64,000 nucleotides of DNA. Origin: Oscillospiraceae bacterium (GTDB lineage Bacteria; Bacillota; Clostridia; Oscillospirales; CAG-272). A program made the translations under genes and the position numbers. Positions 1 through 64,000 of the stretch are shown here, piece by piece. The stretch's first letter is position 1, and every line of letters starts with the position of its first letter. The DNA lies in the NCBI GenBank assembly GCA_015063695.1, contig SVTQ01000008.1, positions 1 through 64,000 on the forward strand. Reading direction: 5' to 3'. Under the pieces are notes generated by a model. It ran no database searches, was not told the origin of the DNA, and saw only the letters and a program-made list of their open reading frames with translations.

Positions 1-1017
1 GACAATTCCGCTTATGATATTGATGCTCTTGACGTAAACCGCGACGAAGATATCACTGCTGCTGACTCTATCGCTTACAAAAAGATAATTGCCGGCACTA
101 CTGATCCGAAGACTTACGAAGCTTCCGGAACACCCACAGACGTCGCCTTTGATACCGAGGAATATGCTCTTCACGTAAGCGACACTGCAGGTAAGTATCT
201 CTACCTCAAGGCAGAGCATGAGCTTGAAGCTCCCGCATACGCAGTCGTAGTTTACAAGGCTCTCGCCGGAGGCGGAATTATGCCCGTATACGCAGGCGAT
301 AAGGTTGCCGATGATAAAAAGGCAATGGTTCCCGTTTCAGCAAACGGCGAGTATAACTACTTTATCATATCACTCCCCGAAGGATTTGACGGCGAAGGCA
401 TCTCCCTCGACGTTACGGGCTGCGATCTTTACATCGACAGCTTCGGTCTCTTTGAAGACAGCTCTAATATCGCCTCCTTCTTCAAGGGCAGAGAGGCTGA
501 ACGCCACCTTCTTGCAAGTGACAACATTGAGGTAACCTTCACAGACGAAGTCATGGCAAAGCTTGACTACGCCAACCACACCTCTTATTCCAACACAACC
601 CCCGCAAACGTTCTCAAGATGACTGTTTCCGAAAACAGAATTGACCCCTACGTGTATCTGAACGTTTCCGACATGGGCATTTCTGCCGACGAGTACAAGT
701 ACATCGTTTACTCCTACAGACTTCCCACCTCCACAAGCAACTATATCGAAAAGGCTCAGCTCTTCCTCTGCTCCGACGGCGCACCGAACCCTGCCGAAAC
801 CTCTTCCGTTAAGTTTGACCTTGTAAAGAGCGGCCAGTACGTAAACGAGATAGTTGACCTTACAGGCGCATCCTGGTGGAGCGGCGATGCACTCGGTATC
901 CGTATGGACTACTTCTGCAACGCACAGCTTGAAGACACATGTTACGTAAGATGCGTGACCTTCTGCAAAACTCTCGAAGACGCAGAATTCTATATTTCTA
1001 CACTTTCAGCTAACTAA
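1..1017 (+). CDS. Secreted/surface protein with dockerin-like loop, C-terminal part (5' end outside window)
   Basis: The frame is open from the first base and ends with TAA at 1015-1017, so only the last 338 codons are visible. The first residues hold a dockerin-type calcium loop, DVNRDEDITAAD (residues about 11-22), followed by a helix SIAYKKIIAG, matching the DxNxDxxIxxxD pattern of half a type I dockerin or EF-hand. The remaining roughly 300 residues look like a beta-rich extracellular domain with many Asp, Ser and Thr and do not match a family I recognise. The next gene downstream ends in a similar loop, so the two may belong to one secreted family. No cohesin or scaffoldin is visible, so a cellulosome role is not supported. 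An internal Met at 280 is not a plausible start because the open frame and the dockerin loop lie upstream of it. Confidence 0.7.
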   Translation, partial: DNSAYDIDALDVNRDEDITAADSIAYKKIIAGTTDPKTYEASGTPTDVAFDTEEYALHVSDTAGKYLYLKAEHELEAPAYAVVVYKALAGGGIMPVYAGDKVADDKKAMVPVSANGEYNYFIISLPEGFDGEGISLDVTGCDLYIDSFGLFEDSSNIASFFKGREAERHLLASDNIEVTFTDEVMAKLDYANHTSYSNTTPANVLKMTVSENRIDPYVYLNVSDMGISADEYKYIVYSYRLPTSTSNYIEKAQLFLCSDGAPNPAETSSVKFDLVKSGQYVNEIVDLTGASWWSGDALGIRMDYFCNAQLEDTCYVRCVTFCKTLEDAEFYISTLSAN

Positions 1018-1073
1018 AACATGTTCAGTAGAGGCGACCGCCGGTCGTCCGAAACACCTTATCCGATCAACAT

Positions 1074-1103
1074 CTGTCCCCGACGTGAAACCGTCGGGGA
1101 CAG
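1074..1103. terminator. 12-bp perfect hairpin after the dockerin-like gene
   Basis: CTGTCCCCGACG pairs perfectly with CGTCGGGGACAG around a 6-base loop, 57 bases after the stop codon. There is no T-run afterwards, so it may be a weak terminator or an RNA 3'-end stabiliser. Confidence 0.5.
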
Positions 1104-1197
1104 GTAAAGCTTAAAATGTTTTCCAAAGAGTTCAAACGTTTTGAACCCTTCGAAAAGCATCTTAAGAAAAGACCCAAAGATACGAAAGGAGAATAAC

Positions 1198-1992
1198 GTG
1201 AAAAGAATTATCGCGGCTCTTCTTGCCGTCCTCATTCTCGTGGTATCCCCCATAGTATGCTTCGCCGCAGAAGAAAACAGCGGAACCTGCGGACAGAACC
1301 TCACGTGGCGCTATGATGAAAGCACCAAAACCCTCATTATCGAGGGCACGGGTTCCATGACAAATTGGTTCTCGAACAGACAGGTTCCGTGGAAGCATCT
1401 TCGCCTTGAAGCGACCTCTCTCTCCCTTCCCGAAGGGCTCACCTCCGTCGGCGACTACGCCTTCTACGGTTTTGAAAACATTTCTGAGCTTTACATCCCC
1501 TCCACAGTCACAAGAGTGGGCCACGGAGCGTTTTCGATCTGGAAATCCCTTAAAGAAGTAAATATCACAAATGGTGTAAAAGAGCTCGGCGGCTGGGTGT
1601 TCGCATCCTGCACAAAACTCGAAAAGATAACTTTCCCTTCCTCCCTCACCTTCATTGATTACGAATGCTTCATGAACTGCCCCTATCTCATGGACGTAAC
1701 GATTCCTTCAACTGTCACGTCCCTCGGCAGAAAGTCCTTCGGCACTCTCGCAGGACACGCCATTAATTACGATATGATACTTAGAGGTGTCCCCGGCTCA
1801 AACGTGCAGTCCTTCGCCTCCACCTATTTTCTGAACTTCGTCTCCGTCTACTCAAAGAGCGAAGCGGCAGCGGGCGTATACGAAGCTTTCAAAGGACTTG
1901 ACAGCGAAGAATTCACCCTTTCGGAAATGGACTTCAACGGTGACGGCATCATCTCAACAAAGGACAGCCTCACCGCGAAGCTCGCCTCATAA
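1198..1992 (+). CDS. Secreted BspA-type leucine-rich-repeat protein with C-terminal dockerin-like loop
   Basis: 264 residues from a GTG at 1198 preceded by AAAGGAG; the upstream in-frame codon at 1141 has no ribosome site. Residues 1-23 form a classical signal peptide (KRIIAALLAVLILVVSPIVC then FAAEE). Residues about 60-190 hold BspA/LRR_5-type repeats with the recurring pattern LxxxTIPSTVTSLGxxxF, a fold used for surface adhesion and substrate binding. The last 25 residues end in MDFNGDGIISTKDSL, a DxNxDGxxxxxD calcium loop like a single dockerin repeat. The protein is therefore exported, probably attached to or released at the cell surface. It follows the other dockerin-like gene by about 180 bases in the same direction. 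Binding partner unknown. Confidence 0.75.
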   Translation: MKRIIAALLAVLILVVSPIVCFAAEENSGTCGQNLTWRYDESTKTLIIEGTGSMTNWFSNRQVPWKHLRLEATSLSLPEGLTSVGDYAFYGFENISELYIPSTVTRVGHGAFSIWKSLKEVNITNGVKELGGWVFASCTKLEKITFPSSLTFIDYECFMNCPYLMDVTIPSTVTSLGRKSFGTLAGHAINYDMILRGVPGSNVQSFASTYFLNFVSVYSKSEAAAGVYEAFKGLDSEEFTLSEMDFNGDGIISTKDSLTAKLAS

Positions 1993-2057
1993 ATCAAGTT
2001 AACCACGGAAAAACACCGTTCAAAATACTAAATTTGTTTAAATCAGGAGATACTAAT

Positions 2058-3194
2058 ATGAAAACAGTAAGATTTGGTCTTATCGGATGCGGCCTTATGG
2101 CGAGAGAATTTGCATCAGCGGCAGCAAGATGGTGCCACTTCACAACGGACGTACCGAGACCCGAGATAGTCGGCATCTGCTCCCCCGTCGAAGCGGAAAC
2201 AGTATGGTTCAAGAAGCACTTCCCCGATATCAAGTACGTAACTGCGGATTATAAGGACCTTCTTGCGGCAGAGGACATCGACGTTATCTACTGCGCAGTT
2301 CCCCACAACCTCCACGAGCAGTTCTACATTGATACCATCAAGGCGGGCAAGGCTCTTCTCGGAGAAAAGCCCTTCGGTATCGATCAGAAGGCAAATACAA
2401 ATATTCTGAAGGCTCTCGAAGAAAACCCCGACGTGTTCGTGCGCTGTACAAGTGAATTCCCCTACTATCCCGCAATGCAGCTTATGATAAACTGGATAAA
2501 GGAAGGCAAATTCGGCAGAATAATCGAGGTCCACGCAGGCTTCAACCACTCCTCCGACTGTGACCTTAACAAGCCCATCAACTGGAAGCGTATGGTAAAG
2601 TTCAACGGCGAATACGGCTGCCTCGGCGACCTGGGTATCCATACACAGCACGTTCCCTTCAGAATGGGCTTCATTCCCAAAACTGTATACGCCCACATGG
2701 ATAACCTCGTAAAGGAACGTCCCGACGGCAAGGGCGGCATGGCAGTTTGCGACACCTTTGATAACGCAACTCTCATGTGCACCTGCGAGGACGCTGACGG
2801 CAACGAATTCCCCATGACCCTCGAAACAAAGAGAATGAACCCCGGCTCCACAAACCGCTGGTTCTTCGAGATCTACGGCCTTGAATGCAGTGCCAAGTTC
2901 ACAAGCGACGATGCAAACTCCTTCTTCTACACGACCTCATGGGGTAAGGAGCAGGCATGGGCAAGAATTTCCGTGGGCTATAAGTCCATGATACCCACCA
3001 TCACAGGCCCCATCTTTGAATTCGGCTTCGTTGATGCTATGCAGCAGATGATGGGCGCGTTCATGATGGAATACGCAGGCATGGAGGTTCCCTTCGGTCT
3101 CTTCACTCCCGAAGAAACAAGACTTTCCCACGAGCTCTCCACAGCGGCTCTCCGCTCACACTACAACAAGACTGTAGAAAAAATCAATATTTAA
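2058..3194 (+). CDS. Gfo/Idh/MocA family NAD(P)-dependent oxidoreductase
   Basis: 378 residues from an ATG at 2058 with AGGAGA seven bases upstream; an upstream in-frame ATG at 2034 has no ribosome site. The N-terminus RFGLIGCGLMAREF is the Rossmann nucleotide-binding motif GxGxxA. GEKPFGID near residue 105 carries the EKP motif whose lysine is catalytic in this family, and GDLGIHTQH around residue 200 matches the conserved His region of the C-terminal alpha/beta domain. Family members oxidise or reduce sugars, inositols or deaminated sugars with NAD(P). The substrate cannot be told from sequence, and no sugar transporter or kinase gene is adjacent. Confidence 0.85.
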   Translation: MKTVRFGLIGCGLMAREFASAAARWCHFTTDVPRPEIVGICSPVEAETVWFKKHFPDIKYVTADYKDLLAAEDIDVIYCAVPHNLHEQFYIDTIKAGKALLGEKPFGIDQKANTNILKALEENPDVFVRCTSEFPYYPAMQLMINWIKEGKFGRIIEVHAGFNHSSDCDLNKPINWKRMVKFNGEYGCLGDLGIHTQHVPFRMGFIPKTVYAHMDNLVKERPDGKGGMAVCDTFDNATLMCTCEDADGNEFPMTLETKRMNPGSTNRWFFEIYGLECSAKFTSDDANSFFYTTSWGKEQAWARISVGYKSMIPTITGPIFEFGFVDAMQQMMGAFMMEYAGMEVPFGLFTPEETRLSHELSTAALRSHYNKTVEKINI

Positions 3195-3209
3195 CACCAA
3201 TGTTTTGGG

Positions 3210-3234
3210 GTAGGGGAGGGCCTTGGTCCTCCCG
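3210..3234 (+). repeat. GTAGGGG hairpin repeat (family 1), copy a
   Basis: Starts with GTAGGGGAGGG and ends with CCTCCCG; a GGGAGG/CCTCCC stem encloses a variable centre. It lies 15 bases after the oxidoreductase stop codon. Same framing as the copies at 7096, 14894, 15028, 38460 and others. Confidence 0.7.
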
Positions 3235-3309
3235 TTATCCTTTTAAAACTGATAAGTTTTTTCGGAAACTTTTTCCGCCTTTTATCTTGCAAACCAAAGG
3301 ACAAAACCT

Positions 3310-4185
3310 ATGAAGACATCATACATCACAAGAGCCATTACACAGGACGGCTCTGCACGTATTCTCTTTACAGACACAACCGCCATCGTATCAAAGGCGA
3401 TGGAGATACACGGCACCTCCAAGACCTGCACCGCAGTTCTCGGCCGCGCCCTCACCGCCGCATCCCTCATGGGCTCCCTTCTCAAGGACAAGGACAATTC
3501 CCTTACCCTTCAATTCAAGGGTGACGGCCCTGCAGGAGCCGTAGTATGCGTCAGCGACTACAAGGGCAACGTCCGCGGCTATATCCAGAACCCTGAGGTG
3601 GAGCTTCTTCCCAACAGCAAGGGCAAGCTTGACGTAGGCGGCGCAGTGGGCAGAAACGGATACCTCTACGTTATCAAAGACATGGGCCTTGCAGAGCCTT
3701 ACAACGGCTTCTCTCCCCTTGTCAGCGGCGAGATAGGCGACGATATTACCGAATACTTCGCATCAAGCGAGCAGACACCCTCCGTCTGCGCCCTCGGTGT
3801 CAGAGTTTCAAGCGAGAGAAGCGTTATCGCCGCAGGAGGCTTCCTCGTTCAGGTCATGCCCGGAGCAGACGATGCGGTCATCACCGCAATTGAAAACAAC
3901 CTCAAAATGATATCCTCCGTCTCCGCCCTCATCGAAGAAGGCAAAACCGCGGAGGAAGTGATCGACATGGTGTTCCGCGGTATTCCCTACGAGCTCTTTG
4001 ACGAGTTCGACAGCGAGTACCTCTGTACCTGCTCCCGTGAAAAGTACCTCGGAGCCCTCGCTTCACTGCCCGATGCAGACCTTGAGGAGCTCCGTACCAC
4101 CGACGAGCCCATCGAAACACAGTGCCGCTTCTGCAACGCAAAATACGTCTTCGACATCGAAGAAGTAGAAGCCGCAAGGAAGTAA
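3310..4185 (+). CDS. hslO: 33 kDa redox-regulated chaperonin Hsp33
   Basis: 291 residues, the normal length for Hsp33. The holdase domain spans about residues 1-230. The C-terminal zinc switch is visible as LCTCSREKY (CxC) near residue 238 and QCRFCNAKY (CxxC) near residue 271; in this family the four cysteines bind zinc when reduced and form disulfides on oxidation, which activates the chaperone in the cytoplasm. The gene begins with ATG at 3310 after a weak AAAGGA site. Its neighbour downstream is the thioredoxin/Crp-type regulator module, which fits a local theme of thiol redox control, although it has its own terminator at 4209-4238. Confidence 0.95.
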   Translation: MKTSYITRAITQDGSARILFTDTTAIVSKAMEIHGTSKTCTAVLGRALTAASLMGSLLKDKDNSLTLQFKGDGPAGAVVCVSDYKGNVRGYIQNPEVELLPNSKGKLDVGGAVGRNGYLYVIKDMGLAEPYNGFSPLVSGEIGDDITEYFASSEQTPSVCALGVRVSSERSVIAAGGFLVQVMPGADDAVITAIENNLKMISSVSALIEEGKTAEEVIDMVFRGIPYELFDEFDSEYLCTCSREKYLGALASLPDADLEELRTTDEPIETQCRFCNAKYVFDIEEVEAARK

Positions 4186-4208
4186 TAATTAGTTAAAGAC
4201 AGGATTAT

Positions 4209-4238
4209 AAGGGGGGACTTTTAAAAAAGTCCCCCCTT
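4209..4238 (+). terminator. Terminator after hslO
   Basis: GGGGGGACTT pairs with AAGTCCCCCC around a short A/T loop, 25 bases after the hslO stop codon. Confidence 0.75.
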
Positions 4239-4334
4239 AAACCCCTTCAAAACTTTTAAACGGAATAATATCTATACTACACGACCGACCAACATAATAC
4301 CCGTTTTATATCCGCCCGTTTTTTCCTTTTCTTA

Positions 4335-4376
4335 TGTGACTTTATCACGGAAAACGAATTTTTTCTGTGGTAAAAT
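4335..4376 (+). promoter_or_regulatory. Crp/Fnr-type operator and extended -10 promoter of the thioredoxin gene
   Basis: TGTGACTTTATCACG at 4335-4349 is a near-palindrome (TGTGA-N5-TCAC). An extended -10 box TGGTAAAAT has its hexamer at 4371-4376. The operator centre (4342) is 29 bases before the hexamer, so it falls at about -41 from the expected start of transcription, the class II activator position. There is no recognisable -35 box, as expected for an activator-dependent promoter. The same layout occurs at 5499-5540. Confidence 0.7.
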
Positions 4377-4406
4377 GCAGACAACAAAAGAAAAGGAGGT
4401 GCTAAC

Positions 4407-4712
4407 ATGTCAGCACTTAGCATAAACAAACACAACTTTGAAAAGGAGATACTTAACTCAGGCAAAAAGGTTCTTCTTGATTTCTTTTCTCCGAGATGCG
4501 GCCCCTGCCGTTTCCTCAGCCCCATCGTTGACGAGCTGGGACGCGAGCTTTCCGATGTAGTTGTTGCAAAGGTAAACGTAGATGAAGAAAACGAGCTTGC
4601 AAGCAGCTTCGGAATTTTCAGTATTCCCACTCTCGTGGTTATGGAAAAGGGAAAGATCCTCAATCGTGCAGTTGGCGCAAGACCCAAGCGTGAAATTTTA
4701 AATATGCTTTAA
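4407..4712 (+). CDS. trxA: Thioredoxin
   Basis: 101 residues, the normal single-domain thioredoxin length. SPRCGPCRF around residue 30 holds the CGPC redox site (usual WCGPC, here with Arg before the first Cys), and IPTLVV near residue 74 supplies the cis-proline loop. No signal peptide, so cytoplasmic disulfide reductase. The start is fixed by AAAGGAGG eight bases upstream. The promoter carries a Crp/Fnr-type operator shared with the TlpA-like gene at 5625, and the gene is separated from the convergent regulator gene only by a terminator. No thioredoxin reductase gene is present in the window. Confidence 0.92.
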   Translation: MSALSINKHNFEKEILNSGKKVLLDFFSPRCGPCRFLSPIVDELGRELSDVVVAKVNVDEENELASSFGIFSIPTLVVMEKGKILNRAVGARPKREILNML

Positions 4713-4717
4713 AGATT

Positions 4718-4746
4718 AAGAACCCGAGCTTTCCGCTCGGGTTCTT
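4718..4746. terminator. Bidirectional terminator between trxA and the Crp/Fnr-type gene
   Basis: AAGAACCCGAGC pairs with GCTCGGGTTCTT around TTTCC, in the 38-base gap between two convergent genes. Confidence 0.85.
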
Positions 4747-4750
4747 CCAT

Positions 4751-5407
4751 TTAATCCGACAGCCTTTGAAGCTTTTTCTTATCGGTGATCTCAATAGCTC
4801 CGCGGGAGAGCTTTACCATACCCTCGCCTTGGAAATACTTCAGCATACGGGTAATGACCTCGCGGTGAGAGCCGATATGATTTGCGATAGTCTCATGAGT
4901 TATCTTAAGCTTATCGCTCTCCTCAATAATAGCCTCTTCAAGAAGAAATGCGGAAACGCGCTTGTCAAGGCTCTTCCATAATATCTGTTCAATAAGCCAC
5001 ATGGCCTCGGAAAGACGGGATGCCATAAGCTCACTTGTGAAATTGGCAACCGGGGCGGAGTTCTCCATAATACCTTCGTAGACCTTAACGGGAATGACCC
5101 AGACCTCGGTGTCCTTTTCAGCCTCAATGGTGATATCAAACTGAATGGAGCGCATCATGCAGGAAGCGGAAAACAGACAAACGTCCCTGTCAAACAAACG
5201 GTAAATAGTTACCTCCCGTCCCTCCTCGGAAAGGATATATGCCCGAAGCTGCCCCGTTTTAATAAGGAAAAGACCCGTACAATCGGAGCTGCCGTCATGA
5301 AGCACGGTTCCCTTTTCAACCTTTCGGGTGGTTATCGCTCCCTCGATCTTATTCTGTTCTTCCGCTGTAAGTTTATTCCAAATGGGAAAAAAGCTTCTGA
5401 AATCCAT
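4751..5407 (-). CDS. Crp/Fnr family transcriptional regulator
   Basis: 218 residues when started at the ATG at 5407, which has AAAGGACGGAG upstream; the longer frame to 5473 lacks a ribosome site. Residues about 15-120 form the cyclic-nucleotide-binding-like beta roll (KVEKGTVLHDGS, GLFLIKTGQLRAYI). Residues about 145-215 form the winged helix (TIANHIGSHREVITRML). The recognition helix REVITR aligns with the RETVGR of E. coli CRP, whose Arg, Glu and Arg read TGTGA, and TGTGA half-sites are found before both flanking thioredoxin genes. The N-terminal FeS cysteines of FNR are absent, so the signal is unknown. Inferred role: activator of the two thioredoxin genes that surround it. Confidence 0.88.
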   Translation of the reverse strand: MDFRSFFPIWNKLTAEEQNKIEGAITTRKVEKGTVLHDGSSDCTGLFLIKTGQLRAYILSEEGREVTIYRLFDRDVCLFSASCMMRSIQFDITIEAEKDTEVWVIPVKVYEGIMENSAPVANFTSELMASRLSEAMWLIEQILWKSLDKRVSAFLLEEAIIEESDKLKITHETIANHIGSHREVITRMLKYFQGEGMVKLSRGAIEITDKKKLQRLSD

Positions 5408-5440
5408 TTCGCTCCGTCCTTTCAAACTCTTCATATATAC

Positions 5441-5469
5441 ATTATATATGATTTTTTTCCAAATATCAA
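5441..5469 (-). promoter_or_regulatory. Promoter of the Crp/Fnr-type gene
   Basis: On the minus strand TTGATA (5464-5469), a 17-base spacer, then TATAAT (5441-5446), giving a good sigma-A promoter about 34 bases upstream of the chosen start. The TGTGA operator at 5499-5513 lies about 72 bases upstream of the expected start of transcription, so autoregulation is possible. Confidence 0.75.
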
Positions 5470-5498
5470 CCACCCTCTCACACAGATAATTTTAGTTA

Positions 5499-5540
5499 TG
5501 TGATTTTATCACAGAAAAAGGAAAAAATATCCGCTATAAT
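5499..5540 (+). promoter_or_regulatory. Crp/Fnr-type operator and promoter of the TlpA-like gene
   Basis: TGTGATTTTATCACA at 5499-5513 is a perfect palindrome with a 3-base centre. TATAAT follows at 5535-5540. The operator centre (5506) is 29 bases before the -10 box, exactly as at the trxA promoter, which puts it near -41. It is the best candidate binding site for the divergently transcribed regulator. Confidence 0.78.
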
Positions 5541-5624
5541 AAGCACAACAAAGAAAATAAGCCCAAAACAAAGGGATTTCTTATAACATAAACGACCATT
5601 CTGAAAAACATAAAGGAGGTACTC

Positions 5625-6665
5625 ATGAAATACATAAACAAAAAGAATTTGATAATTGCAGTCAGTATAGCTTTGGTTCTTCTGACCGCAGGCGGAACCA
5701 TACTCGCATACGGGCTCAGAAACAGAACAATATCAAACGAGCCCTCTCCGACGGACACCCGTCTTGAAAACACCGAGCTTGTCCCCATAGATGAAAAAGA
5801 AGAAAAAAAGCTCCCCGAAGCAAATAAGCTTGAAATTCCCGAAGTGACGGAAGAAGCTAAAAAAGAAACAGCCGAAGCCGAAGAGAAAAAGGAAGCCTCT
5901 CCAAAGGTCGAAGAGGAAAAGGCTCCCGACGAGGAGCCGAAGGCGGCAGAGGATACACAGAAAGCTCAGCCCCAAAAGCTTACGACCGAAGAAATTGAAA
6001 TAGCAAGCGCAGGCAGCGAAGCTAAAAAGGATGCCGTCCCCGCCGTAACAAAGAAAACGGAGCCGAAGGCTCCCGTAGCGAAGGCGGTTGAATCAAAGCC
6101 CGCAGAAACAAAGGCACCCGAAACAAAGCCTGCTGAAACAGAACCGGCTCAAACAGAGCCCCCTGAAACAGAGCCCGCTGAAACGGAACCGCCCGAAACA
6201 GAGCCTCCCGAAACGGAGCCCGCGGAAACCGAACCACCGAAGCCCGAGCGCCACGAGCCCAAAGCCATTGACTTCACTGTTTACGACGAGAAGGGCAACC
6301 CCGTAAAGCTGTCGGACTATTTCGGAAAACCAATCGTGCTCAATTTCTGGGCAAGCTGGTGCGGCCCCTGCAAGCGCGAAATGCCCGACTTCAACCAAAA
6401 GCATCTTGAACAGGGCGGCGAGGTTCAGTTCCTTATGGTAAACCTCACGGGATATGACACACTTCCCGATGCCAAAGCAGTTATTGAAGAAAACGGATAC
6501 GTTTTCCCCGTATTCTACGACCTGCGCTCCGAAGCGGCAGCGGCATACGCCGTTCAGTCCTTCCCCACCACCTACTTCATCGACGCTGAAGGCTATCTTA
6601 TAGCCAAAGCCGTCGGCGCAATCAGCGCAGAAACTCTCCAAAGCGGAATCGATATGATCAAATAA
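5625..6665 (+). CDS. Membrane-anchored TlpA/ResA-like thioredoxin with acidic Pro-Glu-Thr repeat linker
   Basis: 346 residues from an ATG with AAAGGAGG upstream. Residues 8-29 form an uncleaved signal anchor (LIIAVSIALVLLTAGGTILA). Residues about 40-205 are a long low-complexity linker rich in Glu, Lys and Pro that ends in ETEP/ETKP repeats, which would span part of the cell wall. Residues about 208-346 are a TlpA/ResA thioredoxin fold with WASWCGPCKRE (Cys246 and Cys249) and a cis-proline loop FPTTYFI. It therefore acts outside the membrane as a disulfide reductase. No ccdA or cytochrome c maturation gene is near to feed it electrons. Its promoter shares the Crp/Fnr-type operator with trxA. 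Confidence 0.88.
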   Translation: MKYINKKNLIIAVSIALVLLTAGGTILAYGLRNRTISNEPSPTDTRLENTELVPIDEKEEKKLPEANKLEIPEVTEEAKKETAEAEEKKEASPKVEEEKAPDEEPKAAEDTQKAQPQKLTTEEIEIASAGSEAKKDAVPAVTKKTEPKAPVAKAVESKPAETKAPETKPAETEPAQTEPPETEPAETEPPETEPPETEPAETEPPKPERHEPKAIDFTVYDEKGNPVKLSDYFGKPIVLNFWASWCGPCKREMPDFNQKHLEQGGEVQFLMVNLTGYDTLPDAKAVIEENGYVFPVFYDLRSEAAAAYAVQSFPTTYFIDAEGYLIAKAVGAISAETLQSGIDMIK

Positions 6666-6719
6666 TACAAAGAGAACCCCAAGCCGTCTTACGACAGCCC
6701 CCGGCCCCCTTGACAAAAA

Positions 6720-6746
6720 TGACGGGCGGAGAAGCGCCGCCCGTCA
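6720..6746 (+). terminator. Terminator after the TlpA-like gene
   Basis: TGACGGGCGG pairs with CCGCCCGTCA around a 7-base loop, 54 bases after the stop codon. Confidence 0.7.
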
Positions 6747-6806
6747 AACGAAAGAGAAAAATATGAAAAAACACTGACTGTGTCAGTATACAAAATTGGT
6801 CTCCCG

Positions 6807-6847
6807 ACGAAACTGCGAAATATCTGCTGCAGCTTTCGCAGTTTCGT
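6807..6847. repeat. 14-bp perfect hairpin of unknown role
   Basis: ACGAAACTGCGAAA pairs with TTTCGCAGTTTCGT around a 13-base loop. It is not followed by a T-run and is not linked to a gene start. Confidence 0.6.
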
Positions 6848-7095
6848 GCACGGAGTTATTACAACCATCTGCAAGGGGGATAGCAGAGGGGCTGTCGCGC
6901 AAAGCGGTAAGAAGGAGCGTATATTTTATAGGAGATACCGAATCCGTTTTCGGTTTAAAGTGATTCCCTCTTACACTTACTATTATACTCCCCAATATGT
7001 TCCCCCTTTGAGCTTAATGTGATGAAAAGCTGAACTTTTCCGCCTTATACGTTTAATAATACTTAAAAAACCACATGTACGTCTTTCTTAAATTT

Positions 7096-7121
7096 GTAGG
7101 GGAGGATTCCATATCCTCCCG
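7096..7121 (+). repeat. GTAGGGG hairpin repeat (family 1), copy b
   Basis: GTAGGG, then stem GGGAGGAT/ATCCTCCC with loop TCCAT, then G. Identical to the copies at 14894-14919 and 15028-15053. Confidence 0.75.
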
Positions 7122-7146
7122 CCAAACAATTGTTGATACATAAGAG

Positions 7147-7177
7147 AACCCCAAGGGCACAACAACCCTTGAGGTTT
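7147..7177. terminator. Hairpin terminator at the end of the glycyl radical enzyme operon
   Basis: AACCCCAAGGG pairs with CCCTTGAGGTT with one mismatch. It begins with the GAGAACCCCAAG edge of repeat family 2. It lies just downstream of the minus-strand operon, although the T-run is on the plus side. Confidence 0.6.
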
Positions 7178-7190
7178 TTAAATCATCTAT

Positions 7191-9539
7191 TTACGCAAAT
7201 CTTGAAATGATCTCATCCTGTTCAACCTCGCTCAGCTCAAGGAAGCGAATGGAGAAACCACCGAGACGAACAATAAGATCGGAATGTGCCTCGGGATTTT
7301 TCTTTGCGTCGATAAGCTCGTCAACACAAGCAGTGGTTATCTGACCAAGCTGACCGCCGTTCTTAAGATAAGTGTCAATAAGCTTTTCAATATTCTTTCT
7401 CATTTCGGGAGTCTTCATAAGTGTTGTGGGAATGAGAATATTGCAGGTGGTACCGCCCATGCCGTACTCAAGAGGAAGCCTTGAGCAGGATCTCAGCATC
7501 GCCGTAAGACCGTTCTTGTCAGCACCGGGACGGGGACCGATGGAGTTGCCGAGAGGCTCTCCCGCACGTCTGCCGTCGGGAGTTGCCCAGGTTGCCGCAC
7601 CGTAGCTGATACCGCCGCCGAGAAGGGAGCACGCGCCCGAGAATTCGCCGCCGCGAACGGAATGGTACTTCTTTATCTCAGTCCAGAACGCCTCAAGAAC
7701 TCTTGCCACCATAGCATCCGCCTCGGCATCGTCGTTGCCGTACTTGGGAGCCTTCGTGAGAAGAAGCTGTCTCTCCTTTTCATACCCCTCGAAGTTAGCT
7801 TCAAGAGCCGCCTCAAGAGTTTCCTTTGAAATAAGCTTTTCCTCAAAAACAAGCTTCTTTATGGCAGTGAAGGAGTCGCCTACTACTGCCGCACCCGCAG
7901 TTTCAACACAGCCCAGGTTGTACTTTGCGCCGCCCTCATCAAGGTTGAGTCCGCGCTCGATACAGTTGTCGGTGAAGCAGGTCTTGACAAGCTTGGCGTA
8001 GTTTGCGGCTCTTACCTCCTGCCCCAGGTTACAAAGCTCCACGAAGTGCTTTGTAAAGTATCTCATCTGACTGAGGAAGGCTTCAAAAAGGTCTTCAAAA
8101 TTGTCATAGTCGGTAATATGACCTGTCTTAAGACCAAGCTGAACCTTTTCCTTATCTCCCCTTGCACATCCGTCGTTGAGTGTGAACTCAAGAAGCTTCG
8201 CAAGGTTCATAAGACCGTCCTCGCAGCCGAAGTTACTTCTGCCGGGAAGCTCAAGCTCCTGACAGCCGAGGAGCGAATAGTCGTATGCATCCTCGGGATC
8301 AACGCCGTAATTATTTATAAAAGCAGGGATTATCTGTGTGTCGGAGGCGATACTGGGATCGCTCATGCCCTCAGCCCACATCTGTACGGTAAGCGCAAGA
8401 AGGGCGGGGTCACTTTTTTCGTTTATACGGACACTCATTCTGGGATGAGTTTCGTGAGTTCTTCTGAGTATCTGAAGAAGCAGGAAGGTAAGATCGTTTG
8501 AAGCATCCTCGCCGTCCTCGGGACGGATACCGCCAACCGTGATATTGTGGATACCGTGCTCAAGGAAGTTCATCATAAGGGATGCGGTAATATCTTCCGT
8601 GAACTGTCTGTCCTCCTCAAGGGATTTCTTGAAGAAGGGATAGAGGTACTGGTCAAGTCTGCCAACGCAGTCGACCCAGTCCCAAAGAGAGTAGAACCAG
8701 ACGAGCTGAACCGCACCGTAATAATCGGTGGGCGCATCAAAGGAGACCCTTCTGCAGTTTTCCGCCATCTTAAAGAAACGTTCAGACCATCTTGCCGCAT
8801 CCTCACCGGTCGCAGCCTTCAATTCTTCCCCTCTCTTCTCTGCCGCATCTGCAAGCATGAGTATCCAGTCGCGCATACCTTCAAGAATAATCCTGCAGGC
8901 TGTGAGCATTTCGATCTTGTGGGGATCCGTCTCCTCGGCAAGGCGAGCCATGACCTCGGCGTGAACGCCGCCGATGCCCTTTGACATAAGGGTGTTGTAG
9001 TTGGGAACGGTGTGTCCCTGATAGCCGCCGACCCACCAGAGCTTGAACTCCATGTGGTCAACGTAGGCACGGGGGTGCTCGGGAGTGTTGAAGCGTCTCC
9101 AAGCCTCTTCAAGGAAATGAAGAGGGTTCAGAGGGTTCATGGGCTTCTCGTATTCGTCCATCAGCGCATTAAGCTCATCCTTGCGGTCAGCGTAGGCAGG
9201 AGTATCAAGGACCCAGCGCGCCTGCTGAACACCGTAGGAAAAATGCTCGTAGAAGGGTCTGTTGGGACGGGCAAAGCCGATAAGGTAAGAGCCGTCAAGA
9301 ACAACGGGCTCGGACACCATCCAACTGCGGACTATCGCCTTTGCAAGCTTCGTGGGATAGGGCTCGTTCTCAAACTCGCGGAAAACGTCAATAAAAGGAG
9401 TTTTTCCGTCGGGCTCGGGCCCCGTGTCCGTCATTTCTCTCACTCTGTTGGGCTTTATTCTCTTCTGAAGCTCACTGTAGAGCATCTCAAGATCATCGGA
9501 ATATTTAAAGGTTTCAACAGTACTTCTGTAATCCTTCAT
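7191..9539 (-). CDS. Glycyl radical enzyme (pyruvate formate-lyase family), substrate unknown
   Basis: 782 residues, normal for the family. The start ATG at 9539 follows GAGGTGA. The catalytic thiyl cysteine is Cys544 in YNLGCVETAG, and the glycyl radical site is Gly761 in VRLGGFSIRF, matching the RVxGY-type signature near the C-terminus. The related diol, choline and hydroxyproline enzymes mostly read GCVEP at the cysteine; here it is GCVETAG, so this enzyme probably belongs to a different, uncharacterised subgroup. It is active only without oxygen and must be charged by the activase encoded just upstream, 13 bases away. No microcompartment, alcohol dehydrogenase or CoA-acylating aldehyde dehydrogenase gene is adjacent, which argues against a propanediol or choline pathway. 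Confidence 0.88.
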   Translation of the reverse strand: MKDYRSTVETFKYSDDLEMLYSELQKRIKPNRVREMTDTGPEPDGKTPFIDVFREFENEPYPTKLAKAIVRSWMVSEPVVLDGSYLIGFARPNRPFYEHFSYGVQQARWVLDTPAYADRKDELNALMDEYEKPMNPLNPLHFLEEAWRRFNTPEHPRAYVDHMEFKLWWVGGYQGHTVPNYNTLMSKGIGGVHAEVMARLAEETDPHKIEMLTACRIILEGMRDWILMLADAAEKRGEELKAATGEDAARWSERFFKMAENCRRVSFDAPTDYYGAVQLVWFYSLWDWVDCVGRLDQYLYPFFKKSLEEDRQFTEDITASLMMNFLEHGIHNITVGGIRPEDGEDASNDLTFLLLQILRRTHETHPRMSVRINEKSDPALLALTVQMWAEGMSDPSIASDTQIIPAFINNYGVDPEDAYDYSLLGCQELELPGRSNFGCEDGLMNLAKLLEFTLNDGCARGDKEKVQLGLKTGHITDYDNFEDLFEAFLSQMRYFTKHFVELCNLGQEVRAANYAKLVKTCFTDNCIERGLNLDEGGAKYNLGCVETAGAAVVGDSFTAIKKLVFEEKLISKETLEAALEANFEGYEKERQLLLTKAPKYGNDDAEADAMVARVLEAFWTEIKKYHSVRGGEFSGACSLLGGGISYGAATWATPDGRRAGEPLGNSIGPRPGADKNGLTAMLRSCSRLPLEYGMGGTTCNILIPTTLMKTPEMRKNIEKLIDTYLKNGGQLGQITTACVDELIDAKKNPEAHSDLIVRLGGFSIRFLELSEVEQDEIISRFA

Positions 9540-9552
9540 AGGGTCACCTCGT

Positions 9553-10449
9553 TTACATTATCACAACAGGCACAGCCGTATATTTTTCTATCTGCGCCTT
9601 GAAATCTTCAAGCTCCTCGGGAGTTGACGGCTGTGTCACAAAGCCGCCGTCCATTCCAAGCTTATTTCTCTTGCCCTCACCGTATGAGTGGTAAGGCATT
9701 ATATTAATTTCTTTTATACTCTTATATTTTTCGGCAATAAGACCGATGCTTTTAAAATGCTCCGGATTATCGTTGATGCTCGGAATTATTGGACAGCGCA
9801 GAACTATGTGAGCGCCGAGACTGTCAAGCAGCTCAAGGTTTTCCATTATCTGCCTTGGGTCAGCCCCCGTCACCTTTTTATGTACCTCTGCATCCGTCGC
9901 CTTGCAGTCGTAAAGGAAAACGTCAACGTACTCCGCCGCCTCTTTTATGACATCAGGCGGTGCCATACCGCAGGTCTCAACTGCCGTGTGAAGCCCCTTC
10001 TCCTTTGCGGCTTTCAATATTTCAAGGGCAAATTCACTCTGGAAGAAGGGCTCACCGCCCGAAAGGGTCATGCCCCCCGTCTCCCCATAGAAATCCTTGT
10101 CCTTCATAACCTCGGAAATAACCTCGGAAACCTCATAGAGCGTGCCGTTTCTCAGAAGCGCACCCGAAGGGCAGACCTCGGCGCACCTGAGGCAGGATGA
10201 GCATCTTGAAAAATCAAGGCCGTGAAGACAGTCCTTCATAACGTGGGCACCGTTCTCACAAACCGAGGCGCACTCACCGCAGCCGATACAGCTTCTCACA
10301 TTGTACTCGATACTGCTCTTTGAAGAAAGTCCCTCGGGATTGTGGCACCAGATACATCTGAGAGGGCATCCCTTCAGAAAGACGTTTGTGCGTATCCCCG
10401 GCCCGTCATGGACGGAAAAACGCTGAATATTAAAAATAGTTCCTTTCAT
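9553..10449 (-). CDS. Glycyl radical enzyme activating protein (radical SAM)
   Basis: 298 residues; ATG at 10449 with GAGGTGG upstream. The radical SAM cluster is GCPLRCIWC (Cys28, Cys32, Cys35, the CxxxCxxC motif). Between it and the rest of the barrel lies a bacterial ferredoxin insert with two 4Fe-4S motifs, CIGCGECASVC (about residues 53-63) and CSSCLRCAEVC (about residues 83-93), typical of activases for non-PFL glycyl radical enzymes. SGGEP (about residue 128) is the SAM-binding GGE motif. It is the first gene of a two-gene operon and installs the glycyl radical on the enzyme encoded downstream. Confidence 0.93.
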   Translation of the reverse strand: MKGTIFNIQRFSVHDGPGIRTNVFLKGCPLRCIWCHNPEGLSSKSSIEYNVRSCIGCGECASVCENGAHVMKDCLHGLDFSRCSSCLRCAEVCPSGALLRNGTLYEVSEVISEVMKDKDFYGETGGMTLSGGEPFFQSEFALEILKAAKEKGLHTAVETCGMAPPDVIKEAAEYVDVFLYDCKATDAEVHKKVTGADPRQIMENLELLDSLGAHIVLRCPIIPSINDNPEHFKSIGLIAEKYKSIKEINIMPYHSYGEGKRNKLGMDGGFVTQPSTPEELEDFKAQIEKYTAVPVVIM

Positions 10450-10478
10450 TTTTCCACCTCAAACGGACATAACTTTAC

Positions 10479-10514
10479 ATTATAATACTATCATAAATAA
10501 ACGTTTATTGTCAA
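10479..10514 (-). promoter_or_regulatory. Promoter region and palindromic operator of the glycyl radical enzyme operon
   Basis: On the minus strand a TTGACA (10509-10514) runs directly into a perfect 14-bp palindrome AATAAACGTTTATT (10496-10509), and TATAAT follows at 10479-10484. The spacing from TTGACA to TATAAT (24) is too long for a plain promoter. The CG-centred palindrome resembles LacI-family operators and is the likely control point. No LacI-family gene is in the window. Confidence 0.5.
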
Positions 10515-10565
10515 CGGACAAATGTAACATTTATATTACAAAACGGCATAATGTTTTCCTCAAAA

Positions 10566-10842
10566 AAACGCCCCCGAAGGGGCGCTTCAGACCGAAGACA
10601 AACTTGGTATAACGCAGATGTGAGAAGAAAAGATTCTTCAAAACAATTATTTCTTGATGAAATCATCTGACATGGAAAAGGCGGGCAAAATGCCCACCAC
10701 ATCTGCTTTTGGCGAGTTTTTCCCTCTACCATAGGCAACTATGCCTACGAGGAAAAAATCGCCAAATCTACCTGCGTTTCTCTCAGTCTGATCCAGAGTG
10801 CAGACTTTGTCTGCACTCTGAAACGCCCCCGAAGGGGCGCTT
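10566..10842. mobile_element. 232-bp terminator-splitting element, copy A (233 bp), with duplicated terminator
   Basis: The core runs 10588-10820, beginning CAGACCGAAGAC and ending GTCTGCACTCTG. Directly repeated 22-bp hairpins (AAA, then stem CGCCCC/GGGGCG with loop CGAA, then CTT) lie at 10566-10587 and 10821-10842. The left one keeps a seven-base A-run (a T-run for minus-strand transcripts), so an original metH terminator has been split and its hairpin duplicated. Inside, GCAGATGTG pairs with CACATCTGC, TTGGCGA pairs with TCGCCAA, and the last 27 bases of the core form a 12-bp hairpin with loop TTT. No credible gene. The rest of this 417-base gap is promoter on the left and metH on the right. 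Confidence 0.75.
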
Positions 10843-10866
10843 AATTTATTCTTTATTCTTTCTTCT

Positions 10867-13230
10867 CTATTCTTTAAAAATCCTCTTCGCTATATCCACC
10901 GCCGCTTTAGCGTCTTTTCCGTAAAAGTCAGCACCCATCTTCTTTGCATACTCGGGAGTGAGCACCGCACCGCCGACTGCAACTTTGACGCGGGGGACTT
11001 TTTCTCTGAGAAGGGATGCTGTCTTTTCCATAGCGGGAAGGGTCGTCGTCATAAGAGCGCTGAGGAATACTGCCCCTGCGCCCTCTCTTTCCACTGCCTC
11101 AAGAACCTTTTCGGCAGGAACGTCCTTCCCAAGGTCGGTGACGGAAAAGCCGTAATTTTCAAGAAGGACCTTAACGATATTCTTTCCGATATCGTGAACG
11201 TCTCCCTCAACGGTGGCAATAACTATCCTGCCCTTTTCGGCACCGACTTCGCCTGAAGAGGCAATCATCTCCTTCACCGCGCCGAAGCATACCCCTGCCG
11301 TGTCGGCGGCAAGAATAAGCTGAGGAAGATATATTTTTCCGCTCTCGTACTTTTCCCCGACGGCATCGAGCACGGGAATAAGATGACTGTCGATAACCTC
11401 AAGGGGAGAAAGGCTTTCAAGAAGAGCCTTCACCGCCGATACCGCCTCTTTTTTAAGTCCCCCTTCAATGGCAGCGCCAAGGCTTACGCCTTCTTCCTTG
11501 TTTTTTTCAACGGGGGCTGCCTCCGCCTTTGCCGCAATATAGCAGGCGGCGTTTACGTCAAAGCCGCCAAGCACTCTGAAAGCGCGGACAGTGTCGGTCA
11601 TGGAGGAAATATTGGGATTTATTATGGCAAGGTCAAGTCCTGCCTCAAGAGCCATCGCAAGGAAGGTCCTGTTTATGCACTCTCTGTCGGGAAGTCCGAA
11701 GGAGATATTTGAAACGCCGAGAACGGTGCGAAGCCCAAGCTCGCCTTTAACCCTTGAGAGGGCGCGAAGGGTCTCCCCTGCCGCCGCCTGCTGAGCGGAA
11801 ACGGTGAGGGTCAGACAGTCGATAACCACCTTTTCCCTCGGTATTCCGAGAGCCTCTGCTCGCTCTGCGATCTTCCTTGCAATTTCAAAACGGTCCTCTG
11901 CCTTTTCGGGAATTCCGTTTTCGTCAAGGGTAAGTCCAACGACCGCAGCACCGTATTTTTTAACTATGGGGAGAATTTCCGAAAGGCTCTCCTCCTTGCC
12001 GTTTACGGAGTTTACAATAGCGCATCCGTTGTATACCCGAAGGGCCGCCTCAAGGACCTCGGGGTCTGTGGAGTCAAGCTGAAGGGGAGCATCTGTAATG
12101 CCCTGAACAGCTTTTACCACGCGAACCATCATTTCCTTCTCGTCTATTTCGGGAAGCCCTACGTTTACGTCAAGAATTTCAGCTCCCGCCGCAACCTGCT
12201 CCGATGCCCTTGCCAAAATGTAGTCAATATCACCGTTTCTAAGTGCTTCCTTAAAAAGCTTTTTACCCGTGGGATTTATTCTCTCGCCGATCACCCTCGG
12301 CATGTTAAGATATACGGTCTTTGAAGCGGAGCATACCGCCTGAAGTGTTTCCGCCCTTCTATCGGGACAAATTTTTTCCTTCACCGCATCAGAGAGAGCC
12401 GAGACGTACTCGGGAGAGGTTCCGCAGCAACCGCCCATTATCTTTACACCCATGTCGGCAAAGACCGCCATCTGACGGGCAAAATCCTCGGGGGAAAGGT
12501 CATACTTCCCTGTTTTGGGGTCGGGAAGCCCTGCATTGGGCTTCAAAAATACGGGTACGGGAGAATACTTTACAAGGTCACGTACCGCGCTCTCAAGCTG
12601 ACAGGGTCCGAGAGAGCAGTTGATGCCGACGGCATCGGCGCCAAGCCCCGACAGAACAAGGATCTCCTCAATAACGGAAGTACCCGTAAAGGTCCTCATG
12701 TTCTTCTCAAGAGAGATACTGCAGAATACGGGAAGGTTCGTGTTTTCCTTAGCCGCAAGAAGAGCCGCCTTCAGCTCGTAAAGGTCGGTCATGGTCTCGA
12801 GAACTATAAGGTCAGCTCCTGCCGCCTGTCCTGCCTTTACTATCTCTGCATAGGCATCGTAAGCTTCTTCAAAGGAAAGCTCGCCGCTTGGCTCAAGAAG
12901 CTTTCCGAGAGGTCCCACATCAAGGGCAACGGAAACGTCAAGATCAAAGGTCGCATCCTTTGCTATCTTTACAGCCGCCGAAACGACCTCAAAAACGGTT
13001 CTGTCCGAGCCCTTCAGCTTGTATCTGTTAGCACCGAAGGTGTTGGCAAAAACAACGTTTGAGCCTGCCTTGGCATAGGCTCTGTTTATGCCCGCCACCC
13101 ACCTCGGGTTCGAAAAGTTCATTTCCTCCGACAGCTCGCCGGGCTTCATGCCTCGCTTCTGAAGCTCCGTGCCCATGGCGCCGTCAAGAATTATATATCC
13201 GTCACTGTCAAGAAGTGCTCTTATATCCAC
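10867..13230 (-). CDS. metH: Cobalamin-dependent methionine synthase lacking the activation domain
   Basis: 787 residues from the GTG at 13230, six bases after AGAAGGTG; a GTG at 13239 would overlap that site. Domains in order: homocysteine methyltransferase (about 1-290, zinc ligands in GINCSLG and MGGCCGTSPE), methyl-tetrahydrofolate binding (about 310-560, VIGERINPTG), cobalamin cap (about 580-660) and B12 binding (about 665-787, EGDVHDIGKNIV, with the His that ligates cobalt). It transfers a methyl group from methyl-THF to homocysteine in the cytoplasm. The C-terminal SAM-dependent reactivation domain of the E. coli enzyme is missing; the gene just upstream encodes that part separately, and their frames overlap. 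Last gene of the metF operon. Confidence 0.93.
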   Translation of the reverse strand: MDIRALLDSDGYIILDGAMGTELQKRGMKPGELSEEMNFSNPRWVAGINRAYAKAGSNVVFANTFGANRYKLKGSDRTVFEVVSAAVKIAKDATFDLDVSVALDVGPLGKLLEPSGELSFEEAYDAYAEIVKAGQAAGADLIVLETMTDLYELKAALLAAKENTNLPVFCSISLEKNMRTFTGTSVIEEILVLSGLGADAVGINCSLGPCQLESAVRDLVKYSPVPVFLKPNAGLPDPKTGKYDLSPEDFARQMAVFADMGVKIMGGCCGTSPEYVSALSDAVKEKICPDRRAETLQAVCSASKTVYLNMPRVIGERINPTGKKLFKEALRNGDIDYILARASEQVAAGAEILDVNVGLPEIDEKEMMVRVVKAVQGITDAPLQLDSTDPEVLEAALRVYNGCAIVNSVNGKEESLSEILPIVKKYGAAVVGLTLDENGIPEKAEDRFEIARKIAERAEALGIPREKVVIDCLTLTVSAQQAAAGETLRALSRVKGELGLRTVLGVSNISFGLPDRECINRTFLAMALEAGLDLAIINPNISSMTDTVRAFRVLGGFDVNAACYIAAKAEAAPVEKNKEEGVSLGAAIEGGLKKEAVSAVKALLESLSPLEVIDSHLIPVLDAVGEKYESGKIYLPQLILAADTAGVCFGAVKEMIASSGEVGAEKGRIVIATVEGDVHDIGKNIVKVLLENYGFSVTDLGKDVPAEKVLEAVEREGAGAVFLSALMTTTLPAMEKTASLLREKVPRVKVAVGGAVLTPEYAKKMGADFYGKDAKAAVDIAKRIFKE

Positions 13231-13858
13231 AGTGTTCACCTTCTTTTCTGAAAGCGCAGGTGTCTTTCATTTTGCACACCGCGCAGCTTTGTCTGTCTTT
13301 TTTTACAGGCTTATCGGACACGCCGATAACCGCCGTCACGGACTTTACCGGAAGGAGCATACAGCTTTCCGTCACGTGAAGTCCTATTCTTTTGTCAGCT
13401 TCGATAAGGGTGAGAAGCTTACGCTGAAGCTCTATTGGAAAGTCCCCGTAGCCGGGGCTGAAGCGCCACGTAAGATGAAGAGGCGCAAAAGCCGCCGAAA
13501 GCTCCGCATCCGCCTCGCGGCAAAAGCCCTCTATACAGGCGCTTGCAACCGCATCTGCCGCCACAGCCGAAGCCATTTCCAAAACCTGCAGTCGGTTTAT
13601 ATATCTGTCAATTTCAAGACCCAGCGTCGCCGCGAAAACTATGACTTTTTCGCATCCCTCAAGATGTTCTTTTATGTCCTCGCCGAGAAGAACATCGGAA
13701 AGCGCATCCTTGTCAAAAACCTTATACGTATAGCGAGGCTCGGCAAGCCGTGCCACTTCCCTCTCGCACTCCGCGAGAAGCTCAAGAAAACGCCCCTCGG
13801 GAGCTTCCTTCATCCCCATAAAACGGAGAGCCTCACCTCTGTCGATATATCTGTCCAT
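13208..13858 (-). CDS. Stand-alone methionine synthase activation domain protein
   Basis: 216 residues. RFSPGYGDFPIELQRKLL (about residues 129-146) is the RxSPGYG SAM-binding signature of the MetH activation domain, and SCAVCKMKDTC near the C-terminus is a CxxCxxxxxC cluster seen in related clostridial proteins. It would reductively methylate cob(II)alamin bound to the truncated MetH encoded next to it. The ATG at 13858 overlaps the metF stop codon (TAATG), so the two are translationally coupled, and its 3' end overlaps the metH start by about 20 bases. This is the usual clostridial way of splitting MetH into two chains. Confidence 0.85.
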   Translation of the reverse strand: MDRYIDRGEALRFMGMKEAPEGRFLELLAECEREVARLAEPRYTYKVFDKDALSDVLLGEDIKEHLEGCEKVIVFAATLGLEIDRYINRLQVLEMASAVAADAVASACIEGFCREADAELSAAFAPLHLTWRFSPGYGDFPIELQRKLLTLIEADKRIGLHVTESCMLLPVKSVTAVIGVSDKPVKKDRQSCAVCKMKDTCAFRKEGEHCGYKSTS

Positions 13859-14721
13859 TACAGCGATGTCTTCTTAACGGCGGCAAAAATACGCTTTGCA
13901 ACCTCGGGATTGTTCATCGTATAAAGATGGATACCGTCAACGGAGCTTCTGAGAAGACCGTCTATCTGTATCGCCGCATATTCAACTCCCGCATCAAGCA
14001 GAGCCTTCGGGTCGTCGGAATATTTCGCCATAATATGAGAGAGTGCGCGGGGAATGGATGCTCCGCACATGGTAACCATTCGCTCTATCTGATTTTTGTT
14101 TGTAACGGGCATAATACCTGCGGTCATGGGAATATTAATTCCCGCTCTCACCGCCTTCTCGCGGAAGGAATAAAAATAACTGTTGTCAAAGAAAAGCTGA
14201 GTGACGAGGAAATCCGCTCCCGCATCAACCTTCTTTTTCAGATTTTCAATATCGGTGTCAATATCGGGAGCCTCAGTGTGGCACTCGGGATAGCAGGCAC
14301 CCGCAACGTCAAAGCCGCCCCTCGCCTTGATAAAAGAAGTAAGCTCAGACGCGTATCTGAAATCATCCTTGGGAGGAACGTTTGGGTTAACGTCGCCGCG
14401 GAGAGCAAGGATATTCTCAATGCCGTATTTCTTGAAATCAACGAGAATATTTTCAACCTCCGCCTCACTGCAGCTAACGCAGGTAAGGTGCGCCATAGCC
14501 TCAATGCCGTACTGATTTTTTATAAGGGACGCGATCTGCCTTGTCTTTGTGTCCGCAAGGTTACCCCCTGCCCCGTAGGTCACGCTTATGTAGTCGGGAG
14601 AAAGGTCACGCAGCCCGTCAAGGGTCGAATATATGGAATTTATACTGCCGTCCTTTTTGGGCGGAAAAACTTCGAGTGAAAAAACGGGCCTGCCTCTTTT
14701 GAAAAGTCCTGATATCTTCAT
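13858..14721 (-). CDS. metF: Methylenetetrahydrofolate reductase
   Basis: 287 residues from the ATG at 14721 (GAGG upstream); the longer frame to 14787 lacks a ribosome site. FSLEVFPPKK (residues 12-21) is the conserved start of the FAD-binding TIM barrel. DYISVTYGAGG and HLTCVS are folate/FAD-contacting segments, and FLVTQLFFDNSYF and PMTAGIMPV complete the family pattern. It reduces methylene-THF to methyl-THF, the methyl donor for MetH encoded two genes downstream. First gene of a metF - activation protein - metH operon. The leader is short and shows no SAM or cobalamin riboswitch that I can recognise. Confidence 0.93.
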   Translation of the reverse strand: MKISGLFKRGRPVFSLEVFPPKKDGSINSIYSTLDGLRDLSPDYISVTYGAGGNLADTKTRQIASLIKNQYGIEAMAHLTCVSCSEAEVENILVDFKKYGIENILALRGDVNPNVPPKDDFRYASELTSFIKARGGFDVAGACYPECHTEAPDIDTDIENLKKKVDAGADFLVTQLFFDNSYFYSFREKAVRAGINIPMTAGIMPVTNKNQIERMVTMCGASIPRALSHIMAKYSDDPKALLDAGVEYAAIQIDGLLRSSVDGIHLYTMNNPEVAKRIFAAVKKTSL

Positions 14722-14893
14722 AATAACCTCGCTTGCGCCAAAAACTTTATACACAGTTATTTTAGCATAATTACATTGATTTAACAACAGTTATTTTAAT
14801 AGTTGCGAAAAAAAAGAAATTGTGGTATTCTAAATATCGGAAGGTGAGGGCTTGTCCCGCGAATTATCACACCGCCCCGACCAACATGTGACC

Positions 14894-14919
14894 GTAGGGG
14901 AGGATTCCATATCCTCCCG
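14894..14919 (+). repeat. GTAGGGG hairpin repeat (family 1), copy c
   Basis: Identical in all 26 bases to the copies at 7096-7121 and 15028-15053: stem GGGAGGAT/ATCCTCCC with loop TCCAT. Confidence 0.8.
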
Positions 14920-15005
14920 CGATATGCCCTTCGGGCGCGATATATCTTCGATGCGATATATCCCTAATGAGGATGCGATATGTTTGCTTCGTAAACGCAA
15001 TAAAT
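14919..15005. repeat. Cluster of GCGATAT palindromic repeats
   Basis: GCGATAT occurs four times, interleaved with small palindromes such as GCCCTTCGGGC, ATATCTTCGATGCGATAT and GTTTGCTTCGTAAAC. A related sequence follows pgm (26641-26680). Confidence 0.55.
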
Positions 15006-15027
15006 ATCCGGCCAACATCATCCATCC

Positions 15028-15053
15028 GTAGGGGAGGATTCCATATCCTCCCG
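15028..15053 (+). repeat. GTAGGGG hairpin repeat (family 1), copy d
   Basis: Identical to copies b and c; ends 30 bases before the start codon of the next gene, so it lies in or just before that gene's leader. Confidence 0.8.
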
Positions 15054-15082
15054 CCTTTAACAATCACCTCACGGAGAACCTT

Positions 15083-16642
15083 ATGAAATACTGTGTTTTG
15101 CCGTCCTATATATGGACTTATCCCGATATACATTACTATCCCGAAGGCAAAGAAGCAGCACGGCTTCTCGCCCTCAGAGGGGGATACGCCGCCTTTCAGC
15201 TCCACGTGTGGGATGCCGAAGGTGAACTACTCACTGCAGTTTGCGAAGGCTTTGAGGGCGAAAGATACGCCGTAATTCCCATTCCCGTTGAAAGCTGTCC
15301 CGGAATTGAAGAACCGACGGAGCATTTCCCCGAAAGAAAAGCACCCTTCAAGGTCGGCGACTGCCTTATGCCCATAGAAGAAAAAGCCTCCCTTTCAAAA
15401 GGAAGCGCAACTCTTTATTTTGCTGTCCCCGTGCCCCTTGATGCAAAGGGCAATACCGAAGGCAGGATCATAATCTCAGACGGTAAAGAAACGGCAGAAG
15501 TGCCCGTCACCATTGAAGCTTCAAGCGCAAAGATCCCCGAAGAAAAACTGAATATCGCCATGGGCTGCGACTTTGTCAGCATGGCGGAATACCATAAAAT
15601 AACCACAAGAGAAGACTTCGAAAAAACACAGACACAGTACATGTCCCTTCTCCGCCGTCAGCATCAGACCCATATATACATGCACGGACCGAGACCTATG
15701 TTCAAAAACGGCAAATGGGAGTTCAACCACGAATTTTTCAACAAATTTGCAAAAAAAGCCCTGGATATGGGCTTTAAGAAGATATTCCTTCACGGAGTGG
15801 GCTTCAGACGGGCATGGGACGCACCCGATATCATGTGCGGAAAGATCGATCTTCTCTCCGAGGAAGGCTATAAATATCTGAGAGAATACCTCACCGCCCT
15901 TCGCGAAAACCTGAGGGAGCAGGGCTGGCTTGACAAAGATATTTTCCATCTCGGCCTCTGCGACGAGCCAAACGATATCAATGCGCTGAACTACCGCGCC
16001 CTTGCAGGCATGGTCAGAAAGCTTATCCCCGAAATAAAGCTCTACGATGCCACAAGCGGCGCCCCCATCTACGGCACCCTTGATATTTATATCCCGCGCG
16101 CGGATGAATACGAAAAGCACCGCGATATCTTCGATTACTATAAAAGCATCGGCGACGAGGTGTGGCACTACGTCTGCCTCTACCCCCGTGAAAAGGGCTA
16201 TATTAACCGCTTTATGGATATTCCTCTTCTTGCCACAAGGTACCTCTTCTGGGGAAACTACCGCTACGGTCTCACGGGATACGTCCACTGGACAGTCAAC
16301 TGCTACCAGAGCGGATGCGATCCTTTTAAGGAGAGCTGTCCACGCCACGTCAACGCAGGAAGCAAGAGCATCCTTCCCCCGGGCGACGATAAGCTTATCT
16401 ACCCCGGCACCGACGGAGGCGGCTGGATGTCCCTTCGCCTTGAAAACCACCGCGAGAGTGCCGAGGAATACGCAATGCTAAGGGCAGTGAAAGAATACGA
16501 TATAGCACTTGCAGACGAGATATGTGAAAGTGTGTTCCACAGCTTCAACAGCGTGGAATGGAGCGCGGAAAAATTTGAAAATGCCCGCCGCAGTCTCATA
16601 AAAGCATATGAAAAAGCAACGGCATCAGATCCCGTGCTCTGA
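15083..16642 (+). CDS. GH123/DUF4091-like protein
   Basis: 519 residues; ATG at 15083 with ACGGAG upstream. Residues about 1-150 are beta-rich. Residues about 160-480 resemble the TIM barrel of DUF4091/glycoside hydrolase 123 proteins: FHLGLCDEPNDINALNYRAL (a D-E pair), DIYIPRADEY, EVWHYVCLYPREKGYINRF, and the tail FWGNYRYGLTGYVHWTVN ... YPGTDGGGWMSLRLENHRE. GH123 enzymes remove N-acetylgalactosamine by substrate-assisted catalysis with an Asp-Glu pair, which would fit LCDEP. There is no signal peptide, so it would act on sugar inside the cell, if it is catalytic at all. Its stop codon overlaps an open frame that leads into the next gene. Confidence 0.65.
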   Translation: MKYCVLPSYIWTYPDIHYYPEGKEAARLLALRGGYAAFQLHVWDAEGELLTAVCEGFEGERYAVIPIPVESCPGIEEPTEHFPERKAPFKVGDCLMPIEEKASLSKGSATLYFAVPVPLDAKGNTEGRIIISDGKETAEVPVTIEASSAKIPEEKLNIAMGCDFVSMAEYHKITTREDFEKTQTQYMSLLRRQHQTHIYMHGPRPMFKNGKWEFNHEFFNKFAKKALDMGFKKIFLHGVGFRRAWDAPDIMCGKIDLLSEEGYKYLREYLTALRENLREQGWLDKDIFHLGLCDEPNDINALNYRALAGMVRKLIPEIKLYDATSGAPIYGTLDIYIPRADEYEKHRDIFDYYKSIGDEVWHYVCLYPREKGYINRFMDIPLLATRYLFWGNYRYGLTGYVHWTVNCYQSGCDPFKESCPRHVNAGSKSILPPGDDKLIYPGTDGGGWMSLRLENHRESAEEYAMLRAVKEYDIALADEICESVFHSFNSVEWSAEKFENARRSLIKAYEKATASDPVL

Positions 16643-16663
16643 TGAAGATGTTAATATCAACTC

Positions 16664-16691
16664 TTGATATTGTCAAAAAATCCGTTATAAA
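16664..16691 (+). promoter_or_regulatory. Promoter of the flavoprotein gene
   Basis: TTGATA (16664-16669), 16-base spacer, TATAAA (16686-16691), 35 bases before the chosen start. Confidence 0.55.
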
Positions 16692-16725
16692 TAATGAAAA
16701 ATCAATACGTGAGGTAAATGAACAA

Positions 16726-18096
16726 ATGAAATACGACGTAATAATCATTGGAGCAGGCCCCGGAGGTATCTTCGCAGCTTACGAGCTTGTGCAAAAAGCT
16801 CCCGAGCTCAAAATTGCCGTTTTTGAAGCAGGACATGCCCTTAATAAGCGCAAATGCCCCATTGACGGAGATAAGATCAAAAGCTGTATAAGCTGTAAAA
16901 GCTGCAGTATCATGAGCGGTTTCGGAGGAGCAGGTGCATTCTCCGACGGGAAATACAATATCACCAACGATTTCGGCGGCACTCTCTACGAATATATCGG
17001 TAAGAAAAAAGCTCTTGAGCTTATGAGATACGTTGACGAGATCAACCTGAAATACGGCGGCGAAGGAACAAAGCTCTACACCACCGAAGGAACGCCCTTC
17101 AAAACAAAGTGTATCCAGAACGACCTTCATCTGCTTGAAGCATCAGTCCGCCACCTGGGAACAGACATCAACTACGTCGTTCTTGAAAACGTGTACGACT
17201 ATCTAAAGGATAAAGTAAAGTTTTACTTTGATACCGCAGTCCTTTCCGTGCTCGACGAAAACGGAACGTATAAGATAATCTGCAAGGACGACACCTACGA
17301 ATGCGATTACTGTATTATTTCCGTGGGCCGAAGCGGAAGCAAATGGATGGAAACGGTCTGCAGAGATCTGAATATCACCACAAAATCCAACCGAGTTGAT
17401 ATCGGCGTGCGCGTTGAGCTTCCCGCGGCAGTTTTTGCTCATATCACCGACGAGCTTTACGAAAGTAAAATAGTTTACCGCACGGAAAAATACGGAGACA
17501 AGGTGCGTACCTTCTGTATGAATCCCAAGGGCGCAGTGGTAAGTGAAAATACAAACGGCATCATCACCGTTAACGGCCACAGCTACGAGGACCCCGCAAA
17601 GCAGACGAATAACACAAACTTTGCCCTGCTGGTTGCAAAGCATTTCTCCGAGCCCTTCAAGGACTCCAACGGCTACGGCGAATCCATCGCCCGTCTCAGC
17701 AACATGCTTGGCGGCGGAGTTATCGTTCAGCGCTTCGGAGACCTTATCCGCGGCCGACGTTCAACCCAGAGCCGTATTGATGAAGCCTTCATCACCCCCA
17801 CCCTGAGCGCAACTCCCGGAGACCTCAGCCTTGTTCTTCCCAAACGCCTCCTTGACGGTATCATAGAAATGATCTACGCCCTCGATAAGGTCGCCCCCGG
17901 TACGGCAAACGAAGATACACTGCTTTACGGCGTTGAAGTCAAGTTCTACAACATGGAAGTTGAAGTTGACGAGCACCTTGAATCCAACCATAAGGGTCTC
18001 TATATCATCGGAGACGGAAGCGGAATCACCCATTCCCTCTCCCATGCCTCCGCAAGCGGCGTCCACGTTGCACGAAACATCGCGAACAAATCATGA
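16726..18096 (+). CDS. FAD-dependent dehydrogenase of the COG2509 type
   Basis: 456 residues from the ATG at 16726, preceded by GAGGT; the longer frame to 16642 has no ribosome site and would run over the promoter. DVIIIGAGPGGIFAAYEL (residues 4-21) is the FAD-binding dinucleotide fold. CPIDGDKIKSCISCKSC (about residues 43-59) contains a CxxCxxC group after an earlier Cys and is followed by GFGGAGAFSDGKYN, a pattern I associate with the uncharacterised COG2509 dehydrogenases. IGDGSGITHSLSHASASG near the C-terminus closes the FAD site. Cytoplasmic. The substrate is unknown; the cysteine group could bind a metal or FeS cluster (inference). A strong terminator follows. Confidence 0.8.
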   Translation: MKYDVIIIGAGPGGIFAAYELVQKAPELKIAVFEAGHALNKRKCPIDGDKIKSCISCKSCSIMSGFGGAGAFSDGKYNITNDFGGTLYEYIGKKKALELMRYVDEINLKYGGEGTKLYTTEGTPFKTKCIQNDLHLLEASVRHLGTDINYVVLENVYDYLKDKVKFYFDTAVLSVLDENGTYKIICKDDTYECDYCIISVGRSGSKWMETVCRDLNITTKSNRVDIGVRVELPAAVFAHITDELYESKIVYRTEKYGDKVRTFCMNPKGAVVSENTNGIITVNGHSYEDPAKQTNNTNFALLVAKHFSEPFKDSNGYGESIARLSNMLGGGVIVQRFGDLIRGRRSTQSRIDEAFITPTLSATPGDLSLVLPKRLLDGIIEMIYALDKVAPGTANEDTLLYGVEVKFYNMEVEVDEHLESNHKGLYIIGDGSGITHSLSHASASGVHVARNIANKS

Positions 18097-18130
18097 CCCT
18101 CGGCCGTGCCGATGATTTTCGGAATACAAC

Positions 18131-18173
18131 AAAAAGGGATGTAAAAAACTCGTCGTTTTTTACATCCCTTTTT
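18131..18173 (+). terminator. Strong terminator after the flavoprotein gene
   Basis: AAAAAGGGATGTAAAAAAC pairs with GTTTTTTACATCCCTTTTT around a 5-base loop, 34 bases after the stop codon. Confidence 0.9.
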
Positions 18174-18214
18174 CAGCACCAATAGGTGATATATATTTTT
18201 GGTATGGCGGCGGA

Positions 18215-18332
18215 GAACGATCTGCTTTGCAATTATCGTTTCTTTCTTTTCTTTGATGAGGTACTTATGAAGCTTTACGATTCGAGCGGCGAAAAGGAGG
18301 GATTTGTCGATTAACGGATTTTCTTTTTTCAT
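18215..18332 (-). pseudogene. Truncated four-helix-bundle protein gene (left direct-repeat copy)
   Basis: The first 39 or so codons (KKENPLIDKSLLFAARIVKL...) match the intact gene at 20881-21237 with a constant offset of 2,905 bases. The reading breaks at 18215, where similarity stops. It is the distal part of a 304-bp direct repeat (18215-18518 and 21120-21423), so this is the remnant left by the event that duplicated the repeat. Confidence 0.85.
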
Positions 18333-18474
18333 AACTTTCACCTCATTTTTAAAGAATAAAGAAAAAAGAATAAAGAATAGAGAATAAATATGAAGCGGCG
18401 AAGCCGCCCTATTTTTATTTCTTATTTATTCTCTATTCTTTCTTCTTTTAGGCGAGCTTGCCTCGCCGCTTCTC

Positions 18475-18518
18475 TGGCGCGCCCGGCGGGAATCGAACCC
18501 ACAACTAACCCTTAGGAG
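18475..18518 (-). tRNA. tRNA-Arg(CCT) fragment, 3' half only
   Basis: Matches the 3' part of the intact gene at 21380-21454, from the anticodon loop through the T-arm (GGTTCGATTCCCGC) to CCA. The acceptor strand reads CGGGCGC instead of TGGGGGT, so it could not pair with the intact gene's 5' strand (GCCCCCA). It therefore came from a different tRNA-Arg gene or has diverged. Not functional. Confidence 0.85.
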
Positions 18519-18727
18519 ATACTGAGGAAAACGGCTTTCGTGTTCCTCATAATACCTAAAAATCCCCTGCTGTCAGGGGATTTTTAAGGTTAATATGTTA
18601 TCTTGTGTTACACCGTTACCGCTGGTTTTATGCTGTTTTACATTGTCCGATTAGCAATCTATTAGCAAGACTCGTGAATTTAGGGTGGTGGTAATGAGCG
18701 TATTGTATTTCATCATATGTTATAAAA
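18519..18727. other. Intergenic stretch at the left end of the insertion
   Basis: A hairpin with stem AAAATCCCCTG/CAGGGGATTTTT (about 18556-18586) looks like a terminator. Near 18650-18668 there are two close copies of ATTAGCAA (GATTAGCAATCTATTAGCAA), possibly recombinase half-sites. No gene is seen. Confidence 0.45.
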
Positions 18728-20533
18728 TCACTCTTTAACTATAATCATCCTACCCATAATTAAATGATTAGACTTATCGAATATGTTCTCTTTTTCCAAA
18801 GTTTTAAAATCCACTTTTTTGTTAACTTCGGTAATAGGAATATCTTTTCTTATAACATAATACTTCGGGATATATATTTCGGGACATTTGCTTCTTATTA
18901 ACGCGTCCAATTCATTGATAAGCTCTTCGTTTATATCATTTTCAGGTACAATATGAGCAACAGGGACTTCTCTTTCTTCCGTGTCATCATATTTAACACA
19001 ACAACAATCGTTAATTAAAGAATGAGATTTTATAGTGTCCTCGATAGTTCCGAGCCACACTTTACCACCACTTCGTGTAAGCATTCGTTTTGCTCGACCG
19101 CAATGATAAACTCTGCCTTCTTTATCCATATAACACAAATCGTCGGTATGTAACCACACCTTACCATCTTTATGTATACGAAGCATTTTCTTCGTTTCGT
19201 CAGGATTCTTGATATACCCCTTCATCACGGTAGGACCAGAGATGCAGAGTTCGCCAATTTCACCATACTTCTTTTCTTCTAACTTTTCAGGGTCAAATTC
19301 ATCATATGGCATATAATCAAAGACACCTATTTCAGCATACTTCAAAGGGATGCCTATACTACCTTTCTTGAGTGCAGGTTTTATAGAGTATATTACACCG
19401 GCCATACTTTCTGTAAGACCATATCCCTGCTTAATCCAAGTATCACAATTTTTAGATTTTGAAAACTCGTGATAAGCAATTTCCTCTTCTTCGTGCAACT
19501 TATCTCCACCCGAAATAGGATCTGTTGCAAAACAAAGGTCATCTATTCCGGATTCACGAATACTTTTAAACAAAATTGGTCCTGCCATAAACACATTGGG
19601 ACGATGTTCTTTAATCAAAGAAGGATATTCTTCAATTGAGAATTTGGAAATCAAATTAACCGATACGCCACAGCACATGAGATTATAAGTAGCGTTAAAG
19701 TAATATGAAACAGCAGGCGGAAGAATACTCATAGATGTCTTGGGCGCATAAAACTCCATTTCGCTATTCATAAAAGAACATGCGCTCGCAATAATGCTAT
19801 CGTTAGTTGTTTCAACGCCTTTTGCGCCGCCAGTCGTTCCACCGGTATACATAATAACGCTTACATTTTGTCCGCCGTTATTAATTGTTTGGTAATCTGT
19901 GCCCTTGTAAAGTTTTTTCCACTTGTTATATTTTAAAAACTGCGGGGAAAGCTTTATTGAATTTCCAGACTGACCAACAATGCTTTTAAAGTTTTCTATA
20001 AACAGTTTAATTACTGCCATCTTGCTCATTGATACAGTTACTGGAACCGTAATAACTTTATTTATCGTTTTAGAAAGCCCCAAATCCATAGCTCCAACAA
20101 CATTTTGAAGAATGAATGAGATGTCAGATACAAATAGGTATTTTGACTCTGTTAACTCACACATAAATTTAATTCTTTCAGGACTCTCGTCAAATTTAAT
20201 AAGATTTGTCGTAGCCCCCATCTTACAAAGCGCAAACCAAAAGAATATTGCTTCAGGAACATTAAGGAATACAAAGGAAACCGTATCTCCTTCTTTAATA
20301 CCCATAGCCGTCAAACGAGCAATAGTTTTCTCAACTTCTGTTTTTATGTCATTTGTTGTGTATTTGTTTCCGTAGTATTCCAACAAGGGGTGATTATAGT
20401 CTTTTGTAATCTCCAGAAAAAAGTCATAGCAGTTCTTTCCAAACGGGATTTCGGGCAAAGAGGAATCTTTGTACCATTTCATCCAAGGTTTGTCAATAGA
20501 GGCATAACCTGTAAGTTTTTGTTCTGTGTTCAT
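18728..20533 (-). CDS. AMP-forming acyl-CoA synthetase / AMP-binding enzyme
   Basis: 601 residues from the ATG at 20533 with AAGGAGAG upstream. YTGGTTGGAKG (about residue 235) is the ATP/AMP-binding P-loop of ANL enzymes, KQGYGLTES (about 375) the A5 motif, LHTDDLCYMDKEGRVYHCGRAKRML (about 460-485) the A7/A8 hinge region. GGKVWLGTIEDTI and the C-terminal lysine in EVNKKVDFK (A10) are also present, so all catalytic motifs are intact. The acid substrate (fatty or aromatic) cannot be told. Codon and base use are clearly AT-richer than in the flanking core genes, and it stands alone inside the tRNA-bounded insertion, which points to horizontal transfer. A terminator-like hairpin sits in its leader. 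Confidence 0.85.
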   Translation of the reverse strand: MNTEQKLTGYASIDKPWMKWYKDSSLPEIPFGKNCYDFFLEITKDYNHPLLEYYGNKYTTNDIKTEVEKTIARLTAMGIKEGDTVSFVFLNVPEAIFFWFALCKMGATTNLIKFDESPERIKFMCELTESKYLFVSDISFILQNVVGAMDLGLSKTINKVITVPVTVSMSKMAVIKLFIENFKSIVGQSGNSIKLSPQFLKYNKWKKLYKGTDYQTINNGGQNVSVIMYTGGTTGGAKGVETTNDSIIASACSFMNSEMEFYAPKTSMSILPPAVSYYFNATYNLMCCGVSVNLISKFSIEEYPSLIKEHRPNVFMAGPILFKSIRESGIDDLCFATDPISGGDKLHEEEEIAYHEFSKSKNCDTWIKQGYGLTESMAGVIYSIKPALKKGSIGIPLKYAEIGVFDYMPYDEFDPEKLEEKKYGEIGELCISGPTVMKGYIKNPDETKKMLRIHKDGKVWLHTDDLCYMDKEGRVYHCGRAKRMLTRSGGKVWLGTIEDTIKSHSLINDCCCVKYDDTEEREVPVAHIVPENDINEELINELDALIRSKCPEIYIPKYYVIRKDIPITEVNKKVDFKTLEKENIFDKSNHLIMGRMIIVKE

Positions 20534-20559
20534 TTTTATACTCTCCTTAAAAATAAAAA

Positions 20560-20583
20560 GTGCGGCTACCGAAGTAACCGCAC
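20560..20583 (-). terminator. Terminator-like hairpin in the leader of the acyl-CoA synthetase gene
   Basis: On the minus strand GTGCGGTTAC pairs with GTAGCCGCAC around TTCG and is followed by TTTTTATTTTT, then the ribosome site and start codon 27 bases later. It could be an attenuator, or the end of an upstream transcript. Confidence 0.6.
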
Positions 20584-20598
20584 AAAAACGCAAACTCC

Positions 20599-20775
20599 GA
20601 TAGTCGCCAAACTAACTCAATATGAAATGGGCGTAAAAGCACACATATATATTGTTGGAATCTGCATTTTATCAAATTCATTACAATATATATGTATGAC
20701 AAAAAAGAGCATAATATCCTATAAAAAAGAAAAATACACCCAATTATACACATATTAAGTTAGTTTGGCACTATC
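20599..20775. repeat. Fold-back element with ~25-bp terminal inverted repeats
   Basis: GCCAAACTAACTCAATATG (20606-20624) and its complement (20751-20769, one mismatch) are flanked outside by GATAGT on one side and ACTATC on the other. Nested inside, ACATATATATTGT and ACAATATATATGT are also perfect complements. The ~175-bp unit has no gene and looks like a MITE or a long structured leader. It fills most of the 347-base gap 20534-20880. Confidence 0.6.
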
Positions 20776-20880
20776 AGTTTACCACAAATTGCAACAAAAT
20801 ACAATAAAAAAAGAAAAAACTCACCACAAAAGGTAAAAAAATAGAAAGAACCGAAAACATTACGCTTTCGGCACTTTACG

Positions 20881-21237
20881 TTACTTATTTTCTTTAGATG
20901 TATTGAGTGTTGAAACAAGAATCTTTTTGATTTCAAGACAATCTTTAAGAAGGGAGTCGCCTTCTTTTTTCGTTATATATTCCGATAAAACAAGAAGGCG
21001 GAGCCAATACTCCGTTTCGGCAGTTTCTTTAAGAGATATTTGAAGTTTGGCAATAAAATCCGGCTTACTTATACCGTATATCGCTTCGTTGGCATTTGCG
21101 CCGATCGATGTAGCACTGCGAACGATCTGCTTCGCAATTATCGTTTCTTTCTTATCTTTGGTTAGGTACTTGTGGAGCTTTACGATTCGAGCGGCGAAAA
21201 GGAGGGATTTGTCGATTAACGGATTTTCTTTTTTCAT
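20881..21237 (-). CDS. Four-helix-bundle protein (S23/IVS-type)
   Basis: 118 residues from the ATG at 21237 (AAGGTG upstream; a GTG at 21246 lies within that site). The pattern KSLLFAARIVKLHKYL ... KQIVRSATSIGANANEA ... KLQISLKETAETEYWLRLLV is that of the small four-helix-bundle proteins first found in 23S rRNA intervening sequences and related to the Avd accessory protein of diversity-generating retroelements. They form pentameric rings and often lie beside mobile DNA; their function is mostly unknown. A truncated copy lies at 18215-18332 and a divergent second intact gene at 29355-29723. No reverse transcriptase is present in the window. Confidence 0.85.
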   Translation of the reverse strand: MKKENPLIDKSLLFAARIVKLHKYLTKDKKETIIAKQIVRSATSIGANANEAIYGISKPDFIAKLQISLKETAETEYWLRLLVLSEYITKKEGDSLLKDCLEIKKILVSTLNTSKENK

Positions 21238-21379
21238 AACTTTCACCTTATTTTTAAAGAATAAAGAAAAAAGAATAAAGAATAATGAATAAATATGAAG
21301 CGGCGAAGCCGCCCTATTTTTATTTCTTATTTATTCTCTATTCTTTCTTCTTTTAGGCGAGCTTGCCTCGCCGCTTCTC

Positions 21380-21454
21380 TGGCACCCCCAGCGGGAATCG
21401 AACCCACAACTAACCCTTAGGAGGGGTTTGTTATATCCATTTAACTATGGGGGC
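21380..21454 (-). tRNA. tRNA-Arg (anticodon CCT)
   Basis: 75 bases including encoded CCA. Acceptor GCCCCCA pairs with TGGGGGT; the anticodon stem AACCC/GGGTT encloses CTCCTAA; the T-arm reads GTGGGTTCGATTCCCGC. It is the right boundary of the 304-bp direct repeat. A GCGAGG/CTCGC-type hairpin 20 bases downstream probably ends the transcript. Confidence 0.93.
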
Positions 21455-21494
21455 GTATTCACCTCCGCATTTCTGCGAAGGATTCTTTGCATCT

Positions 21495-21521
21495 GTAGGG
21501 GACGACGTCCTCGACGTCCCG
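21495..21521 (+). repeat. GTAGGGG hairpin repeat (family 1), copy e
   Basis: GTAGGGGACG ... CGTCCCG, with a stem unrelated to copies a-d but the same fixed edges. Confidence 0.65.
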
Positions 21522-21538
21522 TTTACTTAAGATTTTCC

Positions 21539-21922
21539 TCAGTCAAGCTTCGCGTAAGTCTTCTTAACAAAGGACTCGCACTTTATCACAAATCTCTCGT
21601 GCTCACCCTCGCCGATAAGACCCTTTTCGTCGAAAGCCTTAACGGAAAAAACGAGACGTCTGCCGTCAACCTCTTCGAGAGTACACTCAGCAGTGATATT
21701 CATTCCCACGGGAGTTGCCGCAAGGTGTTTAACGTTTACAAAAGTACCAACGGTGGAAAGGCCTTCCTCAAGGTGAGGCTGAACACATGTGTAGCAGGTC
21801 TTTTCCATAAGAGCTATCATTGAAGGAGTGGAAAAAACGCGGAGAGTTCCGCTTCCCATTGCGGCGGCAGTGTTGGTTTCATCTGCCATAACGGTTTCTG
21901 TGTGTCTGAGTCCCTTTTCCAT
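21539..21922 (-). CDS. Hotdog-fold thioesterase (FlK-like)
   Basis: 127 residues from the ATG at 21922 with GGAGG nine bases upstream. GSGTLRVFSTPSMIALME (about residues 23-40) and GTFVNVKHLAATPVGM (about 60-75) match the fluoroacetyl-CoA thioesterase-like hotdog family, where a Thr, Glu and His are catalytic (here S/T near 32, E40 and H68 by eye). It would hydrolyse a short acyl-CoA in the cytoplasm; the real substrate is unknown because fluoroacetate resistance is only one member's role. Single gene, downstream of a repeat-rich region. Confidence 0.82.
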   Translation of the reverse strand: MEKGLRHTETVMADETNTAAAMGSGTLRVFSTPSMIALMEKTCYTCVQPHLEEGLSTVGTFVNVKHLAATPVGMNITAECTLEEVDGRRLVFSVKAFDEKGLIGEGEHERFVIKCESFVKKTYAKLD

Positions 21923-21986
21923 ATATAACCTCCGGCAAAGAACCCCAAAACAGCGAAAAATGTTTGACTTTAGCATGTGATGAAGG

Positions 21987-22075
21987 CACCGTTTTCTGTT
22001 GGCTCTTGGCTACTCCTCATCCACCGCTAAAGCGATCCCCCTTCTCCCTCAGGAGAAGGCAGACTTCGGGGGCTC
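21987..22075. repeat. Family-3 repeat, uninterrupted copy (empty site)
   Basis: Contains TTTTCTGTTG, then CTACTCCTCATCCACC, then CCCCTTCTCCCTCAGGAGAA. The reverse complement of 48565-48675 has the same three blocks in order, but with a 43-base family-2 hairpin inserted before the last block. The repeat fills most of the 371-base gap between the thioesterase and htpG. Confidence 0.7.
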
Positions 22076-22222
22076 CGCAAATTTTCAAAAATACATTAAA
22101 AGTATATCACACCTGCAGAAGCTTTTCAAGTATATTTTTCCAAAATCCTAAAATGAATATGACCCTTCCCTTTTTTCGAGCTTTTGTGAGCAAAACTTTG
22201 GAAGATAATAACAAAAATCCTG

Positions 22223-22251
22223 TTGACTTGATATTTGAAAGGTACTATAAT
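22223..22251 (+). promoter_or_regulatory. htpG promoter
   Basis: TTGACT (22223-22228), 17-base spacer, TATAAT (22246-22251). No CIRCE or CtsR-like repeat is seen next to it. Confidence 0.85.
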
Positions 22252-22293
22252 ATATAGTGAGATATAATATATAATTCCACGGAGGCGATATAA

Positions 22294-24156
22294 TTGAACA
22301 ACATAGAACGCGGCGGAATAAGCGTTGAAGCCGCCCACATTTTCCCCATAATCAAAAAATGGCTCTATTCCGACAAGGAGATATTCCTTCGCGAAATAGT
22401 TTCCAACTCCTGCGATGCAGTTACGAAGCTCCGCCGTCTTATCTCTCTCGGCGAAGTTAAAGATATAGAAGACAAAGATTTCAAGGTAACGGTAACACTC
22501 GACAAAGAAGCAGGCACTATCACCGTCTGCGATAACGGTATCGGCATGACCGTGGACGAGCTGAAGAGATATATCTGTCAGATAGCACTCTCGGGAGCCC
22601 TTGAATTCATCGAAAAATACGAGGGCGAAAACGGTGATGCGGCAGGTATCATCGGCCACTTCGGCCTCGGCTTCTACTCATCATTTATGGTCAGCTCCAC
22701 CGTTGAAGTTATAACAAAGTCCTACACGGGCGCACCTGCCGTTAAATGGGTCTGCGCCGATGCAGGAGAATACGAGATAGAAGAAAACTGCGACACCGAC
22801 GAGCTCTTTGACGACAAGGGCACCGCGGTTATCATGCACGTAAGCGACGAGGGCAAGGAGTTCCTTGAAGCTTCTGCCCTTCGCGACATTCTCGATAAAT
22901 ACTGCGCCTTCATGCCCGTAGAAATCTACTTTGACGACGGCGAGGAGAAAAGCTGCGACTGCGAAGAAGAAAACTGCGAGCACAAACCCACGCCTATAAA
23001 CGACACCTGCCCTCTGTGGCTGAAAAACCCCTCGGACTGCGAAGCCGAGGACTACAAGAAGTTCTACACCAAGGTGTTCCATGACTTCCGCGAGCCCCTC
23101 TTCCACATTCACATCAAAGCGGACTACCCCCTCAACTTCAAGGGTATCCTCTACTTCCCCAAAATAACAAACGAGTTTGAAAGCCTTGAGGGTCAGGTAA
23201 AGCTCTACTACAATCAGGTCTTCGTTTCCGATAACATAAAAGAAGTCATTCCCGAATATCTTTTAATGTTACGCGGTGTCCTTGACTGTCCCGAGCTTCC
23301 CCTCAACGTTTCAAGAAGCTACCTTCAGAACAGCGGCTACGTCACAAAGATATCCGCTCACATCGTAAAGAAGGTTGCCGACAAGCTGAATTCCATGTTC
23401 AACCTTGACCGTGAGGGCTTTGAAAAGATATGGAACGACGTCAAGACCTTCGTTGAATACGGATGTATGCGCGACAGAAAGTTCTATGACAGAGTTAAAA
23501 ATTCCATAGTTTACCGTCTCTGCGACGGAAGCTATGCTACCCTTGCGGAGTATCTTGAGAGCGCCAAGGACAAGCACGAAAACAAGATCTACTACACCTC
23601 CGACAAAACAAAGCAGGCATCCTACATCTCCATGCTCGAGGCACAGGGTATCAAGGTTGCAGTTCTTGACAAGTTCATTGACACACAGTTTATAAACACC
23701 GTTGAAATGAACGAGGCAGGCGTTAAGTTCTGCCGAGTTGACTCCGAGCTTGCCGATGCGGTAAAGGGCGGCGATGCCTCTGAGATCGAAGCCGTTTCCG
23801 AGGTATTCAAAAAGATAATTCCCGAAGAGACAAAGATAACCTTTGAGAGCTTCAAGGACGAGGGCGTTCCTGCAATTCTGAACATCAGCGAGCAGTCACG
23901 CAGAATGGAAGACATGATGAAGATGTACTCCGCCATGGGCGAGGAAGCCCCCATGAGCTTCCCCACCGAGGCAACGCTTATTATCAACAGTAACAATGCC
24001 CTTATAAAGAAGCTTGAAGGAAGCACCGACGAGGCGATGAAGGAAATAATTGCAAAGCATATCTATAACCTCTGCCTTATCAGTCAGCGCGGACTTTCCG
24101 CAGAGGAGCTGAAGTCTTTCCTCTCCGACAGCTTCGAAATACTCTCCATGCTCTGA
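22294..24156 (+). CDS. htpG: Molecular chaperone HtpG (Hsp90)
   Basis: 620 residues. The start is a TTG at 22294, fixed by GGAGGCG upstream and by the conserved N-terminus. The GHKL ATPase domain is intact: REIVSNSCDAVTKLR (helix with the Asn that binds Mg), DNGIGMT, and GHFGLGFYSSFMV. The middle domain runs about residues 230-500 and the dimerisation domain to the end. An acidic, Cys-containing loop (SCDCEEENCEH, about residues 222-232) sits between the N-terminal and middle domains, where eukaryotic Hsp90 has its charged linker. First gene of an apparent htpG-birA-pgm operon (1- and 11-base gaps). Confidence 0.95.
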   Translation: MNNIERGGISVEAAHIFPIIKKWLYSDKEIFLREIVSNSCDAVTKLRRLISLGEVKDIEDKDFKVTVTLDKEAGTITVCDNGIGMTVDELKRYICQIALSGALEFIEKYEGENGDAAGIIGHFGLGFYSSFMVSSTVEVITKSYTGAPAVKWVCADAGEYEIEENCDTDELFDDKGTAVIMHVSDEGKEFLEASALRDILDKYCAFMPVEIYFDDGEEKSCDCEEENCEHKPTPINDTCPLWLKNPSDCEAEDYKKFYTKVFHDFREPLFHIHIKADYPLNFKGILYFPKITNEFESLEGQVKLYYNQVFVSDNIKEVIPEYLLMLRGVLDCPELPLNVSRSYLQNSGYVTKISAHIVKKVADKLNSMFNLDREGFEKIWNDVKTFVEYGCMRDRKFYDRVKNSIVYRLCDGSYATLAEYLESAKDKHENKIYYTSDKTKQASYISMLEAQGIKVAVLDKFIDTQFINTVEMNEAGVKFCRVDSELADAVKGGDASEIEAVSEVFKKIIPEETKITFESFKDEGVPAILNISEQSRRMEDMMKMYSAMGEEAPMSFPTEATLIINSNNALIKKLEGSTDEAMKEIIAKHIYNLCLISQRGLSAEELKSFLSDSFEILSML

Positions 24157-24157
24157 T

Positions 24158-24907
24158 ATGGCGCAGGATATTTTACTTCTTAAAGAACAGCTTGGAGAAG
24201 ACTTTTTACCCATCCTGTTTGAGAATATCGGCTCCACAAACGTAAAGCTGCTTGAAGACGTGAGGAGCGGAAAAGCAGACGTTGGCACCGTGTATATCGC
24301 AGAAAGACAGAGTGCAGGGCGCGGCAGGCTCGGCAGAAGCTTTATTTCCCCAAAAGGCGGAATATATATGAGTTTTTGCACGGGTGACGTGGAATACGGT
24401 CTCTCCACCGTTATCTGCGCCGTAGCTGTTGCCGATACCTTTAAAGACTTCGGTTTTTCACCCGAGGTAAAATGGGTCAACGATATACTTATAGGCGGCA
24501 AAAAGGTATGCGGAATTCTCGCCCAAAGCCTTGGCGACGGCAAAAGAGCGGTCATAGGAGTTGGGCTGAACCTCAGAACAGAGGATATCCCCGAAGAGCT
24601 TTCGGAAATCGCCATAGGGCTCGACGTTTTCGGTGACGTTCCCCGTCCCGAAATCATTGAAGCCGGTATTCTGAAAAGCTATAAAGCGCTTTCGGTCTCC
24701 ATGCCCGACGGTCGGGAAAATATCATAGAAAAATACAAAAGCTACATGACCCTTTTAGGCGAGAAAATAACCGTCCTTCAGACGGGGGAAACTCTCACCG
24801 CAAAGGACATTGACAAGGACGGCGCGCTTATGGCGGTGTCCGAAAACGGAAAAACCGTCCGCCTCGCATCAGGCGAAATATCAATAAGAAAAATTACTAC
24901 CAAATAA
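24158..24907 (+). CDS. birA: Biotin--[acetyl-CoA-carboxylase] ligase, catalytic domain only
   Basis: 249 residues, starting one base after the htpG stop codon. SAGRGRLGRSFISPKGGIY (about residues 50-68) is the biotinyl-AMP loop GRGRxGR, and WVNDILIGGKKVCGIL (about 107-122) is the biotin-binding segment with the catalytic Lys. The C-terminal SH3-like domain is present. The N-terminal winged helix of bifunctional BirA is absent, so it attaches biotin to carboxylases but does not repress biotin genes. No carboxylase gene is nearby. Confidence 0.92.
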   Translation: MAQDILLLKEQLGEDFLPILFENIGSTNVKLLEDVRSGKADVGTVYIAERQSAGRGRLGRSFISPKGGIYMSFCTGDVEYGLSTVICAVAVADTFKDFGFSPEVKWVNDILIGGKKVCGILAQSLGDGKRAVIGVGLNLRTEDIPEELSEIAIGLDVFGDVPRPEIIEAGILKSYKALSVSMPDGRENIIEKYKSYMTLLGEKITVLQTGETLTAKDIDKDGALMAVSENGKTVRLASGEISIRKITTK

Positions 24908-24918
24908 AGGGAGGCAAT

Positions 24919-26637
24919 ATGGAAAACTACAGAATTCAGTATGAAAAATGGCTGGCAAGCGACAAGGTTGCAGAGGACGTAAAGGCAGAGCTCCGTGCTC
25001 TTTCCGACGAGGACGTCAAGGTCCGCTTCTCCGAGTACATGAGCTTCGGCACAGCAGGTCTTCGCGCAGAAATGGGCGCAGGCACCGCATTCATGAACAC
25101 CTACACCGTTGCCCACGCAACAATGGGCCTTGCGGCACTTATCTGCAAGCTGGGCGAAGAAGCAAAGGCAAGAGGTGTCGTTATCGCATACGACAGCCGT
25201 AACAATTCCGCCGAGTTATCTCAGAGATGTGCAGAGGTCCTCTCAGCCGAAGGAATCAAGGTATACCTCTTTGAGTCCCTCAGACCCACCCCCGTTCTCT
25301 CCTTTGCAATAAGAGAGCTTGGATGTGTTGCGGGTATCAATATTACCGCATCCCATAACCCCAAAAAGTACAACGGCTACAAGGCGTACTTCGAAGACGG
25401 CGCACAGCTTTCTCCCGACAATGCAAAGACGGTTTCCGATGCCATAGCTGAGATAGATATCTTTGACGGCATTCCCACCCCCGATATGGCAAAGCCCGAG
25501 CTTATCATCTCCGTCGGCGCTGACCTTGACGAAAAATACCTTGCAAAGGTTCTTGCAGAGGCAGTCAATCCCGATGCTATCCCTGCAGTTGCAGACGAGC
25601 TTAAAATAGTTTACACTCCCCTTCACGGCGCAGGAACGGTCCTCGTTCCCGAAATGCTCCGCCGCGCAGGTCTCAAGATGCTCTATCCCGTTGAAAGTCA
25701 GATGGAGCCCGACGGCGACTTCCCCACAGTAGTATTCCCCAATCCCGAATTCCCCGCCGCCTTTGAAGAAGGCATCAAGGTTGCAGAAAAGGAAAACAGT
25801 GACCTTATCGTTGCAACGGACCCCGATGCTGACAGAGTAGGCGTTATGGCAAGAGATAAGAGCGGCGCTTTCAAGTGCATCACGGGCAACCAGATGGGCG
25901 CGCTCATTCTCGACTACGTTATCACCGCCTTCAAGGAAAGCGGCAAGATGCCCGATATGCCCTACGCGGTAAAGACTATCGTTACCTCCGAAATGGCGGC
26001 TGAGATCTGCCGTTCAAACGGTGTGAAGATGTACAACGTTCTCACGGGATTTAAGTTCATCGGTGAAGTAATAAAGAACCACGAGGAAGCAGGAGAGGGC
26101 ACCTTCCTTCTCGGCTTTGAAGAGAGCTACGGCTACCTTAAGGGCACCTACGCACGCGATAAGGACGCAGTTGTTGCTTCCCTTCTTATCTGCGAAATGG
26201 CGGCATTCTATAAGGCGAAGGGCATGACCCTTTCCGATGCCCTTGATGCACTCTTCGAAAGATACGGCTACTTCCGCGAAAGCGTTACAAACATCACAAT
26301 GGATACTCCCGACGGCAAGGAAAGAATGGCGGCTATGATGGCTTCTCTCAGAGAGAACCCCATCACAAAGCTGGGCGAAAAGACTATCGTTGAATTCCGC
26401 GACTATAAGAGCGGAAAGGTCATCGACCTGAAGAGCGGTGCCGAAAGCGAAACGGGACTTCCCTCCTCCGACGTTCTCTATTACGTAACAGAAACGGGCG
26501 ACGTCGTAGTTGTACGCCCCTCCGGCACAGAACCTAAGGTCAAGATCTACGTTCTCACAAGAGGCGAAACAGACGAAGGCGCTATCGCAAGCGCCGACGG
26601 CTGCCTTGAAGAGATCAAAAAGATCATGCTCGCATAA
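24919..26637 (+). CDS. pgm: Phosphoglucomutase / phosphomannomutase family enzyme
   Basis: 572 residues, the long clostridial/PgcA-like form; GGGAGG precedes the ATG. NITASHNPKKYNGYKAYF (about residue 140) holds the phosphoserine loop TASHNP, DPDADRVG (about 300) the Mg-binding DxDxDR loop, GFEESYGY (about 395) the sugar-binding loop, and RPSGTEPK (about 535) the phosphate-binding loop. It interconverts glucose-1- and glucose-6-phosphate (or the mannose or ribose equivalents), feeding nucleotide-sugar synthesis for the polysaccharide clusters in this window. Last gene of the htpG group, with a clear terminator. Confidence 0.92.
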   Translation: MENYRIQYEKWLASDKVAEDVKAELRALSDEDVKVRFSEYMSFGTAGLRAEMGAGTAFMNTYTVAHATMGLAALICKLGEEAKARGVVIAYDSRNNSAELSQRCAEVLSAEGIKVYLFESLRPTPVLSFAIRELGCVAGINITASHNPKKYNGYKAYFEDGAQLSPDNAKTVSDAIAEIDIFDGIPTPDMAKPELIISVGADLDEKYLAKVLAEAVNPDAIPAVADELKIVYTPLHGAGTVLVPEMLRRAGLKMLYPVESQMEPDGDFPTVVFPNPEFPAAFEEGIKVAEKENSDLIVATDPDADRVGVMARDKSGAFKCITGNQMGALILDYVITAFKESGKMPDMPYAVKTIVTSEMAAEICRSNGVKMYNVLTGFKFIGEVIKNHEEAGEGTFLLGFEESYGYLKGTYARDKDAVVASLLICEMAAFYKAKGMTLSDALDALFERYGYFRESVTNITMDTPDGKERMAAMMASLRENPITKLGEKTIVEFRDYKSGKVIDLKSGAESETGLPSSDVLYYVTETGDVVVVRPSGTEPKVKIYVLTRGETDEGAIASADGCLEEIKKIMLA

Positions 26638-26681
26638 CGAAGCGCGGCAATATATCGCGTTTGCAAAGCAAACATATCGCA

Positions 26682-26709
26682 AAAGCTCCCAAACAAAGGG
26701 AGCTTTTTT
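26682..26709 (+). terminator. Terminator after pgm
   Basis: AAAGCTCCC / GGGAGCTTTTTT with a 7-base loop, 45 bases after the stop codon. Confidence 0.9.
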
Positions 26710-26730
26710 GATTTATTCCTCCGGCTACGG

Positions 26731-26757
26731 CAGTAGTTGCAAATTTTGCAACTACTG
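26731..26757. promoter_or_regulatory. 27-base perfect palindrome before the PH-domain gene
   Basis: CAGTAGTTGCAA and TTGCAACTACTG are perfect complements around ATT. It ends 35 bases before the -35 box of the next promoter and has no T-run, so an operator or an RNA hairpin are both possible. Confidence 0.5.
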
Positions 26758-26792
26758 AATATCTCGCTGTTTCAGTTATTATCTACAGTCAG

Positions 26793-26821
26793 TTGCAAAA
26801 AACAAAAATATATGCTACAAT
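26793..26821 (+). promoter_or_regulatory. Promoter of the PH-domain gene
   Basis: TTGCAA (26793-26798), 17-base spacer, TACAAT (26816-26821), 30 bases before the start codon. Confidence 0.75.
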
Positions 26822-26851
26822 AAACCAGAATAAAAAAGGAGTGACAGAAAA

Positions 26852-27256
26852 ATGGCAAAAAATAACACTGAAGCATATAAGTGGTCCGACAGAAAAAGAA
26901 TAATCTTCGGTCTCCCTTGGTCCTTCACAAGATATATGCTCACAGAGGAAAAGCTCATAATCGACACGGGCTTCTTTAACCGTACAGAAGACGAGATACG
27001 TCTCTACAGAATTCTCGATATAACCCTTAAGAGAAGCTTCGGAGAAAGACTTTTCGGCCTCGGCACCATCCACTGCTGCAGCGGCGACAAGACACAGGGA
27101 GAGTTTGACATCAAAAGAATTAAAAACCCCCGCGAAGTAAAGGAAATGCTCTCCGACATGATAGAGAGAGAACGTATGGAACGCCGCGTTGGAGCAAGAG
27201 AATTTATCGACACAGACGACGGCGAGGACTTCGAGGGTGAGAACTGTGAACTTTAA
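26852..27256 (+). CDS. Bacterial PH-domain (bPH2/DUF304-like) protein
   Basis: 134 residues; AAAGGAGTGA precedes the ATG. SFTRYMLTEEKLIIDTGFFNRTEDEIRLYRILDITLKRSFGERLFGLGTIHC is the bPH2 core (YxLTxxRL...G...I.L.RI.DI......RLxGxGxI). Most bPH2 proteins have membrane segments before this core; this one has none, so it would be cytoplasmic. The C-terminus is charged and acidic. Function unknown. Controlled by its own promoter and preceded by a large palindrome. Confidence 0.75.
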   Translation: MAKNNTEAYKWSDRKRIIFGLPWSFTRYMLTEEKLIIDTGFFNRTEDEIRLYRILDITLKRSFGERLFGLGTIHCCSGDKTQGEFDIKRIKNPREVKEMLSDMIERERMERRVGAREFIDTDDGEDFEGENCEL

Positions 27257-27334
27257 ATTTAACACTAATATATAAAACTCGGCAGAAAAAATATTTTTCT
27301 ACCGATTTGTGATATTGTATAGCAGGTAATAAAG

Positions 27335-27853
27335 GTGGATGAAGAAATCAAACTTCCCAAACGAAAGCGAAACCGAATAAAAGATTATGACTACAGTTCA
27401 TGCGGCACATATTTTATAACGATATGTACGAAAGATCGAAAAAACATATTTTGGAATAAAAATCATCCGTATTACGTAGGGGAGGATATCATCCTCCCGT
27501 TTGATAAAACGGTATTATCACCTTACGGTAAAATTGCAGATGGTGCAATCAATGCAATTCCCGAGCATTATCCGCATATTGAATTATTACAATACATTAT
27601 TATGCCTAATCACGTTCATATGATATTGTATATTCCGTGTAAGGACGGGAGGATGATATCCTCCCCTACGAGCATTCCGACGGCCGTTGGGCAAATGAAA
27701 CGTTATGTTTCAAAAAAGATCGGCTTTGCAATTTGGCAAAGATCATTTCATGATCATGTGATACGAAATAAAAAAGATTATGAAAAGATTTCGAAATACA
27801 TCCATGAAAACCCGCTCATATGGCGATACGATTGTTTTTACTGCGAAGAATAA
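27335..27853 (+). CDS. REP-associated tyrosine transposase (Y1_Tnp / RAYT) carrying two copies of a genomic hairpin repeat in frame
   Basis: 172 residues from a GTG at 27335. The N-terminus LPKRKRNRIKDYDYSSCGTYFITICTKDR is typical of RAYTs. The HUH metal site is IIMPNHVHMIL (about residues 88-98), and the nucleophilic Tyr is probably in RNKKDYEKISKYIHENP (about residues 145-161). RAYTs nick single-stranded hairpins and are held responsible for spreading REP sequences. Here the coding sequence itself holds two identical 24-base family-1 hairpins in opposite orientation (27476-27499 and 27646-27669), encoding YVGEDIILPF and DGRMISSPTS without breaking the frame. The gene is AT-rich and sits at the edge of the 27.8-28.8 kb repeat block. 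All catalytic residues appear present, so it may be active. Confidence 0.88.
   Translation: MDEEIKLPKRKRNRIKDYDYSSCGTYFITICTKDRKNIFWNKNHPYYVGEDIILPFDKTVLSPYGKIADGAINAIPEHYPHIELLQYIIMPNHVHMILYIPCKDGRMISSPTSIPTAVGQMKRYVSKKIGFAIWQRSFHDHVIRNKKDYEKISKYIHENPLIWRYDCFYCEE
27476..27499 (+). repeat. GTAGGGG hairpin repeat (family 1), copy f1, inside the RAYT gene
   Basis: GTAGGG edge, stem GGGAGGAT/ATCCTCCC with loop ATC, final G. It differs from copies b-d only in the loop (ATC in place of TCCAT). Confidence 0.9.
27646..27669 (-). repeat. GTAGGGG hairpin repeat (family 1), copy f2, inverted, inside the RAYT gene
   Basis: Exact reverse complement of 27476-27499, 146 bases further on in the same reading frame. 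Confidence 0.9.
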
Positions 27854-27914
27854 AACTATTTGAAGGTCGTGTCGGTTCGAGCGTTGTAAGTGCAGTTTAG
27901 CACAACGGACTTAA

Positions 27915-28188
27915 AAACAGTCCACCGGACTGTTTCAGAGTGTAGACAAAGTCTACACTCTGGGGCAGACTGAGAGAAACGCAGGTAGATTTGGCGATTT
28001 TTTCCTCGTCGGCGTAGTTATCTACGGTAGAGGGAAAAACTCGCCAAAAGCAGATGTGGCGGGCTTTTGCCCGCCTTTTCCATATCAAATAATTTCATCA
28101 AGAAATATTTACTTCCAACAAAGTTTTCTGCTCACATCTGCGTTATACCAAGTTTGTCTTCAGTCTGAAACAGTCCACCGGACTGTTT
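27915..28188. mobile_element. 232-bp terminator-splitting element, copy B (reverse orientation)
   Basis: Core 27936-28167, flanked by identical 21-base hairpins AAACAGTCCACCGGACTGTTT at 27915-27935 and 28168-28188. Relative to copy A it is inverted. Its end hairpin has compensating changes (GTGTAGAC/GTCTACAC in place of GTGCAGAC/GTCTGCAC). Confidence 0.78.
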
Positions 28189-28395
28189 TTGCCACGCCTA
28201 CGGCATGTGGCCGTCCTTTCGATTCCCCGTCAAATACGGGTCAAAGCAAAAAGAAAAGCACCTCGCTTGAGGTGCCTTCTTTTTGGTGACCCGTGGGGGT
28301 TCACTGTGGATTGAAGGTCGTGCCGAAATTCATTTCGGCGTTCACGGTCGTGTCGGTTCGAGCGTTGTAAGTGCAGTTTAGCACAACGGACTTAA

Positions 28396-28669
28396 AAACA
28401 GTCCACCGGACTGTTTCAGAGTGTAGACAAAGTCTACACTCTGAGGCAGACTGAGAGAAACGCAGGTAGATTTGGCGATTTTTTCATCGTCGGCGTAGTT
28501 ATCTACGGTAGAGGAAAAAACTCGCCAAAAGCAGATGTGGCGGGCTTTTGCCCGCCTTTTCCATATCAAATAATTTCATCAAGAAATATTTACTTCCAAC
28601 AAAGTTTTCTGCTCACATCTGCGTTATACCAAGTTTGTCTTCAGTCTGAAACAGTCCACCGGACTGTTT
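28396..28669. mobile_element. 232-bp terminator-splitting element, copy C (duplicate of B)
   Basis: Core 28417-28648 with the same 21-base hairpins at 28396-28416 and 28649-28669. It came with the tandem duplication rather than by a separate insertion. Confidence 0.78.
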
Positions 28670-28811
28670 TTGCCACGCCTACGGCATGTGGCCGTCCTTT
28701 CGATTCCCCGTCAAATACGGGTCAAAGCAAAAAGAAAAGCACCTCGCTTGAGGTGCTTTTCTTTTTGGTGACCCGTGGGGGGTCACTGTGGCTTGAAGGT
28801 CGTGCCGAAGT

Positions 28812-29330
28812 TTAATTTAGTAATTCAAAGTCTTCTTTCTTTATACGAAAGCTCATTTGTGTAGTTTTTTCTCCGGTAAAACAGTTTGTTTCTGTTTCAT
28901 CACCGTCGGGATGACGCACAAATCCTGTCTTGAGCAATACTTTCATACTATATTTATTATCGCAATAACAGCCTGCGGATATCTCATTATATTCGTAATG
29001 ATTAAATATATATGATAATGCCAATCTAAAAGACACGGTTCCGTAACCCATGTTTCTATATTTCGGATATATCCAGATAGCTAAGTCAGGACAAACCTCG
29101 TCTAAACCTAATCTGAGGACACCAACGTTTTCATTGCTATATTTATCTACTACAACGACCCAAAACTTAAAACGGTTTATATCATAATCTGAAAACTGCT
29201 CAAACGTATCAGTAAAAATACCGTTATATCCTTTTTGTGTATCAATGTCTTTCCAGCACATGTACATATCATGATCGTCGCCGTGTGTATACGGTCTCAA
29301 TCCGATTCTTTCATTTTCAATGATGAACAC
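28812..29330 (-). CDS. GNAT family N-acetyltransferase
   Basis: 172 residues. RIGLRPYTHGDDHDMYMCWKD is the usual RimJ/RimL-type start. NVGVLRLGLDEVCPDLAIWIYPKYRNMGYGTVSFRLALSYIF contains the acetyl-CoA loop (R/Q-x-x-G-x-G/A, here RNMGYG). The C-terminal CDNKYSMKVLLKTGF is the N..S..vl.K.GF motif. The acceptor is unknown (amine, protein N-terminus or aminoglycoside are all possible). AT-rich relative to the core genes and next to repeats, so probably acquired. Upstream partner: the four-helix-bundle gene, 24 bases away in the same direction. Confidence 0.85.
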   Translation of the reverse strand: MFIIENERIGLRPYTHGDDHDMYMCWKDIDTQKGYNGIFTDTFEQFSDYDINRFKFWVVVVDKYSNENVGVLRLGLDEVCPDLAIWIYPKYRNMGYGTVSFRLALSYIFNHYEYNEISAGCYCDNKYSMKVLLKTGFVRHPDGDETETNCFTGEKTTQMSFRIKKEDFELLN

Positions 29331-29354
29331 ATTTATTCTCCTTGTGCACGAAGT

Positions 29355-29723
29355 TTATTTTTTGTTTTTTGCTACATTGCTTTTTGCTGTGTTTATAGAA
29401 GTAATAAGTAAGCGTTTGATTTCAATACAATCACCTAATAGGGAGTTGTATAGATTTTGTTCGATATAGTCTGATAAATAGAGTAATTTTATCCAATATT
29501 CAGTTTCAGCAGTTTCTTTTAATGCAATATGAAGTTTAGATATAAAGTCAGCATGACTTTGACCATAACTCGCTTCATTAATGTTTGCCCCTATACTCGT
29601 TCCGCTGCGAATTATTTGCTTGGATATCGTCAGCCCTTTTTTATTCTTGATCAAATAATCATGAAGTTTAATTATTCTTGCCGCAAAAGCAATTGACTTA
29701 TCAATCAATATGTTTTCTTTCAT
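29355..29723 (-). CDS. Four-helix-bundle protein (S23/IVS-type), second copy
   Basis: 122 residues from the ATG at 29723, which has AAAGGAAGTG upstream; the longer frame to 29807 lacks a ribosome site. KSIAFAARIIKLHDYLIK ... KQIIRSGTSIGANINEA ... KLHIALKETAETEYWIKLLY follows the same plan as the gene at 20881 but differs at many positions, so the two are diverged paralogues and not a recent duplication. Function unknown. Confidence 0.85.
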   Translation of the reverse strand: MKENILIDKSIAFAARIIKLHDYLIKNKKGLTISKQIIRSGTSIGANINEASYGQSHADFISKLHIALKETAETEYWIKLLYLSDYIEQNLYNSLLGDCIEIKRLLITSINTAKSNVAKNKK

Positions 29724-29962
29724 TATAATCACTTCCTTTGGTAAAATTATAGCAAAATTAGAATTCTGTGTCAAATCTAATTTGGAGAATTCATTACTTT
29801 CTATCACATCCGGTACTTGGATTAAGATGCTTGACTATCGGTTATGCTATTATTCATTAGCCGCAGGCGACTTCGTTATTCATTTTTCTTTATTCATTTG
29901 AAAATCCGTTCTATATGAAAAATGAATAATGAATAGTGAATAATGAATAATACAAACAAAAA

Positions 29963-29982
29963 ACCGTCCTCTTTCGAGAACG
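29963..29982 (-). terminator. Terminator after the first tRNA-Glu
   Basis: CCGTTCTC/GAGGACGG hairpin followed on the minus strand by TTTTTTGTTTGT. Confidence 0.8.
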
Positions 29983-29991
29983 GATTTTCGT

Positions 29992-30066
29992 TTGGTGACC
30001 CGTGGGGGAATCGAACCCCCGTTACCGCCGTGAAAGGGCGGTGTCTTAGCCGCTTGACCAACGGGC
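29992..30066 (-). tRNA. tRNA-Glu (anticodon TTC)
   Basis: 75 bases with encoded CCA. Acceptor GGCCCGT pairs with ACGGGTC; anticodon loop CTTTCAC. Identical to the copy at 30133-30207. Confidence 0.95.
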
Positions 30067-30095
30067 CAAAATATTAAACTATGTGAGGTTTCAAA

Positions 30096-30125
30096 GAAAA
30101 AGTCACACACGATTGTGCGACTTTT
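30096..30125 (-). terminator. Terminator between the two tRNA-Glu genes
   Basis: AAAAAGTCGCACAAT and TGTGTGACTTTTT pair on the minus strand and are followed by CTTTG. Confidence 0.8.
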
Positions 30126-30132
30126 TCTTTTG

Positions 30133-30207
30133 TGGTGACCCGTGGGGGAATCGAACCCCCGTTACCGCCGTGAAAGGGCGGTGTCTTAGCCGCTTGACCA
30201 ACGGGCC
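30133..30207 (-). tRNA. tRNA-Glu (anticodon TTC), second copy
   Basis: 75 bases, same sequence as 29992-30066, with its own terminator directly downstream. The duplicated unit includes the GGTGACCCGTGGGGG 3' edge. Confidence 0.95.
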
Positions 30208-30240
30208 TTATATGGCTCGGCAGATACTTCCGCTTCGCCA

Positions 30241-30317
30241 TGGTAGCGGAAGTTGGACTTGAACCCACGACCTATCGGGTATGAACCGATTGCTCTAGCC
30301 AACTGAGCTATTCCGCC
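30241..30317 (-). tRNA. tRNA-Met (anticodon CAT, elongator type)
   Basis: 77 bases with encoded CCA. Acceptor GGCGGAA pairs with TTCCGCT; anticodon stem ATCGG/CCGAT around TTCATAC. First gene of the tRNA-Met-Glu-Glu run on the minus strand. A lysidine-modified Ile tRNA has the same anticodon, but the sequence resembles elongator Met. Confidence 0.9.
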
Positions 30318-30523
30318 ATTTTCGTAGGCCTCAACCTAACGCTTGAATAGTATATCACGGAATATTCTTTTTGTCAACACTTTTTTTAGAAAAATTATGT
30401 TTTTTTCTAAAAAAATGTATGAGACTTTTTTGTGTAATATTTTACAATAATTCTTTCTCTTTTTTGTGCATATACAATATTAAAATGTTAATGTTAACAT
30501 TTCGACGTATACAGTTCATCCTA

Positions 30524-31147
30524 TCAATACTCAAACCCGAAAGCCTCCGACAGCACCTCAAGAAATCTGAATCTTATTTTATATTTAAGCCCCGAGTTAT
30601 TCTTTATAAGTTTATACTGCTCCGAGGAAAATCCTGCCGCAAGGAATTCCTCCTCGGCCTCGCCTTCGGAGGCGGCGGTGCAAAGAGGCGGATAGAGAAC
30701 GCACCACCAGTTCTTCCCCTCCCCTTCTCCGATAACTACTCTGAGGGACGTGTAAGTGCCGCTCGGCAAAGTAAAATTCTCGTAATAACGTGTCGGATAC
30801 TTTTCCTTTCCGAAATCTATCTTTACGCTATCCTCACACCCTTCAAGGCGGAGCACCTTTTCCGAAGCTTCAATTATCTCCTCTTCCATATCGGAGAGAT
30901 TTGTTACCGCCTGCACCTTGCTGTCGGCACTTCCTTTTTTCTCCACTGCTTCAAGAACAGCATCCCTTACAAGGAGCTTCAGTCTCTGATCGTCCTCGCT
31001 GTCGGAATTTGCGATAACGTGAAGTCTCACCGTGTTCTCGTATATCTCCGTTTCATTCCCGACGGGCAGAAGGTTAAGTATACAATATACTCCCATCATA
31101 AGTACGCAAAAGCAAAGTATGAATTTAACTGTTTTGATATCCTGCAT
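30524..31147 (-). CDS. spoIIR: Stage II sporulation protein R
   Basis: 207 residues. An N-terminal membrane segment (FILCFCVLMMGVYCIL, residues 9-24) is followed by the family signature VRLHVIANSDSEDDQRLKLLVRDAVL (about residues 40-65), then GTYTSLRVVIGEGEGKNWWCVLYPPLC (about 130-156). SpoIIR is made in the forespore, crosses into the intermembrane space and triggers SpoIIGA to process pro-sigma-E in the mother cell. Its presence shows that the organism comes from a spore-forming lineage. It stands alone. The AT-rich plus-strand open frame over it is a shadow. Confidence 0.93.
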   Translation of the reverse strand: MQDIKTVKFILCFCVLMMGVYCILNLLPVGNETEIYENTVRLHVIANSDSEDDQRLKLLVRDAVLEAVEKKGSADSKVQAVTNLSDMEEEIIEASEKVLRLEGCEDSVKIDFGKEKYPTRYYENFTLPSGTYTSLRVVIGEGEGKNWWCVLYPPLCTAASEGEAEEEFLAAGFSSEQYKLIKNNSGLKYKIRFRFLEVLSEAFGFEY

Positions 31148-31273
31148 TTTAGTTTCTCCTTTTTAAGATATACTATTGTGCCCCGATATCCAAATTTTTA
31201 TTCATATATTGATTTATTTTTCTGATGTGGTATACTTATATAAAGAACAATTCTTCAGAAAGGAGACTTCAAA

Positions 31274-32476
31274 GTGACCGCCACGGAAAAATATTTTCTT
31301 GAGCTTCTCGCATTCCACATAAACGGAAAAGAGCCTACAGAGACGGATTTTGACCCGTCGGAGCTTCTCTCCCTTGCAAGAAAGCACAAGCTTGTCCCCG
31401 TAATATACAGTGCGCTTAAAAAGGCAGGAGCCCCCCTTAGTACCGAAAACGAAGCACTTTTCAAAAACGGCGCAAGACTTGACTGTGCCCACGGCATCCG
31501 AAAAGAAGTTTCCTTTTATAAGCTTCTTTCCGACCTTGAAAAAAGTGATATCTCCCCCATCGTTGTAAAGGGCGTTATTCTGAGCAGCCTATATCCCGAG
31601 GCAAATACACGCTTCTCCACCGACCAGGATCTTCTCTTTACAAAGGAGGATTTAAAAAAAGCGGAGGAGGTTTTTAAAGAAAACGGTCTCATAAAAAATG
31701 ACCGTGCCGAAGACGACACGGTGCAGGCGTATATGAGCCCCGTCAGCGGACTTTACATAGAGGCACACACAAGCCTTTTCCCCGAATATCCTTCCCATAA
31801 CGCGGCTATGAATAAAATGTTTAATGCCGCCTTTGAAAACAGCATTTACGAGGTCATAGGCGGTGCACGCATCCGCACACTCTGTCCCACGAAGCACCTT
31901 CTCTTCCTTATACTTCACAGCTTCAAGCATTTCGTATACTGCGGCTTCGGCATCCGTCAGATAACAGACTTTATAGTCTACGCTGCAGCAAATAAGGAAA
32001 AAACAGACTCAAAAATGATCCTTGAAAGCCTTGAAAGGGTAAACGCCCTCGGATTTTTCGATGCCATTCTTTGCATCTGCCGAGAGCACTTCGGATATTC
32101 TCCGGAAGAATTAGGCTTTGAAGGCTATGAACCCGAAGCATACGACGTCACCGACATGACCCTCGACGTTCTCTCGGGCGGAGCCTACGGCAACAGCACG
32201 AAGGAAAGACTTCACAGCTCAAAGACCACTCTCGCCGCCGCAGACGGGAAGAAAACAAACGGCATGACAGCTTCCCTTTTCCCGCCCCTTGCCGCAATGA
32301 AGAGCAGCTTCCCCTATCTTTCAAAGCACCCCTATCTCCTTCCTGCCGCATGGGTCGTGAGAATTTTCTCTCATTTTAAAAAAGACAAAAAAGAGCGCGC
32401 GTTCACTGCAGGCAAGTCTCTTGAGATCGGAAAAGTGAGACTTGAAATGATGCGAAAGTACAAAATCATAAAATAA
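31274..32476 (+). CDS. Nucleotidyltransferase family protein (NTP_transf_5)
   Basis: 400 residues from a GTG at 31274 after AAAGGAG. KGVILSSLYPEANTRFSTDQDLLF (about residues 98-121) is the polymerase-beta-like core of the NTP_transf_5 family (G..L...YP....R...D.DLL), followed by a helical C-terminal half. The two acidic residues of the D.D motif are present, so it may be catalytic. In clostridial genomes such genes often stand with S24/S26 peptidases and PqqD-like chaperones of uncharacterised peptide or polysaccharide systems. Here only the peptidase partner follows (15 bases downstream). Function unknown. Confidence 0.75.
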   Translation: MTATEKYFLELLAFHINGKEPTETDFDPSELLSLARKHKLVPVIYSALKKAGAPLSTENEALFKNGARLDCAHGIRKEVSFYKLLSDLEKSDISPIVVKGVILSSLYPEANTRFSTDQDLLFTKEDLKKAEEVFKENGLIKNDRAEDDTVQAYMSPVSGLYIEAHTSLFPEYPSHNAAMNKMFNAAFENSIYEVIGGARIRTLCPTKHLLFLILHSFKHFVYCGFGIRQITDFIVYAAANKEKTDSKMILESLERVNALGFFDAILCICREHFGYSPEELGFEGYEPEAYDVTDMTLDVLSGGAYGNSTKERLHSSKTTLAAADGKKTNGMTASLFPPLAAMKSSFPYLSKHPYLLPAAWVVRIFSHFKKDKKERAFTAGKSLEIGKVRLEMMRKYKIIK

Positions 32477-32491
32477 CGGATATATAATAAT

Positions 32492-32953
32492 ATGGAAGAA
32501 AAAAATTTTGTCTTCACAACAGACTCCTTTAAGGAGAGCGTCATCCCCCTTATCGACGAGGGGCTGACCGTACCGCTGAAGGTAAGCGGCTCAAGCATGG
32601 AGCCCTTCCTTGTTGACGGACGGGACACGGTCTTTATTTCAAAACCGAAATTTCCCCTTAAAGTCGGCGATATTGCCTTCTTTGAACGAGAAAACGGGCG
32701 AATCGTAATGCACCGTATAAAAAGAATAAAAAAAGGCGACTACTATTTCATCGGCGATGCCGAGAAAGTAATCGAAGGCCCCGTTTCCGCAGAAAAGATC
32801 TTCGGTGTTGTAAGGAGTGTAAACAGAAAGGGAAAAACTGCCGATAAAAAGGACTTGACCTTTTGGTTTTTCAGAAATGTCTGGATAAGGATCATTCCCC
32901 TGCGCCCCTTCGCGCTGAAGGTATATGAAGGACTTTTCAAAAAGAAAACATAA
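32492..32953 (+). CDS. S24/S26 family serine peptidase
   Basis: 153 residues. KVSGSSMEPFLVDGRDTVFI places the catalytic Ser at residue 35 in the SxxMxP motif of signal peptidases and LexA-type peptidases. IVMHRIKRIKKGDYYFIGD supplies the second catalytic region; His in MHRI resembles SipW-type (Ser-His) enzymes more than Ser-Lys ones. No N-terminal membrane anchor; FWFFRNVWIRIIPL near the C-terminus may associate with the membrane. It is coupled to the nucleotidyltransferase gene upstream. Substrate unknown. Confidence 0.75.
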   Translation: MEEKNFVFTTDSFKESVIPLIDEGLTVPLKVSGSSMEPFLVDGRDTVFISKPKFPLKVGDIAFFERENGRIVMHRIKRIKKGDYYFIGDAEKVIEGPVSAEKIFGVVRSVNRKGKTADKKDLTFWFFRNVWIRIIPLRPFALKVYEGLFKKKT

Positions 32954-33089
32954 AGAGAACCCTAAGCCGTCTTACGACAGCTTGCGGAACCCTTGTCAAA
33001 GAGAACCCCAAGTCGTCTTGCGACAACTTGAGGACCCCTTGTCAAAGAGAACCCCAAGTCGTCTTGCGACAACTTGAGGACCCCTTGTC
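32952..33089. repeat. Tandem array of three 46-bp GAGAACCCC hairpin repeats (family 2)
   Basis: Units at 32952-32997, 32998-33043 and 33044-33089. Each has fixed edges (AAAGAGAACCC at the start, ACCCCTTGTC or AACCCTTGTC at the end) and an inner imperfect stem such as CAAGTCGTC / GACAACTTG around TTGC. Units 2 and 3 are identical; unit 1 differs. A related single unit follows the TlpA-like gene (6671). Confidence 0.85.
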
Positions 33090-33096
33090 AATATAA

Positions 33097-33129
33097 AACC
33101 TCGGAATACCGTTTTGGAATTCCGAGGTT
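33097..33129. terminator. Bidirectional terminator between the peptidase gene and the polysaccharide operon
   Basis: AACCTCGGAAT pairs with ATTCCGAGGTT around 11 bases; a T-run follows on the plus strand and TTTTAT on the minus strand. Confidence 0.85.
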
Positions 33130-33139
33130 ATCTTTTTTA

Positions 33140-34990
33140 TTAAACGTTTTGTTCGGCTCGCACGAAGGTAGGCGCGATCTCATGGAGCTTGTCCTCCACA
33201 AGTGTCATCATCGCTTCATCGCTGCAGTTATCGTCGCTGACGATATCCCATAGCTCATTAAGCTGTTTTTTTAGGACTTCGGAGTCAAAATCAATAGGTC
33301 TTCCCACGTGTATCTTTTTGTTGCTCGTGGTCCTTAGTCCCTCTTCGTTCATAAGAAGCTCTTCGTAAAGCTTTTCACCGGGACGGAGCCCGATAAACTC
33401 AATATCTATCTTCTTACCTGCAAGACTTATCATCTTCTTTGCGAGGTCGACGATCTTGACAGGCTCACCCATATCAAGAATGAATATCTCACCGCCTGCC
33501 GCCATAGCTCCCGTTACGAGAACAAGCTGAACCGCCTCGGGGATAGTCATAAAATATCTTATGATATCGGGATGGGTAACCGTTACGGGGCCGCCGTCGG
33601 CTATCTGCTTTTTGAACAGCGGTATCACGGAACCGTTGGAGCCGAGAACGTTACCGAAACGAACGCAAGAGAAGGAGGTCTTGCAGTCCTTCGCCTCGTT
33701 CATGGACTGAATTATCATTTCACAGACACGCTTAGTTGCACCCATGATATTCGTGGGGTTGACCGCCTTGTCCGTTGAGATCATGATAAACCTCGGAACC
33801 TTATTTACAAGAGCAGCCTTAGCCACGTTGTAGGTTCCGAAAATATTGTTCTTGACCGCTTCGGCAGGGGCGCTTTCCATAAGAGGAACGTGCTTGTGCG
33901 CCGCCGCGTGGATAATAAGGTCGGGCTTATAAGTTCTTATAAGATGGTCCATTCTGGAATAGTCGCGCACAGAGGAGATTATGACCTTAAGATCAAGCTT
34001 TTCACCGTATTTACGGCGAAGCTCCATTTCAATATCGTAAGCGTTATTCTCGTAAATGTCAACGATAATAAGTCTTCGGGGACTGTTTGCTGCGACCTGA
34101 CGGGAGAGCTCGGAGCCGATGGAACCGCCGCCGCCCGTTACGAGAACGGTCTTTCCGCAGATAAACGAAAGAACCTCATCGCTTATGACGCTCACGCACT
34201 CGCGGCCGAGAAGCTCGTCGGGAGTGATGTCACGAATTTTCTGAAGAAATTTCTGATTTTCAGTTTCAAAGTCGAGCAGCCCCGGCAGTATCTTTACCTC
34301 GATACCCGTCTTACTGCATCGTTCAAGAAGCTCCGCTCTTGCGGCATTTGTTGCCGAGGGGATAGCAATAACTATCTCTTCAACTCTGTATTTTTTTGCA
34401 TACTTTTCAATGTCGGCAGAGGTGCCTGCAATATATAAGCCGTTTACTCTCTTACCAACCTTTGACGTGTCGTCGTCAATACCCACAACGGGAAGAATAT
34501 CACATTTCCTTGCCGATTTTATCTCGGCAAGCATCGTATAGCAGGCATGACCACAGCCGATTATCATTACTCTTTTCTTACCCGAGCCTATTCTTTTTGC
34601 ACCCGTAACGTAGTCACGGTAAACGCGGTAAAAAAGTCTGAGGGAAACAAGGGCAAATCCCGTGGTGGTCGCCACCAGCATATAGAAGTAGAAGGGTATC
34701 TTATCGTCAAAGACCCATCTGCTTATTACGAAATAAACTGCTCCCGCAGTTACCGAGGCTATCATGCACAGCAGAAATTCCCACGCTTCGGCATACTGCC
34801 AAAGGCTTCGGTATGTACCGAATATAAAGAGAACAACGAAATATATGGGAATAAGAGCACCGAGAGCTTCCATATAAAGTCCTTCGGCATTTATGTAAAG
34901 TCTGCAGTAGTGATAACACAGATTAAACACCAGATATACAAGGAACATGTCCGCAAACATGAGAAGCATATCTCTTATCTTAATTCTCAA
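33140..34990 (-). CDS. Nucleoside-diphosphate-sugar dehydratase/epimerase (CapD/FlaA1/WbpM type)
   Basis: 616 residues. The start is a TTG at 34990 with GGAGGT upstream. Four membrane helices occupy about residues 5-125. A CoA-binding-like Rossmann domain follows (VMIIGCGHACYTML, about 145-158). The catalytic SDR domain starts at VTGGGGSIGSELSRQ (about 288) and has FIMISTDKAVNPTNIMGATKR with the substrate-active segment typical of UDP-GlcNAc 4,6-dehydratases, where the usual catalytic Tyr is replaced by Met. It makes a modified sugar nucleotide at the inner membrane face for the surface polysaccharide. Last gene of the five-gene operon 38362 to 33140. Confidence 0.92.
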   Translation of the reverse strand: MRIKIRDMLLMFADMFLVYLVFNLCYHYCRLYINAEGLYMEALGALIPIYFVVLFIFGTYRSLWQYAEAWEFLLCMIASVTAGAVYFVISRWVFDDKIPFYFYMLVATTTGFALVSLRLFYRVYRDYVTGAKRIGSGKKRVMIIGCGHACYTMLAEIKSARKCDILPVVGIDDDTSKVGKRVNGLYIAGTSADIEKYAKKYRVEEIVIAIPSATNAARAELLERCSKTGIEVKILPGLLDFETENQKFLQKIRDITPDELLGRECVSVISDEVLSFICGKTVLVTGGGGSIGSELSRQVAANSPRRLIIVDIYENNAYDIEMELRRKYGEKLDLKVIISSVRDYSRMDHLIRTYKPDLIIHAAAHKHVPLMESAPAEAVKNNIFGTYNVAKAALVNKVPRFIMISTDKAVNPTNIMGATKRVCEMIIQSMNEAKDCKTSFSCVRFGNVLGSNGSVIPLFKKQIADGGPVTVTHPDIIRYFMTIPEAVQLVLVTGAMAAGGEIFILDMGEPVKIVDLAKKMISLAGKKIDIEFIGLRPGEKLYEELLMNEEGLRTTSNKKIHVGRPIDFDSEVLKKQLNELWDIVSDDNCSDEAMMTLVEDKLHEIAPTFVRAEQNV

Positions 34991-35029
34991 AACCTGACCT
35001 CCAAAATTCTAATACCCGTATTGTCTAAA

Positions 35030-35743
35030 TTACTTGTAAAGGAGTTCTTTTTCTCGGTCACGAAGCTCTGCCGAAAGATCAGCGGAGAGCGAGCCCAGAT
35101 ATTTTTGCATTTTTTCGATACCGCTTTTATTCGTAAGAGCGGGGGAATGGACGTCACCGCCGAAAACAACGGGAAGTCCGCTTTTTATCACCTTTTTCAT
35201 TTTTCCAAACAGTAAAAAGTTATTTGTCGCTTCACAGTTTATCTGAGGGATCACATCGCCGTTCAGAAAAACTTCTTCAAAGGCTATGGGATGAAAAAGC
35301 TTTGTGTATCTGTTTATATGCGCCATAACGGGACGAACCTCGTGCTGATACATCACGTTATAGACCTCTTCCGTCTCCCATCCGCCAAAGGGGGCAAACT
35401 GAAGCTCAATGAGGATACCTCCGTTTCCGAAGGAAAGCTTCTCAATATCCTTTATATCGCACAGTCCACGGTAGAGGGCAACCTCTGCGCCAAGATGAAT
35501 TCTCGGGATGTCGGCTTCCCTCACTCCCTGTTTATAAATATGATCAAGAAGCTTTGAATAAGCCTCGTCGCGCCTTTCAAGAAAAGTCCTCACACTCTCG
35601 TGGCGCATGGAATAATGGGGAGTTGCGCATACGTCGGTAATTCCAAGGGACTTTAAATACCGAAGGATGGCAAGGGACTCCTCGGGCCTTCTTGCCCCGT
35701 CGTCGATTCCCGGGAGAAAGTGGGAATGAAAATCAACTCTCAT
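35030..35743 (-). CDS. PHP-type tyrosine-protein phosphatase (CpsB/YwqE family)
   Basis: 237 residues; AAGGAGG precedes the ATG. RVDFHSHFLPGIDDGA (residues 2-17) gives the HxH and DDG metal ligands, VCATPHYSMRHE the next His, GAEVALYRG and MAHINRYTKL further ligands, and FGGDVHSP (DxH) the last. Such manganese-dependent enzymes remove phosphate from the tyrosine cluster of the partner BY-kinase, which is the next gene upstream in this operon. Confidence 0.92.
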   Translation of the reverse strand: MRVDFHSHFLPGIDDGARRPEESLAILRYLKSLGITDVCATPHYSMRHESVRTFLERRDEAYSKLLDHIYKQGVREADIPRIHLGAEVALYRGLCDIKDIEKLSFGNGGILIELQFAPFGGWETEEVYNVMYQHEVRPVMAHINRYTKLFHPIAFEEVFLNGDVIPQINCEATNNFLLFGKMKKVIKSGLPVVFGGDVHSPALTNKSGIEKMQKYLGSLSADLSAELRDREKELLYK

Positions 35744-35795
35744 AATGTCCGCCTCCTTACATAGCGCGGTATACCGCGTTTATCTCCGGTCTGAA

Positions 35796-36554
35796 TTAAT
35801 ACCCATATTTCTTATAATAGTATTTGCCGTATCTGCTGTACTTTCTGTTATAAGAAAGACCGATGGACTTATTGGTAGTGTTGGAAAGGAATGCGCCGAG
35901 AATATTTACGTTTGCAAGCTTTGAGCTCTCAACGGACTTCTTCAGGTGGTCGTGCTTACAGATAGAAGGACATACCGCAAGAAGGATACCTGCCGTATGA
36001 GGAGCAAAAGTCAGCGAATCGGACACCACGTTAAGCGGAGGGGTGTCGATAAGAACGTAATCGTAAAGCTCCGAAACCTCGGCGAGGAAGTTATGCATGG
36101 ACTTTGAGCCGAGAAGCTCCGAGGGGTTTGAAGGGATCTTACCGGACGTAAGAAGGTCAAGATTAGGTCTTACTTCCTTCTTGACCGCAACGTCAAACAT
36201 AGTCTCACCTACGAGAACGGTGGAAAGACCTCTTACGTTACTTGCGGAGAAAACTTTATTCTGAACGGGCTTTCGAAGGTCGGCATCCACAAGAAGAACA
36301 GATGCGCCCGTCTGGGCGAGAGCTATGGAAAGGTTTGCACTGGAAATGGACTTACCTTCGCCGGGAAGAGAGCTTGAAAGAACAACCACGTTGCCGAATT
36401 CAGCGGAGTCCTTTGCCGCCGCCATGGAGAACAGAAGATTTGTTCTCAGTGTCTTATATGCCTCGGCTATATAGAATGAGGTCTTGGAGCTGAGAAGCAG
36501 CTCGCCGCCATACTGTTTACCTTTTTTCTTAGTTGCGTTATTACTTATGTTCAT
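35796..36554 (-). CDS. Bacterial tyrosine kinase (CpsD/CapB/YwqD family)
   Basis: 252 residues. SSLPGEGKSISSANLSIALAQ (Walker A), VLLVDADLRKP (Walker A') and VLIDTPPLN (Walker B) are all present. The C-terminal YNRKYSRYGKYYYKKYGY is the tyrosine cluster that is autophosphorylated. It needs the membrane protein encoded just upstream (Wzz-like) as activator; the two genes overlap by 14 bases. Together with the PHP phosphatase it regulates chain length and export of the polysaccharide. Confidence 0.93.
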   Translation of the reverse strand: MNISNNATKKKGKQYGGELLLSSKTSFYIAEAYKTLRTNLLFSMAAAKDSAEFGNVVVLSSSLPGEGKSISSANLSIALAQTGASVLLVDADLRKPVQNKVFSASNVRGLSTVLVGETMFDVAVKKEVRPNLDLLTSGKIPSNPSELLGSKSMHNFLAEVSELYDYVLIDTPPLNVVSDSLTFAPHTAGILLAVCPSICKHDHLKKSVESSKLANVNILGAFLSNTTNKSIGLSYNRKYSRYGKYYYKKYGY

Positions 36555-37272
36555 AATATGTACGGTACCTTTCTTTAGCCTTTACGTTGAAGTTGGGGAT
36601 ATCGCTGAGAACGGGAATTCCGTACTGAGCGGTAATTTCTTCCTTAGACTTGATGCGTGTATCAAGAAGATATGCAACCACGATAATTACAGCCGCAATA
36701 ACTGCCGCCGCAACACCGTATACGAAGGGCTGCTTGAAGGAAGGAAGATTTGTCTTTGCTGTGGGCACCTGAGCCTCATCAAGAATTTCAGCGGCACCAA
36801 CCTTGATATTCTCTTTGAGGATATCGGGGACAACTACAAGAATTGCGTTGCAGACCTCAGCCGACTTGTTGGGATCGTCTGTGGTGCAGGTTATCTGCAT
36901 GACTTCCGTTTCCTGAACGGAAGAAACGTTTATAGAGCCTCTGATCTCGGATGCCTTATATTTGCCGTCAAGCTGTTCAACGACCTTGTCGATAACCTTG
37001 TTTGTTTTGATAACGACGCTGCAGGTCTCGATAAGCTTCTGCGCGTTGTAGGTATCGCTCGTGCTGTAAATATACTTTACATCGTTGGAGTTTGAAACGT
37101 ACATCGTAGCAGAAGCAGTATAAAGAGGAACCTTAACCGTTTCCTTTGTGTAATAGATGTAGCCAAAGCACAGAGAAAAACACAGGATAAGGATCCAAAG
37201 GCTTCTGAGAAGAAGACCGCCAAGGTCTCTGAAATCAATGTCAAAAATACTTTGACCGTTCTGTGTATTCAT
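36541..37272 (-). CDS. Wzz-type chain-length determinant / tyrosine kinase modulator
   Basis: 243 residues; GAGGT before the ATG. Two membrane helices (about residues 18-38, LLLRSLWILILCFSLCFGYIY, and 175-195, VYGVAAAVIAAVIIVVAYLL) bracket an extracytoplasmic Wzz domain with the LIETCSVVIKTNKVIDKVVEQL helix region. A short cytoplasmic tail follows (TYYEHK), which in this family activates the separate kinase encoded next. Role: sets polysaccharide chain length at the membrane. Confidence 0.9.
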   Translation of the reverse strand: MNTQNGQSIFDIDFRDLGGLLLRSLWILILCFSLCFGYIYYTKETVKVPLYTASATMYVSNSNDVKYIYSTSDTYNAQKLIETCSVVIKTNKVIDKVVEQLDGKYKASEIRGSINVSSVQETEVMQITCTTDDPNKSAEVCNAILVVVPDILKENIKVGAAEILDEAQVPTAKTNLPSFKQPFVYGVAAAVIAAVIIVVAYLLDTRIKSKEEITAQYGIPVLSDIPNFNVKAKERYRTYYEHK

Positions 37273-37333
37273 TTTTTACCTCGCTGATTAAATAGTTGTA
37301 TGAAAAGCGGAAAGCCCGCTTGTTTGCCGATTT

Positions 37334-38362
37334 TTATACTCTTTTTTTAAGCCTTTTTACCGTCTTCAGAAGAGAGGCAAAAAGATACATAGCGTAGACT
37401 TTGCCTGCTGCGGCAAGCCTTGCCGTAAAGCGTACTCTGAAACTGTGTTTTTTCAGAATTTCTTTATTTATACGCCCTGTGTAGTACGTCTGTTTGCAAA
37501 CGGTGTCAATGGCAGAAAGGCACTCTTTTTTGGAAAGGTCTTCTCTTCCCACCGCGTTCATTACAAAATCGTACACCGCAAGGGCGCACCTTCCCGAAAA
37601 GGCACTTTCAAGAAAGGTTAGACCGTATTTTCCCATAAGCTTTTCGCACTCTGCGAAAAACAGATTTGAATACTCAATTCTTTCTTCGAGGGACAGCTTC
37701 TTCTGAGTGAAGGAGTCGCCGTTGGCGAAGTATCTGTAGAAGAAATGGTTATTCAGAAAATACATTTTTGAAGCGCAGATCATGGCTTCAAGGGCAAAAA
37801 CCGTATCTTCTCCCGAGCGAAGCGCGGGAAAAGCAATATTTCTTTCCTTAAGAAAGTCCGCCCTGTACAGCTTGTCGATAAAGCTGCAGAGAGCCGCATC
37901 CTTTCCGAGGAAAGCTTCTCCGAGGACACTGTAAAGCTCATCGCCCTCTACCTCACCCGAAAAAACGGTGCATTTCTGTATATGCTCGTTTTTTCCGTCG
38001 GTCCTCACAATTCCTGCGGAAACTATGTCCGCATCGTATTCTTCAGCCGCCGCCACAAGCTTTTCCACCGCATCGGATGTATATGTGTCGTCGCTGTCAA
38101 GAAACATAATAAAGTCTCCGCCTGCCGCCTCAATGCCGAAATTTCTTGCGGCAGAAACTCCGCGGTTTTCGGTTCGGAAAAACTTTATACGCAAGTCCTT
38201 TTTTGCATATTCCCGGCAGATATCAGCCGAATTGTCGGTGGAGCCGTCGTCAATGACTATCATCTCAAGATCTTCATAGGTCTGAGAAAAAAGAGACTCA
38301 AAGACCGCAGGCAAAAATTCTGCCGTGTTGTACACGGGGACTATAATACTAACTTTTTTCAT
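37334..38362 (-). CDS. Family 2 glycosyltransferase
   Basis: 342 residues. KVSIIVPVYNTAEFLPAVFESLFSQTYEDLEMIVIDDGSTDNS is the GT-A nucleotide-binding start, and FIMFLDSDDTY carries the DxD-like metal motif. FPALRSGEDTVFALEAM supplies the ED acceptor-side motif. The C-terminal third is basic and may sit on the membrane. It adds one sugar to a growing surface polysaccharide; donor and acceptor are unknown. First gene of the polysaccharide operon; its ribosome site is weak. Confidence 0.9.
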   Translation of the reverse strand: MKKVSIIVPVYNTAEFLPAVFESLFSQTYEDLEMIVIDDGSTDNSADICREYAKKDLRIKFFRTENRGVSAARNFGIEAAGGDFIMFLDSDDTYTSDAVEKLVAAAEEYDADIVSAGIVRTDGKNEHIQKCTVFSGEVEGDELYSVLGEAFLGKDAALCSFIDKLYRADFLKERNIAFPALRSGEDTVFALEAMICASKMYFLNNHFFYRYFANGDSFTQKKLSLEERIEYSNLFFAECEKLMGKYGLTFLESAFSGRCALAVYDFVMNAVGREDLSKKECLSAIDTVCKQTYYTGRINKEILKKHSFRVRFTARLAAAGKVYAMYLFASLLKTVKRLKKRV

Positions 38363-38459
38363 CTTCAGTCTGTGGTCGGGCGGCGGAAAACTCCGCCGCC
38401 GACCGTCATTTTATTATTCCGTCACTACTCTCCGAGGCAAGACCTCGAAAGATCCGTCT

Positions 38460-38480
38460 GTAGGGGAGGGGGCCCTCCCG
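38460..38480 (+). repeat. GTAGGGG hairpin repeat (family 1), copy g
   Basis: GTAGGGGAGGGGGCCCTCCCG: a compact version with stem GGGAGGG/CCCTCCC-type pairing, in the 134-base gap between ileS and the glycosyltransferase gene. Confidence 0.7.
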
Positions 38481-38496
38481 CCTTAAAAATTCAATT

Positions 38497-41400
38497 TTAC
38501 GCTCTTGACATCTGAACCTTTACAGAGCCGATTTCAAGCTCGATCTCACCTGTATAGTCAGCGCTTGCAAGAGGAGCATCACTGATGCTTGCAAGAAGCT
38601 CGGCTTCGATATATTCCTTGTTTGCGGAAATGATCTCGGCCGCCTTGCCTTCTGCTTCAAAGTATACGCTTATGCTGTCGGATACGTTGAAGTCAGCATC
38701 CTTTCTGCATACCTGGCACTGACGGAGAATGTCGCGGAGGAAGCCTTCCGCAAGAAGCTCTTCAGTTACGTTCATGTCAAGACTTACGATATAGCCGCCA
38801 TCCTTAACGATGGAGATATTGGGCTTGGAAACTGCAGTGAGAGTAAAGAGCTCTGCGGGCATTTCCTTATCGTAACCGGGAACTGTTACCATAGCCCCTG
38901 CTTCGATGGAAGCTACAACTGCCGCCATAGCATCAGCATCAAGCTCCTGAAGCATACCCTTTACCTTGTTTACGTCACCCTTGAGGAAAGCACCTGCCTT
39001 TCTGAAATCGAGACCTGCAAGCTTAACTTCAAGTGCGTTTGTATTTTCAAGAACAACAAGGTTCTTAACATTTACTTCACCCAGCATGATGGAAACGAGA
39101 GCTTCGTCGATCTCGACTTTTCCGTCTTCGCGGCAGAGGTAGAGGTTTGCGAGAGGCTGACGGATACGGCACTGCTTTTCGTTTCTGAGCTTGAGAACGA
39201 GGGAGATGATGTTTCTTACTTCGTCAACGCTGTCGATAACAGAAGAGAATTCTTCAACGCCTTCCATAACTGTGGGCCATTCTGTAAGGTGAACGGATTC
39301 TGCGCTCTCTGTTGAATAGCGGAGAACGACTTCCTGCCATACGTGCTCTGTCATGAAGGGGATGATGGGAGCCATGACCTGAGTTATGGTCTTTATTGCG
39401 TACATCATTACGGTGTAAGCTGTCATCTTGTCCTCTGTATCTTCTACCTTCCAGAAACGTCTGCGGTTTACACGGATATAGAAGTTGGAGATATCGTCAA
39501 CTACCTTTTCATAGTAAGCAACAAGGTCCTTTGTGGAGTAGGACTCCATAGCTTCCGTTGCGCGTCTTACAAACTCGTTAACGAGAGCGATGAGCCAACG
39601 GTCAACGAGGCAGAGCTTGGAAACGTCGATGGAATTAAGGTCTACCTTCGGCTTGTCGATCTCAGCGTAGGTTGCAAAGAATGTGGAGAGGTTCCAGTAA
39701 GCGAGAAGCTTTCTCTTTGCGCCGTCACCGAGGTTGAAGCCGTATCTTACGTCGTTTGTGATGGGAGCTGCCGCGTAGATATATCTTGAGGGGTCAGCGC
39801 CGACCTTGTCAGCAGCCTCGTCAAATCTTATCATAAAGCCTGTCTTGGAGAAGCGGCTTCCGTCCTCTGCGGTTACCATACCGTAGGTTCCGACCTGCTC
39901 GTAGGGAGGCTCGTCGATAAGAACCGTACTCATAAAGAGCATGGAATAGAACCAGAGACGGATCTGTTCCTTCATTTCAACAACGTACTCTGCAGGGAAA
40001 TACTGCTTCCAGTATTCCTTATCTTCGAAATACTTAAGTGTGGAGAAAGGAACGATACCTGCGTCAAGCCAAACGTCACCGACCTGAGTAACTCTTGTTA
40101 CGGGCTTTCCGCAGTGAGGACAGGTGATGTGAATTTCATCGATCCAGGGTCTGTGGAGATGAGGAATAGCATCAACGAGATCCTTCTCGATAGCCTTTTC
40201 TCTCAGCTCTTCCTTGGAGCCGATAACGGTTACGTGACCGCATTCTTCACAGTTATAGAAAGGCAGGGGCAGACCGTAGAAACGCTTTCTGGAAATGTTC
40301 CAGTCTGTCATGTTGTTGAGCCAGTCAAGCATTCTCTTGCCCTGATAGGGGGGATTCCACTTTACCTTTTCCGCATTTCTGATAAGACGGGGACGAAGCT
40401 CTTCAACGTCGATAGCCCATTCCTTAACACAGCGGAAGAGAATTTCCGTCTTACATCTCCAACAAACGGGATAGCTGTGAACGATCTTATGTGTGTAGAA
40501 CAGCTTGCCGCGATTTTTCAGCTCTTCAAATACTTCGTCACGGATGTCGTGTGCGCTCTTGCCTGCGAACATTCCGCAGCCTGCGCTCATGATACCGTAT
40601 TCGTCGATGGGGATAAGAACGTCAAGACCTTCGCGCTTACCGAGCTCAAAGTCTTCGGCACCGCAGCCGGGAGCGATATGAACAACGCCGCAGCCTTCAT
40701 CGTCGAGAACGTCTTCCCAGGGAACGATCTTGTGGTCAACGCCTGCCTGAATGCCGAATTCGGGGAAGCATGTTTCGTAGTGGAGACCGACAAGGTCGGC
40801 ACCCTTGAATTCTTCAGCAATCTCGTACTTGCCTTCGAACTTGCCCTTGTAGTAGGTCTTGCCCATGATGAGCTTCTGACCTTCGTCTGTTATCATGGAA
40901 ACGTAGGTCAGCTCAGGGTTAACCGCGAGAGCAACGTTGGACGTGAGTGTCCAGGGAGTTGTAGTCCAAACGAGCATGTAAGCATCCTTCTCAACGAGAG
41001 GAAGCTTGATGAACACTGCCGTATGCTCTATCTCCTTATAAGAGCCGGACATTTCGTGCTCGGAGAGGGACGTACCGCAACGGGGACACCAGGGCATAGG
41101 CTTATGTACCTGCTTGATCCAGCCGTTATCGTCACACTTCTTGAGGAATGCCCAGATACCTGTGATATTGGAATCCTTGTAGGTGTAGTAGGAGTTATCC
41201 CAATCCATCCACTGACCGAGACGCTTGGACTGCTCGGTGATGATGCCGGAATACTTCTTTACTCTTTCGATACACTTGTCTGTGAACTTATCAAGACCGT
41301 ATTCTTCGATATCCTTCTTGCTTTCGAAGCCAAGTTCCTTTTCAACTTCAACTTCTACCCAGAGACCCTGACCGTCAAAGCCGTTGCGGTAGTGAGTGTC

Positions 41401-41631
41401 ATAACCCTGCATAGCCTTGTATCTGAGGAATACGTCCTTCAGAGTTCTGCCCCAAGCATGGTGAATACCCATGGGGTTGTTTGCGGTGATAGGGCCGTCA
41501 ATGAAACGGTACTTCTTACCGTCCTTATTCTTTTCTTTCAGTTTTTCAAAAGATCCCTTTTCTTCCCAAAGTTTAAGCACTTCCTCTTCATTGGCAGAAA
41601 AGGAATAGGAAAAATCAAATGAGTCCTTCAT
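38497..41631 (-). CDS. ileS: Isoleucine--tRNA ligase
   Basis: 1,044 residues from the ATG at 41631 with CGGAGGA upstream. NNPMGIHHAWGRTLKD (about residues 50-65) is the HIGH-type motif in the HHAWGR form of type-2 isoleucyl enzymes. MPWCPRCGTSLSEHEM and the WTTTPWTL editing-domain motif identify the isoleucine branch, and CWRCKTEILFRCVKEWAIDVE and RRRFWKVEDT follow the family. The KMSKS loop reads SRFSKTGF, a marked departure from the consensus. It charges tRNA-Ile in the cytoplasm. Transcribed alone from a promoter 43 bases upstream; the leader is too short for a T-box. Confidence 0.88.
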   Translation of the reverse strand: MKDSFDFSYSFSANEEEVLKLWEEKGSFEKLKEKNKDGKKYRFIDGPITANNPMGIHHAWGRTLKDVFLRYKAMQGYDTHYRNGFDGQGLWVEVEVEKELGFESKKDIEEYGLDKFTDKCIERVKKYSGIITEQSKRLGQWMDWDNSYYTYKDSNITGIWAFLKKCDDNGWIKQVHKPMPWCPRCGTSLSEHEMSGSYKEIEHTAVFIKLPLVEKDAYMLVWTTTPWTLTSNVALAVNPELTYVSMITDEGQKLIMGKTYYKGKFEGKYEIAEEFKGADLVGLHYETCFPEFGIQAGVDHKIVPWEDVLDDEGCGVVHIAPGCGAEDFELGKREGLDVLIPIDEYGIMSAGCGMFAGKSAHDIRDEVFEELKNRGKLFYTHKIVHSYPVCWRCKTEILFRCVKEWAIDVEELRPRLIRNAEKVKWNPPYQGKRMLDWLNNMTDWNISRKRFYGLPLPFYNCEECGHVTVIGSKEELREKAIEKDLVDAIPHLHRPWIDEIHITCPHCGKPVTRVTQVGDVWLDAGIVPFSTLKYFEDKEYWKQYFPAEYVVEMKEQIRLWFYSMLFMSTVLIDEPPYEQVGTYGMVTAEDGSRFSKTGFMIRFDEAADKVGADPSRYIYAAAPITNDVRYGFNLGDGAKRKLLAYWNLSTFFATYAEIDKPKVDLNSIDVSKLCLVDRWLIALVNEFVRRATEAMESYSTKDLVAYYEKVVDDISNFYIRVNRRRFWKVEDTEDKMTAYTVMMYAIKTITQVMAPIIPFMTEHVWQEVVLRYSTESAESVHLTEWPTVMEGVEEFSSVIDSVDEVRNIISLVLKLRNEKQCRIRQPLANLYLCREDGKVEIDEALVSIMLGEVNVKNLVVLENTNALEVKLAGLDFRKAGAFLKGDVNKVKGMLQELDADAMAAVVASIEAGAMVTVPGYDKEMPAELFTLTAVSKPNISIVKDGGYIVSLDMNVTEELLAEGFLRDILRQCQVCRKDADFNVSDSISVYFEAEGKAAEIISANKEYIEAELLASISDAPLASADYTGEIELEIGSVKVQMSRA

Positions 41632-41673
41632 ATATTTCCTCCGAAAATTGTTAATCATATTTATACAAAGTAT

Positions 41674-41702
41674 ATTATACCACCCGTAAACTTTAAAATC
41701 AA
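41674..41702 (-). promoter_or_regulatory. ileS promoter
   Basis: On the minus strand TTGATT (41697-41702), a 17-base spacer ending in TGG, TATAAT (41674-41679). An excellent match, placing transcription start only about 35 bases before the start codon. Confidence 0.85.
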
Positions 41703-41802
41703 TACTTTACTATAAAATAAAATATATTATATATAACGACAGAAAACTCCTTGACACTTACCCGCATTTAATATAAAATACATATATAATTTCAAAAAAG
41801 AA

Positions 41803-41834
41803 GGGTTTTGCCCACGGCAAAACCCCACAAATTC
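41803..41834 (-). terminator. mreB terminator
   Basis: GGGTTTTGCC pairs with GGCAAAACCC around a 3-base loop; the minus strand continues TTCTTTTTT at the far side (positions below 41803). Confidence 0.85.
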
Positions 41835-41935
41835 TTTTCTCTTTTCTCAGCTACGCTGACGCTCCGCATAAATTCCACTAACCGATTAAAATTCGAAGTG
41901 TCATTTATCTTCACTCTATTATTGATGCCTTATCA

Positions 41936-42970
41936 TCAATAATAATTCTGTTGTCTCGTTCTTGAAATATTGAGCGGACCTTCGGGAATTACAGAGATAT
42001 GGTCAAGGGAGAGACCCGTGCCGATGGCAACGCAGTCGACCGCCTTGTTGGCAATTCTCGTTTTGATACCCGTAACGTTGTTGATAAGTCTGTCAAGACC
42101 GAAGAGCAGGCTTCCGCCGCCGGTCATAACGATGCCGTTGTAAAGAATGTCTCCGATAAGCTCGGGGGGAGTTCTTTCAATAACACTGCACACAGCTTCA
42201 ATAACCGCCGTGATAGGCTCCTCGAGCGCCTCGGGCATTTCAAGGGAAGAAATTCTGACGACCTTAGGAAGGCCCTGAATAAGGCATCTGCCCTTAACGT
42301 CGATAACACGGGGCTCGTCGCGATGCCATGCGCCGCCGACCTTCACCTTGATCTCTTCCGCAGTGCGCTCACCGATGGCAACGTTGTATTTTCTTCTTAC
42401 GTATCTTATAATAGCCTCGTCAAACTTGTCTCCCGCAACCTTGATGGATTCGGAAACAACGACGCCGCCGAGAGAAATTACGGCAATATCCGTAGTACCG
42501 CCGCCGATGTCAACTATCATGTGACCGTTGGGAGTGGAAATGTCGATGCCTGCGCCGATAGCCGCCGCCACGGGCTCTTCGATAAGATAAGTCTTCTTTG
42601 CGCCCGCCTGATTTGCGGCATCAAGAACCGCTCTCTCTTCAACCTCGGTGATACCGCTGGGAACGCAGATGATAACTCTGGGCTGCCAGAACAGATTGAA
42701 GGAGCCGCCGCAGGCTCTCTTGATAAAGTGCTGTATCATTCTCAGCGTTACCTCGTACTGGCTGATAACGCCGTCGCGAAGAGGTCTGAGAGCTATTATG
42801 TTACCGGGAGTTCTGCCCAGCATCTGCTGCGCTTCCCTGCCTATTTTAAGTATGTTACCGGTATCACGGTCAATGGCAACTACGGAAGGCTCTTTCATTA
42901 CGATGCCTTTGCCCTTTACGTACACAAGGACCGTCGCAGTTCCAAGGTCTATACCTATATCTTTACGCAT
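41936..42970 (-). CDS. mreB: Rod-shape-determining protein, MreB/Mbl family
   Basis: 344 residues; AAAGGAG precedes the ATG. IGIDLGTATVLVYVKGKGIV (residues 5-24) is the phosphate-1 loop, VGDIGGGTTD-type sequence (MIVDIGGGTTDIAVISLGG, about 155-173) the phosphate-2 loop, and IVMTGGGSLLFGLDRLI the adenosine-binding loop. The actin-like filament guides the elongation machinery under the membrane. It stands alone, not with mreC/mreD, which suggests an Mbl- or MreBH-like paralogue. Confidence 0.93.
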   Translation of the reverse strand: MRKDIGIDLGTATVLVYVKGKGIVMKEPSVVAIDRDTGNILKIGREAQQMLGRTPGNIIALRPLRDGVISQYEVTLRMIQHFIKRACGGSFNLFWQPRVIICVPSGITEVEERAVLDAANQAGAKKTYLIEEPVAAAIGAGIDISTPNGHMIVDIGGGTTDIAVISLGGVVVSESIKVAGDKFDEAIIRYVRRKYNVAIGERTAEEIKVKVGGAWHRDEPRVIDVKGRCLIQGLPKVVRISSLEMPEALEEPITAVIEAVCSVIERTPPELIGDILYNGIVMTGGGSLLFGLDRLINNVTGIKTRIANKAVDCVAIGTGLSLDHISVIPEGPLNISRTRQQNYY

Positions 42971-43181
42971 TGTTACTCCTTTTCTGTGGTTTCTCTATAT
43001 AATAAACCAAAACTCAGTGGTATTTTCGCATTACATATTCCTGCAACCTATATTTTAACACATTCCCTCTTTTTTTGCAACCTCTTTTTTTGACAAAAAA
43101 CTAAAAAGGTGAACGCCTTTATCGTCATTTGCATAAATCCTGCAGAGCATTCTGAAAAATTCCGCAAGTGTTCACACAAAC

Positions 43182-43211
43182 TTCACTTAAACAGATTATA
43201 ATTGCTATAAT
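43182..43211 (+). promoter_or_regulatory. Promoter of the GldA/F/G-like ABC operon
   Basis: TTCACT (43182-43187), 18-base spacer, TATAAT (43206-43211), 43 bases before the TTG start. A small hairpin AAAGG/CCTTT near 43106-43122 lies upstream. Confidence 0.6.
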
Positions 43212-43253
43212 AAATTAATATACGAATTCATAAGTATCAGGGAGGACTGAACT

Positions 43254-44357
43254 TTGATAGAAATCAAAAATCTCACAAAGAAGTACGGTTCCTTTACCGC
43301 TGTAAAGGATCTGAGCTTCACCATTGAAAAGGGCCATATCTACGGCCTTCTCGGCCCCAACGGCGCGGGTAAATCCACCACCATGAACATAATGACGGGA
43401 TGTCTTGCGGCAACGGAAGGCTCCGTTACCGTCAACGGCTGCGATATCTACGAAGAGGCAAAGAAGGCGAAGAAAGCAATAGGCTACCTTCCCGAAATTC
43501 CCCCTCTCTATATCGACATGACACCCTATGAATACCTCGTTTTCGTAGGAAGAGCAAAGGGTATCCCCTCAAAAGACCTTGAGAAATCCGTCACCGAGGT
43601 TATGGAAAAAACAGGAATTACCGAAGTGGCAGACAGACTTATAAAGAACCTCTCCAAGGGCTACAAGCAGAGAGTGGGCATCGCTCAAGCTATTCTCGGG
43701 AACCCGGAAATAATCATTCTCGACGAGCCTACGGTAGGTCTTGACCCCAATCAGCTCGTTGAAGTGAGAAACCTTATCCGCTCCCTGAGGGATGACCACG
43801 CGGTGATCCTCTCCAGTCATATCATGGGCGAGATAACCGCCGTTTGCGACTACGTAATAATGATAGCAAACGGAAAAATAGTAAAGCAGGGCACCCTTGA
43901 AGAGCTTGAAGGAAGCACAAATTCGAACACAATTACCATTGAATCAAGAGGCTCCGCTTCACTTCTCGAAGCGTCAGTAAACGCCCTCGACGGCGTAAAG
44001 TACAGCCGCTTTACGGAAACGGGAACTACCGTCAAGGCAGTTATAGAAACAAAGAAGGGCACAGACGTCAGAGAAGAGCTGTTCTATATTTACGCAGACC
44101 TTAAGGCTCCTATTCTCTCCATGACAAGCTCCTCGGTAAGCCTTGAAGACCTCTTCATCAGACTTACAAGAGAAGCGGAAAAGGCTGACAAAAGCGAAGA
44201 AAAGCCCCGCAGCGAAAAGAAAATTTTCACACCCTCTCCCTTAGGACAGGCATATATTGAAGAAAACCCGGAAATTTCCGAAAATAAACCCGAAGAAGAA
44301 AACGAAGCCGAAGAATACACATCACTTTTCGGCGAAAGCGAAGGAGGCGAAGAATAA
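43254..44357 (+). CDS. ABC transporter ATP-binding protein (GldA-like)
   Basis: 367 residues; the start is a TTG at 43254 fixed by GGAGGA. GLLGPNGAGKSTTMNI (about residues 31-46) is Walker A, NLSKGYKQRVGIAQAIL (about 133-149) the ABC signature, IIILDEPTVGLDP (about 153-165) Walker B, and SSHIM the switch His. The C-terminal 60 residues are an acidic, Glu-rich extension (about 310-367) not found in the basic ABC fold. It energises the ABC-2-type permease encoded next, whose ATG begins one base after this stop codon. Confidence 0.92.
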   Translation: MIEIKNLTKKYGSFTAVKDLSFTIEKGHIYGLLGPNGAGKSTTMNIMTGCLAATEGSVTVNGCDIYEEAKKAKKAIGYLPEIPPLYIDMTPYEYLVFVGRAKGIPSKDLEKSVTEVMEKTGITEVADRLIKNLSKGYKQRVGIAQAILGNPEIIILDEPTVGLDPNQLVEVRNLIRSLRDDHAVILSSHIMGEITAVCDYVIMIANGKIVKQGTLEELEGSTNSNTITIESRGSASLLEASVNALDGVKYSRFTETGTTVKAVIETKKGTDVREELFYIYADLKAPILSMTSSSVSLEDLFIRLTREAEKADKSEEKPRSEKKIFTPSPLGQAYIEENPEISENKPEEENEAEEYTSLFGESEGGEE

Positions 44358-44358
44358 T

Positions 44359-45222
44359 ATGGGCGCAGTATACAGAAAAGAACTGAAAAGCTCTCTCTGC
44401 AACATGACGGGAGTAATATTTATCGCATACGTGCTCTTGTGGTTCGGCATCTACACCGTTGCCGTCAACCTCATGAGCGGCGTTTCACAGTTTGAATACA
44501 CAGTTTCAAGCGCAGGCTTTATATCTCTTCTTGCCCTTCCCGTTCTCACCATGAGAAGCTTCGCGGAGGAAAAGAGCAACAAAACGGACCAGCTTCTCTA
44601 TTCCCTTCCCATAAGCACAACGTCTGTTGTTATCTCCAAATTCCTCGCCATGGCAACTGTTTTTGCAGTACCCGTTGTCATCGCAGGCTTTTATCCCTTT
44701 ATCCTCTCCCTCTACGGAACGGTCTATCTCAACACCGCATATTCAACCCTTATAGCATACTACTTCCTCGGCTGTTCCCTCATTTCCGTGGGAATGTTCA
44801 TTTCCTCGGTAACCGACAGCCAGGTCATAGCTGCAGTGCTCAATATCGGCGCTATCATCCTTATATACTTTATGTCCTCCATCGCAGGGCTCTTCTCCTC
44901 AGCGGCATCCGTCTCCCTCGTATGCGTTATCGCGGCAGCACTTATTGTGGCGTATATCTCCTACGTTCTCACTAAGAACGCAGTTGTGGGCGTGTCCGTG
45001 GGCGCAGTTCTCGCGGGAGCTGCAGGCATCACCTATGCAGTGAAGTCCTCCCTCTTTGAAAACCTCTTCCCCGAGACCCTCGAGGCTCTTGACGTTTTCT
45101 CAAGAACCAACTCCTTCGTTAACGGCATCTTCGACCTTCCTGCAATTATTTTCTATCTCAGCGTGACCGTGTTCTTCGGATTTCTTACAGTCCAGTCCAT
45201 GGAAAAGAAGCGTTGGAACTGA
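44359..45222 (+). CDS. ABC-2 type permease (GldF-like)
   Basis: 287 residues from the ATG at 44359 (GGAGG inside the preceding gene). YRKELKSSLCNMTGVIFIAYVLL is the typical cytoplasmic start and first helix of ABC-2 permeases; about six membrane helices follow (for example FISLLALPVLTMRSFAEEK, LAMATVFAVPVVIAGFYPFI). Partner of the ATPase upstream and of the GldG-like protein downstream. The substrate is unknown; in Bacteroidetes the related GldAFG complex serves gliding and surface protein export, but the Firmicutes complexes have no assigned cargo. Confidence 0.88.
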   Translation: MGAVYRKELKSSLCNMTGVIFIAYVLLWFGIYTVAVNLMSGVSQFEYTVSSAGFISLLALPVLTMRSFAEEKSNKTDQLLYSLPISTTSVVISKFLAMATVFAVPVVIAGFYPFILSLYGTVYLNTAYSTLIAYYFLGCSLISVGMFISSVTDSQVIAAVLNIGAIILIYFMSSIAGLFSSAASVSLVCVIAAALIVAYISYVLTKNAVVGVSVGAVLAGAAGITYAVKSSLFENLFPETLEALDVFSRTNSFVNGIFDLPAIIFYLSVTVFFGFLTVQSMEKKRWN

Positions 45223-45241
45223 TAAAGGAGGTACTTAACTT

Positions 45242-46705
45242 ATGAAACTCAACAGAAAAACACTTAAAATAGGCTCCTTTACTCTCGTTTCAACGGCAGT
45301 TGTTCTTGCGGTCCTTATCTTCGTGAACCTCTTCGTAGCCGAGCTTCCCCGAAACCTCACCTATTTTGACACGACTCCCGGCAAGGTCTACACTCTCAGT
45401 GAGGACAGCCTCACCTTCCTTGAAGGCGTTAACTCTCCCATCAATATTTATATGATAGCGGAAAGCGGAGCTGAGTCCTCTCAGTCCATTCAGATAACCG
45501 CGTTCATCGAAAAATATGCAGAGGCAAATAAAAATATCACCTTTAGTACCGTTGACCCCATTCTCCATCCCGATTTCACAACAAAGTATACTACGGAAAC
45601 TCTCACTCAGAATTCCGTGATCGTTGAAAGTGAAACAAGAAACAGGATCATCGACGGCGGAGCGTGGTATATGTATGAAACCGATATGGGCTCCTTTGAT
45701 GCCGCAACCTACCAGATGTACTACAACTACGGCTACTTTGACGGCACAGACCCCTTCCTTTTCTACGGAGAAATGAACCTGACAGGTGCCATCGACTACG
45801 TAACTGCAACGGATATTCCCAAAGCTTACGTTCTCACAGGCCACGGCGAAAAAGAAATAACAGCGCCTTTCCTCGGCTACATCGACAAAGAGAATATCGA
45901 ATACGAAAGCTTCTCTCTTATGACGGGCGACGGCTCCATCCCCGAGGATGCTGACATCATCATCATTAACGTTCCCACCACCGACTTCCGCGAGGAAGAA
46001 TGTAACACCCTCGTTGAATACTTCCGCGGCGGCGGCAATATCATTCTCACAACAGCCTATAACTACTTCTCAAAGGCCCTCACTCCCAACCTTGCGGCAG
46101 CTCTTGAAAAGATGGGTCTTACCTCCACCGACGGTATCATCGTTGAAGGCTCAACTTCAAACTACTATCAGTACCCCACCTATATTATCCCGAAGACCCA
46201 AAACGAGTGCCCCTATTCCCTTGAAGCGCTCAGCGGCAAGCAGATGTTCACACCCTATGCCCACGGCATCGAAAAGGTTAAGGAAACGTCTTCTGCCGTT
46301 TACGCCCTTTTCTCCACAAGCGACAAGGCATATCTCAAGACAGACCCCTCAAGCTCCGAGACCTTCGATAAGGAAGAGGGCGATGTTGACGGACCTTTCC
46401 TCGTAGGTGCCATGGCATCCCCCGCAGGCTCCGATTCCTCAGCAGGTCTTATCTGGATATCAACTCCCCTTCTCCTTGAAAGTGACTATGACCTTGGCGG
46501 CAACTCCGTATTCTTCGCGGAGACCCTCAAGTGGATGGCTGACAAGGAAACCGGAATCTCCATTCTCGGTGTCGACATGAATTCCGAAATGCTCATGGTA
46601 ACTGAAGGCTCCGTTATCGGCTGGGGCGCCGCTCTCGTTATAGGCCTTCCCCTTATCATCCTTGTAGCAGGACTTTACGTCTGGATCTCAAGACGTAAAA
46701 GATAA
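45242..46705 (+). CDS. GldG-like ABC auxiliary membrane protein
   Basis: 487 residues; AAAGGAGG before the ATG. Residues about 10-32 form the first membrane helix (FTLVSTAVVLAVLIFVNLFVAEL), then the ABC_transp_aux fold outside the membrane (FDTTPGKVYTLSEDS near residue 42, VLTGHGEKEITAPF near 198, DADIIIINVPTTDF near 235). A last helix (GAALVIGLPLIILVAGLYVWI, about 462-482) precedes a basic tail. It forms a complex with the ATPase and permease encoded upstream. Its fold is related to periplasmic-binding/IFT52-like domains; ligand unknown. Confidence 0.87.
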   Translation: MKLNRKTLKIGSFTLVSTAVVLAVLIFVNLFVAELPRNLTYFDTTPGKVYTLSEDSLTFLEGVNSPINIYMIAESGAESSQSIQITAFIEKYAEANKNITFSTVDPILHPDFTTKYTTETLTQNSVIVESETRNRIIDGGAWYMYETDMGSFDAATYQMYYNYGYFDGTDPFLFYGEMNLTGAIDYVTATDIPKAYVLTGHGEKEITAPFLGYIDKENIEYESFSLMTGDGSIPEDADIIIINVPTTDFREEECNTLVEYFRGGGNIILTTAYNYFSKALTPNLAAALEKMGLTSTDGIIVEGSTSNYYQYPTYIIPKTQNECPYSLEALSGKQMFTPYAHGIEKVKETSSAVYALFSTSDKAYLKTDPSSSETFDKEEGDVDGPFLVGAMASPAGSDSSAGLIWISTPLLLESDYDLGGNSVFFAETLKWMADKETGISILGVDMNSEMLMVTEGSVIGWGAALVIGLPLIILVAGLYVWISRRKR

Positions 46706-46723
46706 AAGCGGAGGCAAGAGAAA

Positions 46724-47758
46724 GTGACAGATAAAAAGAAACTGATTACGACCGTAGCTCTCCTTTGTACTCTTGCTGTTTTCCTTGTAGGCTTTCTCGT
46801 TATGAAAAACTATAACGAAAATAATGAAGTACCCGGGGAGACCACCGAGGAAACCTCAGTTAAGGTAACTGAATTCAAAGCTGATGAGCTTACAAACCTC
46901 AGCTACGTTTTCGAAGGAAACGAGTACTCCTTCACAAGAAATACCGACACCACCTGGTCTCTCGATACCGACGAGCTCTTCCCCGTTAAGGACAACACTG
47001 TTGACATAATGGCAACAAAGCTTTCGGGAATCGAAGCGGAAAAGACCGTTGAAAACGGGGACGTTGAGTCCTTCGGATTTGACGCTCCTTACCTCACCGT
47101 AAAGGGTAAATACTCCGACGGCACAACGGTCGAATTCATCTTCGGCAAAACAAATCCCTTCAACGAGCTTGTATATCTTAAGGACGTAAAAAGCGGAAAG
47201 ATATATATGGCAGAGTCCACGGTAATGTCTCCCTTCAAGGTTGCTCTCACAGACCTTATACAGACAGATAAGCTTCCCTCCGACATTTCCGATGACTTTG
47301 TAAACTCCCTTACTATTACCGACGAAGCGGGCACCTCAAAAGCTATTAACCCCGAAATGGGAATGCACCTTACCGAGGCAATGGAGCTTTTCTACAAGCT
47401 TGAATTTCCCGCTTCAAACTGCAAATATACCACCGAAGAGGGTCTTGCAGACTACGGCATCGGAAAAAGTCAGGCAAAGGTCGAGCTTTCCTACAAATCC
47501 CCCGAAACAATTATTAATGAAGACGGCACCTCCTCCACAGTACAGGTTGATACCGACTATAAAATAATCTTCGGTGACAGCTGGGTGAGAGAGGAAACTC
47601 TTGAGGACGAAGACGGCGAGCCTTACGTTGAAAAGACCGTGTTCTACTACTACACCACCCCCGGCTCCACCATCGTTTACAGTATAAACGAAAACGATTA
47701 CGAAAAGCTTATGCACTACGTCGGAATGACCGACGACGAGCTTTACGACGTGGACTGA
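46724..47758 (+). CDS. DUF4340 domain protein
   Basis: 344 residues from a GTG at 46724 after GGAGGCAAG. One N-terminal membrane helix (LITTVALLCTLAVFLVGFLVM, residues 6-26) is followed by repeated beta-rich DUF4340 units (FEGNEYSFTRNTDTTWSLDTDE; GFDAPYLTVKGKYSDGTTVEFIFGKTN). Genes of this family regularly stand after GldG-like genes, and here it is 18 bases behind one, so it is probably the extracytoplasmic fourth subunit of the transporter. Molecular role unknown. Confidence 0.85.
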   Translation: MTDKKKLITTVALLCTLAVFLVGFLVMKNYNENNEVPGETTEETSVKVTEFKADELTNLSYVFEGNEYSFTRNTDTTWSLDTDELFPVKDNTVDIMATKLSGIEAEKTVENGDVESFGFDAPYLTVKGKYSDGTTVEFIFGKTNPFNELVYLKDVKSGKIYMAESTVMSPFKVALTDLIQTDKLPSDISDDFVNSLTITDEAGTSKAINPEMGMHLTEAMELFYKLEFPASNCKYTTEEGLADYGIGKSQAKVELSYKSPETIINEDGTSSTVQVDTDYKIIFGDSWVREETLEDEDGEPYVEKTVFYYYTTPGSTIVYSINENDYEKLMHYVGMTDDELYDVD

Positions 47759-47773
47759 GAAAGGATATTAAAA

Positions 47774-48229
47774 ATGATCTACGATAAGATAACAAATCTT
47801 GAATTTTACGCCCCCTTTGACAAGAGATTTCTCACAGTTTCCAAATGGATAAAGGAAACAGATATCGACGCCCTTGAGGACGGCTCCTATGAGCTTGGCG
47901 AAGGAATTCTCGCAAACGTTTCCGAATACGAACCTCTTAAGGAAGAGATAAGCTACGAGGGACACAAAAAATATGCCGACCTTCAGTACCTCCACCGCGG
48001 CGACGAGCTTATCGAATGGGCACCCATCGATGAGATAGAAGACCTCTCCGACTACGTCGAGGAATACGACTTCCACGGTACAATGAAGAGCGGAAAGACA
48101 CATCTTACCCTCACCGTTGACGAAGGCTCCTTCGCATACTTCGCCCCCTGTGATCTCCACCGCCCCGGCCTGTGGAGAAACGCCGATAAAGTAAAAAAGG
48201 TAGTGTTCAAGCTTCCCGTAATTGACTAA
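47774..48229 (+). CDS. YhcH/YjgK/YiaL family protein (DUF386)
   Basis: 151 residues. EGHKKYADLQYLHRGDELIEWAP (about residues 56-78) and FAYFAPCDLHRPGL (about 118-131) give the His/Glu metal ligands of the cupin-like DUF386 fold. Relatives (EbgC, YhcH) act on beta-galactosides or sialic-acid-derived sugars, often as anomerases. It follows the ABC genes by 15 bases but its function is probably separate. Its terminator is split by element copy D. Confidence 0.9.
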   Translation: MIYDKITNLEFYAPFDKRFLTVSKWIKETDIDALEDGSYELGEGILANVSEYEPLKEEISYEGHKKYADLQYLHRGDELIEWAPIDEIEDLSDYVEEYDFHGTMKSGKTHLTLTVDEGSFAYFAPCDLHRPGLWRNADKVKKVVFKLPVID

Positions 48230-48241
48230 ATGAACATAAAA

Positions 48242-48521
48242 AAGCTCTCGGTACCCCGAGAGCTTCAGACTGAAGACAAACTCGGTATAACGCAGAAGTG
48301 AGCAGAAGAATTTGCATAAAGCAAATATTTCTTGATGAAATCATCTGATATTGAAAAGGCGGGCGAAAGCCCGCCACATCTGCTTTTGGCGAGTTTTTCC
48401 CTCTACCATAGACAACTATGCCGACGAGGAAAAAATCGCCAAATCTACCTTCGTTTCTCTCAGTCTCACTCAGAGTGTAGACTTTGTCTACACTCTGAAG
48501 CTCTCGGTACCACGAGAGCTT
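48242..48521. mobile_element. 232-bp terminator-splitting element, copy D
   Basis: Core 48266-48497 (same orientation as copy A). The flanking 24-base hairpins, stem AAGCTCTCG/CGAGAGCTT, are at 48242-48265 and 48498-48521 and differ by one loop base; both are in direct orientation. The A-run lies before the left copy and the T-run only after the right copy, so one terminator was opened and its hairpin doubled. Inner hairpins include GGCGGGC-GAAA-GCCCGCC and the 12-bp end hairpin. Confidence 0.8.
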
Positions 48522-48559
48522 TTTTATGATATACAAACAGTAACAACCGACCAACACAC

Positions 48560-48675
48560 AGCCTTCTCCTGAGGGAGAAGGGGGACCACGGCGGGGTCCC
48601 CAAGTTAGCCCTGCTGACTTGGGGTTCTCGCGTAGTGGTGGATGAGGAGTAGCGCAAATACAACAGAAAACTACA
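48560..48675 (-). repeat. Family-3 repeat interrupted by a family-2 hairpin (filled site)
   Basis: Reverse complement reads TTTTCTGTTG, CTACTCCTCATCCACC, then GCG, a 43-base insert starting AGAACCCCAAGTC and ending GGACCCCGCCGTGG, then TCCCCCTTCTCCCTCAGG. The copy at 21987-22075 lacks the insert. Confidence 0.75.
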
Positions 48676-48710
48676 TCATCACCATAGAAACAACCGGCCA
48701 ACATCCACCC

Positions 48711-48731
48711 GTAGGGGTCGGCGCCCCCGAC
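48711..48731 (+). repeat. GTAGGGG hairpin repeat (family 1), copy h
   Basis: GTAGGGGTCGGCGCCCCCGAC; stem GTCGG/CCGAC. It is preceded by CGGCCAACAT and runs directly into family-2 units. Confidence 0.65.
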
Positions 48732-48819
48732 GAGAACCCCAAAAATCATAAAGATTTTTGAGGACCCCTGCCGACGAGAACCCCAAAAATCATAAAGATT
48801 TTTGAGGACCCCTGCCGAC
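48732..48819. repeat. Two tandem 44-bp GAGAACCCC hairpin repeats (family 2)
   Basis: 48732-48775 and 48776-48819 are identical: GAGAACCCC, stem AAAAATC/GATTTTT around ATAAA, then GAGGACCCC and TGCCGAC. The stem differs entirely from the 46-bp units at 32952. Confidence 0.85.
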
Positions 48820-48864
48820 GACCCGTCGCCCTTCACCGCCTTCATCAAACTATATCTTTTACCC

Positions 48865-48888
48865 GTAGGGGCGAGCATCGCTCGTCCG
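48865..48888 (+). repeat. GTAGGGG hairpin repeat (family 1), copy i
   Basis: GTAGGGGCGAGCATCGCTCGTCCG; stem GCGAGC/GCTCG-type around ATC, with the fixed GTAGGGG and CCG edges. Confidence 0.65.
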
Positions 48889-48891
48889 CTT

Positions 48892-49758
48892 TTAACCCTT
48901 TCGCCTCAGATACATCATCTTATTTATCTCTGCCCCGAGAAGGATAATATACATACAAAAATAGAGCCACAGCATAAGAAAAACGACCGCCCCAAGGCTC
49001 CCGTAAACGTAGGAGGAGCGCGGAAAATATCTGATATATAAAGAATAAAAGAAGGAAAAAAGAAGCCATCCTGCGGCGGAAAACAACGCTCCCGGAAGCT
49101 GTGCCCTCAGCTTTTCGGGACAGCATTCCGAGGTCTTCCGCTCCCTTTTGAAAAAGAAGACCCCTTTGGTAACAACAAAATAAAGAAGAGAAAAATACAG
49201 TGTCAGAAAGAAGGCAAAAAGCAGATATTTAAACCTGAAGAGAGAGGAATATTCATCGAACATTTTAACAAGGGGAAATATGCCGCCGAATACGAAAAAG
49301 AGGACTGTGGCGGTAATTATGGCAACAAAAAGAGCCGTGTAAATAAGAGATAGAATGAGAGTGTAAATAAAAGTCCCCTTCATTCTCACCCTGTACACCT
49401 CGGAAACTCCGCGCATCACTGCCCTTATCCCCCTGGAAGCGCTCCAAAGCGCCGCCGCAGCTGCCGTTGATACTATCGGAATATCCGCACTTTGTGAAGC
49501 CTCGGTGAAAACAAAATCAAGAACGCCCGATGCCTCCCTCGGCAGAACGTCATGCAAAACTTCGGCAAGCTCGGGAACAAGATCGGGAGAAAAAAGACGG
49601 ATAAGAAGAATGAGAAGAATAACGAAGGGAATGGCGGAAATACATATATAAAAGGCGGTCTGCGCCGCATACACCGTCACCCTGTCCTCGTGAAGAGTGT
49701 CCGCTATGCGCCGAATTCTTTTAATAATGGGCGAGAGCGCCACAACCGAACTTTTCAT
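48892..49758 (-). CDS. YihY/BrkB family inner membrane protein
   Basis: 288 residues from the ATG at 49758 (GGAG upstream); the longer frame to 49806 has no ribosome site. TVYAAQTAFYICISAIPFVILLILLI (about residues 21-46) is the conserved first helix with the A..aFy...S..P signature; five further helices follow (for example TFIYTLILSLIYTALFVAIITATVLFFVFGG and GSLGAVVFLMLWLYFCMYIILLGAEINKM). The C-terminal LGAEIN motif is typical. The family was once called RNase BN and is now of unknown transport or envelope function. Confidence 0.92.
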   Translation of the reverse strand: MKSSVVALSPIIKRIRRIADTLHEDRVTVYAAQTAFYICISAIPFVILLILLIRLFSPDLVPELAEVLHDVLPREASGVLDFVFTEASQSADIPIVSTAAAAALWSASRGIRAVMRGVSEVYRVRMKGTFIYTLILSLIYTALFVAIITATVLFFVFGGIFPLVKMFDEYSSLFRFKYLLFAFFLTLYFSLLYFVVTKGVFFFKRERKTSECCPEKLRAQLPGALFSAAGWLLFSFFYSLYIRYFPRSSYVYGSLGAVVFLMLWLYFCMYIILLGAEINKMMYLRRKG

Positions 49759-49941
49759 ATTAAACTCCAAAACCTGAAATATTACCGTTCTATATATTAT
49801 GCTCATTTATTTCCGCAAATTACGCACTTTTCAGAGATAGAGATAAACCTCACCGCTTTGTTGACTTAAAAGCATTTTTCTGCTATAATTTATATAGATA
49901 ATATAGATAAAAACTACTCAAAGCGACCAACATCAGCACAG

Positions 49942-49966
49942 GTAGGGGAGGGGTTTACTCCTCCCG
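49942..49966 (+). repeat. GTAGGGG hairpin repeat (family 1), copy j
   Basis: GTAGGGGAGGGG TTTA CTCCTCCCG; stem GGGAGG/CCTCCC. It is preceded by CGACCAACAT at 49924 and lies 29 bases before the nfo start codon. Confidence 0.7.
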
Positions 49967-49995
49967 ATATATTAAATCTAACAAACGAGGTTATT

Positions 49996-50835
49996 ATGTT
50001 TTATATAGGATGTCATCTTTCAGTCAGCGGCGGCTACGAGCACATGGGCAAAGAAGCCCTCAGCATAGGCGCCAACACCTTTCAGTATTTCACAAAAAAT
50101 CCGAGGGGCAGAGGCTCAAAGGAGCCAACACCCGAGGATGTGGCGGCACTTGTGAAGCTTCTTGAAGAGAACAACTTTGCGCCGCCCCTTGCCCACGCAC
50201 CCTACACCTACAACCCCGCATCAAAGGACGAAAATATCCGTGAATATACCACGGAAGCAATGGCAAAGGAGCTTCGTTTCCTTGAGGCTATCCCCGGCGC
50301 TCTCTACAATTTCCACCCCGGATGCCACGTAGGTCAGGGACTTGAAGTGGGAATTCAGTATATTGCAGACCTTCTCAACACCATCCTCACTCCCGACCAG
50401 AATACCACCGTCCTCCTTGAGACTATGGCAGGAAAAGGCACGGAGATAGGCTCAAAATTTGAGGAACTGAGAGCTATAATCGACCTTGTAAACGAGGACG
50501 TGAGAGGCAAGGTGGGAGTATGCCTTGACACCTGCCACGTCAGCGACGCAGGCTACGATATAGCAGGTGACCCCGATGCAGTTTTTGCAGAGTTTGACCG
50601 TATCGTCGGCCTTGACAGACTGAAGGCGATCCATATCAACGACTCCAAAAATCCTCTCGGCGCCCATAAGGACAGACACGAAAAAATAGGAGACGGCTTC
50701 CTCGGCATCGAAGGCTTTGATAAAATAATCAACTGCAAGGCCGTAAAGCACCTTCCCTTCTACCTTGAAACACCAAACGAAGTCGACGGCTACGCAAAGG
50801 AGATCGCCCTTCTTAAGTCTATGAGAAAAGAATAA
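49996..50835 (+). CDS. nfo: Deoxyribonuclease IV (AP endonuclease)
   Basis: 279 residues; GAGG precedes the ATG. Zinc ligands of endonuclease IV are all visible: LAHAPYTYN (His near 72), FHPGCH (His near 112), LLETMAG (Glu near 148), CLDTCHV (Asp and His near 178-181), HINDSKNPLGAHKDRHEKIGDG (about 214-235) and LETPNE (near 256). It cuts DNA 5' to abasic sites in base excision repair and matters in spore outgrowth. Single gene. Confidence 0.95.
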   Translation: MFYIGCHLSVSGGYEHMGKEALSIGANTFQYFTKNPRGRGSKEPTPEDVAALVKLLEENNFAPPLAHAPYTYNPASKDENIREYTTEAMAKELRFLEAIPGALYNFHPGCHVGQGLEVGIQYIADLLNTILTPDQNTTVLLETMAGKGTEIGSKFEELRAIIDLVNEDVRGKVGVCLDTCHVSDAGYDIAGDPDAVFAEFDRIVGLDRLKAIHINDSKNPLGAHKDRHEKIGDGFLGIEGFDKIINCKAVKHLPFYLETPNEVDGYAKEIALLKSMRKE

Positions 50836-50840
50836 AAATT

Positions 50841-50902
50841 ACGGCAAAAGCTCCACTGCCGTAAAACAGCTTCACTCCCGAAAGTTCATTCTATCGGGAG
50901 TG
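50841..50902 (+). terminator. Two hairpins after nfo
   Basis: ACGGCA/TGCCGT (50841-50862) and CACTCCCGA/TCGGGAGTG (50873-50902, followed by TTATT). The second is the better terminator and overlaps no promoter element. Confidence 0.7.
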
Positions 50903-50905
50903 TTA

Positions 50906-50934
50906 TTGCATAAATAGTTGCTGTGTGTTATAAT
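50906..50934 (+). promoter_or_regulatory. Promoter of the Nudix gene
   Basis: TTGCAT (50906-50911), 17-base spacer, TATAAT (50929-50934). Confidence 0.75.
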
Positions 50935-50993
50935 GTGATAGGATAATACTAACAGTTTGATAAACTTGAATTTAGTTAATAGGTGGTGATATA

Positions 50994-51506
50994 GTGAACG
51001 AATGGAAACTAATTGGCACATTGACCGATAAATGCATACTTGGGACGGATGGGCTAAGTACGAAAGAGCCAAGAAGAACATCGAGAGCGATATTGATTAA
51101 CGATGAAGGTCAATATGCGGTGATGTATGCTAAAAAATTCAATCTTCATTCTTTGCCTGGTGGTGGAATAGAAAATGGCGAAGATGAATTTTCTGCATTG
51201 GTTAGAGAAGTGTCTGAAGAAACAGGATGTGTATGTGATTCTGTAGAGCCGTTAGGTATTGTTGCCGAAAATAGATACCATGCAGACTTTACATCGTTAT
51301 CGTATTATTTTGTTGTACATACAAAGACTAAGCAGGCTGTATTGCATCTGACAGATGCAGAAATTGAAAACGGAACGATATTAAAATGGTGCTCATTTGA
51401 TGAACTATATAGTTTAATTAAGGATATTGAGCACGAAACAAATCAACGAAAATTTCTACAGGCAAGGGACTTACTTGCACTTAATGAATATAATCAAAAT
51501 CTCTAA
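50994..51506 (+). CDS. Nudix hydrolase
   Basis: 170 residues from a GTG at 50994 after AGGTGGTGAT. GGGIENGEDEFSALVREVSEETG (about residues 57-79) is a complete Nudix box (Gx5Ex7REVxEExG, here ending ETGCVC). The family cleaves nucleoside diphosphates linked to another group; the substrate is unknown. The gene is clearly more AT-rich than nfo and rsmA on either side and has its own promoter and terminator, so it looks like a recent acquisition. Confidence 0.88.
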   Translation: MNEWKLIGTLTDKCILGTDGLSTKEPRRTSRAILINDEGQYAVMYAKKFNLHSLPGGGIENGEDEFSALVREVSEETGCVCDSVEPLGIVAENRYHADFTSLSYYFVVHTKTKQAVLHLTDAEIENGTILKWCSFDELYSLIKDIEHETNQRKFLQARDLLALNEYNQNL

Positions 51507-51550
51507 CCAATTTCAATTTGTCTGACAGCTTCAAAGACGCACATCAATAC

Positions 51551-51597
51551 AAAAAAGCACGGAAACAGAACTTAAAGTTCAAAATCCGTGCTTTTTT
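51551..51597. terminator. Bidirectional terminator between the Nudix gene and rsmA
   Basis: AAAAAAGCACGGA pairs with TCCGTGCTTTTTT; a smaller GAACTT/AAGTTC hairpin is nested in the loop. Confidence 0.92.
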
Positions 51598-51610
51598 ATC
51601 GAAATAATTA

Positions 51611-52543
51611 TCACTTATAAAGAATAGCTGCAAGAGCGCAGTAGTCCCTTGCGGAGAGCTTTTCGCCTCTTATATCGCTTCTTATGCCAAGCTCGGAAAG
51701 CGCCGCCTCGGTCTTCTCCTTGGGGATCTCCGATGAGAGAGCGTTAACGAGGGTCTTTCTTCTCTGAAGGAACGCGAGGGCAATAAGCTTTTTAACTCTT
51801 GCGGCAAACTTATCGCAAGCCGCCTTGTCCTTTGGAGCCTTGTCCCAGACGTCGTAAATGCCGTTTTCATGGAGAGTTATCTGAACGACGGAAGAAGAGA
51901 CCTTGGGCGCGGGAAGGAAGTTCCCTGCACTTACGGTAAAGAGCTTTTCCGCCGTGCCGTGAAGGGCAACGGAGACGGAGAGAGAGCCGTAGTCACCGCT
52001 TCCTGCAGAAGCGCATATCCTGTCGGCAACCTCGGTCTGTACCATTACGGTAATGCTTCTGAAACGTGAGGGGCCCGAAAGGGGGTATTCCTCAAGAAGC
52101 TTCATGAGAACGGGAGTTGTAACGTAATAAGGAAGGTTTGCGCAAACGCACACGGGCATGTCCCCTGCAAGCTCTGAAAGAAGAGCATCCGCCTGAACGT
52201 TCATAAAGTCCTCGTTTACAACCGTAACGTTATCACACTCGGCAAGGGTCTCTTCAAGAAGAGGAATAAGCCCCTTATCTATCTCAACGGCAATTACCTT
52301 TTCAAAATAGGAGGAGAGCTCCACGGTCATGGAGCCTATACCGGGGCCTATCTCAAGGGCGCAAACCCCCTCCATAAAGCCGCCGAAGCCGTCAAAGCCA
52401 ACGTCACCGCCTGCCGCCGCGCTTCCTGCAATTCGCTCGGGTATGGCGCTGTTTATAAGAAAGTTCTGACCGTAGCCCTTCTTGGGGGCGAGGCCGTATT
52501 TATCCATAAGCTCCCGGACTGTTTTGGGACTGCAAAGATTCAT
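51611..52543 (-). CDS. rsmA: 16S rRNA dimethyladenosine transferase (KsgA)
   Basis: 310 residues; CAGGAG precedes the ATG. KKGYGQNFLINSAIPERIA (residues 20-38) is the family start, ALEIGPGIGSMTVELS (about 62-77) the SAM-binding motif, and CANLPYYVTTPVLMKLL (about 132-148) the catalytic NLPY motif. It dimethylates two adjacent adenines in the 3' hairpin of 16S rRNA. A Gly/Phe-rich insert of about 20 residues (GGDVGFDGFGGFMEG) sits before the SAM motif, not usual in the family. The spore DNA or RNase M5 genes that often precede it in Firmicutes are not here. Confidence 0.94.
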   Translation of the reverse strand: MNLCSPKTVRELMDKYGLAPKKGYGQNFLINSAIPERIAGSAAAGGDVGFDGFGGFMEGVCALEIGPGIGSMTVELSSYFEKVIAVEIDKGLIPLLEETLAECDNVTVVNEDFMNVQADALLSELAGDMPVCVCANLPYYVTTPVLMKLLEEYPLSGPSRFRSITVMVQTEVADRICASAGSGDYGSLSVSVALHGTAEKLFTVSAGNFLPAPKVSSSVVQITLHENGIYDVWDKAPKDKAACDKFAARVKKLIALAFLQRRKTLVNALSSEIPKEKTEAALSELGIRSDIRGEKLSARDYCALAAILYK

Positions 52544-52590
52544 CTTTATCTCCTGAAAAAATATCGTATTCTCAAACAGGGGGTCTCACG

Positions 52591-52660
52591 GTAGGGGAGG
52601 GGCAGTGCTGTGAGGATTTCCTTGGAAATCCGAGGAAATGCCCTTGGGGTACTCCTCCCG
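52591..52660 (+). repeat. GTAGGGG hairpin repeat (family 1), copy k, with expanded loop
   Basis: The fixed edges GTAGGGGAGGGG and ACTCCTCCCG are 70 bases apart in place of about 25; the loop contains a nested hairpin GGATTTCC/GGAAATCC. It suggests an insertion into the loop of a standard copy. Confidence 0.6.
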
Positions 52661-52694
52661 TCTTAACCGCAAGGCGACTTGGGGTTCTCTTTTA

Positions 52695-53573
52695 TCAGAT
52701 AACCGTCATCTTGTAGGACGTTTCAAAATACTCACCGGGAAGGATGCTCTTCGCATACTTCTTGCTTTCAAGCTCGGGAGTTTCGTTTGTTCCTGCAGGG
52801 AGACCGCACCAGGGCTCAAGGCAGATGAAGGGGGATTCCTTCTTGATAGGTGTCCAGAGACCGATAGCGTCAAAGCGGTCAAAGTCAAACCTTATACCGT
52901 GACCTGTGTTTCTGTTAACGAGGCGAATGCTCTTTACCTTGAGGTCTTCGATAATAAGAGCGTCGTTATCGTAGTCGCTGTATCTGAGGGGAAGCTCGTT
53001 GTTCTTAACAAGGTCAAGCTTGGGGATATCAGGACACATGTAGCCTGTTCCCTCCTGAGTGATAGACATATAAGCACCTTCGTAGTCCTCGAAGTAAATG
53101 CTGTAATCCTCAAAGCTTTCACCCTCGAAAATGGGACAGTTGAAGCCGGGGTGACCGCCGATGGAGAAGGTCATCTTTTTGTCACCTGTGTTGATGACTC
53201 TGTATGTAGTTTCAAAGCCGTCATCCGTTACCTCGTGAGTAATTCTGAGGCAGAAGGGATAAGGATAGCTCTTAAGAAGCTCCTCGTTTTCCACAAGCTC
53301 GAATACGACCTTGGAGGGAGTGATCTCCACGGGAGTGAATTCGCACTTTCTTGCAAGGCCGTGCTTGGGCATGGGATATTCCTCGCCGTCAGCAATTATC
53401 TTGCCGTCCTTGGGTGAGCAAAGAACGGGGAAAAGAACGGGAGCTCTTCCCGACCAGTGCTCGGGGAGACCGTACCAACAGTATTCGGTTCCGTTTTTCT
53501 CGCAGGAGATAAGCTCTGCACCGAGAGAGGTGCAGATAGCCGTTACGTCATTTTTGGATATTGTGAAATTCAT
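52695..53573 (-). CDS. Aldose 1-epimerase family protein (LacX-like)
   Basis: 292 residues; TTGGAG before the ATG. ICTSLGAELISCEKNGTEYCWYG (about residues 13-35) and RAPVLFPVLCSPKDGKI (about 43-59) match the LacX/YphB-like branch of galactose mutarotases. FSIGGHPGFNCPI (about residue 138) carries the catalytic His, and ICLEPWCGLPAG (about 248) the acidic region. It would convert sugar anomers in the cytoplasm; the true substrate is uncertain because LacX-type proteins are poorly studied. Confidence 0.88.
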   Translation of the reverse strand: MNFTISKNDVTAICTSLGAELISCEKNGTEYCWYGLPEHWSGRAPVLFPVLCSPKDGKIIADGEEYPMPKHGLARKCEFTPVEITPSKVVFELVENEELLKSYPYPFCLRITHEVTDDGFETTYRVINTGDKKMTFSIGGHPGFNCPIFEGESFEDYSIYFEDYEGAYMSITQEGTGYMCPDIPKLDLVKNNELPLRYSDYDNDALIIEDLKVKSIRLVNRNTGHGIRFDFDRFDAIGLWTPIKKESPFICLEPWCGLPAGTNETPELESKKYAKSILPGEYFETSYKMTVI

Positions 53574-53603
53574 AATAACTCCAATTATTTTTTAAATTTT
53601 AAA

Positions 53604-55001
53604 TCAGAAAGCGATCTTTTCAGAAAGGTAAGCTTCAAGCTCGGAAATAGGCAGACGAACCTGTTCCATGGAGTCTCTTTCTCTTACCGTTACACAGCCG
53701 TCTTCAACAGATTCAAAGTCGTATGTGATGCAGTAGGGTGTACCGATCTCGTCCTGACGGCGGTAACGCTTACCGATAGAGCCTGTTTCGTCAAAGTCAA
53801 CACAGAAGCTTTTGGAAAGCTGAGTAAATACTTCGTCAGCCTGCTCGGAAAGTTTTTTAGAGAGAGGAAGAACTGCTGCCTTGAAGGGAGCGAGAGCGGG
53901 ATGGAGACGGAGAACAACGCGGGTGTCGTTCTTTTCAGCGTCAACAACTTCTTCATCGTATGCGTCAACGAGGAAAGCAAGTGCCACACGGTCAGCTCCG
54001 AGGGAGGGCTCGATAACGTAGGGAACGTACTTTTCGTTTGTTTCGGGGTCAAAATATTCCATGGGCTTGCCGCTGTGGTTTGCATGCTGAGTGAGGTCGT
54101 AGTCAGTTCTGTCAGCTACACCCCAAAGCTCACCCCATCCGAAGGGGAAGAGGAATTCGAAGTCAGTGGTTGCCTTGGAGTAGAAGCAGAGCTCATCCTC
54201 GGAGTGGTCACGGAGTCTGAGGTTTTCTTCCTTCATGCCGAGGTTCAGGAGGAACTGCTTGCAGTATTCCTTCCAGTAAAGGAACCATTCAAGGTCAGTG
54301 CCGGGCTTGCAGAAGAATTCAAGCTCCATCTGTTCGAATTCACGTGTACGGAACGTGAAGTTACCGGGAGTAATCTCGTTTCTGAAGGACTTACCGATCT
54401 GACAAACGCCGAAGGGGAGCTTCTTTCTGGAGCTTCTTGCAACGTTCTGGAAGTTTACGAAGATACCCTGAGCTGTTTCGGGTCTGAGATAAAGCTCGGA
54501 GCTTGAGTCCTCGGTTACGCCCTGGTACGTCTTGAACATAAGGTTGAACTTACGGATATCCGTGAATTCTTTACTGCCGCAGTCGGGGCAAACTATTCCC
54601 TTTTCAGCAATGTAGTCAGCCATTTCTTTATTTGTCCAGCCTGCAGGATTATCGTCGAGACCGTTTGCAAAAGCATAGTCCTCGATAAGCTTGTCGGCTC
54701 TGTGACGTGTCTTACATTCCTTACAGTCCATAAGGGGGTCGGAGAAGCCGCCGACGTGACCGGAAGCTACCCATGTTTCGGGGTTCATGATGATAGCCGC
54801 ATCAAGACCTACGTTGTATTTACATTCCTGAACGAACTTCTTCCACCAAGCCTTCTTTACGTTGTTCTTGAATTCAACGCCGAGAGGGCCGTAGTCCCAG
54901 GAGTTAGCGAGACCGCCGTAGATCTCACTGCCTGCAAAGATAAAGCCGCGGTTTTTACACAGCGCAACAATTTTGTCCATCGTCTTTTCTGAATTGTTCA
55001 T
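53604..55001 (-). CDS. glyQS: Glycine--tRNA ligase, single-chain (alpha2) type
   Basis: 465 residues; AGAGGTAAAC precedes the ATG. The gene encodes the eukaryote/archaeal-like dimeric enzyme: [24 protein letters not shown] (about 14-37, motif 1 region), [25 protein letters not shown] (about 205-230, motif 2) and [14 protein letters not shown] (about 345, motif 3), with a C-terminal anticodon-binding domain. [13 protein letters not shown] and CPDCGSKEF form a zinc-ribbon-like pair. No T-box is seen upstream; the leader is only about 80 bases. Confidence 0.95.
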
Positions 55002-55078
55002 TTCTGTTTACCTCTTTATGTATATGTTTTATTTTTTATTTTATCCGCTCTGCCGAAAGACAGAGGGTCATAAGCATT

Positions 55079-56152
55079 TTATCTGTATTTTGAAAGCGCC
55101 TCAACACCGCCGGAAACGTCAGGCTCAAAGGTTGCATCCTGAGGCTCGCCCGCGGGCTTGAAAAGTCCGGGATAGGATACCGTTACCGCAATATCGTCGC
55201 TAAACGCTTTGATAAGCTCTCCGTTCTGTGCGAAGAAGTCTGTCGTGATATTGGTAACTGCATATTTTTCAACTCTCGTCCAGAGAGAGGACTGACCGTT
55301 CGGAGAGAGCTTTGCGAAGTTTCTGAACACGCCCTTTGTGTAGCCGTCGGAGATTATAAGCTCATCCTCAATTCCGTCGGAATAGTCACTGTAAAGAAGG
55401 AGACCCATGGAGGAAGGGCCGATGTTGTCGGTACATTCCTCAAGGAAGGAATCAAATTCAACCTCGGGATCAAGAGCCTTTATCTTCCCTGCGCCCGACT
55501 GACCTACGTAAACCTTGCCGTCCGTGAAGATCTCACAGGGCACGGTGCAGTACACCGCGCCGATAACGTCAACGATGCTCTTTACGTCGGTACAGTTGAC
55601 CACAGCATAGTAGTCAACGGAAACGCCCGTTATGGACTCAACCTTCGATTTAAAAAATTCAAATCCGTAATAACCGTAAACGTTGTAAAGTGTTTCATAT
55701 CCCGCAGGGGTCGTTACGTTTGTGTTGGGTGCAATGGGAGTGAAGATATACTCGCCGTATTCCTTACTGCACTGAACAAGGCAGATGGTTGAGGGACCTG
55801 CAATGCGGAAGCCGTCCTCAAGATATCCCGCCTCATCCTCGGTCTTATCTATTTCCGAAGGGGCGGGCAGATAGTCCGAAAAGACCTTGGGTCTGTAATC
55901 GGTGCACACTATAAGCATGGAGAAGGAATTTCCTTCAATATCCTTCAAAGTGTTTTCGGTTTGATCGCTTTCTTCCTTATCCGCACCTCCCTCGTCCTTG
56001 GGAGCGTTTAAGATATCGGTAATTCCGTCGGGAGTTCTGTCGAATATTCCAAGGAGAATTCCCTCAACGGAATTAGTTACGAACACCGCCGCAATACCTG
56101 CAAGCACAGCCGTAATAAGAAAAGCAATTCCGAAGCTTTTTAAGCCTTTCAT
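55079..56152 (-). CDS. Divergent LytR-CpsA-Psr (LCP)-like protein
   Basis: 357 residues; N-terminal membrane anchor (FGIAFLITAVLAGIAAVFVTNSV, residues 7-29). FSMLIVCTDYRP and TICLVQCSKEYGEYIFTPIAPNTNV, then VDYYAVVNCTDVKSIVDVIGAVYCTVP (about 178-204), follow the LCP plan of beta strand, metal-binding Asp and lipid-binding groove. The usual R.D catalytic residues are not all recognisable, so it may be an altered or inactive member. LCP enzymes transfer undecaprenyl-linked polymers to peptidoglycan, which fits the WecA-like and O-antigen-ligase-like genes upstream in the same operon. Confidence 0.7.
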   Translation of the reverse strand: MKGLKSFGIAFLITAVLAGIAAVFVTNSVEGILLGIFDRTPDGITDILNAPKDEGGADKEESDQTENTLKDIEGNSFSMLIVCTDYRPKVFSDYLPAPSEIDKTEDEAGYLEDGFRIAGPSTICLVQCSKEYGEYIFTPIAPNTNVTTPAGYETLYNVYGYYGFEFFKSKVESITGVSVDYYAVVNCTDVKSIVDVIGAVYCTVPCEIFTDGKVYVGQSGAGKIKALDPEVEFDSFLEECTDNIGPSSMGLLLYSDYSDGIEDELIISDGYTKGVFRNFAKLSPNGQSSLWTRVEKYAVTNITTDFFAQNGELIKAFSDDIAVTVSYPGLFKPAGEPQDATFEPDVSGGVEALSKYR

Positions 56153-56188
56153 AGTATTTTTCCTTTCACTAAGGGGAAATTGTGCCTT

Positions 56189-56713
56189 TTAAGACACTAC
56201 CTTTGAGATACCCGTAACGATCACCGTAACGGTAGCTTTCTCTGTGTGAAGCTCTATCTCGAAGTTAGGGGCAATATATGTTTTTCCGTTGACAAGAAAG
56301 CCGTAGTCCGCAGTGTAGCCCTGCACGGATGCCGCACCCTTTATGTCAACAAGACTGTTGTCGCCTATATCTGCCGATGAATATACGGAAACGTACTTGC
56401 CGTCGGAGTCCTCAACGAATATCTGAGCGGGAGTTACCGTAATATTATCGCTTACCGTTCCGAAAAGAGTGCCGTCTTCAGTCCAGAGGCTTTCCCCTGC
56501 GGAAAGATATCCGCTGACGGATGCCTTTGCCTGCTTGACCTCAAAGGAAACGGCATATTCGGAAAGCTCGGGGCTTATCACGGGAAGAATTCCGTCGGAG
56601 CCGACGTAAACTCTGACAATTACCCCTGCTATACACATCAGCACAAGTACCGCAATAAACACGTCAAGGGCAGAAACTCTGCCGCCTTTTTTGGCATTTT
56701 CTTTATTTTTCAT
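56189..56713 (-). CDS. DUF4330-like single-pass membrane protein 1
   Basis: 174 residues. One N-terminal helix (ALDVFIAVLVLMCIAGVIVRVYV, about 15-37) precedes an extracytoplasmic beta-rich domain (VSFEVKQAKASVSGYLSAGESLW ... GFLVNGKTYIAP) like the second DUF4330-like protein at 57935. The two share the order helix - V.F/Q.V.E...A....L..G - G..V. The function is unknown; position between LCP and WecA-like genes suggests a part of the polysaccharide assembly machinery. Confidence 0.6.
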   Translation of the reverse strand: MKNKENAKKGGRVSALDVFIAVLVLMCIAGVIVRVYVGSDGILPVISPELSEYAVSFEVKQAKASVSGYLSAGESLWTEDGTLFGTVSDNITVTPAQIFVEDSDGKYVSVYSSADIGDNSLVDIKGAASVQGYTADYGFLVNGKTYIAPNFEIELHTEKATVTVIVTGISKVVS

Positions 56714-56740
56714 ACCAAGCGGTTCCTCACTTTAATTGGT

Positions 56741-57865
56741 TTATTTTTTGTCTGTCTCGTGACTGAGCTCCTCGCCTTTTTTAATGGGAGTGTAGCCGTG
56801 CTCGGCAAGACCGGATAGAACACGGGAGCTCGTCTTCTTCATTACAATATAGTTGAGACCGAAAACGATGATAGCGCAAGCGGCAACTATAAGGGTCTTC
56901 GTCAGCTTATACTCGCTGAAGATATCCTCGGAGAAGGTTATGGAAACAAGCCCGAGTATACCGCAGACCGCATAGAGAATTCTCACAGCCTCGCGCTGGG
57001 TAAATCCCATGTCCACAAGCTTGTGGTGCAGGTGCTTTCTGTCGGGAGCGAAGGGGCTCTCACCGCCCTTTATTCTTCTGAATATGGCAAAGAGCGTATC
57101 GAGAAGAGGAAGGGCAAACATTGCAATGGGAATGATGAAGGAGATAACGGTGTGCATCTTGAACACGCCCTGAACGCTCATTACCGCCATGGTATAACCG
57201 AGGAACAGGGAGCCCGTGTCGCCCATGAAAATTCTCGCAGGGTTCATATTAAAGGGAAGAAATCCCAGACACGCCGCCGCAAGTATCGCCATGATGAGAG
57301 CTGACTGATAGTCTCCGTGAAGAAGTACAACACCGAGAAGCGTAATAGACATAATGGCGGAAACGCCGCAGGCGAGACCGTCAAGACCGTCAAGAAGGTT
57401 GATGGCGTTTGTAAGACCCACGATCCAGAGGATACTTATGGGAATACTGAGAACGCCGAATTCTATTACGTACCCGAATAGGGTGATATGCTCAATTACA
57501 ACTCCGAAGAGAACGGCAACGACTGCCGCCGCGACCTGCACGATAAGCTTTACCCAAGCCTTGAGACGGTAAACGTCGTCGAGAATACCCATGACCACCA
57601 TAATAAAGCCGCCTGCAAGAACTGCGCCGAGAGCAGGTGTGTATGTACCGAACACCAGGGCGCTTATGGCAAAGCCGCCGAAAATGGCAAGACCGCCTAT
57701 TCGGGGAGTGGGCTTCGTGTGCATTCTGCGCTCGTCGGTAGGAACGTCAACTGCTCCGATGAGGAACGCAAGAACTCGGACGGGAGGGGTCAGAGCAAAG
57801 GCAAGAAGCCCCGAGCAAAGAACCGCGCTCACAGCGTATATAATCGTATTAATAAGATTTTCCAT
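56741..57865 (-). CDS. Undecaprenyl-phosphate sugar-1-phosphate transferase (WecA/TagO type)
   Basis: 374 residues with about ten membrane helices. VDVPTDERRMHTKPTPRIGG (about 39-58), TNAINLLDGLDGLACG (about 150-165, the DD catalytic motif), NPARIFMGDTGSLFLG (about 208-223) and RKHLHHKLVDMGF (about 272-284, the HxHH motif) identify the polyisoprenyl-phosphate HexNAc-1-P transferase family; the HLHH form fits WecA/TagO more than MraY. It starts polymer synthesis by putting GlcNAc-1-P (or similar) on undecaprenyl phosphate. Middle gene of the minus-strand operon 60497 to 55079. Confidence 0.92.
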   Translation of the reverse strand: MENLINTIIYAVSAVLCSGLLAFALTPPVRVLAFLIGAVDVPTDERRMHTKPTPRIGGLAIFGGFAISALVFGTYTPALGAVLAGGFIMVVMGILDDVYRLKAWVKLIVQVAAAVVAVLFGVVIEHITLFGYVIEFGVLSIPISILWIVGLTNAINLLDGLDGLACGVSAIMSITLLGVVLLHGDYQSALIMAILAAACLGFLPFNMNPARIFMGDTGSLFLGYTMAVMSVQGVFKMHTVISFIIPIAMFALPLLDTLFAIFRRIKGGESPFAPDRKHLHHKLVDMGFTQREAVRILYAVCGILGLVSITFSEDIFSEYKLTKTLIVAACAIIVFGLNYIVMKKTSSRVLSGLAEHGYTPIKKGEELSHETDKK

Positions 57866-57934
57866 TATACTTCTCCATAATCATCCGCCGTCATGCACGG
57901 CGGTATTATCATGTTAAACGTCTTTTCAAAAAGC

Positions 57935-58411
57935 TCAGTCGATAACCTCGGCGCTGATACAGCTTCCCGTGCAGTAGAGCTCGGGGAGCATGAGCGCATA
58001 GTCTTTGCCGACGCTTATCGAAAGCTTATCGATATAGTAACCGGTCGGGCCGCCCGTAGCAGGGCTTTCCACCGTGATGTAAAGACTTCTGTATCCGACG
58101 ATATCGCTGACCACCTGAACGCCGCCGTCGGACATACCCACGTGAGTAGCGTTTCTGATGTCGCAGGCGGTGACCGTACCGATCATCCTGCCGCTTTCAT
58201 AATCGTAAACCGCGTCCCCCGCCTTCACGTTGTCGGCAAGGTCCTCGGATATCATGTCGGTCTCAATTACGTACTGAAGGTTGATCTTTTTACCCTCTGC
58301 ATCCCCGCCTGCATTAAAAACAAAGCTTCGAAGCAGAAGAGCAGCCGCCCCCAAAACTACAAGTATTATAACAAGGTCAACTATATTGAACCTGTGTTTT
58401 TTCTTTTCCAT
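57935..58411 (-). CDS. DUF4330-like single-pass membrane protein 2
   Basis: 158 residues. RFNIVDLVIILVVLGAAALLLRSFVF (residues 7-32) is the membrane helix; a beta-rich domain follows (INLQYVIETDMISEDLADNVKAGDAVYDYESGRMIGTV). Length and pattern match the protein at 56189, and the two flank the WecA-like gene, so they may form a pair. Function unknown. Confidence 0.65.
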   Translation of the reverse strand: MEKKKHRFNIVDLVIILVVLGAAALLLRSFVFNAGGDAEGKKINLQYVIETDMISEDLADNVKAGDAVYDYESGRMIGTVTACDIRNATHVGMSDGGVQVVSDIVGYRSLYITVESPATGGPTGYYIDKLSISVGKDYALMLPELYCTGSCISAEVID

Positions 58412-58454
58412 TGTATTTTGCCACGTCCTTTCTCAGTTACGTTTTTTATCTTGT

Positions 58455-60497
58455 TTACACTATATCAGCCTCAAAATTATGCTCTCTGTCGTCACCGAGA
58501 GTATAGGAAGCTTCAATTTCGTCGATCTCATTTCTTGTGATAGTGCTGTAAGCTGCCGAGAGCCCTGCGGCTATCCAGAAAAGAAGGAATACTTTTTCGT
58601 TGTACCATATATAGTCGAATATTCCGTAAAACAGCATCCCCGCAACGCTGCAGAGGGGAGCCGCAATTCCCATACGCCTTGAAACGCAGTACTCATTAAC
58701 GGAGAGCTTTCCCTTGGACTTTACGTCCTTGGAGGCAAACTGAGAGAGGCTCTCGGGGATATTTATATAAATTCCTCTCGTTCTGAGAGCAGGATTTTTT
58801 CTCGCTCTGTCAATGCGCAGAAACGCCGTAAAGGCAGAGGAAACGATGAGCCACGCGAAAACAAGGAAGATGACAAGCCCGAAAACTCCCGTTTCGACCC
58901 ATATCTGAAGATAAGTGTTATAGGAGTGAGCCACGCTGTCGGGAGTGTTTCCCGAAAGCATGGGGCGAACAGCCTCAAAGGATGCCTTTCCGAAGCCGAC
59001 ACCTCCGAAAAGAAAATCGGAGAGCGCCCCGCTTATACTGTCCCAAAGCTCAAGACGCGTTCTGCCGAAACGAGCAAAGCCCTCGGAGAGTGCCGCGGCA
59101 ATACGGGATGCCGCCGCAGGAAACAGGAGAGATGCCACAGGCACCGTGATAACACCCGAGAAGATAATATAGATAGCATTTCTCGAATATATCAGAAGAA
59201 GAAGGAGGACGGAAAGCGCCGCCGCAAGAGCCGAATAAACGGAGCCGTCAAATATAACGGGAAGAATGAGAAGAAGCACTGCCGCCGCGCTGTAGCCCCT
59301 TGTAACCCTGAAGGCAGGGCGCATGAAGAAGGACACCGCCATGGGGAGAGCTACGGCGGAAACTGCGGATATGACCGCCTTATCTCCCATGATAAGCTGA
59401 GAAGCAAGAGTGCCTTCAAGCATTTCGGAAAGGGCAAGGCTGACACCGCCGAATGCCATATCTCCGAGAAAGCCCGCAACGTAAAGCAGACAGGAAGCGG
59501 AGAGACCCATCACCGCCGAGGCGGTTGCTCTGTCAAGCCACGCCTTTGTTTTGAAGAGGTTCACCGTGAGAAAATACACGCTGATAAGAAGCACGTACAA
59601 AGCCGCTTCTCCGAGGGCACCGTCTGCACTTGCCACGATACCGCCTAAAAGGATTATGAGAAGGACACCGAAAACGGAGGCATCCAGCGTTTCAAAGGAA
59701 GCAAATCTTTTTCTGCGGACAAGCTTTACAAGGAAAGAAACAGCCACCGCAGAGATAAGAATAAGGTTTGCGGAATTTGTGAGAAAAGGAAGCAGGAATG
59801 AGAGGGCAACCATTCCGAACTCAGGTCTTGAAACCGTTATCCACAGAAGCGCAATGAACAGAAGCACGAAAACTATTTTGTAGGGAGATACGAAATAGGC
59901 AATACCGCCTGCGATAACTCCCGCAATAAATCCGTAGCTCACTCTGCCCCGCCCCGTTTTTTCGCTTTCGTCAAATCTGCCGTCATTGAGGCCCGAAACC
60001 GATTTGAGCGCCGAGCCGAAGGCAGAGTTGTCAACGGCGGAGGAGGCGGCCTCGTCACTGAAAAGAAGGGGCAAAGCCGACACCGCAAGAATGAGTCCGA
60101 AAAGCAGACCGAAAACCTGTCTTTCGGTACCGAACAAAAAATTGTCAACAAGTCCGAAAAGGAAGGTGTATATTCCGAAAGACATAAGGAAGGTTCCGTA
60201 GACCTTCAGCTTTATATCCAAAAGACGTGTCGCAAAGGATTTAGAAGCATCGGAGGCGCGGCCCTCGTCAAAAGCAGCCGAAGCCGCCTCTCTGAGAGGA
60301 GAAAGGAAGGAAGAGCTCTTCTTGCCGTGAGCATCCTTCTGCCGTCCGTCGCTGTAAGAGGTAAAGACTGCGCCCACAACGCCGTTTTTCAGTCCTCTGT
60401 AAATAAATCTTGCAAATCTGTCAAGATAGGATGCCGTTCCCGCTCTCACAGCTTTTCTTTTTTCGCCGATTTTTGCGTTTTTTCCGTTGTGTGCCAC
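58455..60497 (-). CDS. O-antigen ligase family polysaccharide polymerase/ligase
   Basis: 680 residues; GGAGG before the ATG. A basic cytoplasmic N-terminus (about 130 residues) is followed by roughly twelve membrane helices. GVGFGKASFEAVRPM ... SVAHSYNTYLQIWVETGVFGLVIFLVFAWLI (about 500-560) is the Wzy_C/WaaL signature, with the periplasmic HSYNTYLQ(I/L) motif. It would polymerise or ligate lipid-linked glycans outside the membrane. First gene of the second polysaccharide operon. Confidence 0.9.
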   Translation of the reverse strand: MAHNGKNAKIGEKRKAVRAGTASYLDRFARFIYRGLKNGVVGAVFTSYSDGRQKDAHGKKSSSFLSPLREAASAAFDEGRASDASKSFATRLLDIKLKVYGTFLMSFGIYTFLFGLVDNFLFGTERQVFGLLFGLILAVSALPLLFSDEAASSAVDNSAFGSALKSVSGLNDGRFDESEKTGRGRVSYGFIAGVIAGGIAYFVSPYKIVFVLLFIALLWITVSRPEFGMVALSFLLPFLTNSANLILISAVAVSFLVKLVRRKRFASFETLDASVFGVLLIILLGGIVASADGALGEAALYVLLISVYFLTVNLFKTKAWLDRATASAVMGLSASCLLYVAGFLGDMAFGGVSLALSEMLEGTLASQLIMGDKAVISAVSAVALPMAVSFFMRPAFRVTRGYSAAAVLLLILPVIFDGSVYSALAAALSVLLLLLIYSRNAIYIIFSGVITVPVASLLFPAAASRIAAALSEGFARFGRTRLELWDSISGALSDFLFGGVGFGKASFEAVRPMLSGNTPDSVAHSYNTYLQIWVETGVFGLVIFLVFAWLIVSSAFTAFLRIDRARKNPALRTRGIYINIPESLSQFASKDVKSKGKLSVNEYCVSRRMGIAAPLCSVAGMLFYGIFDYIWYNEKVFLLFWIAAGLSAAYSTITRNEIDEIEASYTLGDDREHNFEADIV

Positions 60498-60605
60498 ATG
60501 CTTTCCTCCTTCCGTACAGTATTATTCATTATATTATACTATAATATTTAAATAAATTCAAGGTCTCTCAAAAAAATAACAAAAAATTTAAGTGTGCGGA
60601 AGGTA

Positions 60606-60634
60606 TTGACTATAACTTTTAATTTTGTTATAAT
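60606..60634 (+). promoter_or_regulatory. hisS promoter
   Basis: TTGACT (60606-60611), 17-base spacer, TATAAT (60629-60634). The leader is about 65 bases and has one hairpin (GAGGGCAT/ATGCCTC, 60660-60680), not a T-box. Confidence 0.88.
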
Positions 60635-60705
60635 TAATAATTGATTTAGAAAATACAAAGAGGGCATCTCTATGCCTCTCTCTTCACATAACATCGGAGG
60701 AACTA

Positions 60706-61971
60706 ATGGAAAGCATCAGAAAACCCAGAGGTACCATGGACGTACTCGCACCCGACGTGTACACATGGCAGTATATCGAAAGCACGGCAAGAAGAGTTGC
60801 CTCAAAATTCGGCTTCGACGAGATCAGGACCCCCACCTTTGAAGAGCTTGCGCTCTTCTCACGAGGTGTCGGCGAATGTACCGACGTTGTTCAGAAGGAA
60901 ATGTACACCTTCGAGGACAAGGAAGGAAAGCTCTTCGCCCTCAGACCCGAAGGAACGGCATCCGTCGCAAGAGCTCTTATCGAAAACGGAAAGTGCTCCG
61001 ACACTCTTCCCATAAAGCTCTCCTACATCATCAACTGCTTCAGATACGAAAAGCCCCAGGCAGGCAGAAGCCGCGAATTTGAGCAGTTCGGCGTTGAAAT
61101 GTTCGGTTCTTCCGATGCGGGAGCTGACTTCACCGTTATCTCACTTGCGGCAAGCCTTCTCACAGAGCTCGGCATCGGAAACATCTCTCTCCACGTAAAC
61201 TCTATCGGATGTCCTGACTGCCGTCCCTCCTACAGAGCTGCTCTCGTTGAATATTTCGAAAAGAACGCAGACGGACTTTGCGATACGTGTAAAACAAGAC
61301 TTAAGACCAACCCTCTCAGAGTTCTTGACTGTAAGTGCGAGAGCTGTAAGAAGCTTGCTGAAAACGCACCCAAGACCATCGACCACCTTTGCGAGGGCTG
61401 TAAGAACCACATGGATAAGCTCACCGCCATGCTTGATGCCTGCGGTCTGAACTACGTTATAGATACACACATCGTCCGCGGACTTGACTACTACACAAAG
61501 ACAGTATTTGAATTCATCGCCGAAGGCATCGGCGCACAGAGCACCGTTTGCGGCGGCGGCAGATACGACGGACTCGTAAAAGAGCTCGGCGGCCCCGCTC
61601 TCCCCGCCTGCGGCTTTGCAATGGGTATCACAAGACTTATCCTTGCAATGGAGCAGAACGGCGTAAAGGTGCCCGGAAAGAACGCTCCCGCACTCTATAT
61701 CGCATCCATGGGTCAGACGGCGCAGATAAAGGCGCAGGAGATCGTTTGGAACCTCCGAAAAGAAGGCATCTATGCGGAATGTGACGTTGTGGGCAGAAGC
61801 CTTAAGGCACAGATGAAATACGCCGACAAAACGGGAGCTATGAAGGTTCTCATCATCGGCGACAGCGAGCTTGAAAGCGGCCGCGCAATGCTCCGCGATA
61901 TGACAGGCGCAATGGGCGAAAACACACAGACAGAGATCGAAATTGCAAAGGTTGCAGAATATCTCAGATAA
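60706..61971 (+). CDS. hisS: Histidine--tRNA ligase
   Basis: 421 residues; CGGAGGA precedes the ATG. RKPRGTMDVLAPDV (residues 5-18) is the family start, FRYEKPQAGRSREFEQFGVE (about 112-131) motif 2, LDYYTKTVFEF (about 260) the histidine A motif, and ACGFAMGITRLILAM (about 305) motif 3. Residues about 185-230 hold four Cys pairs (CDTCKTR, CKCESCKK, CEGCKNH), a zinc-binding insert found in some clostridial enzymes. The anticodon domain closes the chain. Co-transcribed with aspS. Confidence 0.95.
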   Translation: MESIRKPRGTMDVLAPDVYTWQYIESTARRVASKFGFDEIRTPTFEELALFSRGVGECTDVVQKEMYTFEDKEGKLFALRPEGTASVARALIENGKCSDTLPIKLSYIINCFRYEKPQAGRSREFEQFGVEMFGSSDAGADFTVISLAASLLTELGIGNISLHVNSIGCPDCRPSYRAALVEYFEKNADGLCDTCKTRLKTNPLRVLDCKCESCKKLAENAPKTIDHLCEGCKNHMDKLTAMLDACGLNYVIDTHIVRGLDYYTKTVFEFIAEGIGAQSTVCGGGRYDGLVKELGGPALPACGFAMGITRLILAMEQNGVKVPGKNAPALYIASMGQTAQIKAQEIVWNLRKEGIYAECDVVGRSLKAQMKYADKTGAMKVLIIGDSELESGRAMLRDMTGAMGENTQTEIEIAKVAEYLR

Positions 61972-62004
61972 AACGTGCGGGATATACGAAAGGAACGAAT
62001 TTCA

Positions 62005-63795
62005 ATGAATAACAGATTTGAAAAAACAGACAGAAGAACTCACTACTGCGGTACCCTTACCGCGGCAAATATCGGCGAAAGAGTTGCAGTTGTAGGCTGG
62101 TGCCAGAAGCAGAGAGACCTTGGCGCCCTCATCTTCATCGACCTTCGCGACAGAACGGGCATGGTTCAGCTTGCATTTGACGAAGCAACTGAGAAGTCCA
62201 TCTTCGACGCGGCCTTCGGTGTTCGCGCAGAATATGTTCTCGCGGCTCAGGGCGTAGTTCGCTCAAGAGGCGCAGAAGCGGTAAACAAGAATATGGCAAC
62301 AGGTGAGATAGAGATCGCAGTTGACGGCTTCAAGATCCTCTCCGCCGCAAAGACTCCCCCCTTCGCAATAGTCGAAAACAGCGACGTTAAGAGCGAGCTC
62401 AGACTTACTCACAGATATCTTGACCTCCGCCGTCCCGACATGGCAGGAAACCTTATCGCAAGAAGCAAGATCACAAAGCTTGCAAGAGACTACTACCACG
62501 AAAACGGCTTTATCGACGTGGAAACCCCCATACTCGTAAAGCCCACACCCGAAGGAGCAAGAGACTATCTCGTTCCCAGCCGTGTTCACCCCGGCAAGTT
62601 CTATGCTCTTCCCCAGTCTCCTCAGATCTACAAGCAGCTTCTCATGTGCTCCGGCTTTGACCGCTACATTCAGATAGCCCGCTGCTTCAGAGACGAAGAC
62701 CTGAGAGCCGACAGACAGCCCGAGTTCACACAGATAGACCTTGAAATGTCCTTCGTAACCGAAGACGACGTTATCGCAGTAAACGAAGGCTTTATCAAGC
62801 ACGTTTTTGAAAACTTCATGAACCTTCCCCTTGAGGTCCCCTTCAAGAGAATGACCTGGCACGAAGCGATGGAGCGCTACGGCTCCGACAAGCCCGACAC
62901 ACGCTTTGAAATGGAGCTCTGCGACATTTCCGACATCGCGGCAGGCTGCGGCTTCGGCGTATTCAGCGGCGCAGTAGCAGACGGCGGCAGCGTAAGAGGT
63001 ATCACCGTCAAGGGCGGCGCGTCCATGTCCAGAAAAGAGATCGACTCCCTCGTTGAGTTCGTAAAGTCTTACGGAGCAAAGGGTCTCGCATGGTACAAGA
63101 ATGCAGAGGGCGCAGTTTCCTCCTCCTTCGCTAAGTTCCTCACAGAGGACGAAGTAAACGCTCTTCTCACAAAGATGAACGTTGAAACAGGTGACCTTGT
63201 CCTCATCGTTGCGGCAAAGAACAAGGTAGTATTCGACTCCCTCGGCGCACTCAGATGCGAGGTCGCAAAGAGAATGGGACTTATCGACAAGTCAAAATTC
63301 AACTTCCTCTGGGTAACGGAATTCCCTCTCCTCGAGTACAGCGAAGAGGACGGCAGATACTACGCAATGCACCACCCCTTCACAATGCCCATGGACGAGG
63401 ATATCGAAAAGCTTGACACTGCTCCCGGCGAAGTCCGCGCAAAGGCATACGATATCGTCCTCAACGGCACGGAGCTTGGCGGCGGTTCCATTCGAATTCA
63501 CTCCGAAGAGCTTCAGAGCAAGATGTTCTCCGTTCTCGGTATCGGCGAAGAAGAAGCACAGGTCAAGTTCGGCTTCCTTCTTGACGCATTCAAGTACGGC
63601 GTACCTCCCCACGGCGGTCTCGCATTCGGTCTTGACAGACTTGTAACACTCCTGCTCGGACTTGAAGATATCCGTGACGTTATCGCCTTCCCCAAGGTAC
63701 AGAACGCGTCCGAGCTTATGTCCAAGTGTCCTGCACCTGCTGATGCTAAGGCACTTGAGGAGCTCTGCATCGCAGTAACGGCCGAAGAAGAATAA
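62005..63795 (+). CDS. aspS: Aspartate--tRNA ligase, bacterial type
   Basis: 596 residues from the ATG at 62005 with AAAGGA upstream; the longer frame to 61975 lacks a good site. VVGWCQKQRDLGALIFIDLRDRTGMVQL (about 23-50) is the OB-fold anticodon domain. RCFRDEDLRADRQPEFTQIDLEMSF (about 222-246) is motif 2, a GAD insertion domain runs about 290-410, and GLAFGLDRLV (about 540) is motif 3. The hisS-aspS pairing is the usual Firmicutes order. Charges tRNA-Asp; whether it also charges tRNA-Asn cannot be judged here. Confidence 0.95.
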   Translation: MNNRFEKTDRRTHYCGTLTAANIGERVAVVGWCQKQRDLGALIFIDLRDRTGMVQLAFDEATEKSIFDAAFGVRAEYVLAAQGVVRSRGAEAVNKNMATGEIEIAVDGFKILSAAKTPPFAIVENSDVKSELRLTHRYLDLRRPDMAGNLIARSKITKLARDYYHENGFIDVETPILVKPTPEGARDYLVPSRVHPGKFYALPQSPQIYKQLLMCSGFDRYIQIARCFRDEDLRADRQPEFTQIDLEMSFVTEDDVIAVNEGFIKHVFENFMNLPLEVPFKRMTWHEAMERYGSDKPDTRFEMELCDISDIAAGCGFGVFSGAVADGGSVRGITVKGGASMSRKEIDSLVEFVKSYGAKGLAWYKNAEGAVSSSFAKFLTEDEVNALLTKMNVETGDLVLIVAAKNKVVFDSLGALRCEVAKRMGLIDKSKFNFLWVTEFPLLEYSEEDGRYYAMHHPFTMPMDEDIEKLDTAPGEVRAKAYDIVLNGTELGGGSIRIHSEELQSKMFSVLGIGEEEAQVKFGFLLDAFKYGVPPHGGLAFGLDRLVTLLLGLEDIRDVIAFPKVQNASELMSKCPAPADAKALEELCIAVTAEEE

Positions 63796-63818
63796 TCAAA
63801 AAACTCCTGACGGTAAGA

Positions 63819-63844
63819 CGGGAGGAGGCAAGCCCCTCCCCTAC
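63819..63844 (-). repeat. GTAGGGG hairpin repeat (family 1), copy l, inverted
   Basis: CGGGAGG ... CCTCCCCTAC, the reverse orientation of the family, 24 bases after the aspS stop codon. Confidence 0.65.
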
Positions 63845-63862
63845 CGTTTCACCATATGATAT

Positions 63863-63902
63863 AAAAAGCACTGTTGTCCCACAAAGACAAAAGTGCTTTT
63901 TC
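63863..63902 (+). terminator. hisS-aspS terminator
   Basis: AAAAAGCACT pairs with AGTGCTTTTT across an 18-base loop that holds TTGTC/GACAA; T-run at the end. Confidence 0.85.
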
Positions 63903-64000
63903 TCCCCTTTACTACTTATTTTAACAAACCACTGATTTTAAACAAAAGAATGAAGAAAGAAAACCAAAAGAAAAAAGAAAGAAAAGAGACCGTCTCTCTT

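Follow-up and report, generated by a model that had tools for sequence, protein, structure and literature searches.

The locus at positions 10566-10842 of the window (the whole stretch of 64,000 nucleotides of DNA that was analysed) raises the question of what kind of element can be found between two complete copies of one and the same terminator hairpin, and of how the hairpin came to be doubled. We regard it as likely, though not established, that the segment in between belongs to a family of mobile elements that are non-autonomous and insert at DNA hairpins, usually intrinsic terminators, which are recognised by shape; the hairpin is probably extruded, cut at its 3' feet and duplicated by the subsequent repair.

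Copies in the window and in the source genome

The window contains four copies of the element, two on each strand, all of which begin with CAGA and end with TCTG. They are surrounded by direct repeats of 22, 21, 21 and 24 bp, respectively, each of which is a complete hairpin specific for its locus. The original prediction, made from the window alone, had claimed the same four copies, coordinates and termini, duplicated hairpins of 22, 21 and 24 bp at three independent sites, and an A-run on the outer side of the duplicated hairpin; the copies and hairpins were all recovered, and the A-run was seen at 10566-10587. The two copies at 28 kb are located, together with both their hairpins, in a recent tandem duplication of 467 bp (27865-28330 and 28346-28812, 98% identity), so the window records three independent insertions. 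The features are listed below, with the strand in parentheses for the element and its parts (none is assigned to the target hairpins).

10566-10587: target hairpin, left copy, 22 bp, AAACGCCCCCGAAGGGGCGCTT; exact repeat of 10821-10842, A-run on its outer side
10588-10820 (+): element copy 1, 233 bp, CAGAC...CTCTG, without a convincing gene; folding z = -8.8 against shuffled sequences
10588-10613 (+): 5' strand of stem P1, CAGACCGAAGACAAACTTGGTATAAC, the near-invariant left end; pattern kept in three species of the genus
10614-10706 (+): P2, with the closing stem GCAGATGTG / CACATCTGC, from the predicted fold
10707-10766 (+): P3, long covarying stem-loop (alignments A2 and A3)
10765-10790 (+): 3' strand of P1, AATCTACCTGCGTTTCTCTCAGTCTG, a conserved motif paired with the left end in the fold
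10794-10820 (+): P4, perfect terminal hairpin CAGAGTGCAGAC-TTT-GTCTGCACTCTG, with a covarying 12-bp stem
10821-10842: target hairpin, right copy; direct repeat of 10566-10587
27915-27935: target hairpin, 21 bp, AAACAGTCCACCGGACTGTTT; flank of copy 2
27936-28167 (-): element copy 2, 232 bp, from sequence match
28168-28188: second copy of the 21-bp target hairpin; flank of copy 2
28396-28416: target hairpin within the tandem duplicate; flank of copy 3
28417-28648 (-): element copy 3, 232 bp, tandem duplicate of the copy-2 segment (98%), not an independent insertion
28649-28669: target hairpin; flank of copy 3
48242-48265: target hairpin, 24 bp, AAGCTCTCGGTACCCCGAGAGCTT; flank of copy 4
48266-48497 (+): element copy 4, 232 bp, from sequence match
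48498-48521: second copy of the 24-bp hairpin, the pair differing by one base within or beside the loop; flank of copy 4

All contigs of the genome from which the window is taken (G000, a metagenome assembly of 1.85 Mb in 45 contigs) were analysed. Full-length copies with both flanks on the contig number 26, and 25 of them have the same locus-specific hairpin on both sides. The copies at contig edges are concordant, as the ends of C25 and C32 share one hairpin, and so do those of C21 and C40. The only exception among the 26, C34:60518, is flanked by two different hairpins, and a few degenerate copies (C1:172, C34:8894, C44:67940, C28:9499) lack the duplication. The expectation that further copies would carry hairpin repeats was thus met by the full-length copies of this genome, except for the one above, but it fails for a small number of copies that are degenerate, truncated or flanked by mixed hairpins. 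Copies without a hairpin pair or with mixed hairpins are best read as products of decay or recombination; it must be kept in mind that every sequence used here comes from metagenome assemblies, in which repeats can yield chimeric joins. The search for exact direct repeats of at least 18 bp with a spacing of 225-360 bp throughout the genome returned 59 raw entries, of which 22 are flanks of the element, while the remainder are found within genes or in other short repeats (many are overlapping entries from one repetitive gene). The flank duplications in the window are no chance effect. A de novo search of the same genome for paired hairpins found this element to be essentially the sole content between the pairs.

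Other repeats were encountered as well. Dispersed short palindromes of the REP type (TAGGGGAGGATTCCATATCCTCCC) occur in the window at 7100-7120, 14898-14918 and 15032-15052, with similar units genome-wide. At C28:21780-22110 a stretch ending in CTCTCCTTCTCCGCC, which resembles the end of a tRNA gene, is repeated together with a terminator hairpin about 220 bp apart, with the element absent between them.

Conserved fold and relatives of the element

The element has no convincing ORF, and the Rfam search identified no family at the gathering score, group II introns included. Its predicted single-strand folding is far stronger than that of shuffled sequence, and corresponds to an architecture of four conserved stems, in which P1 closes the body and contains the invariant left motif (in copy 1 its 5' strand is predicted to pair with 10768-10790), and P2 is variable, its interior differing among copies and among species. 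The left-end motif is also present in inverted form in P4, and the ends form an imperfect terminal inverted repeat of about 15 bp (left CAGAC[TC]GAAGACAAA versus right reverse complement CAGAGTGTAGACAAA). The alignment of copies from the genus (A2) comprises 34 base pairs of P3 and P4, in 19 of which both sides have changed; in the order-wide alignment (A3, 69 distinct copies) 93% of the cells are Watson-Crick pairs. A C-A or A-C mismatch on the plus strand is a wobble pair on the minus strand, and the excess of such mismatches on the plus strand (87, versus 24 of the G-T type) suggests that the minus strand is the one that is folded and under selection. This evidence is only suggestive, as the asymmetry comes mainly from few columns in few lineages, and the cases confined to a single sequence are even (10 versus 11).

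The inner hairpins of P2 at seven loci of the related genome G077 (L045, L051, L065, L069, L089, L093, L099) have quite different sequences, all perfectly paired, although the copies otherwise resemble one another, which suggests fast paired change or replacement. Additionally, the P2/P3 region of some copies (L018, L019 and L027, i.e. copies from C15, C13 and C5, as well as C18:53053 and C18:146300) contains a second palindromic unit of ~40 bp, GTGAACCCC..AAACATTC..GAATGTTT..GAGGACCCC or AAGGGGTCCTCAAGTTAGC..GCTGACTTGGGGTTC, as if this unit likewise inserted at hairpins; units resembling it are present in the window near 48739-48804.

In two sister species of the genus, RUG14199 (G077) and RUG14272 (G122), the element is present in diverged copies that are arranged in the same way. 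The covariance model of P3 and P4 matched 75 of 395 genomes of the family and 40 of 394 genomes of the order. Inspection of individual loci revealed, in 26 genomes from five families outside the genus, an element built on the same plan (its ends being CAGACTGTCGAAAAAG... and ...CTCGACACGCTG) and flanked by a duplicated, locus-specific hairpin; this count covers only the inspected loci and excludes weaker matches of the covariance model in further families. For the exact left-end motif, the inspected matches in GTDB outside the genus were chance occurrences inside genes. Among viral contigs, the matches to the motif of the genus were not element-like, and the exact left-end and P4 patterns of the related sub-families gave zero matches.

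For several sites of insertion in G077 (e.g. L033/C31, L037/C18 and L081/C14) the orthologous gene end in G000 carries a single terminator, and the cross-species orthologues of sites bearing a copy showed no paired flanks. Such gene ends show that a single hairpin is the ancestral arrangement; they do not represent the identical site in its empty state, because the hairpin sequences differ between the species. The unoccupied orthologous terminators that had been anticipated are represented here only by single terminators at the corresponding gene ends of a different species.

Target hairpins, duplication length and truncated copies

The paired hairpins were scored at 66 sites in 29 genomes of the source and related species, where the duplication varies from about 18 to 38 bp and tracks the hairpin. 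The original prediction had stated that the duplicated length follows the hairpin instead of a fixed number, and had called for a search of the source and related genomes; both the length range and the hairpin duplications at these sites agree with it. In the 59 cleanest sites, 80-86% of positions are paired within the duplicated unit, compared with 36-51% immediately outside it, and the two edges of the unit pair with each other. The elements at L001-L004 are 99% identical, and their target hairpins have no sequence in common except for the A...T pair at the foot. Guidance of insertion by the target sequence is ruled out, since near-identical copies are located in unrelated hairpins. Of 77 scored sites, 67 have a T as the last base of the left flank, and 69 have an A as the first base of the right flank. 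Most sites are beside gene 3' ends (32 between convergent genes, 20 with rightward genes only, 15 with leftward genes only and 4 between divergent genes), and no bias was found in the orientation of the element relative to its neighbouring genes. Hence the target looks to be a stem-loop, in the usual case a terminator, that has an A-T pair at its foot and whose length dictates that of the duplication. The claim that a non-autonomous mobile element targets the hairpin or cruciform itself is supported by the duplication of whole hairpins and the lack of a shared target sequence, while the cutting remains an inference.

At three sites (L026, L051, L380) the two hairpin copies have loops that are reverse complements of each other; at L344 each copy is perfectly paired, yet the two differ in two pairs. 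The hairpins were thus processed in the folded state at some time, either during the insertion or afterwards. Mismatches between the arms (747 stem pairs considered) occur mostly in the left copy, where they affect one arm (23 pairs) as well as the other (16 pairs). Simple decay would likewise leave differences in both arms and accounts for the mismatches as well as re-templating does, so we claim neither systematic re-templating of the right copy nor fold-back synthesis via 'corrected' arms. Two different hairpins flank a single element at C34:60518, L045, L372 and L124, and the left hairpin is absent from L371 and L379. Concerning the latter type, L379/L320 and L371 (G152) retain the right hairpin only, and at L379 the flanks have just an A-run in common; this lineage may use a different mode of insertion or may have lost one hairpin.

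Three copies from G077 are truncated on the right, with the left end and both hairpins kept: L122 ends in P3, L123 in P2 and L125 about 50 bases into the element. Their breakpoints are at differing internal positions and exhibit short homology to the hairpin, followed by the full second hairpin. No left-truncated copies with the right end and the duplication were found; the sole candidate, L033, turned out to be an internal deletion with both ends and both hairpins kept, and L054 is of the same kind. Since copies truncated on the right have both hairpins and none truncated on the left were seen, the copying looks polar, with a start at the left hairpin. This rests on three clean truncated copies from one species.

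Proposed mechanism, rival explanations and significance

The mobility of the element, duplication of the whole hairpin, absence of target-sequence specificity, conservation of the fold and some polar truncation are directly evident from the copies described above. We propose that the target hairpin is probably extruded as a cruciform or exposed as single strand at a fork, and that the stem is probably cut on each strand at its 3' foot, although no enzyme has been identified and both steps are inferred. Both broken ends would then carry the entire hairpin as a 3' overhang; element DNA would be joined between the overhangs, and repair would copy each of them, so that both sides end up with a full hairpin, however long it is. 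In the element itself, the top strand terminates at the 3' foot of P4 and the bottom strand at that of P1, so the donor fits the same cutting rule as the target, and a cut at the 3' foot on each strand is the simplest rule, inferred as it is, that fits both. The truncated copies suggest that synthesis of the new top strand could start from the 3' end of the left hairpin, with the element's folded minus strand as the template. A single-strand intermediate and an enzyme supplied in trans are also inferred.

The nature of that enzyme is where the rival explanations differ. The element could be a SINE-like retroelement, i.e. a structured minus-strand RNA (with its 3' end corresponding to the left end) reverse-transcribed from the 3' end at the nicked foot of the hairpin by a reverse transcriptase acting in trans, for instance that of a group IIC intron. 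The right-truncated copies with intact duplications resemble 5' truncations of target-primed reverse transcription, the wobble bias points to the minus strand, the conserved architecture is RNA-like, and group IIC introns insert after intrinsic terminators (PMC4424553). Nonetheless we consider this explanation unlikely: the search for reverse transcriptases (Pfam in 4 and later 56 genomes, plus a motif scan of the ORFs of G000) found no RVT_1 in G000 and G077, both rich in copies, and no ORF with a reverse transcriptase motif in G000, while RVT_1 is present in 9 of 35 element-bearing versus 7 of 21 element-free genomes, and all Rfam families remained below the gathering score. A Y1 (HUH) enzyme of the IS200/IS605 or REP-associated type could instead transpose the element as single-stranded DNA, with the hairpin duplicated during repair of the fork; this would account for a folded single strand and for strand polarity, and enzymes of this kind that act on DNA hairpins are known (PMC8266576). 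Y1 genes are present in G000 and G077 and, among the 58 genomes searched, in 12 of 37 with the element versus 3 of 21 without it (divergent Y1 proteins might escape the search), but none was detected in many copy-rich genomes (G104, G266, G541, G056, G731). Known Y1 transposition involves no target duplication, and we give this possibility little weight. The four Y1 (RAYT-like) genes of G000 are C13:39790, C14:39069, C34:38704 and C20:96, two of them paralogues with about 81% identity; the start of the C13 reading frame overlaps a different short palindrome, GGGCGGATATAGAATCCGCCC, not this element.

An ordinary MITE moved by a DDE transposase with a long staggered cut and a mere preference for terminator-like A...T palindromes would agree with the short, imperfect terminal inverted repeat (CAGACTGAAGACAAA versus CAGAGTGTAGACAAA) and with the T and A at the flank edges. 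We find it improbable, since the duplication of about 18-38 bp tracks the hairpin length in contrast to the fixed stagger of DDE enzymes (PMC4940900), the right-truncated copies with duplication lack the right end that such an enzyme requires, and G000 contains no autonomous partner. There, neither an autonomous copy (hairpin pairs up to 8 kb apart, partnerless ends and repeated genes were searched) nor a larger insert between paired hairpins was found. That no transposition took place, and the hairpin pairs with the intervening segment arose from local duplication or recombination between existing repeats, is a very weak candidate: the mixed-hairpin copies (C34:60518, L045, L372, L124) do indicate recombination between copies or assembly joins, but one and the same sharp-ended 232-bp core lies between dozens of unrelated, locus-specific hairpins, both within one genome and across dozens of species. 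Finally, integration of the Cas1 type, as known from CRISPR spacer acquisition, could duplicate a palindromic repeat; there, Cas1-Cas2 duplicates the repeat in its entirety, and one proposal attributes the long stagger to a cruciform (PMC4940900). However, Cas1 was detected in 3 of 37 element-bearing versus 4 of 21 element-free genomes and is missing from G000, G077 and G122, which brings this explanation close to refutation. Neither reverse transcriptase nor Cas1 tracks the element, and Y1 transposase does not track it closely; the enzyme that would cut the extruded hairpin is either unrecognised and encoded elsewhere, or absent from these assemblies.

Comparison with known systems leads to no precise counterpart. 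To our knowledge, hairpin duplication has not been found for group IIC introns, which insert at a DNA motif of intrinsic terminators and use a stem-loop rather than a long homing site (PMC4424553). The element too sits at terminator hairpins and gene 3' ends; however, these introns need or encode a reverse transcriptase, whereas the element has CAGA...TCTG ends, a duplicated hairpin and no reverse transcriptase tracking it. Their exclusion in the original prediction, on the grounds of ends that are not intron-like and the absence of known duplication, is upheld, with no reverse transcriptase in G000. Cas1-Cas2 integrates at both ends of a cruciform-capable palindromic repeat and duplicates the entire palindrome (PMC4940900), a duplication that is also seen here, but it uses one fixed leader-adjacent repeat, a spacer of 30-40 bp and Cas1, whereas the element has a fixed length of 232 bp, enters any hairpin and has no link to Cas1. 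MITEs are derived from insertion sequences and share their fixed duplication length. The bacterial ones (RUP, Correia-like, QMITE, Chunjie) are short, non-autonomous, intergenic, multi-copy and foldable, and have short inverted repeats at their termini as well as direct repeats (PMC10969869); the element is similar in size and copy number, but its duplication is the hairpin itself, and no parent insertion sequence was found in G000. REPs are short and are not known to cause target duplication, unlike the element, which duplicates its target and is not closely tracked by Y1 genes. REP/REPIN sequences with their Y1 enzymes (RAYT) involve palindromic single-strand folding and strand-specific recognition, and in integron attC cassettes the folded bottom strand is the recombining form (PMC8266576). 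The attC is, however, the cassette's own site, joined by IntI to attI without hairpin duplication, whereas the element targets arbitrary terminators. No description of such an element was found in the open-paper literature, which is not proof of its absence.

In most DNA transposition the length of the target duplication is fixed and set by the enzyme; here it is apparently set by the folded target. We tentatively extend the proposal, at somewhat less than even chances, to an order-wide class of elements that would enter extruded hairpins in the form of a folded RNA or DNA single strand, by means of an unidentified structure-specific enzyme, with the fold of the hairpin alone setting the site and the duplication. 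If the proposed mode of insertion is true, each event would copy an entire transcription terminator, whatever its sequence or length, and would leave a terminator on each side of the element; the copies would constitute a natural record of how hairpins or cruciforms extrude at the terminators of living cells, and would point towards a structure-specific integration enzyme that is not yet known. The element also accounts for a repeat that is common but unannotated in gut and rumen Clostridia, and that breaks their genome assemblies.
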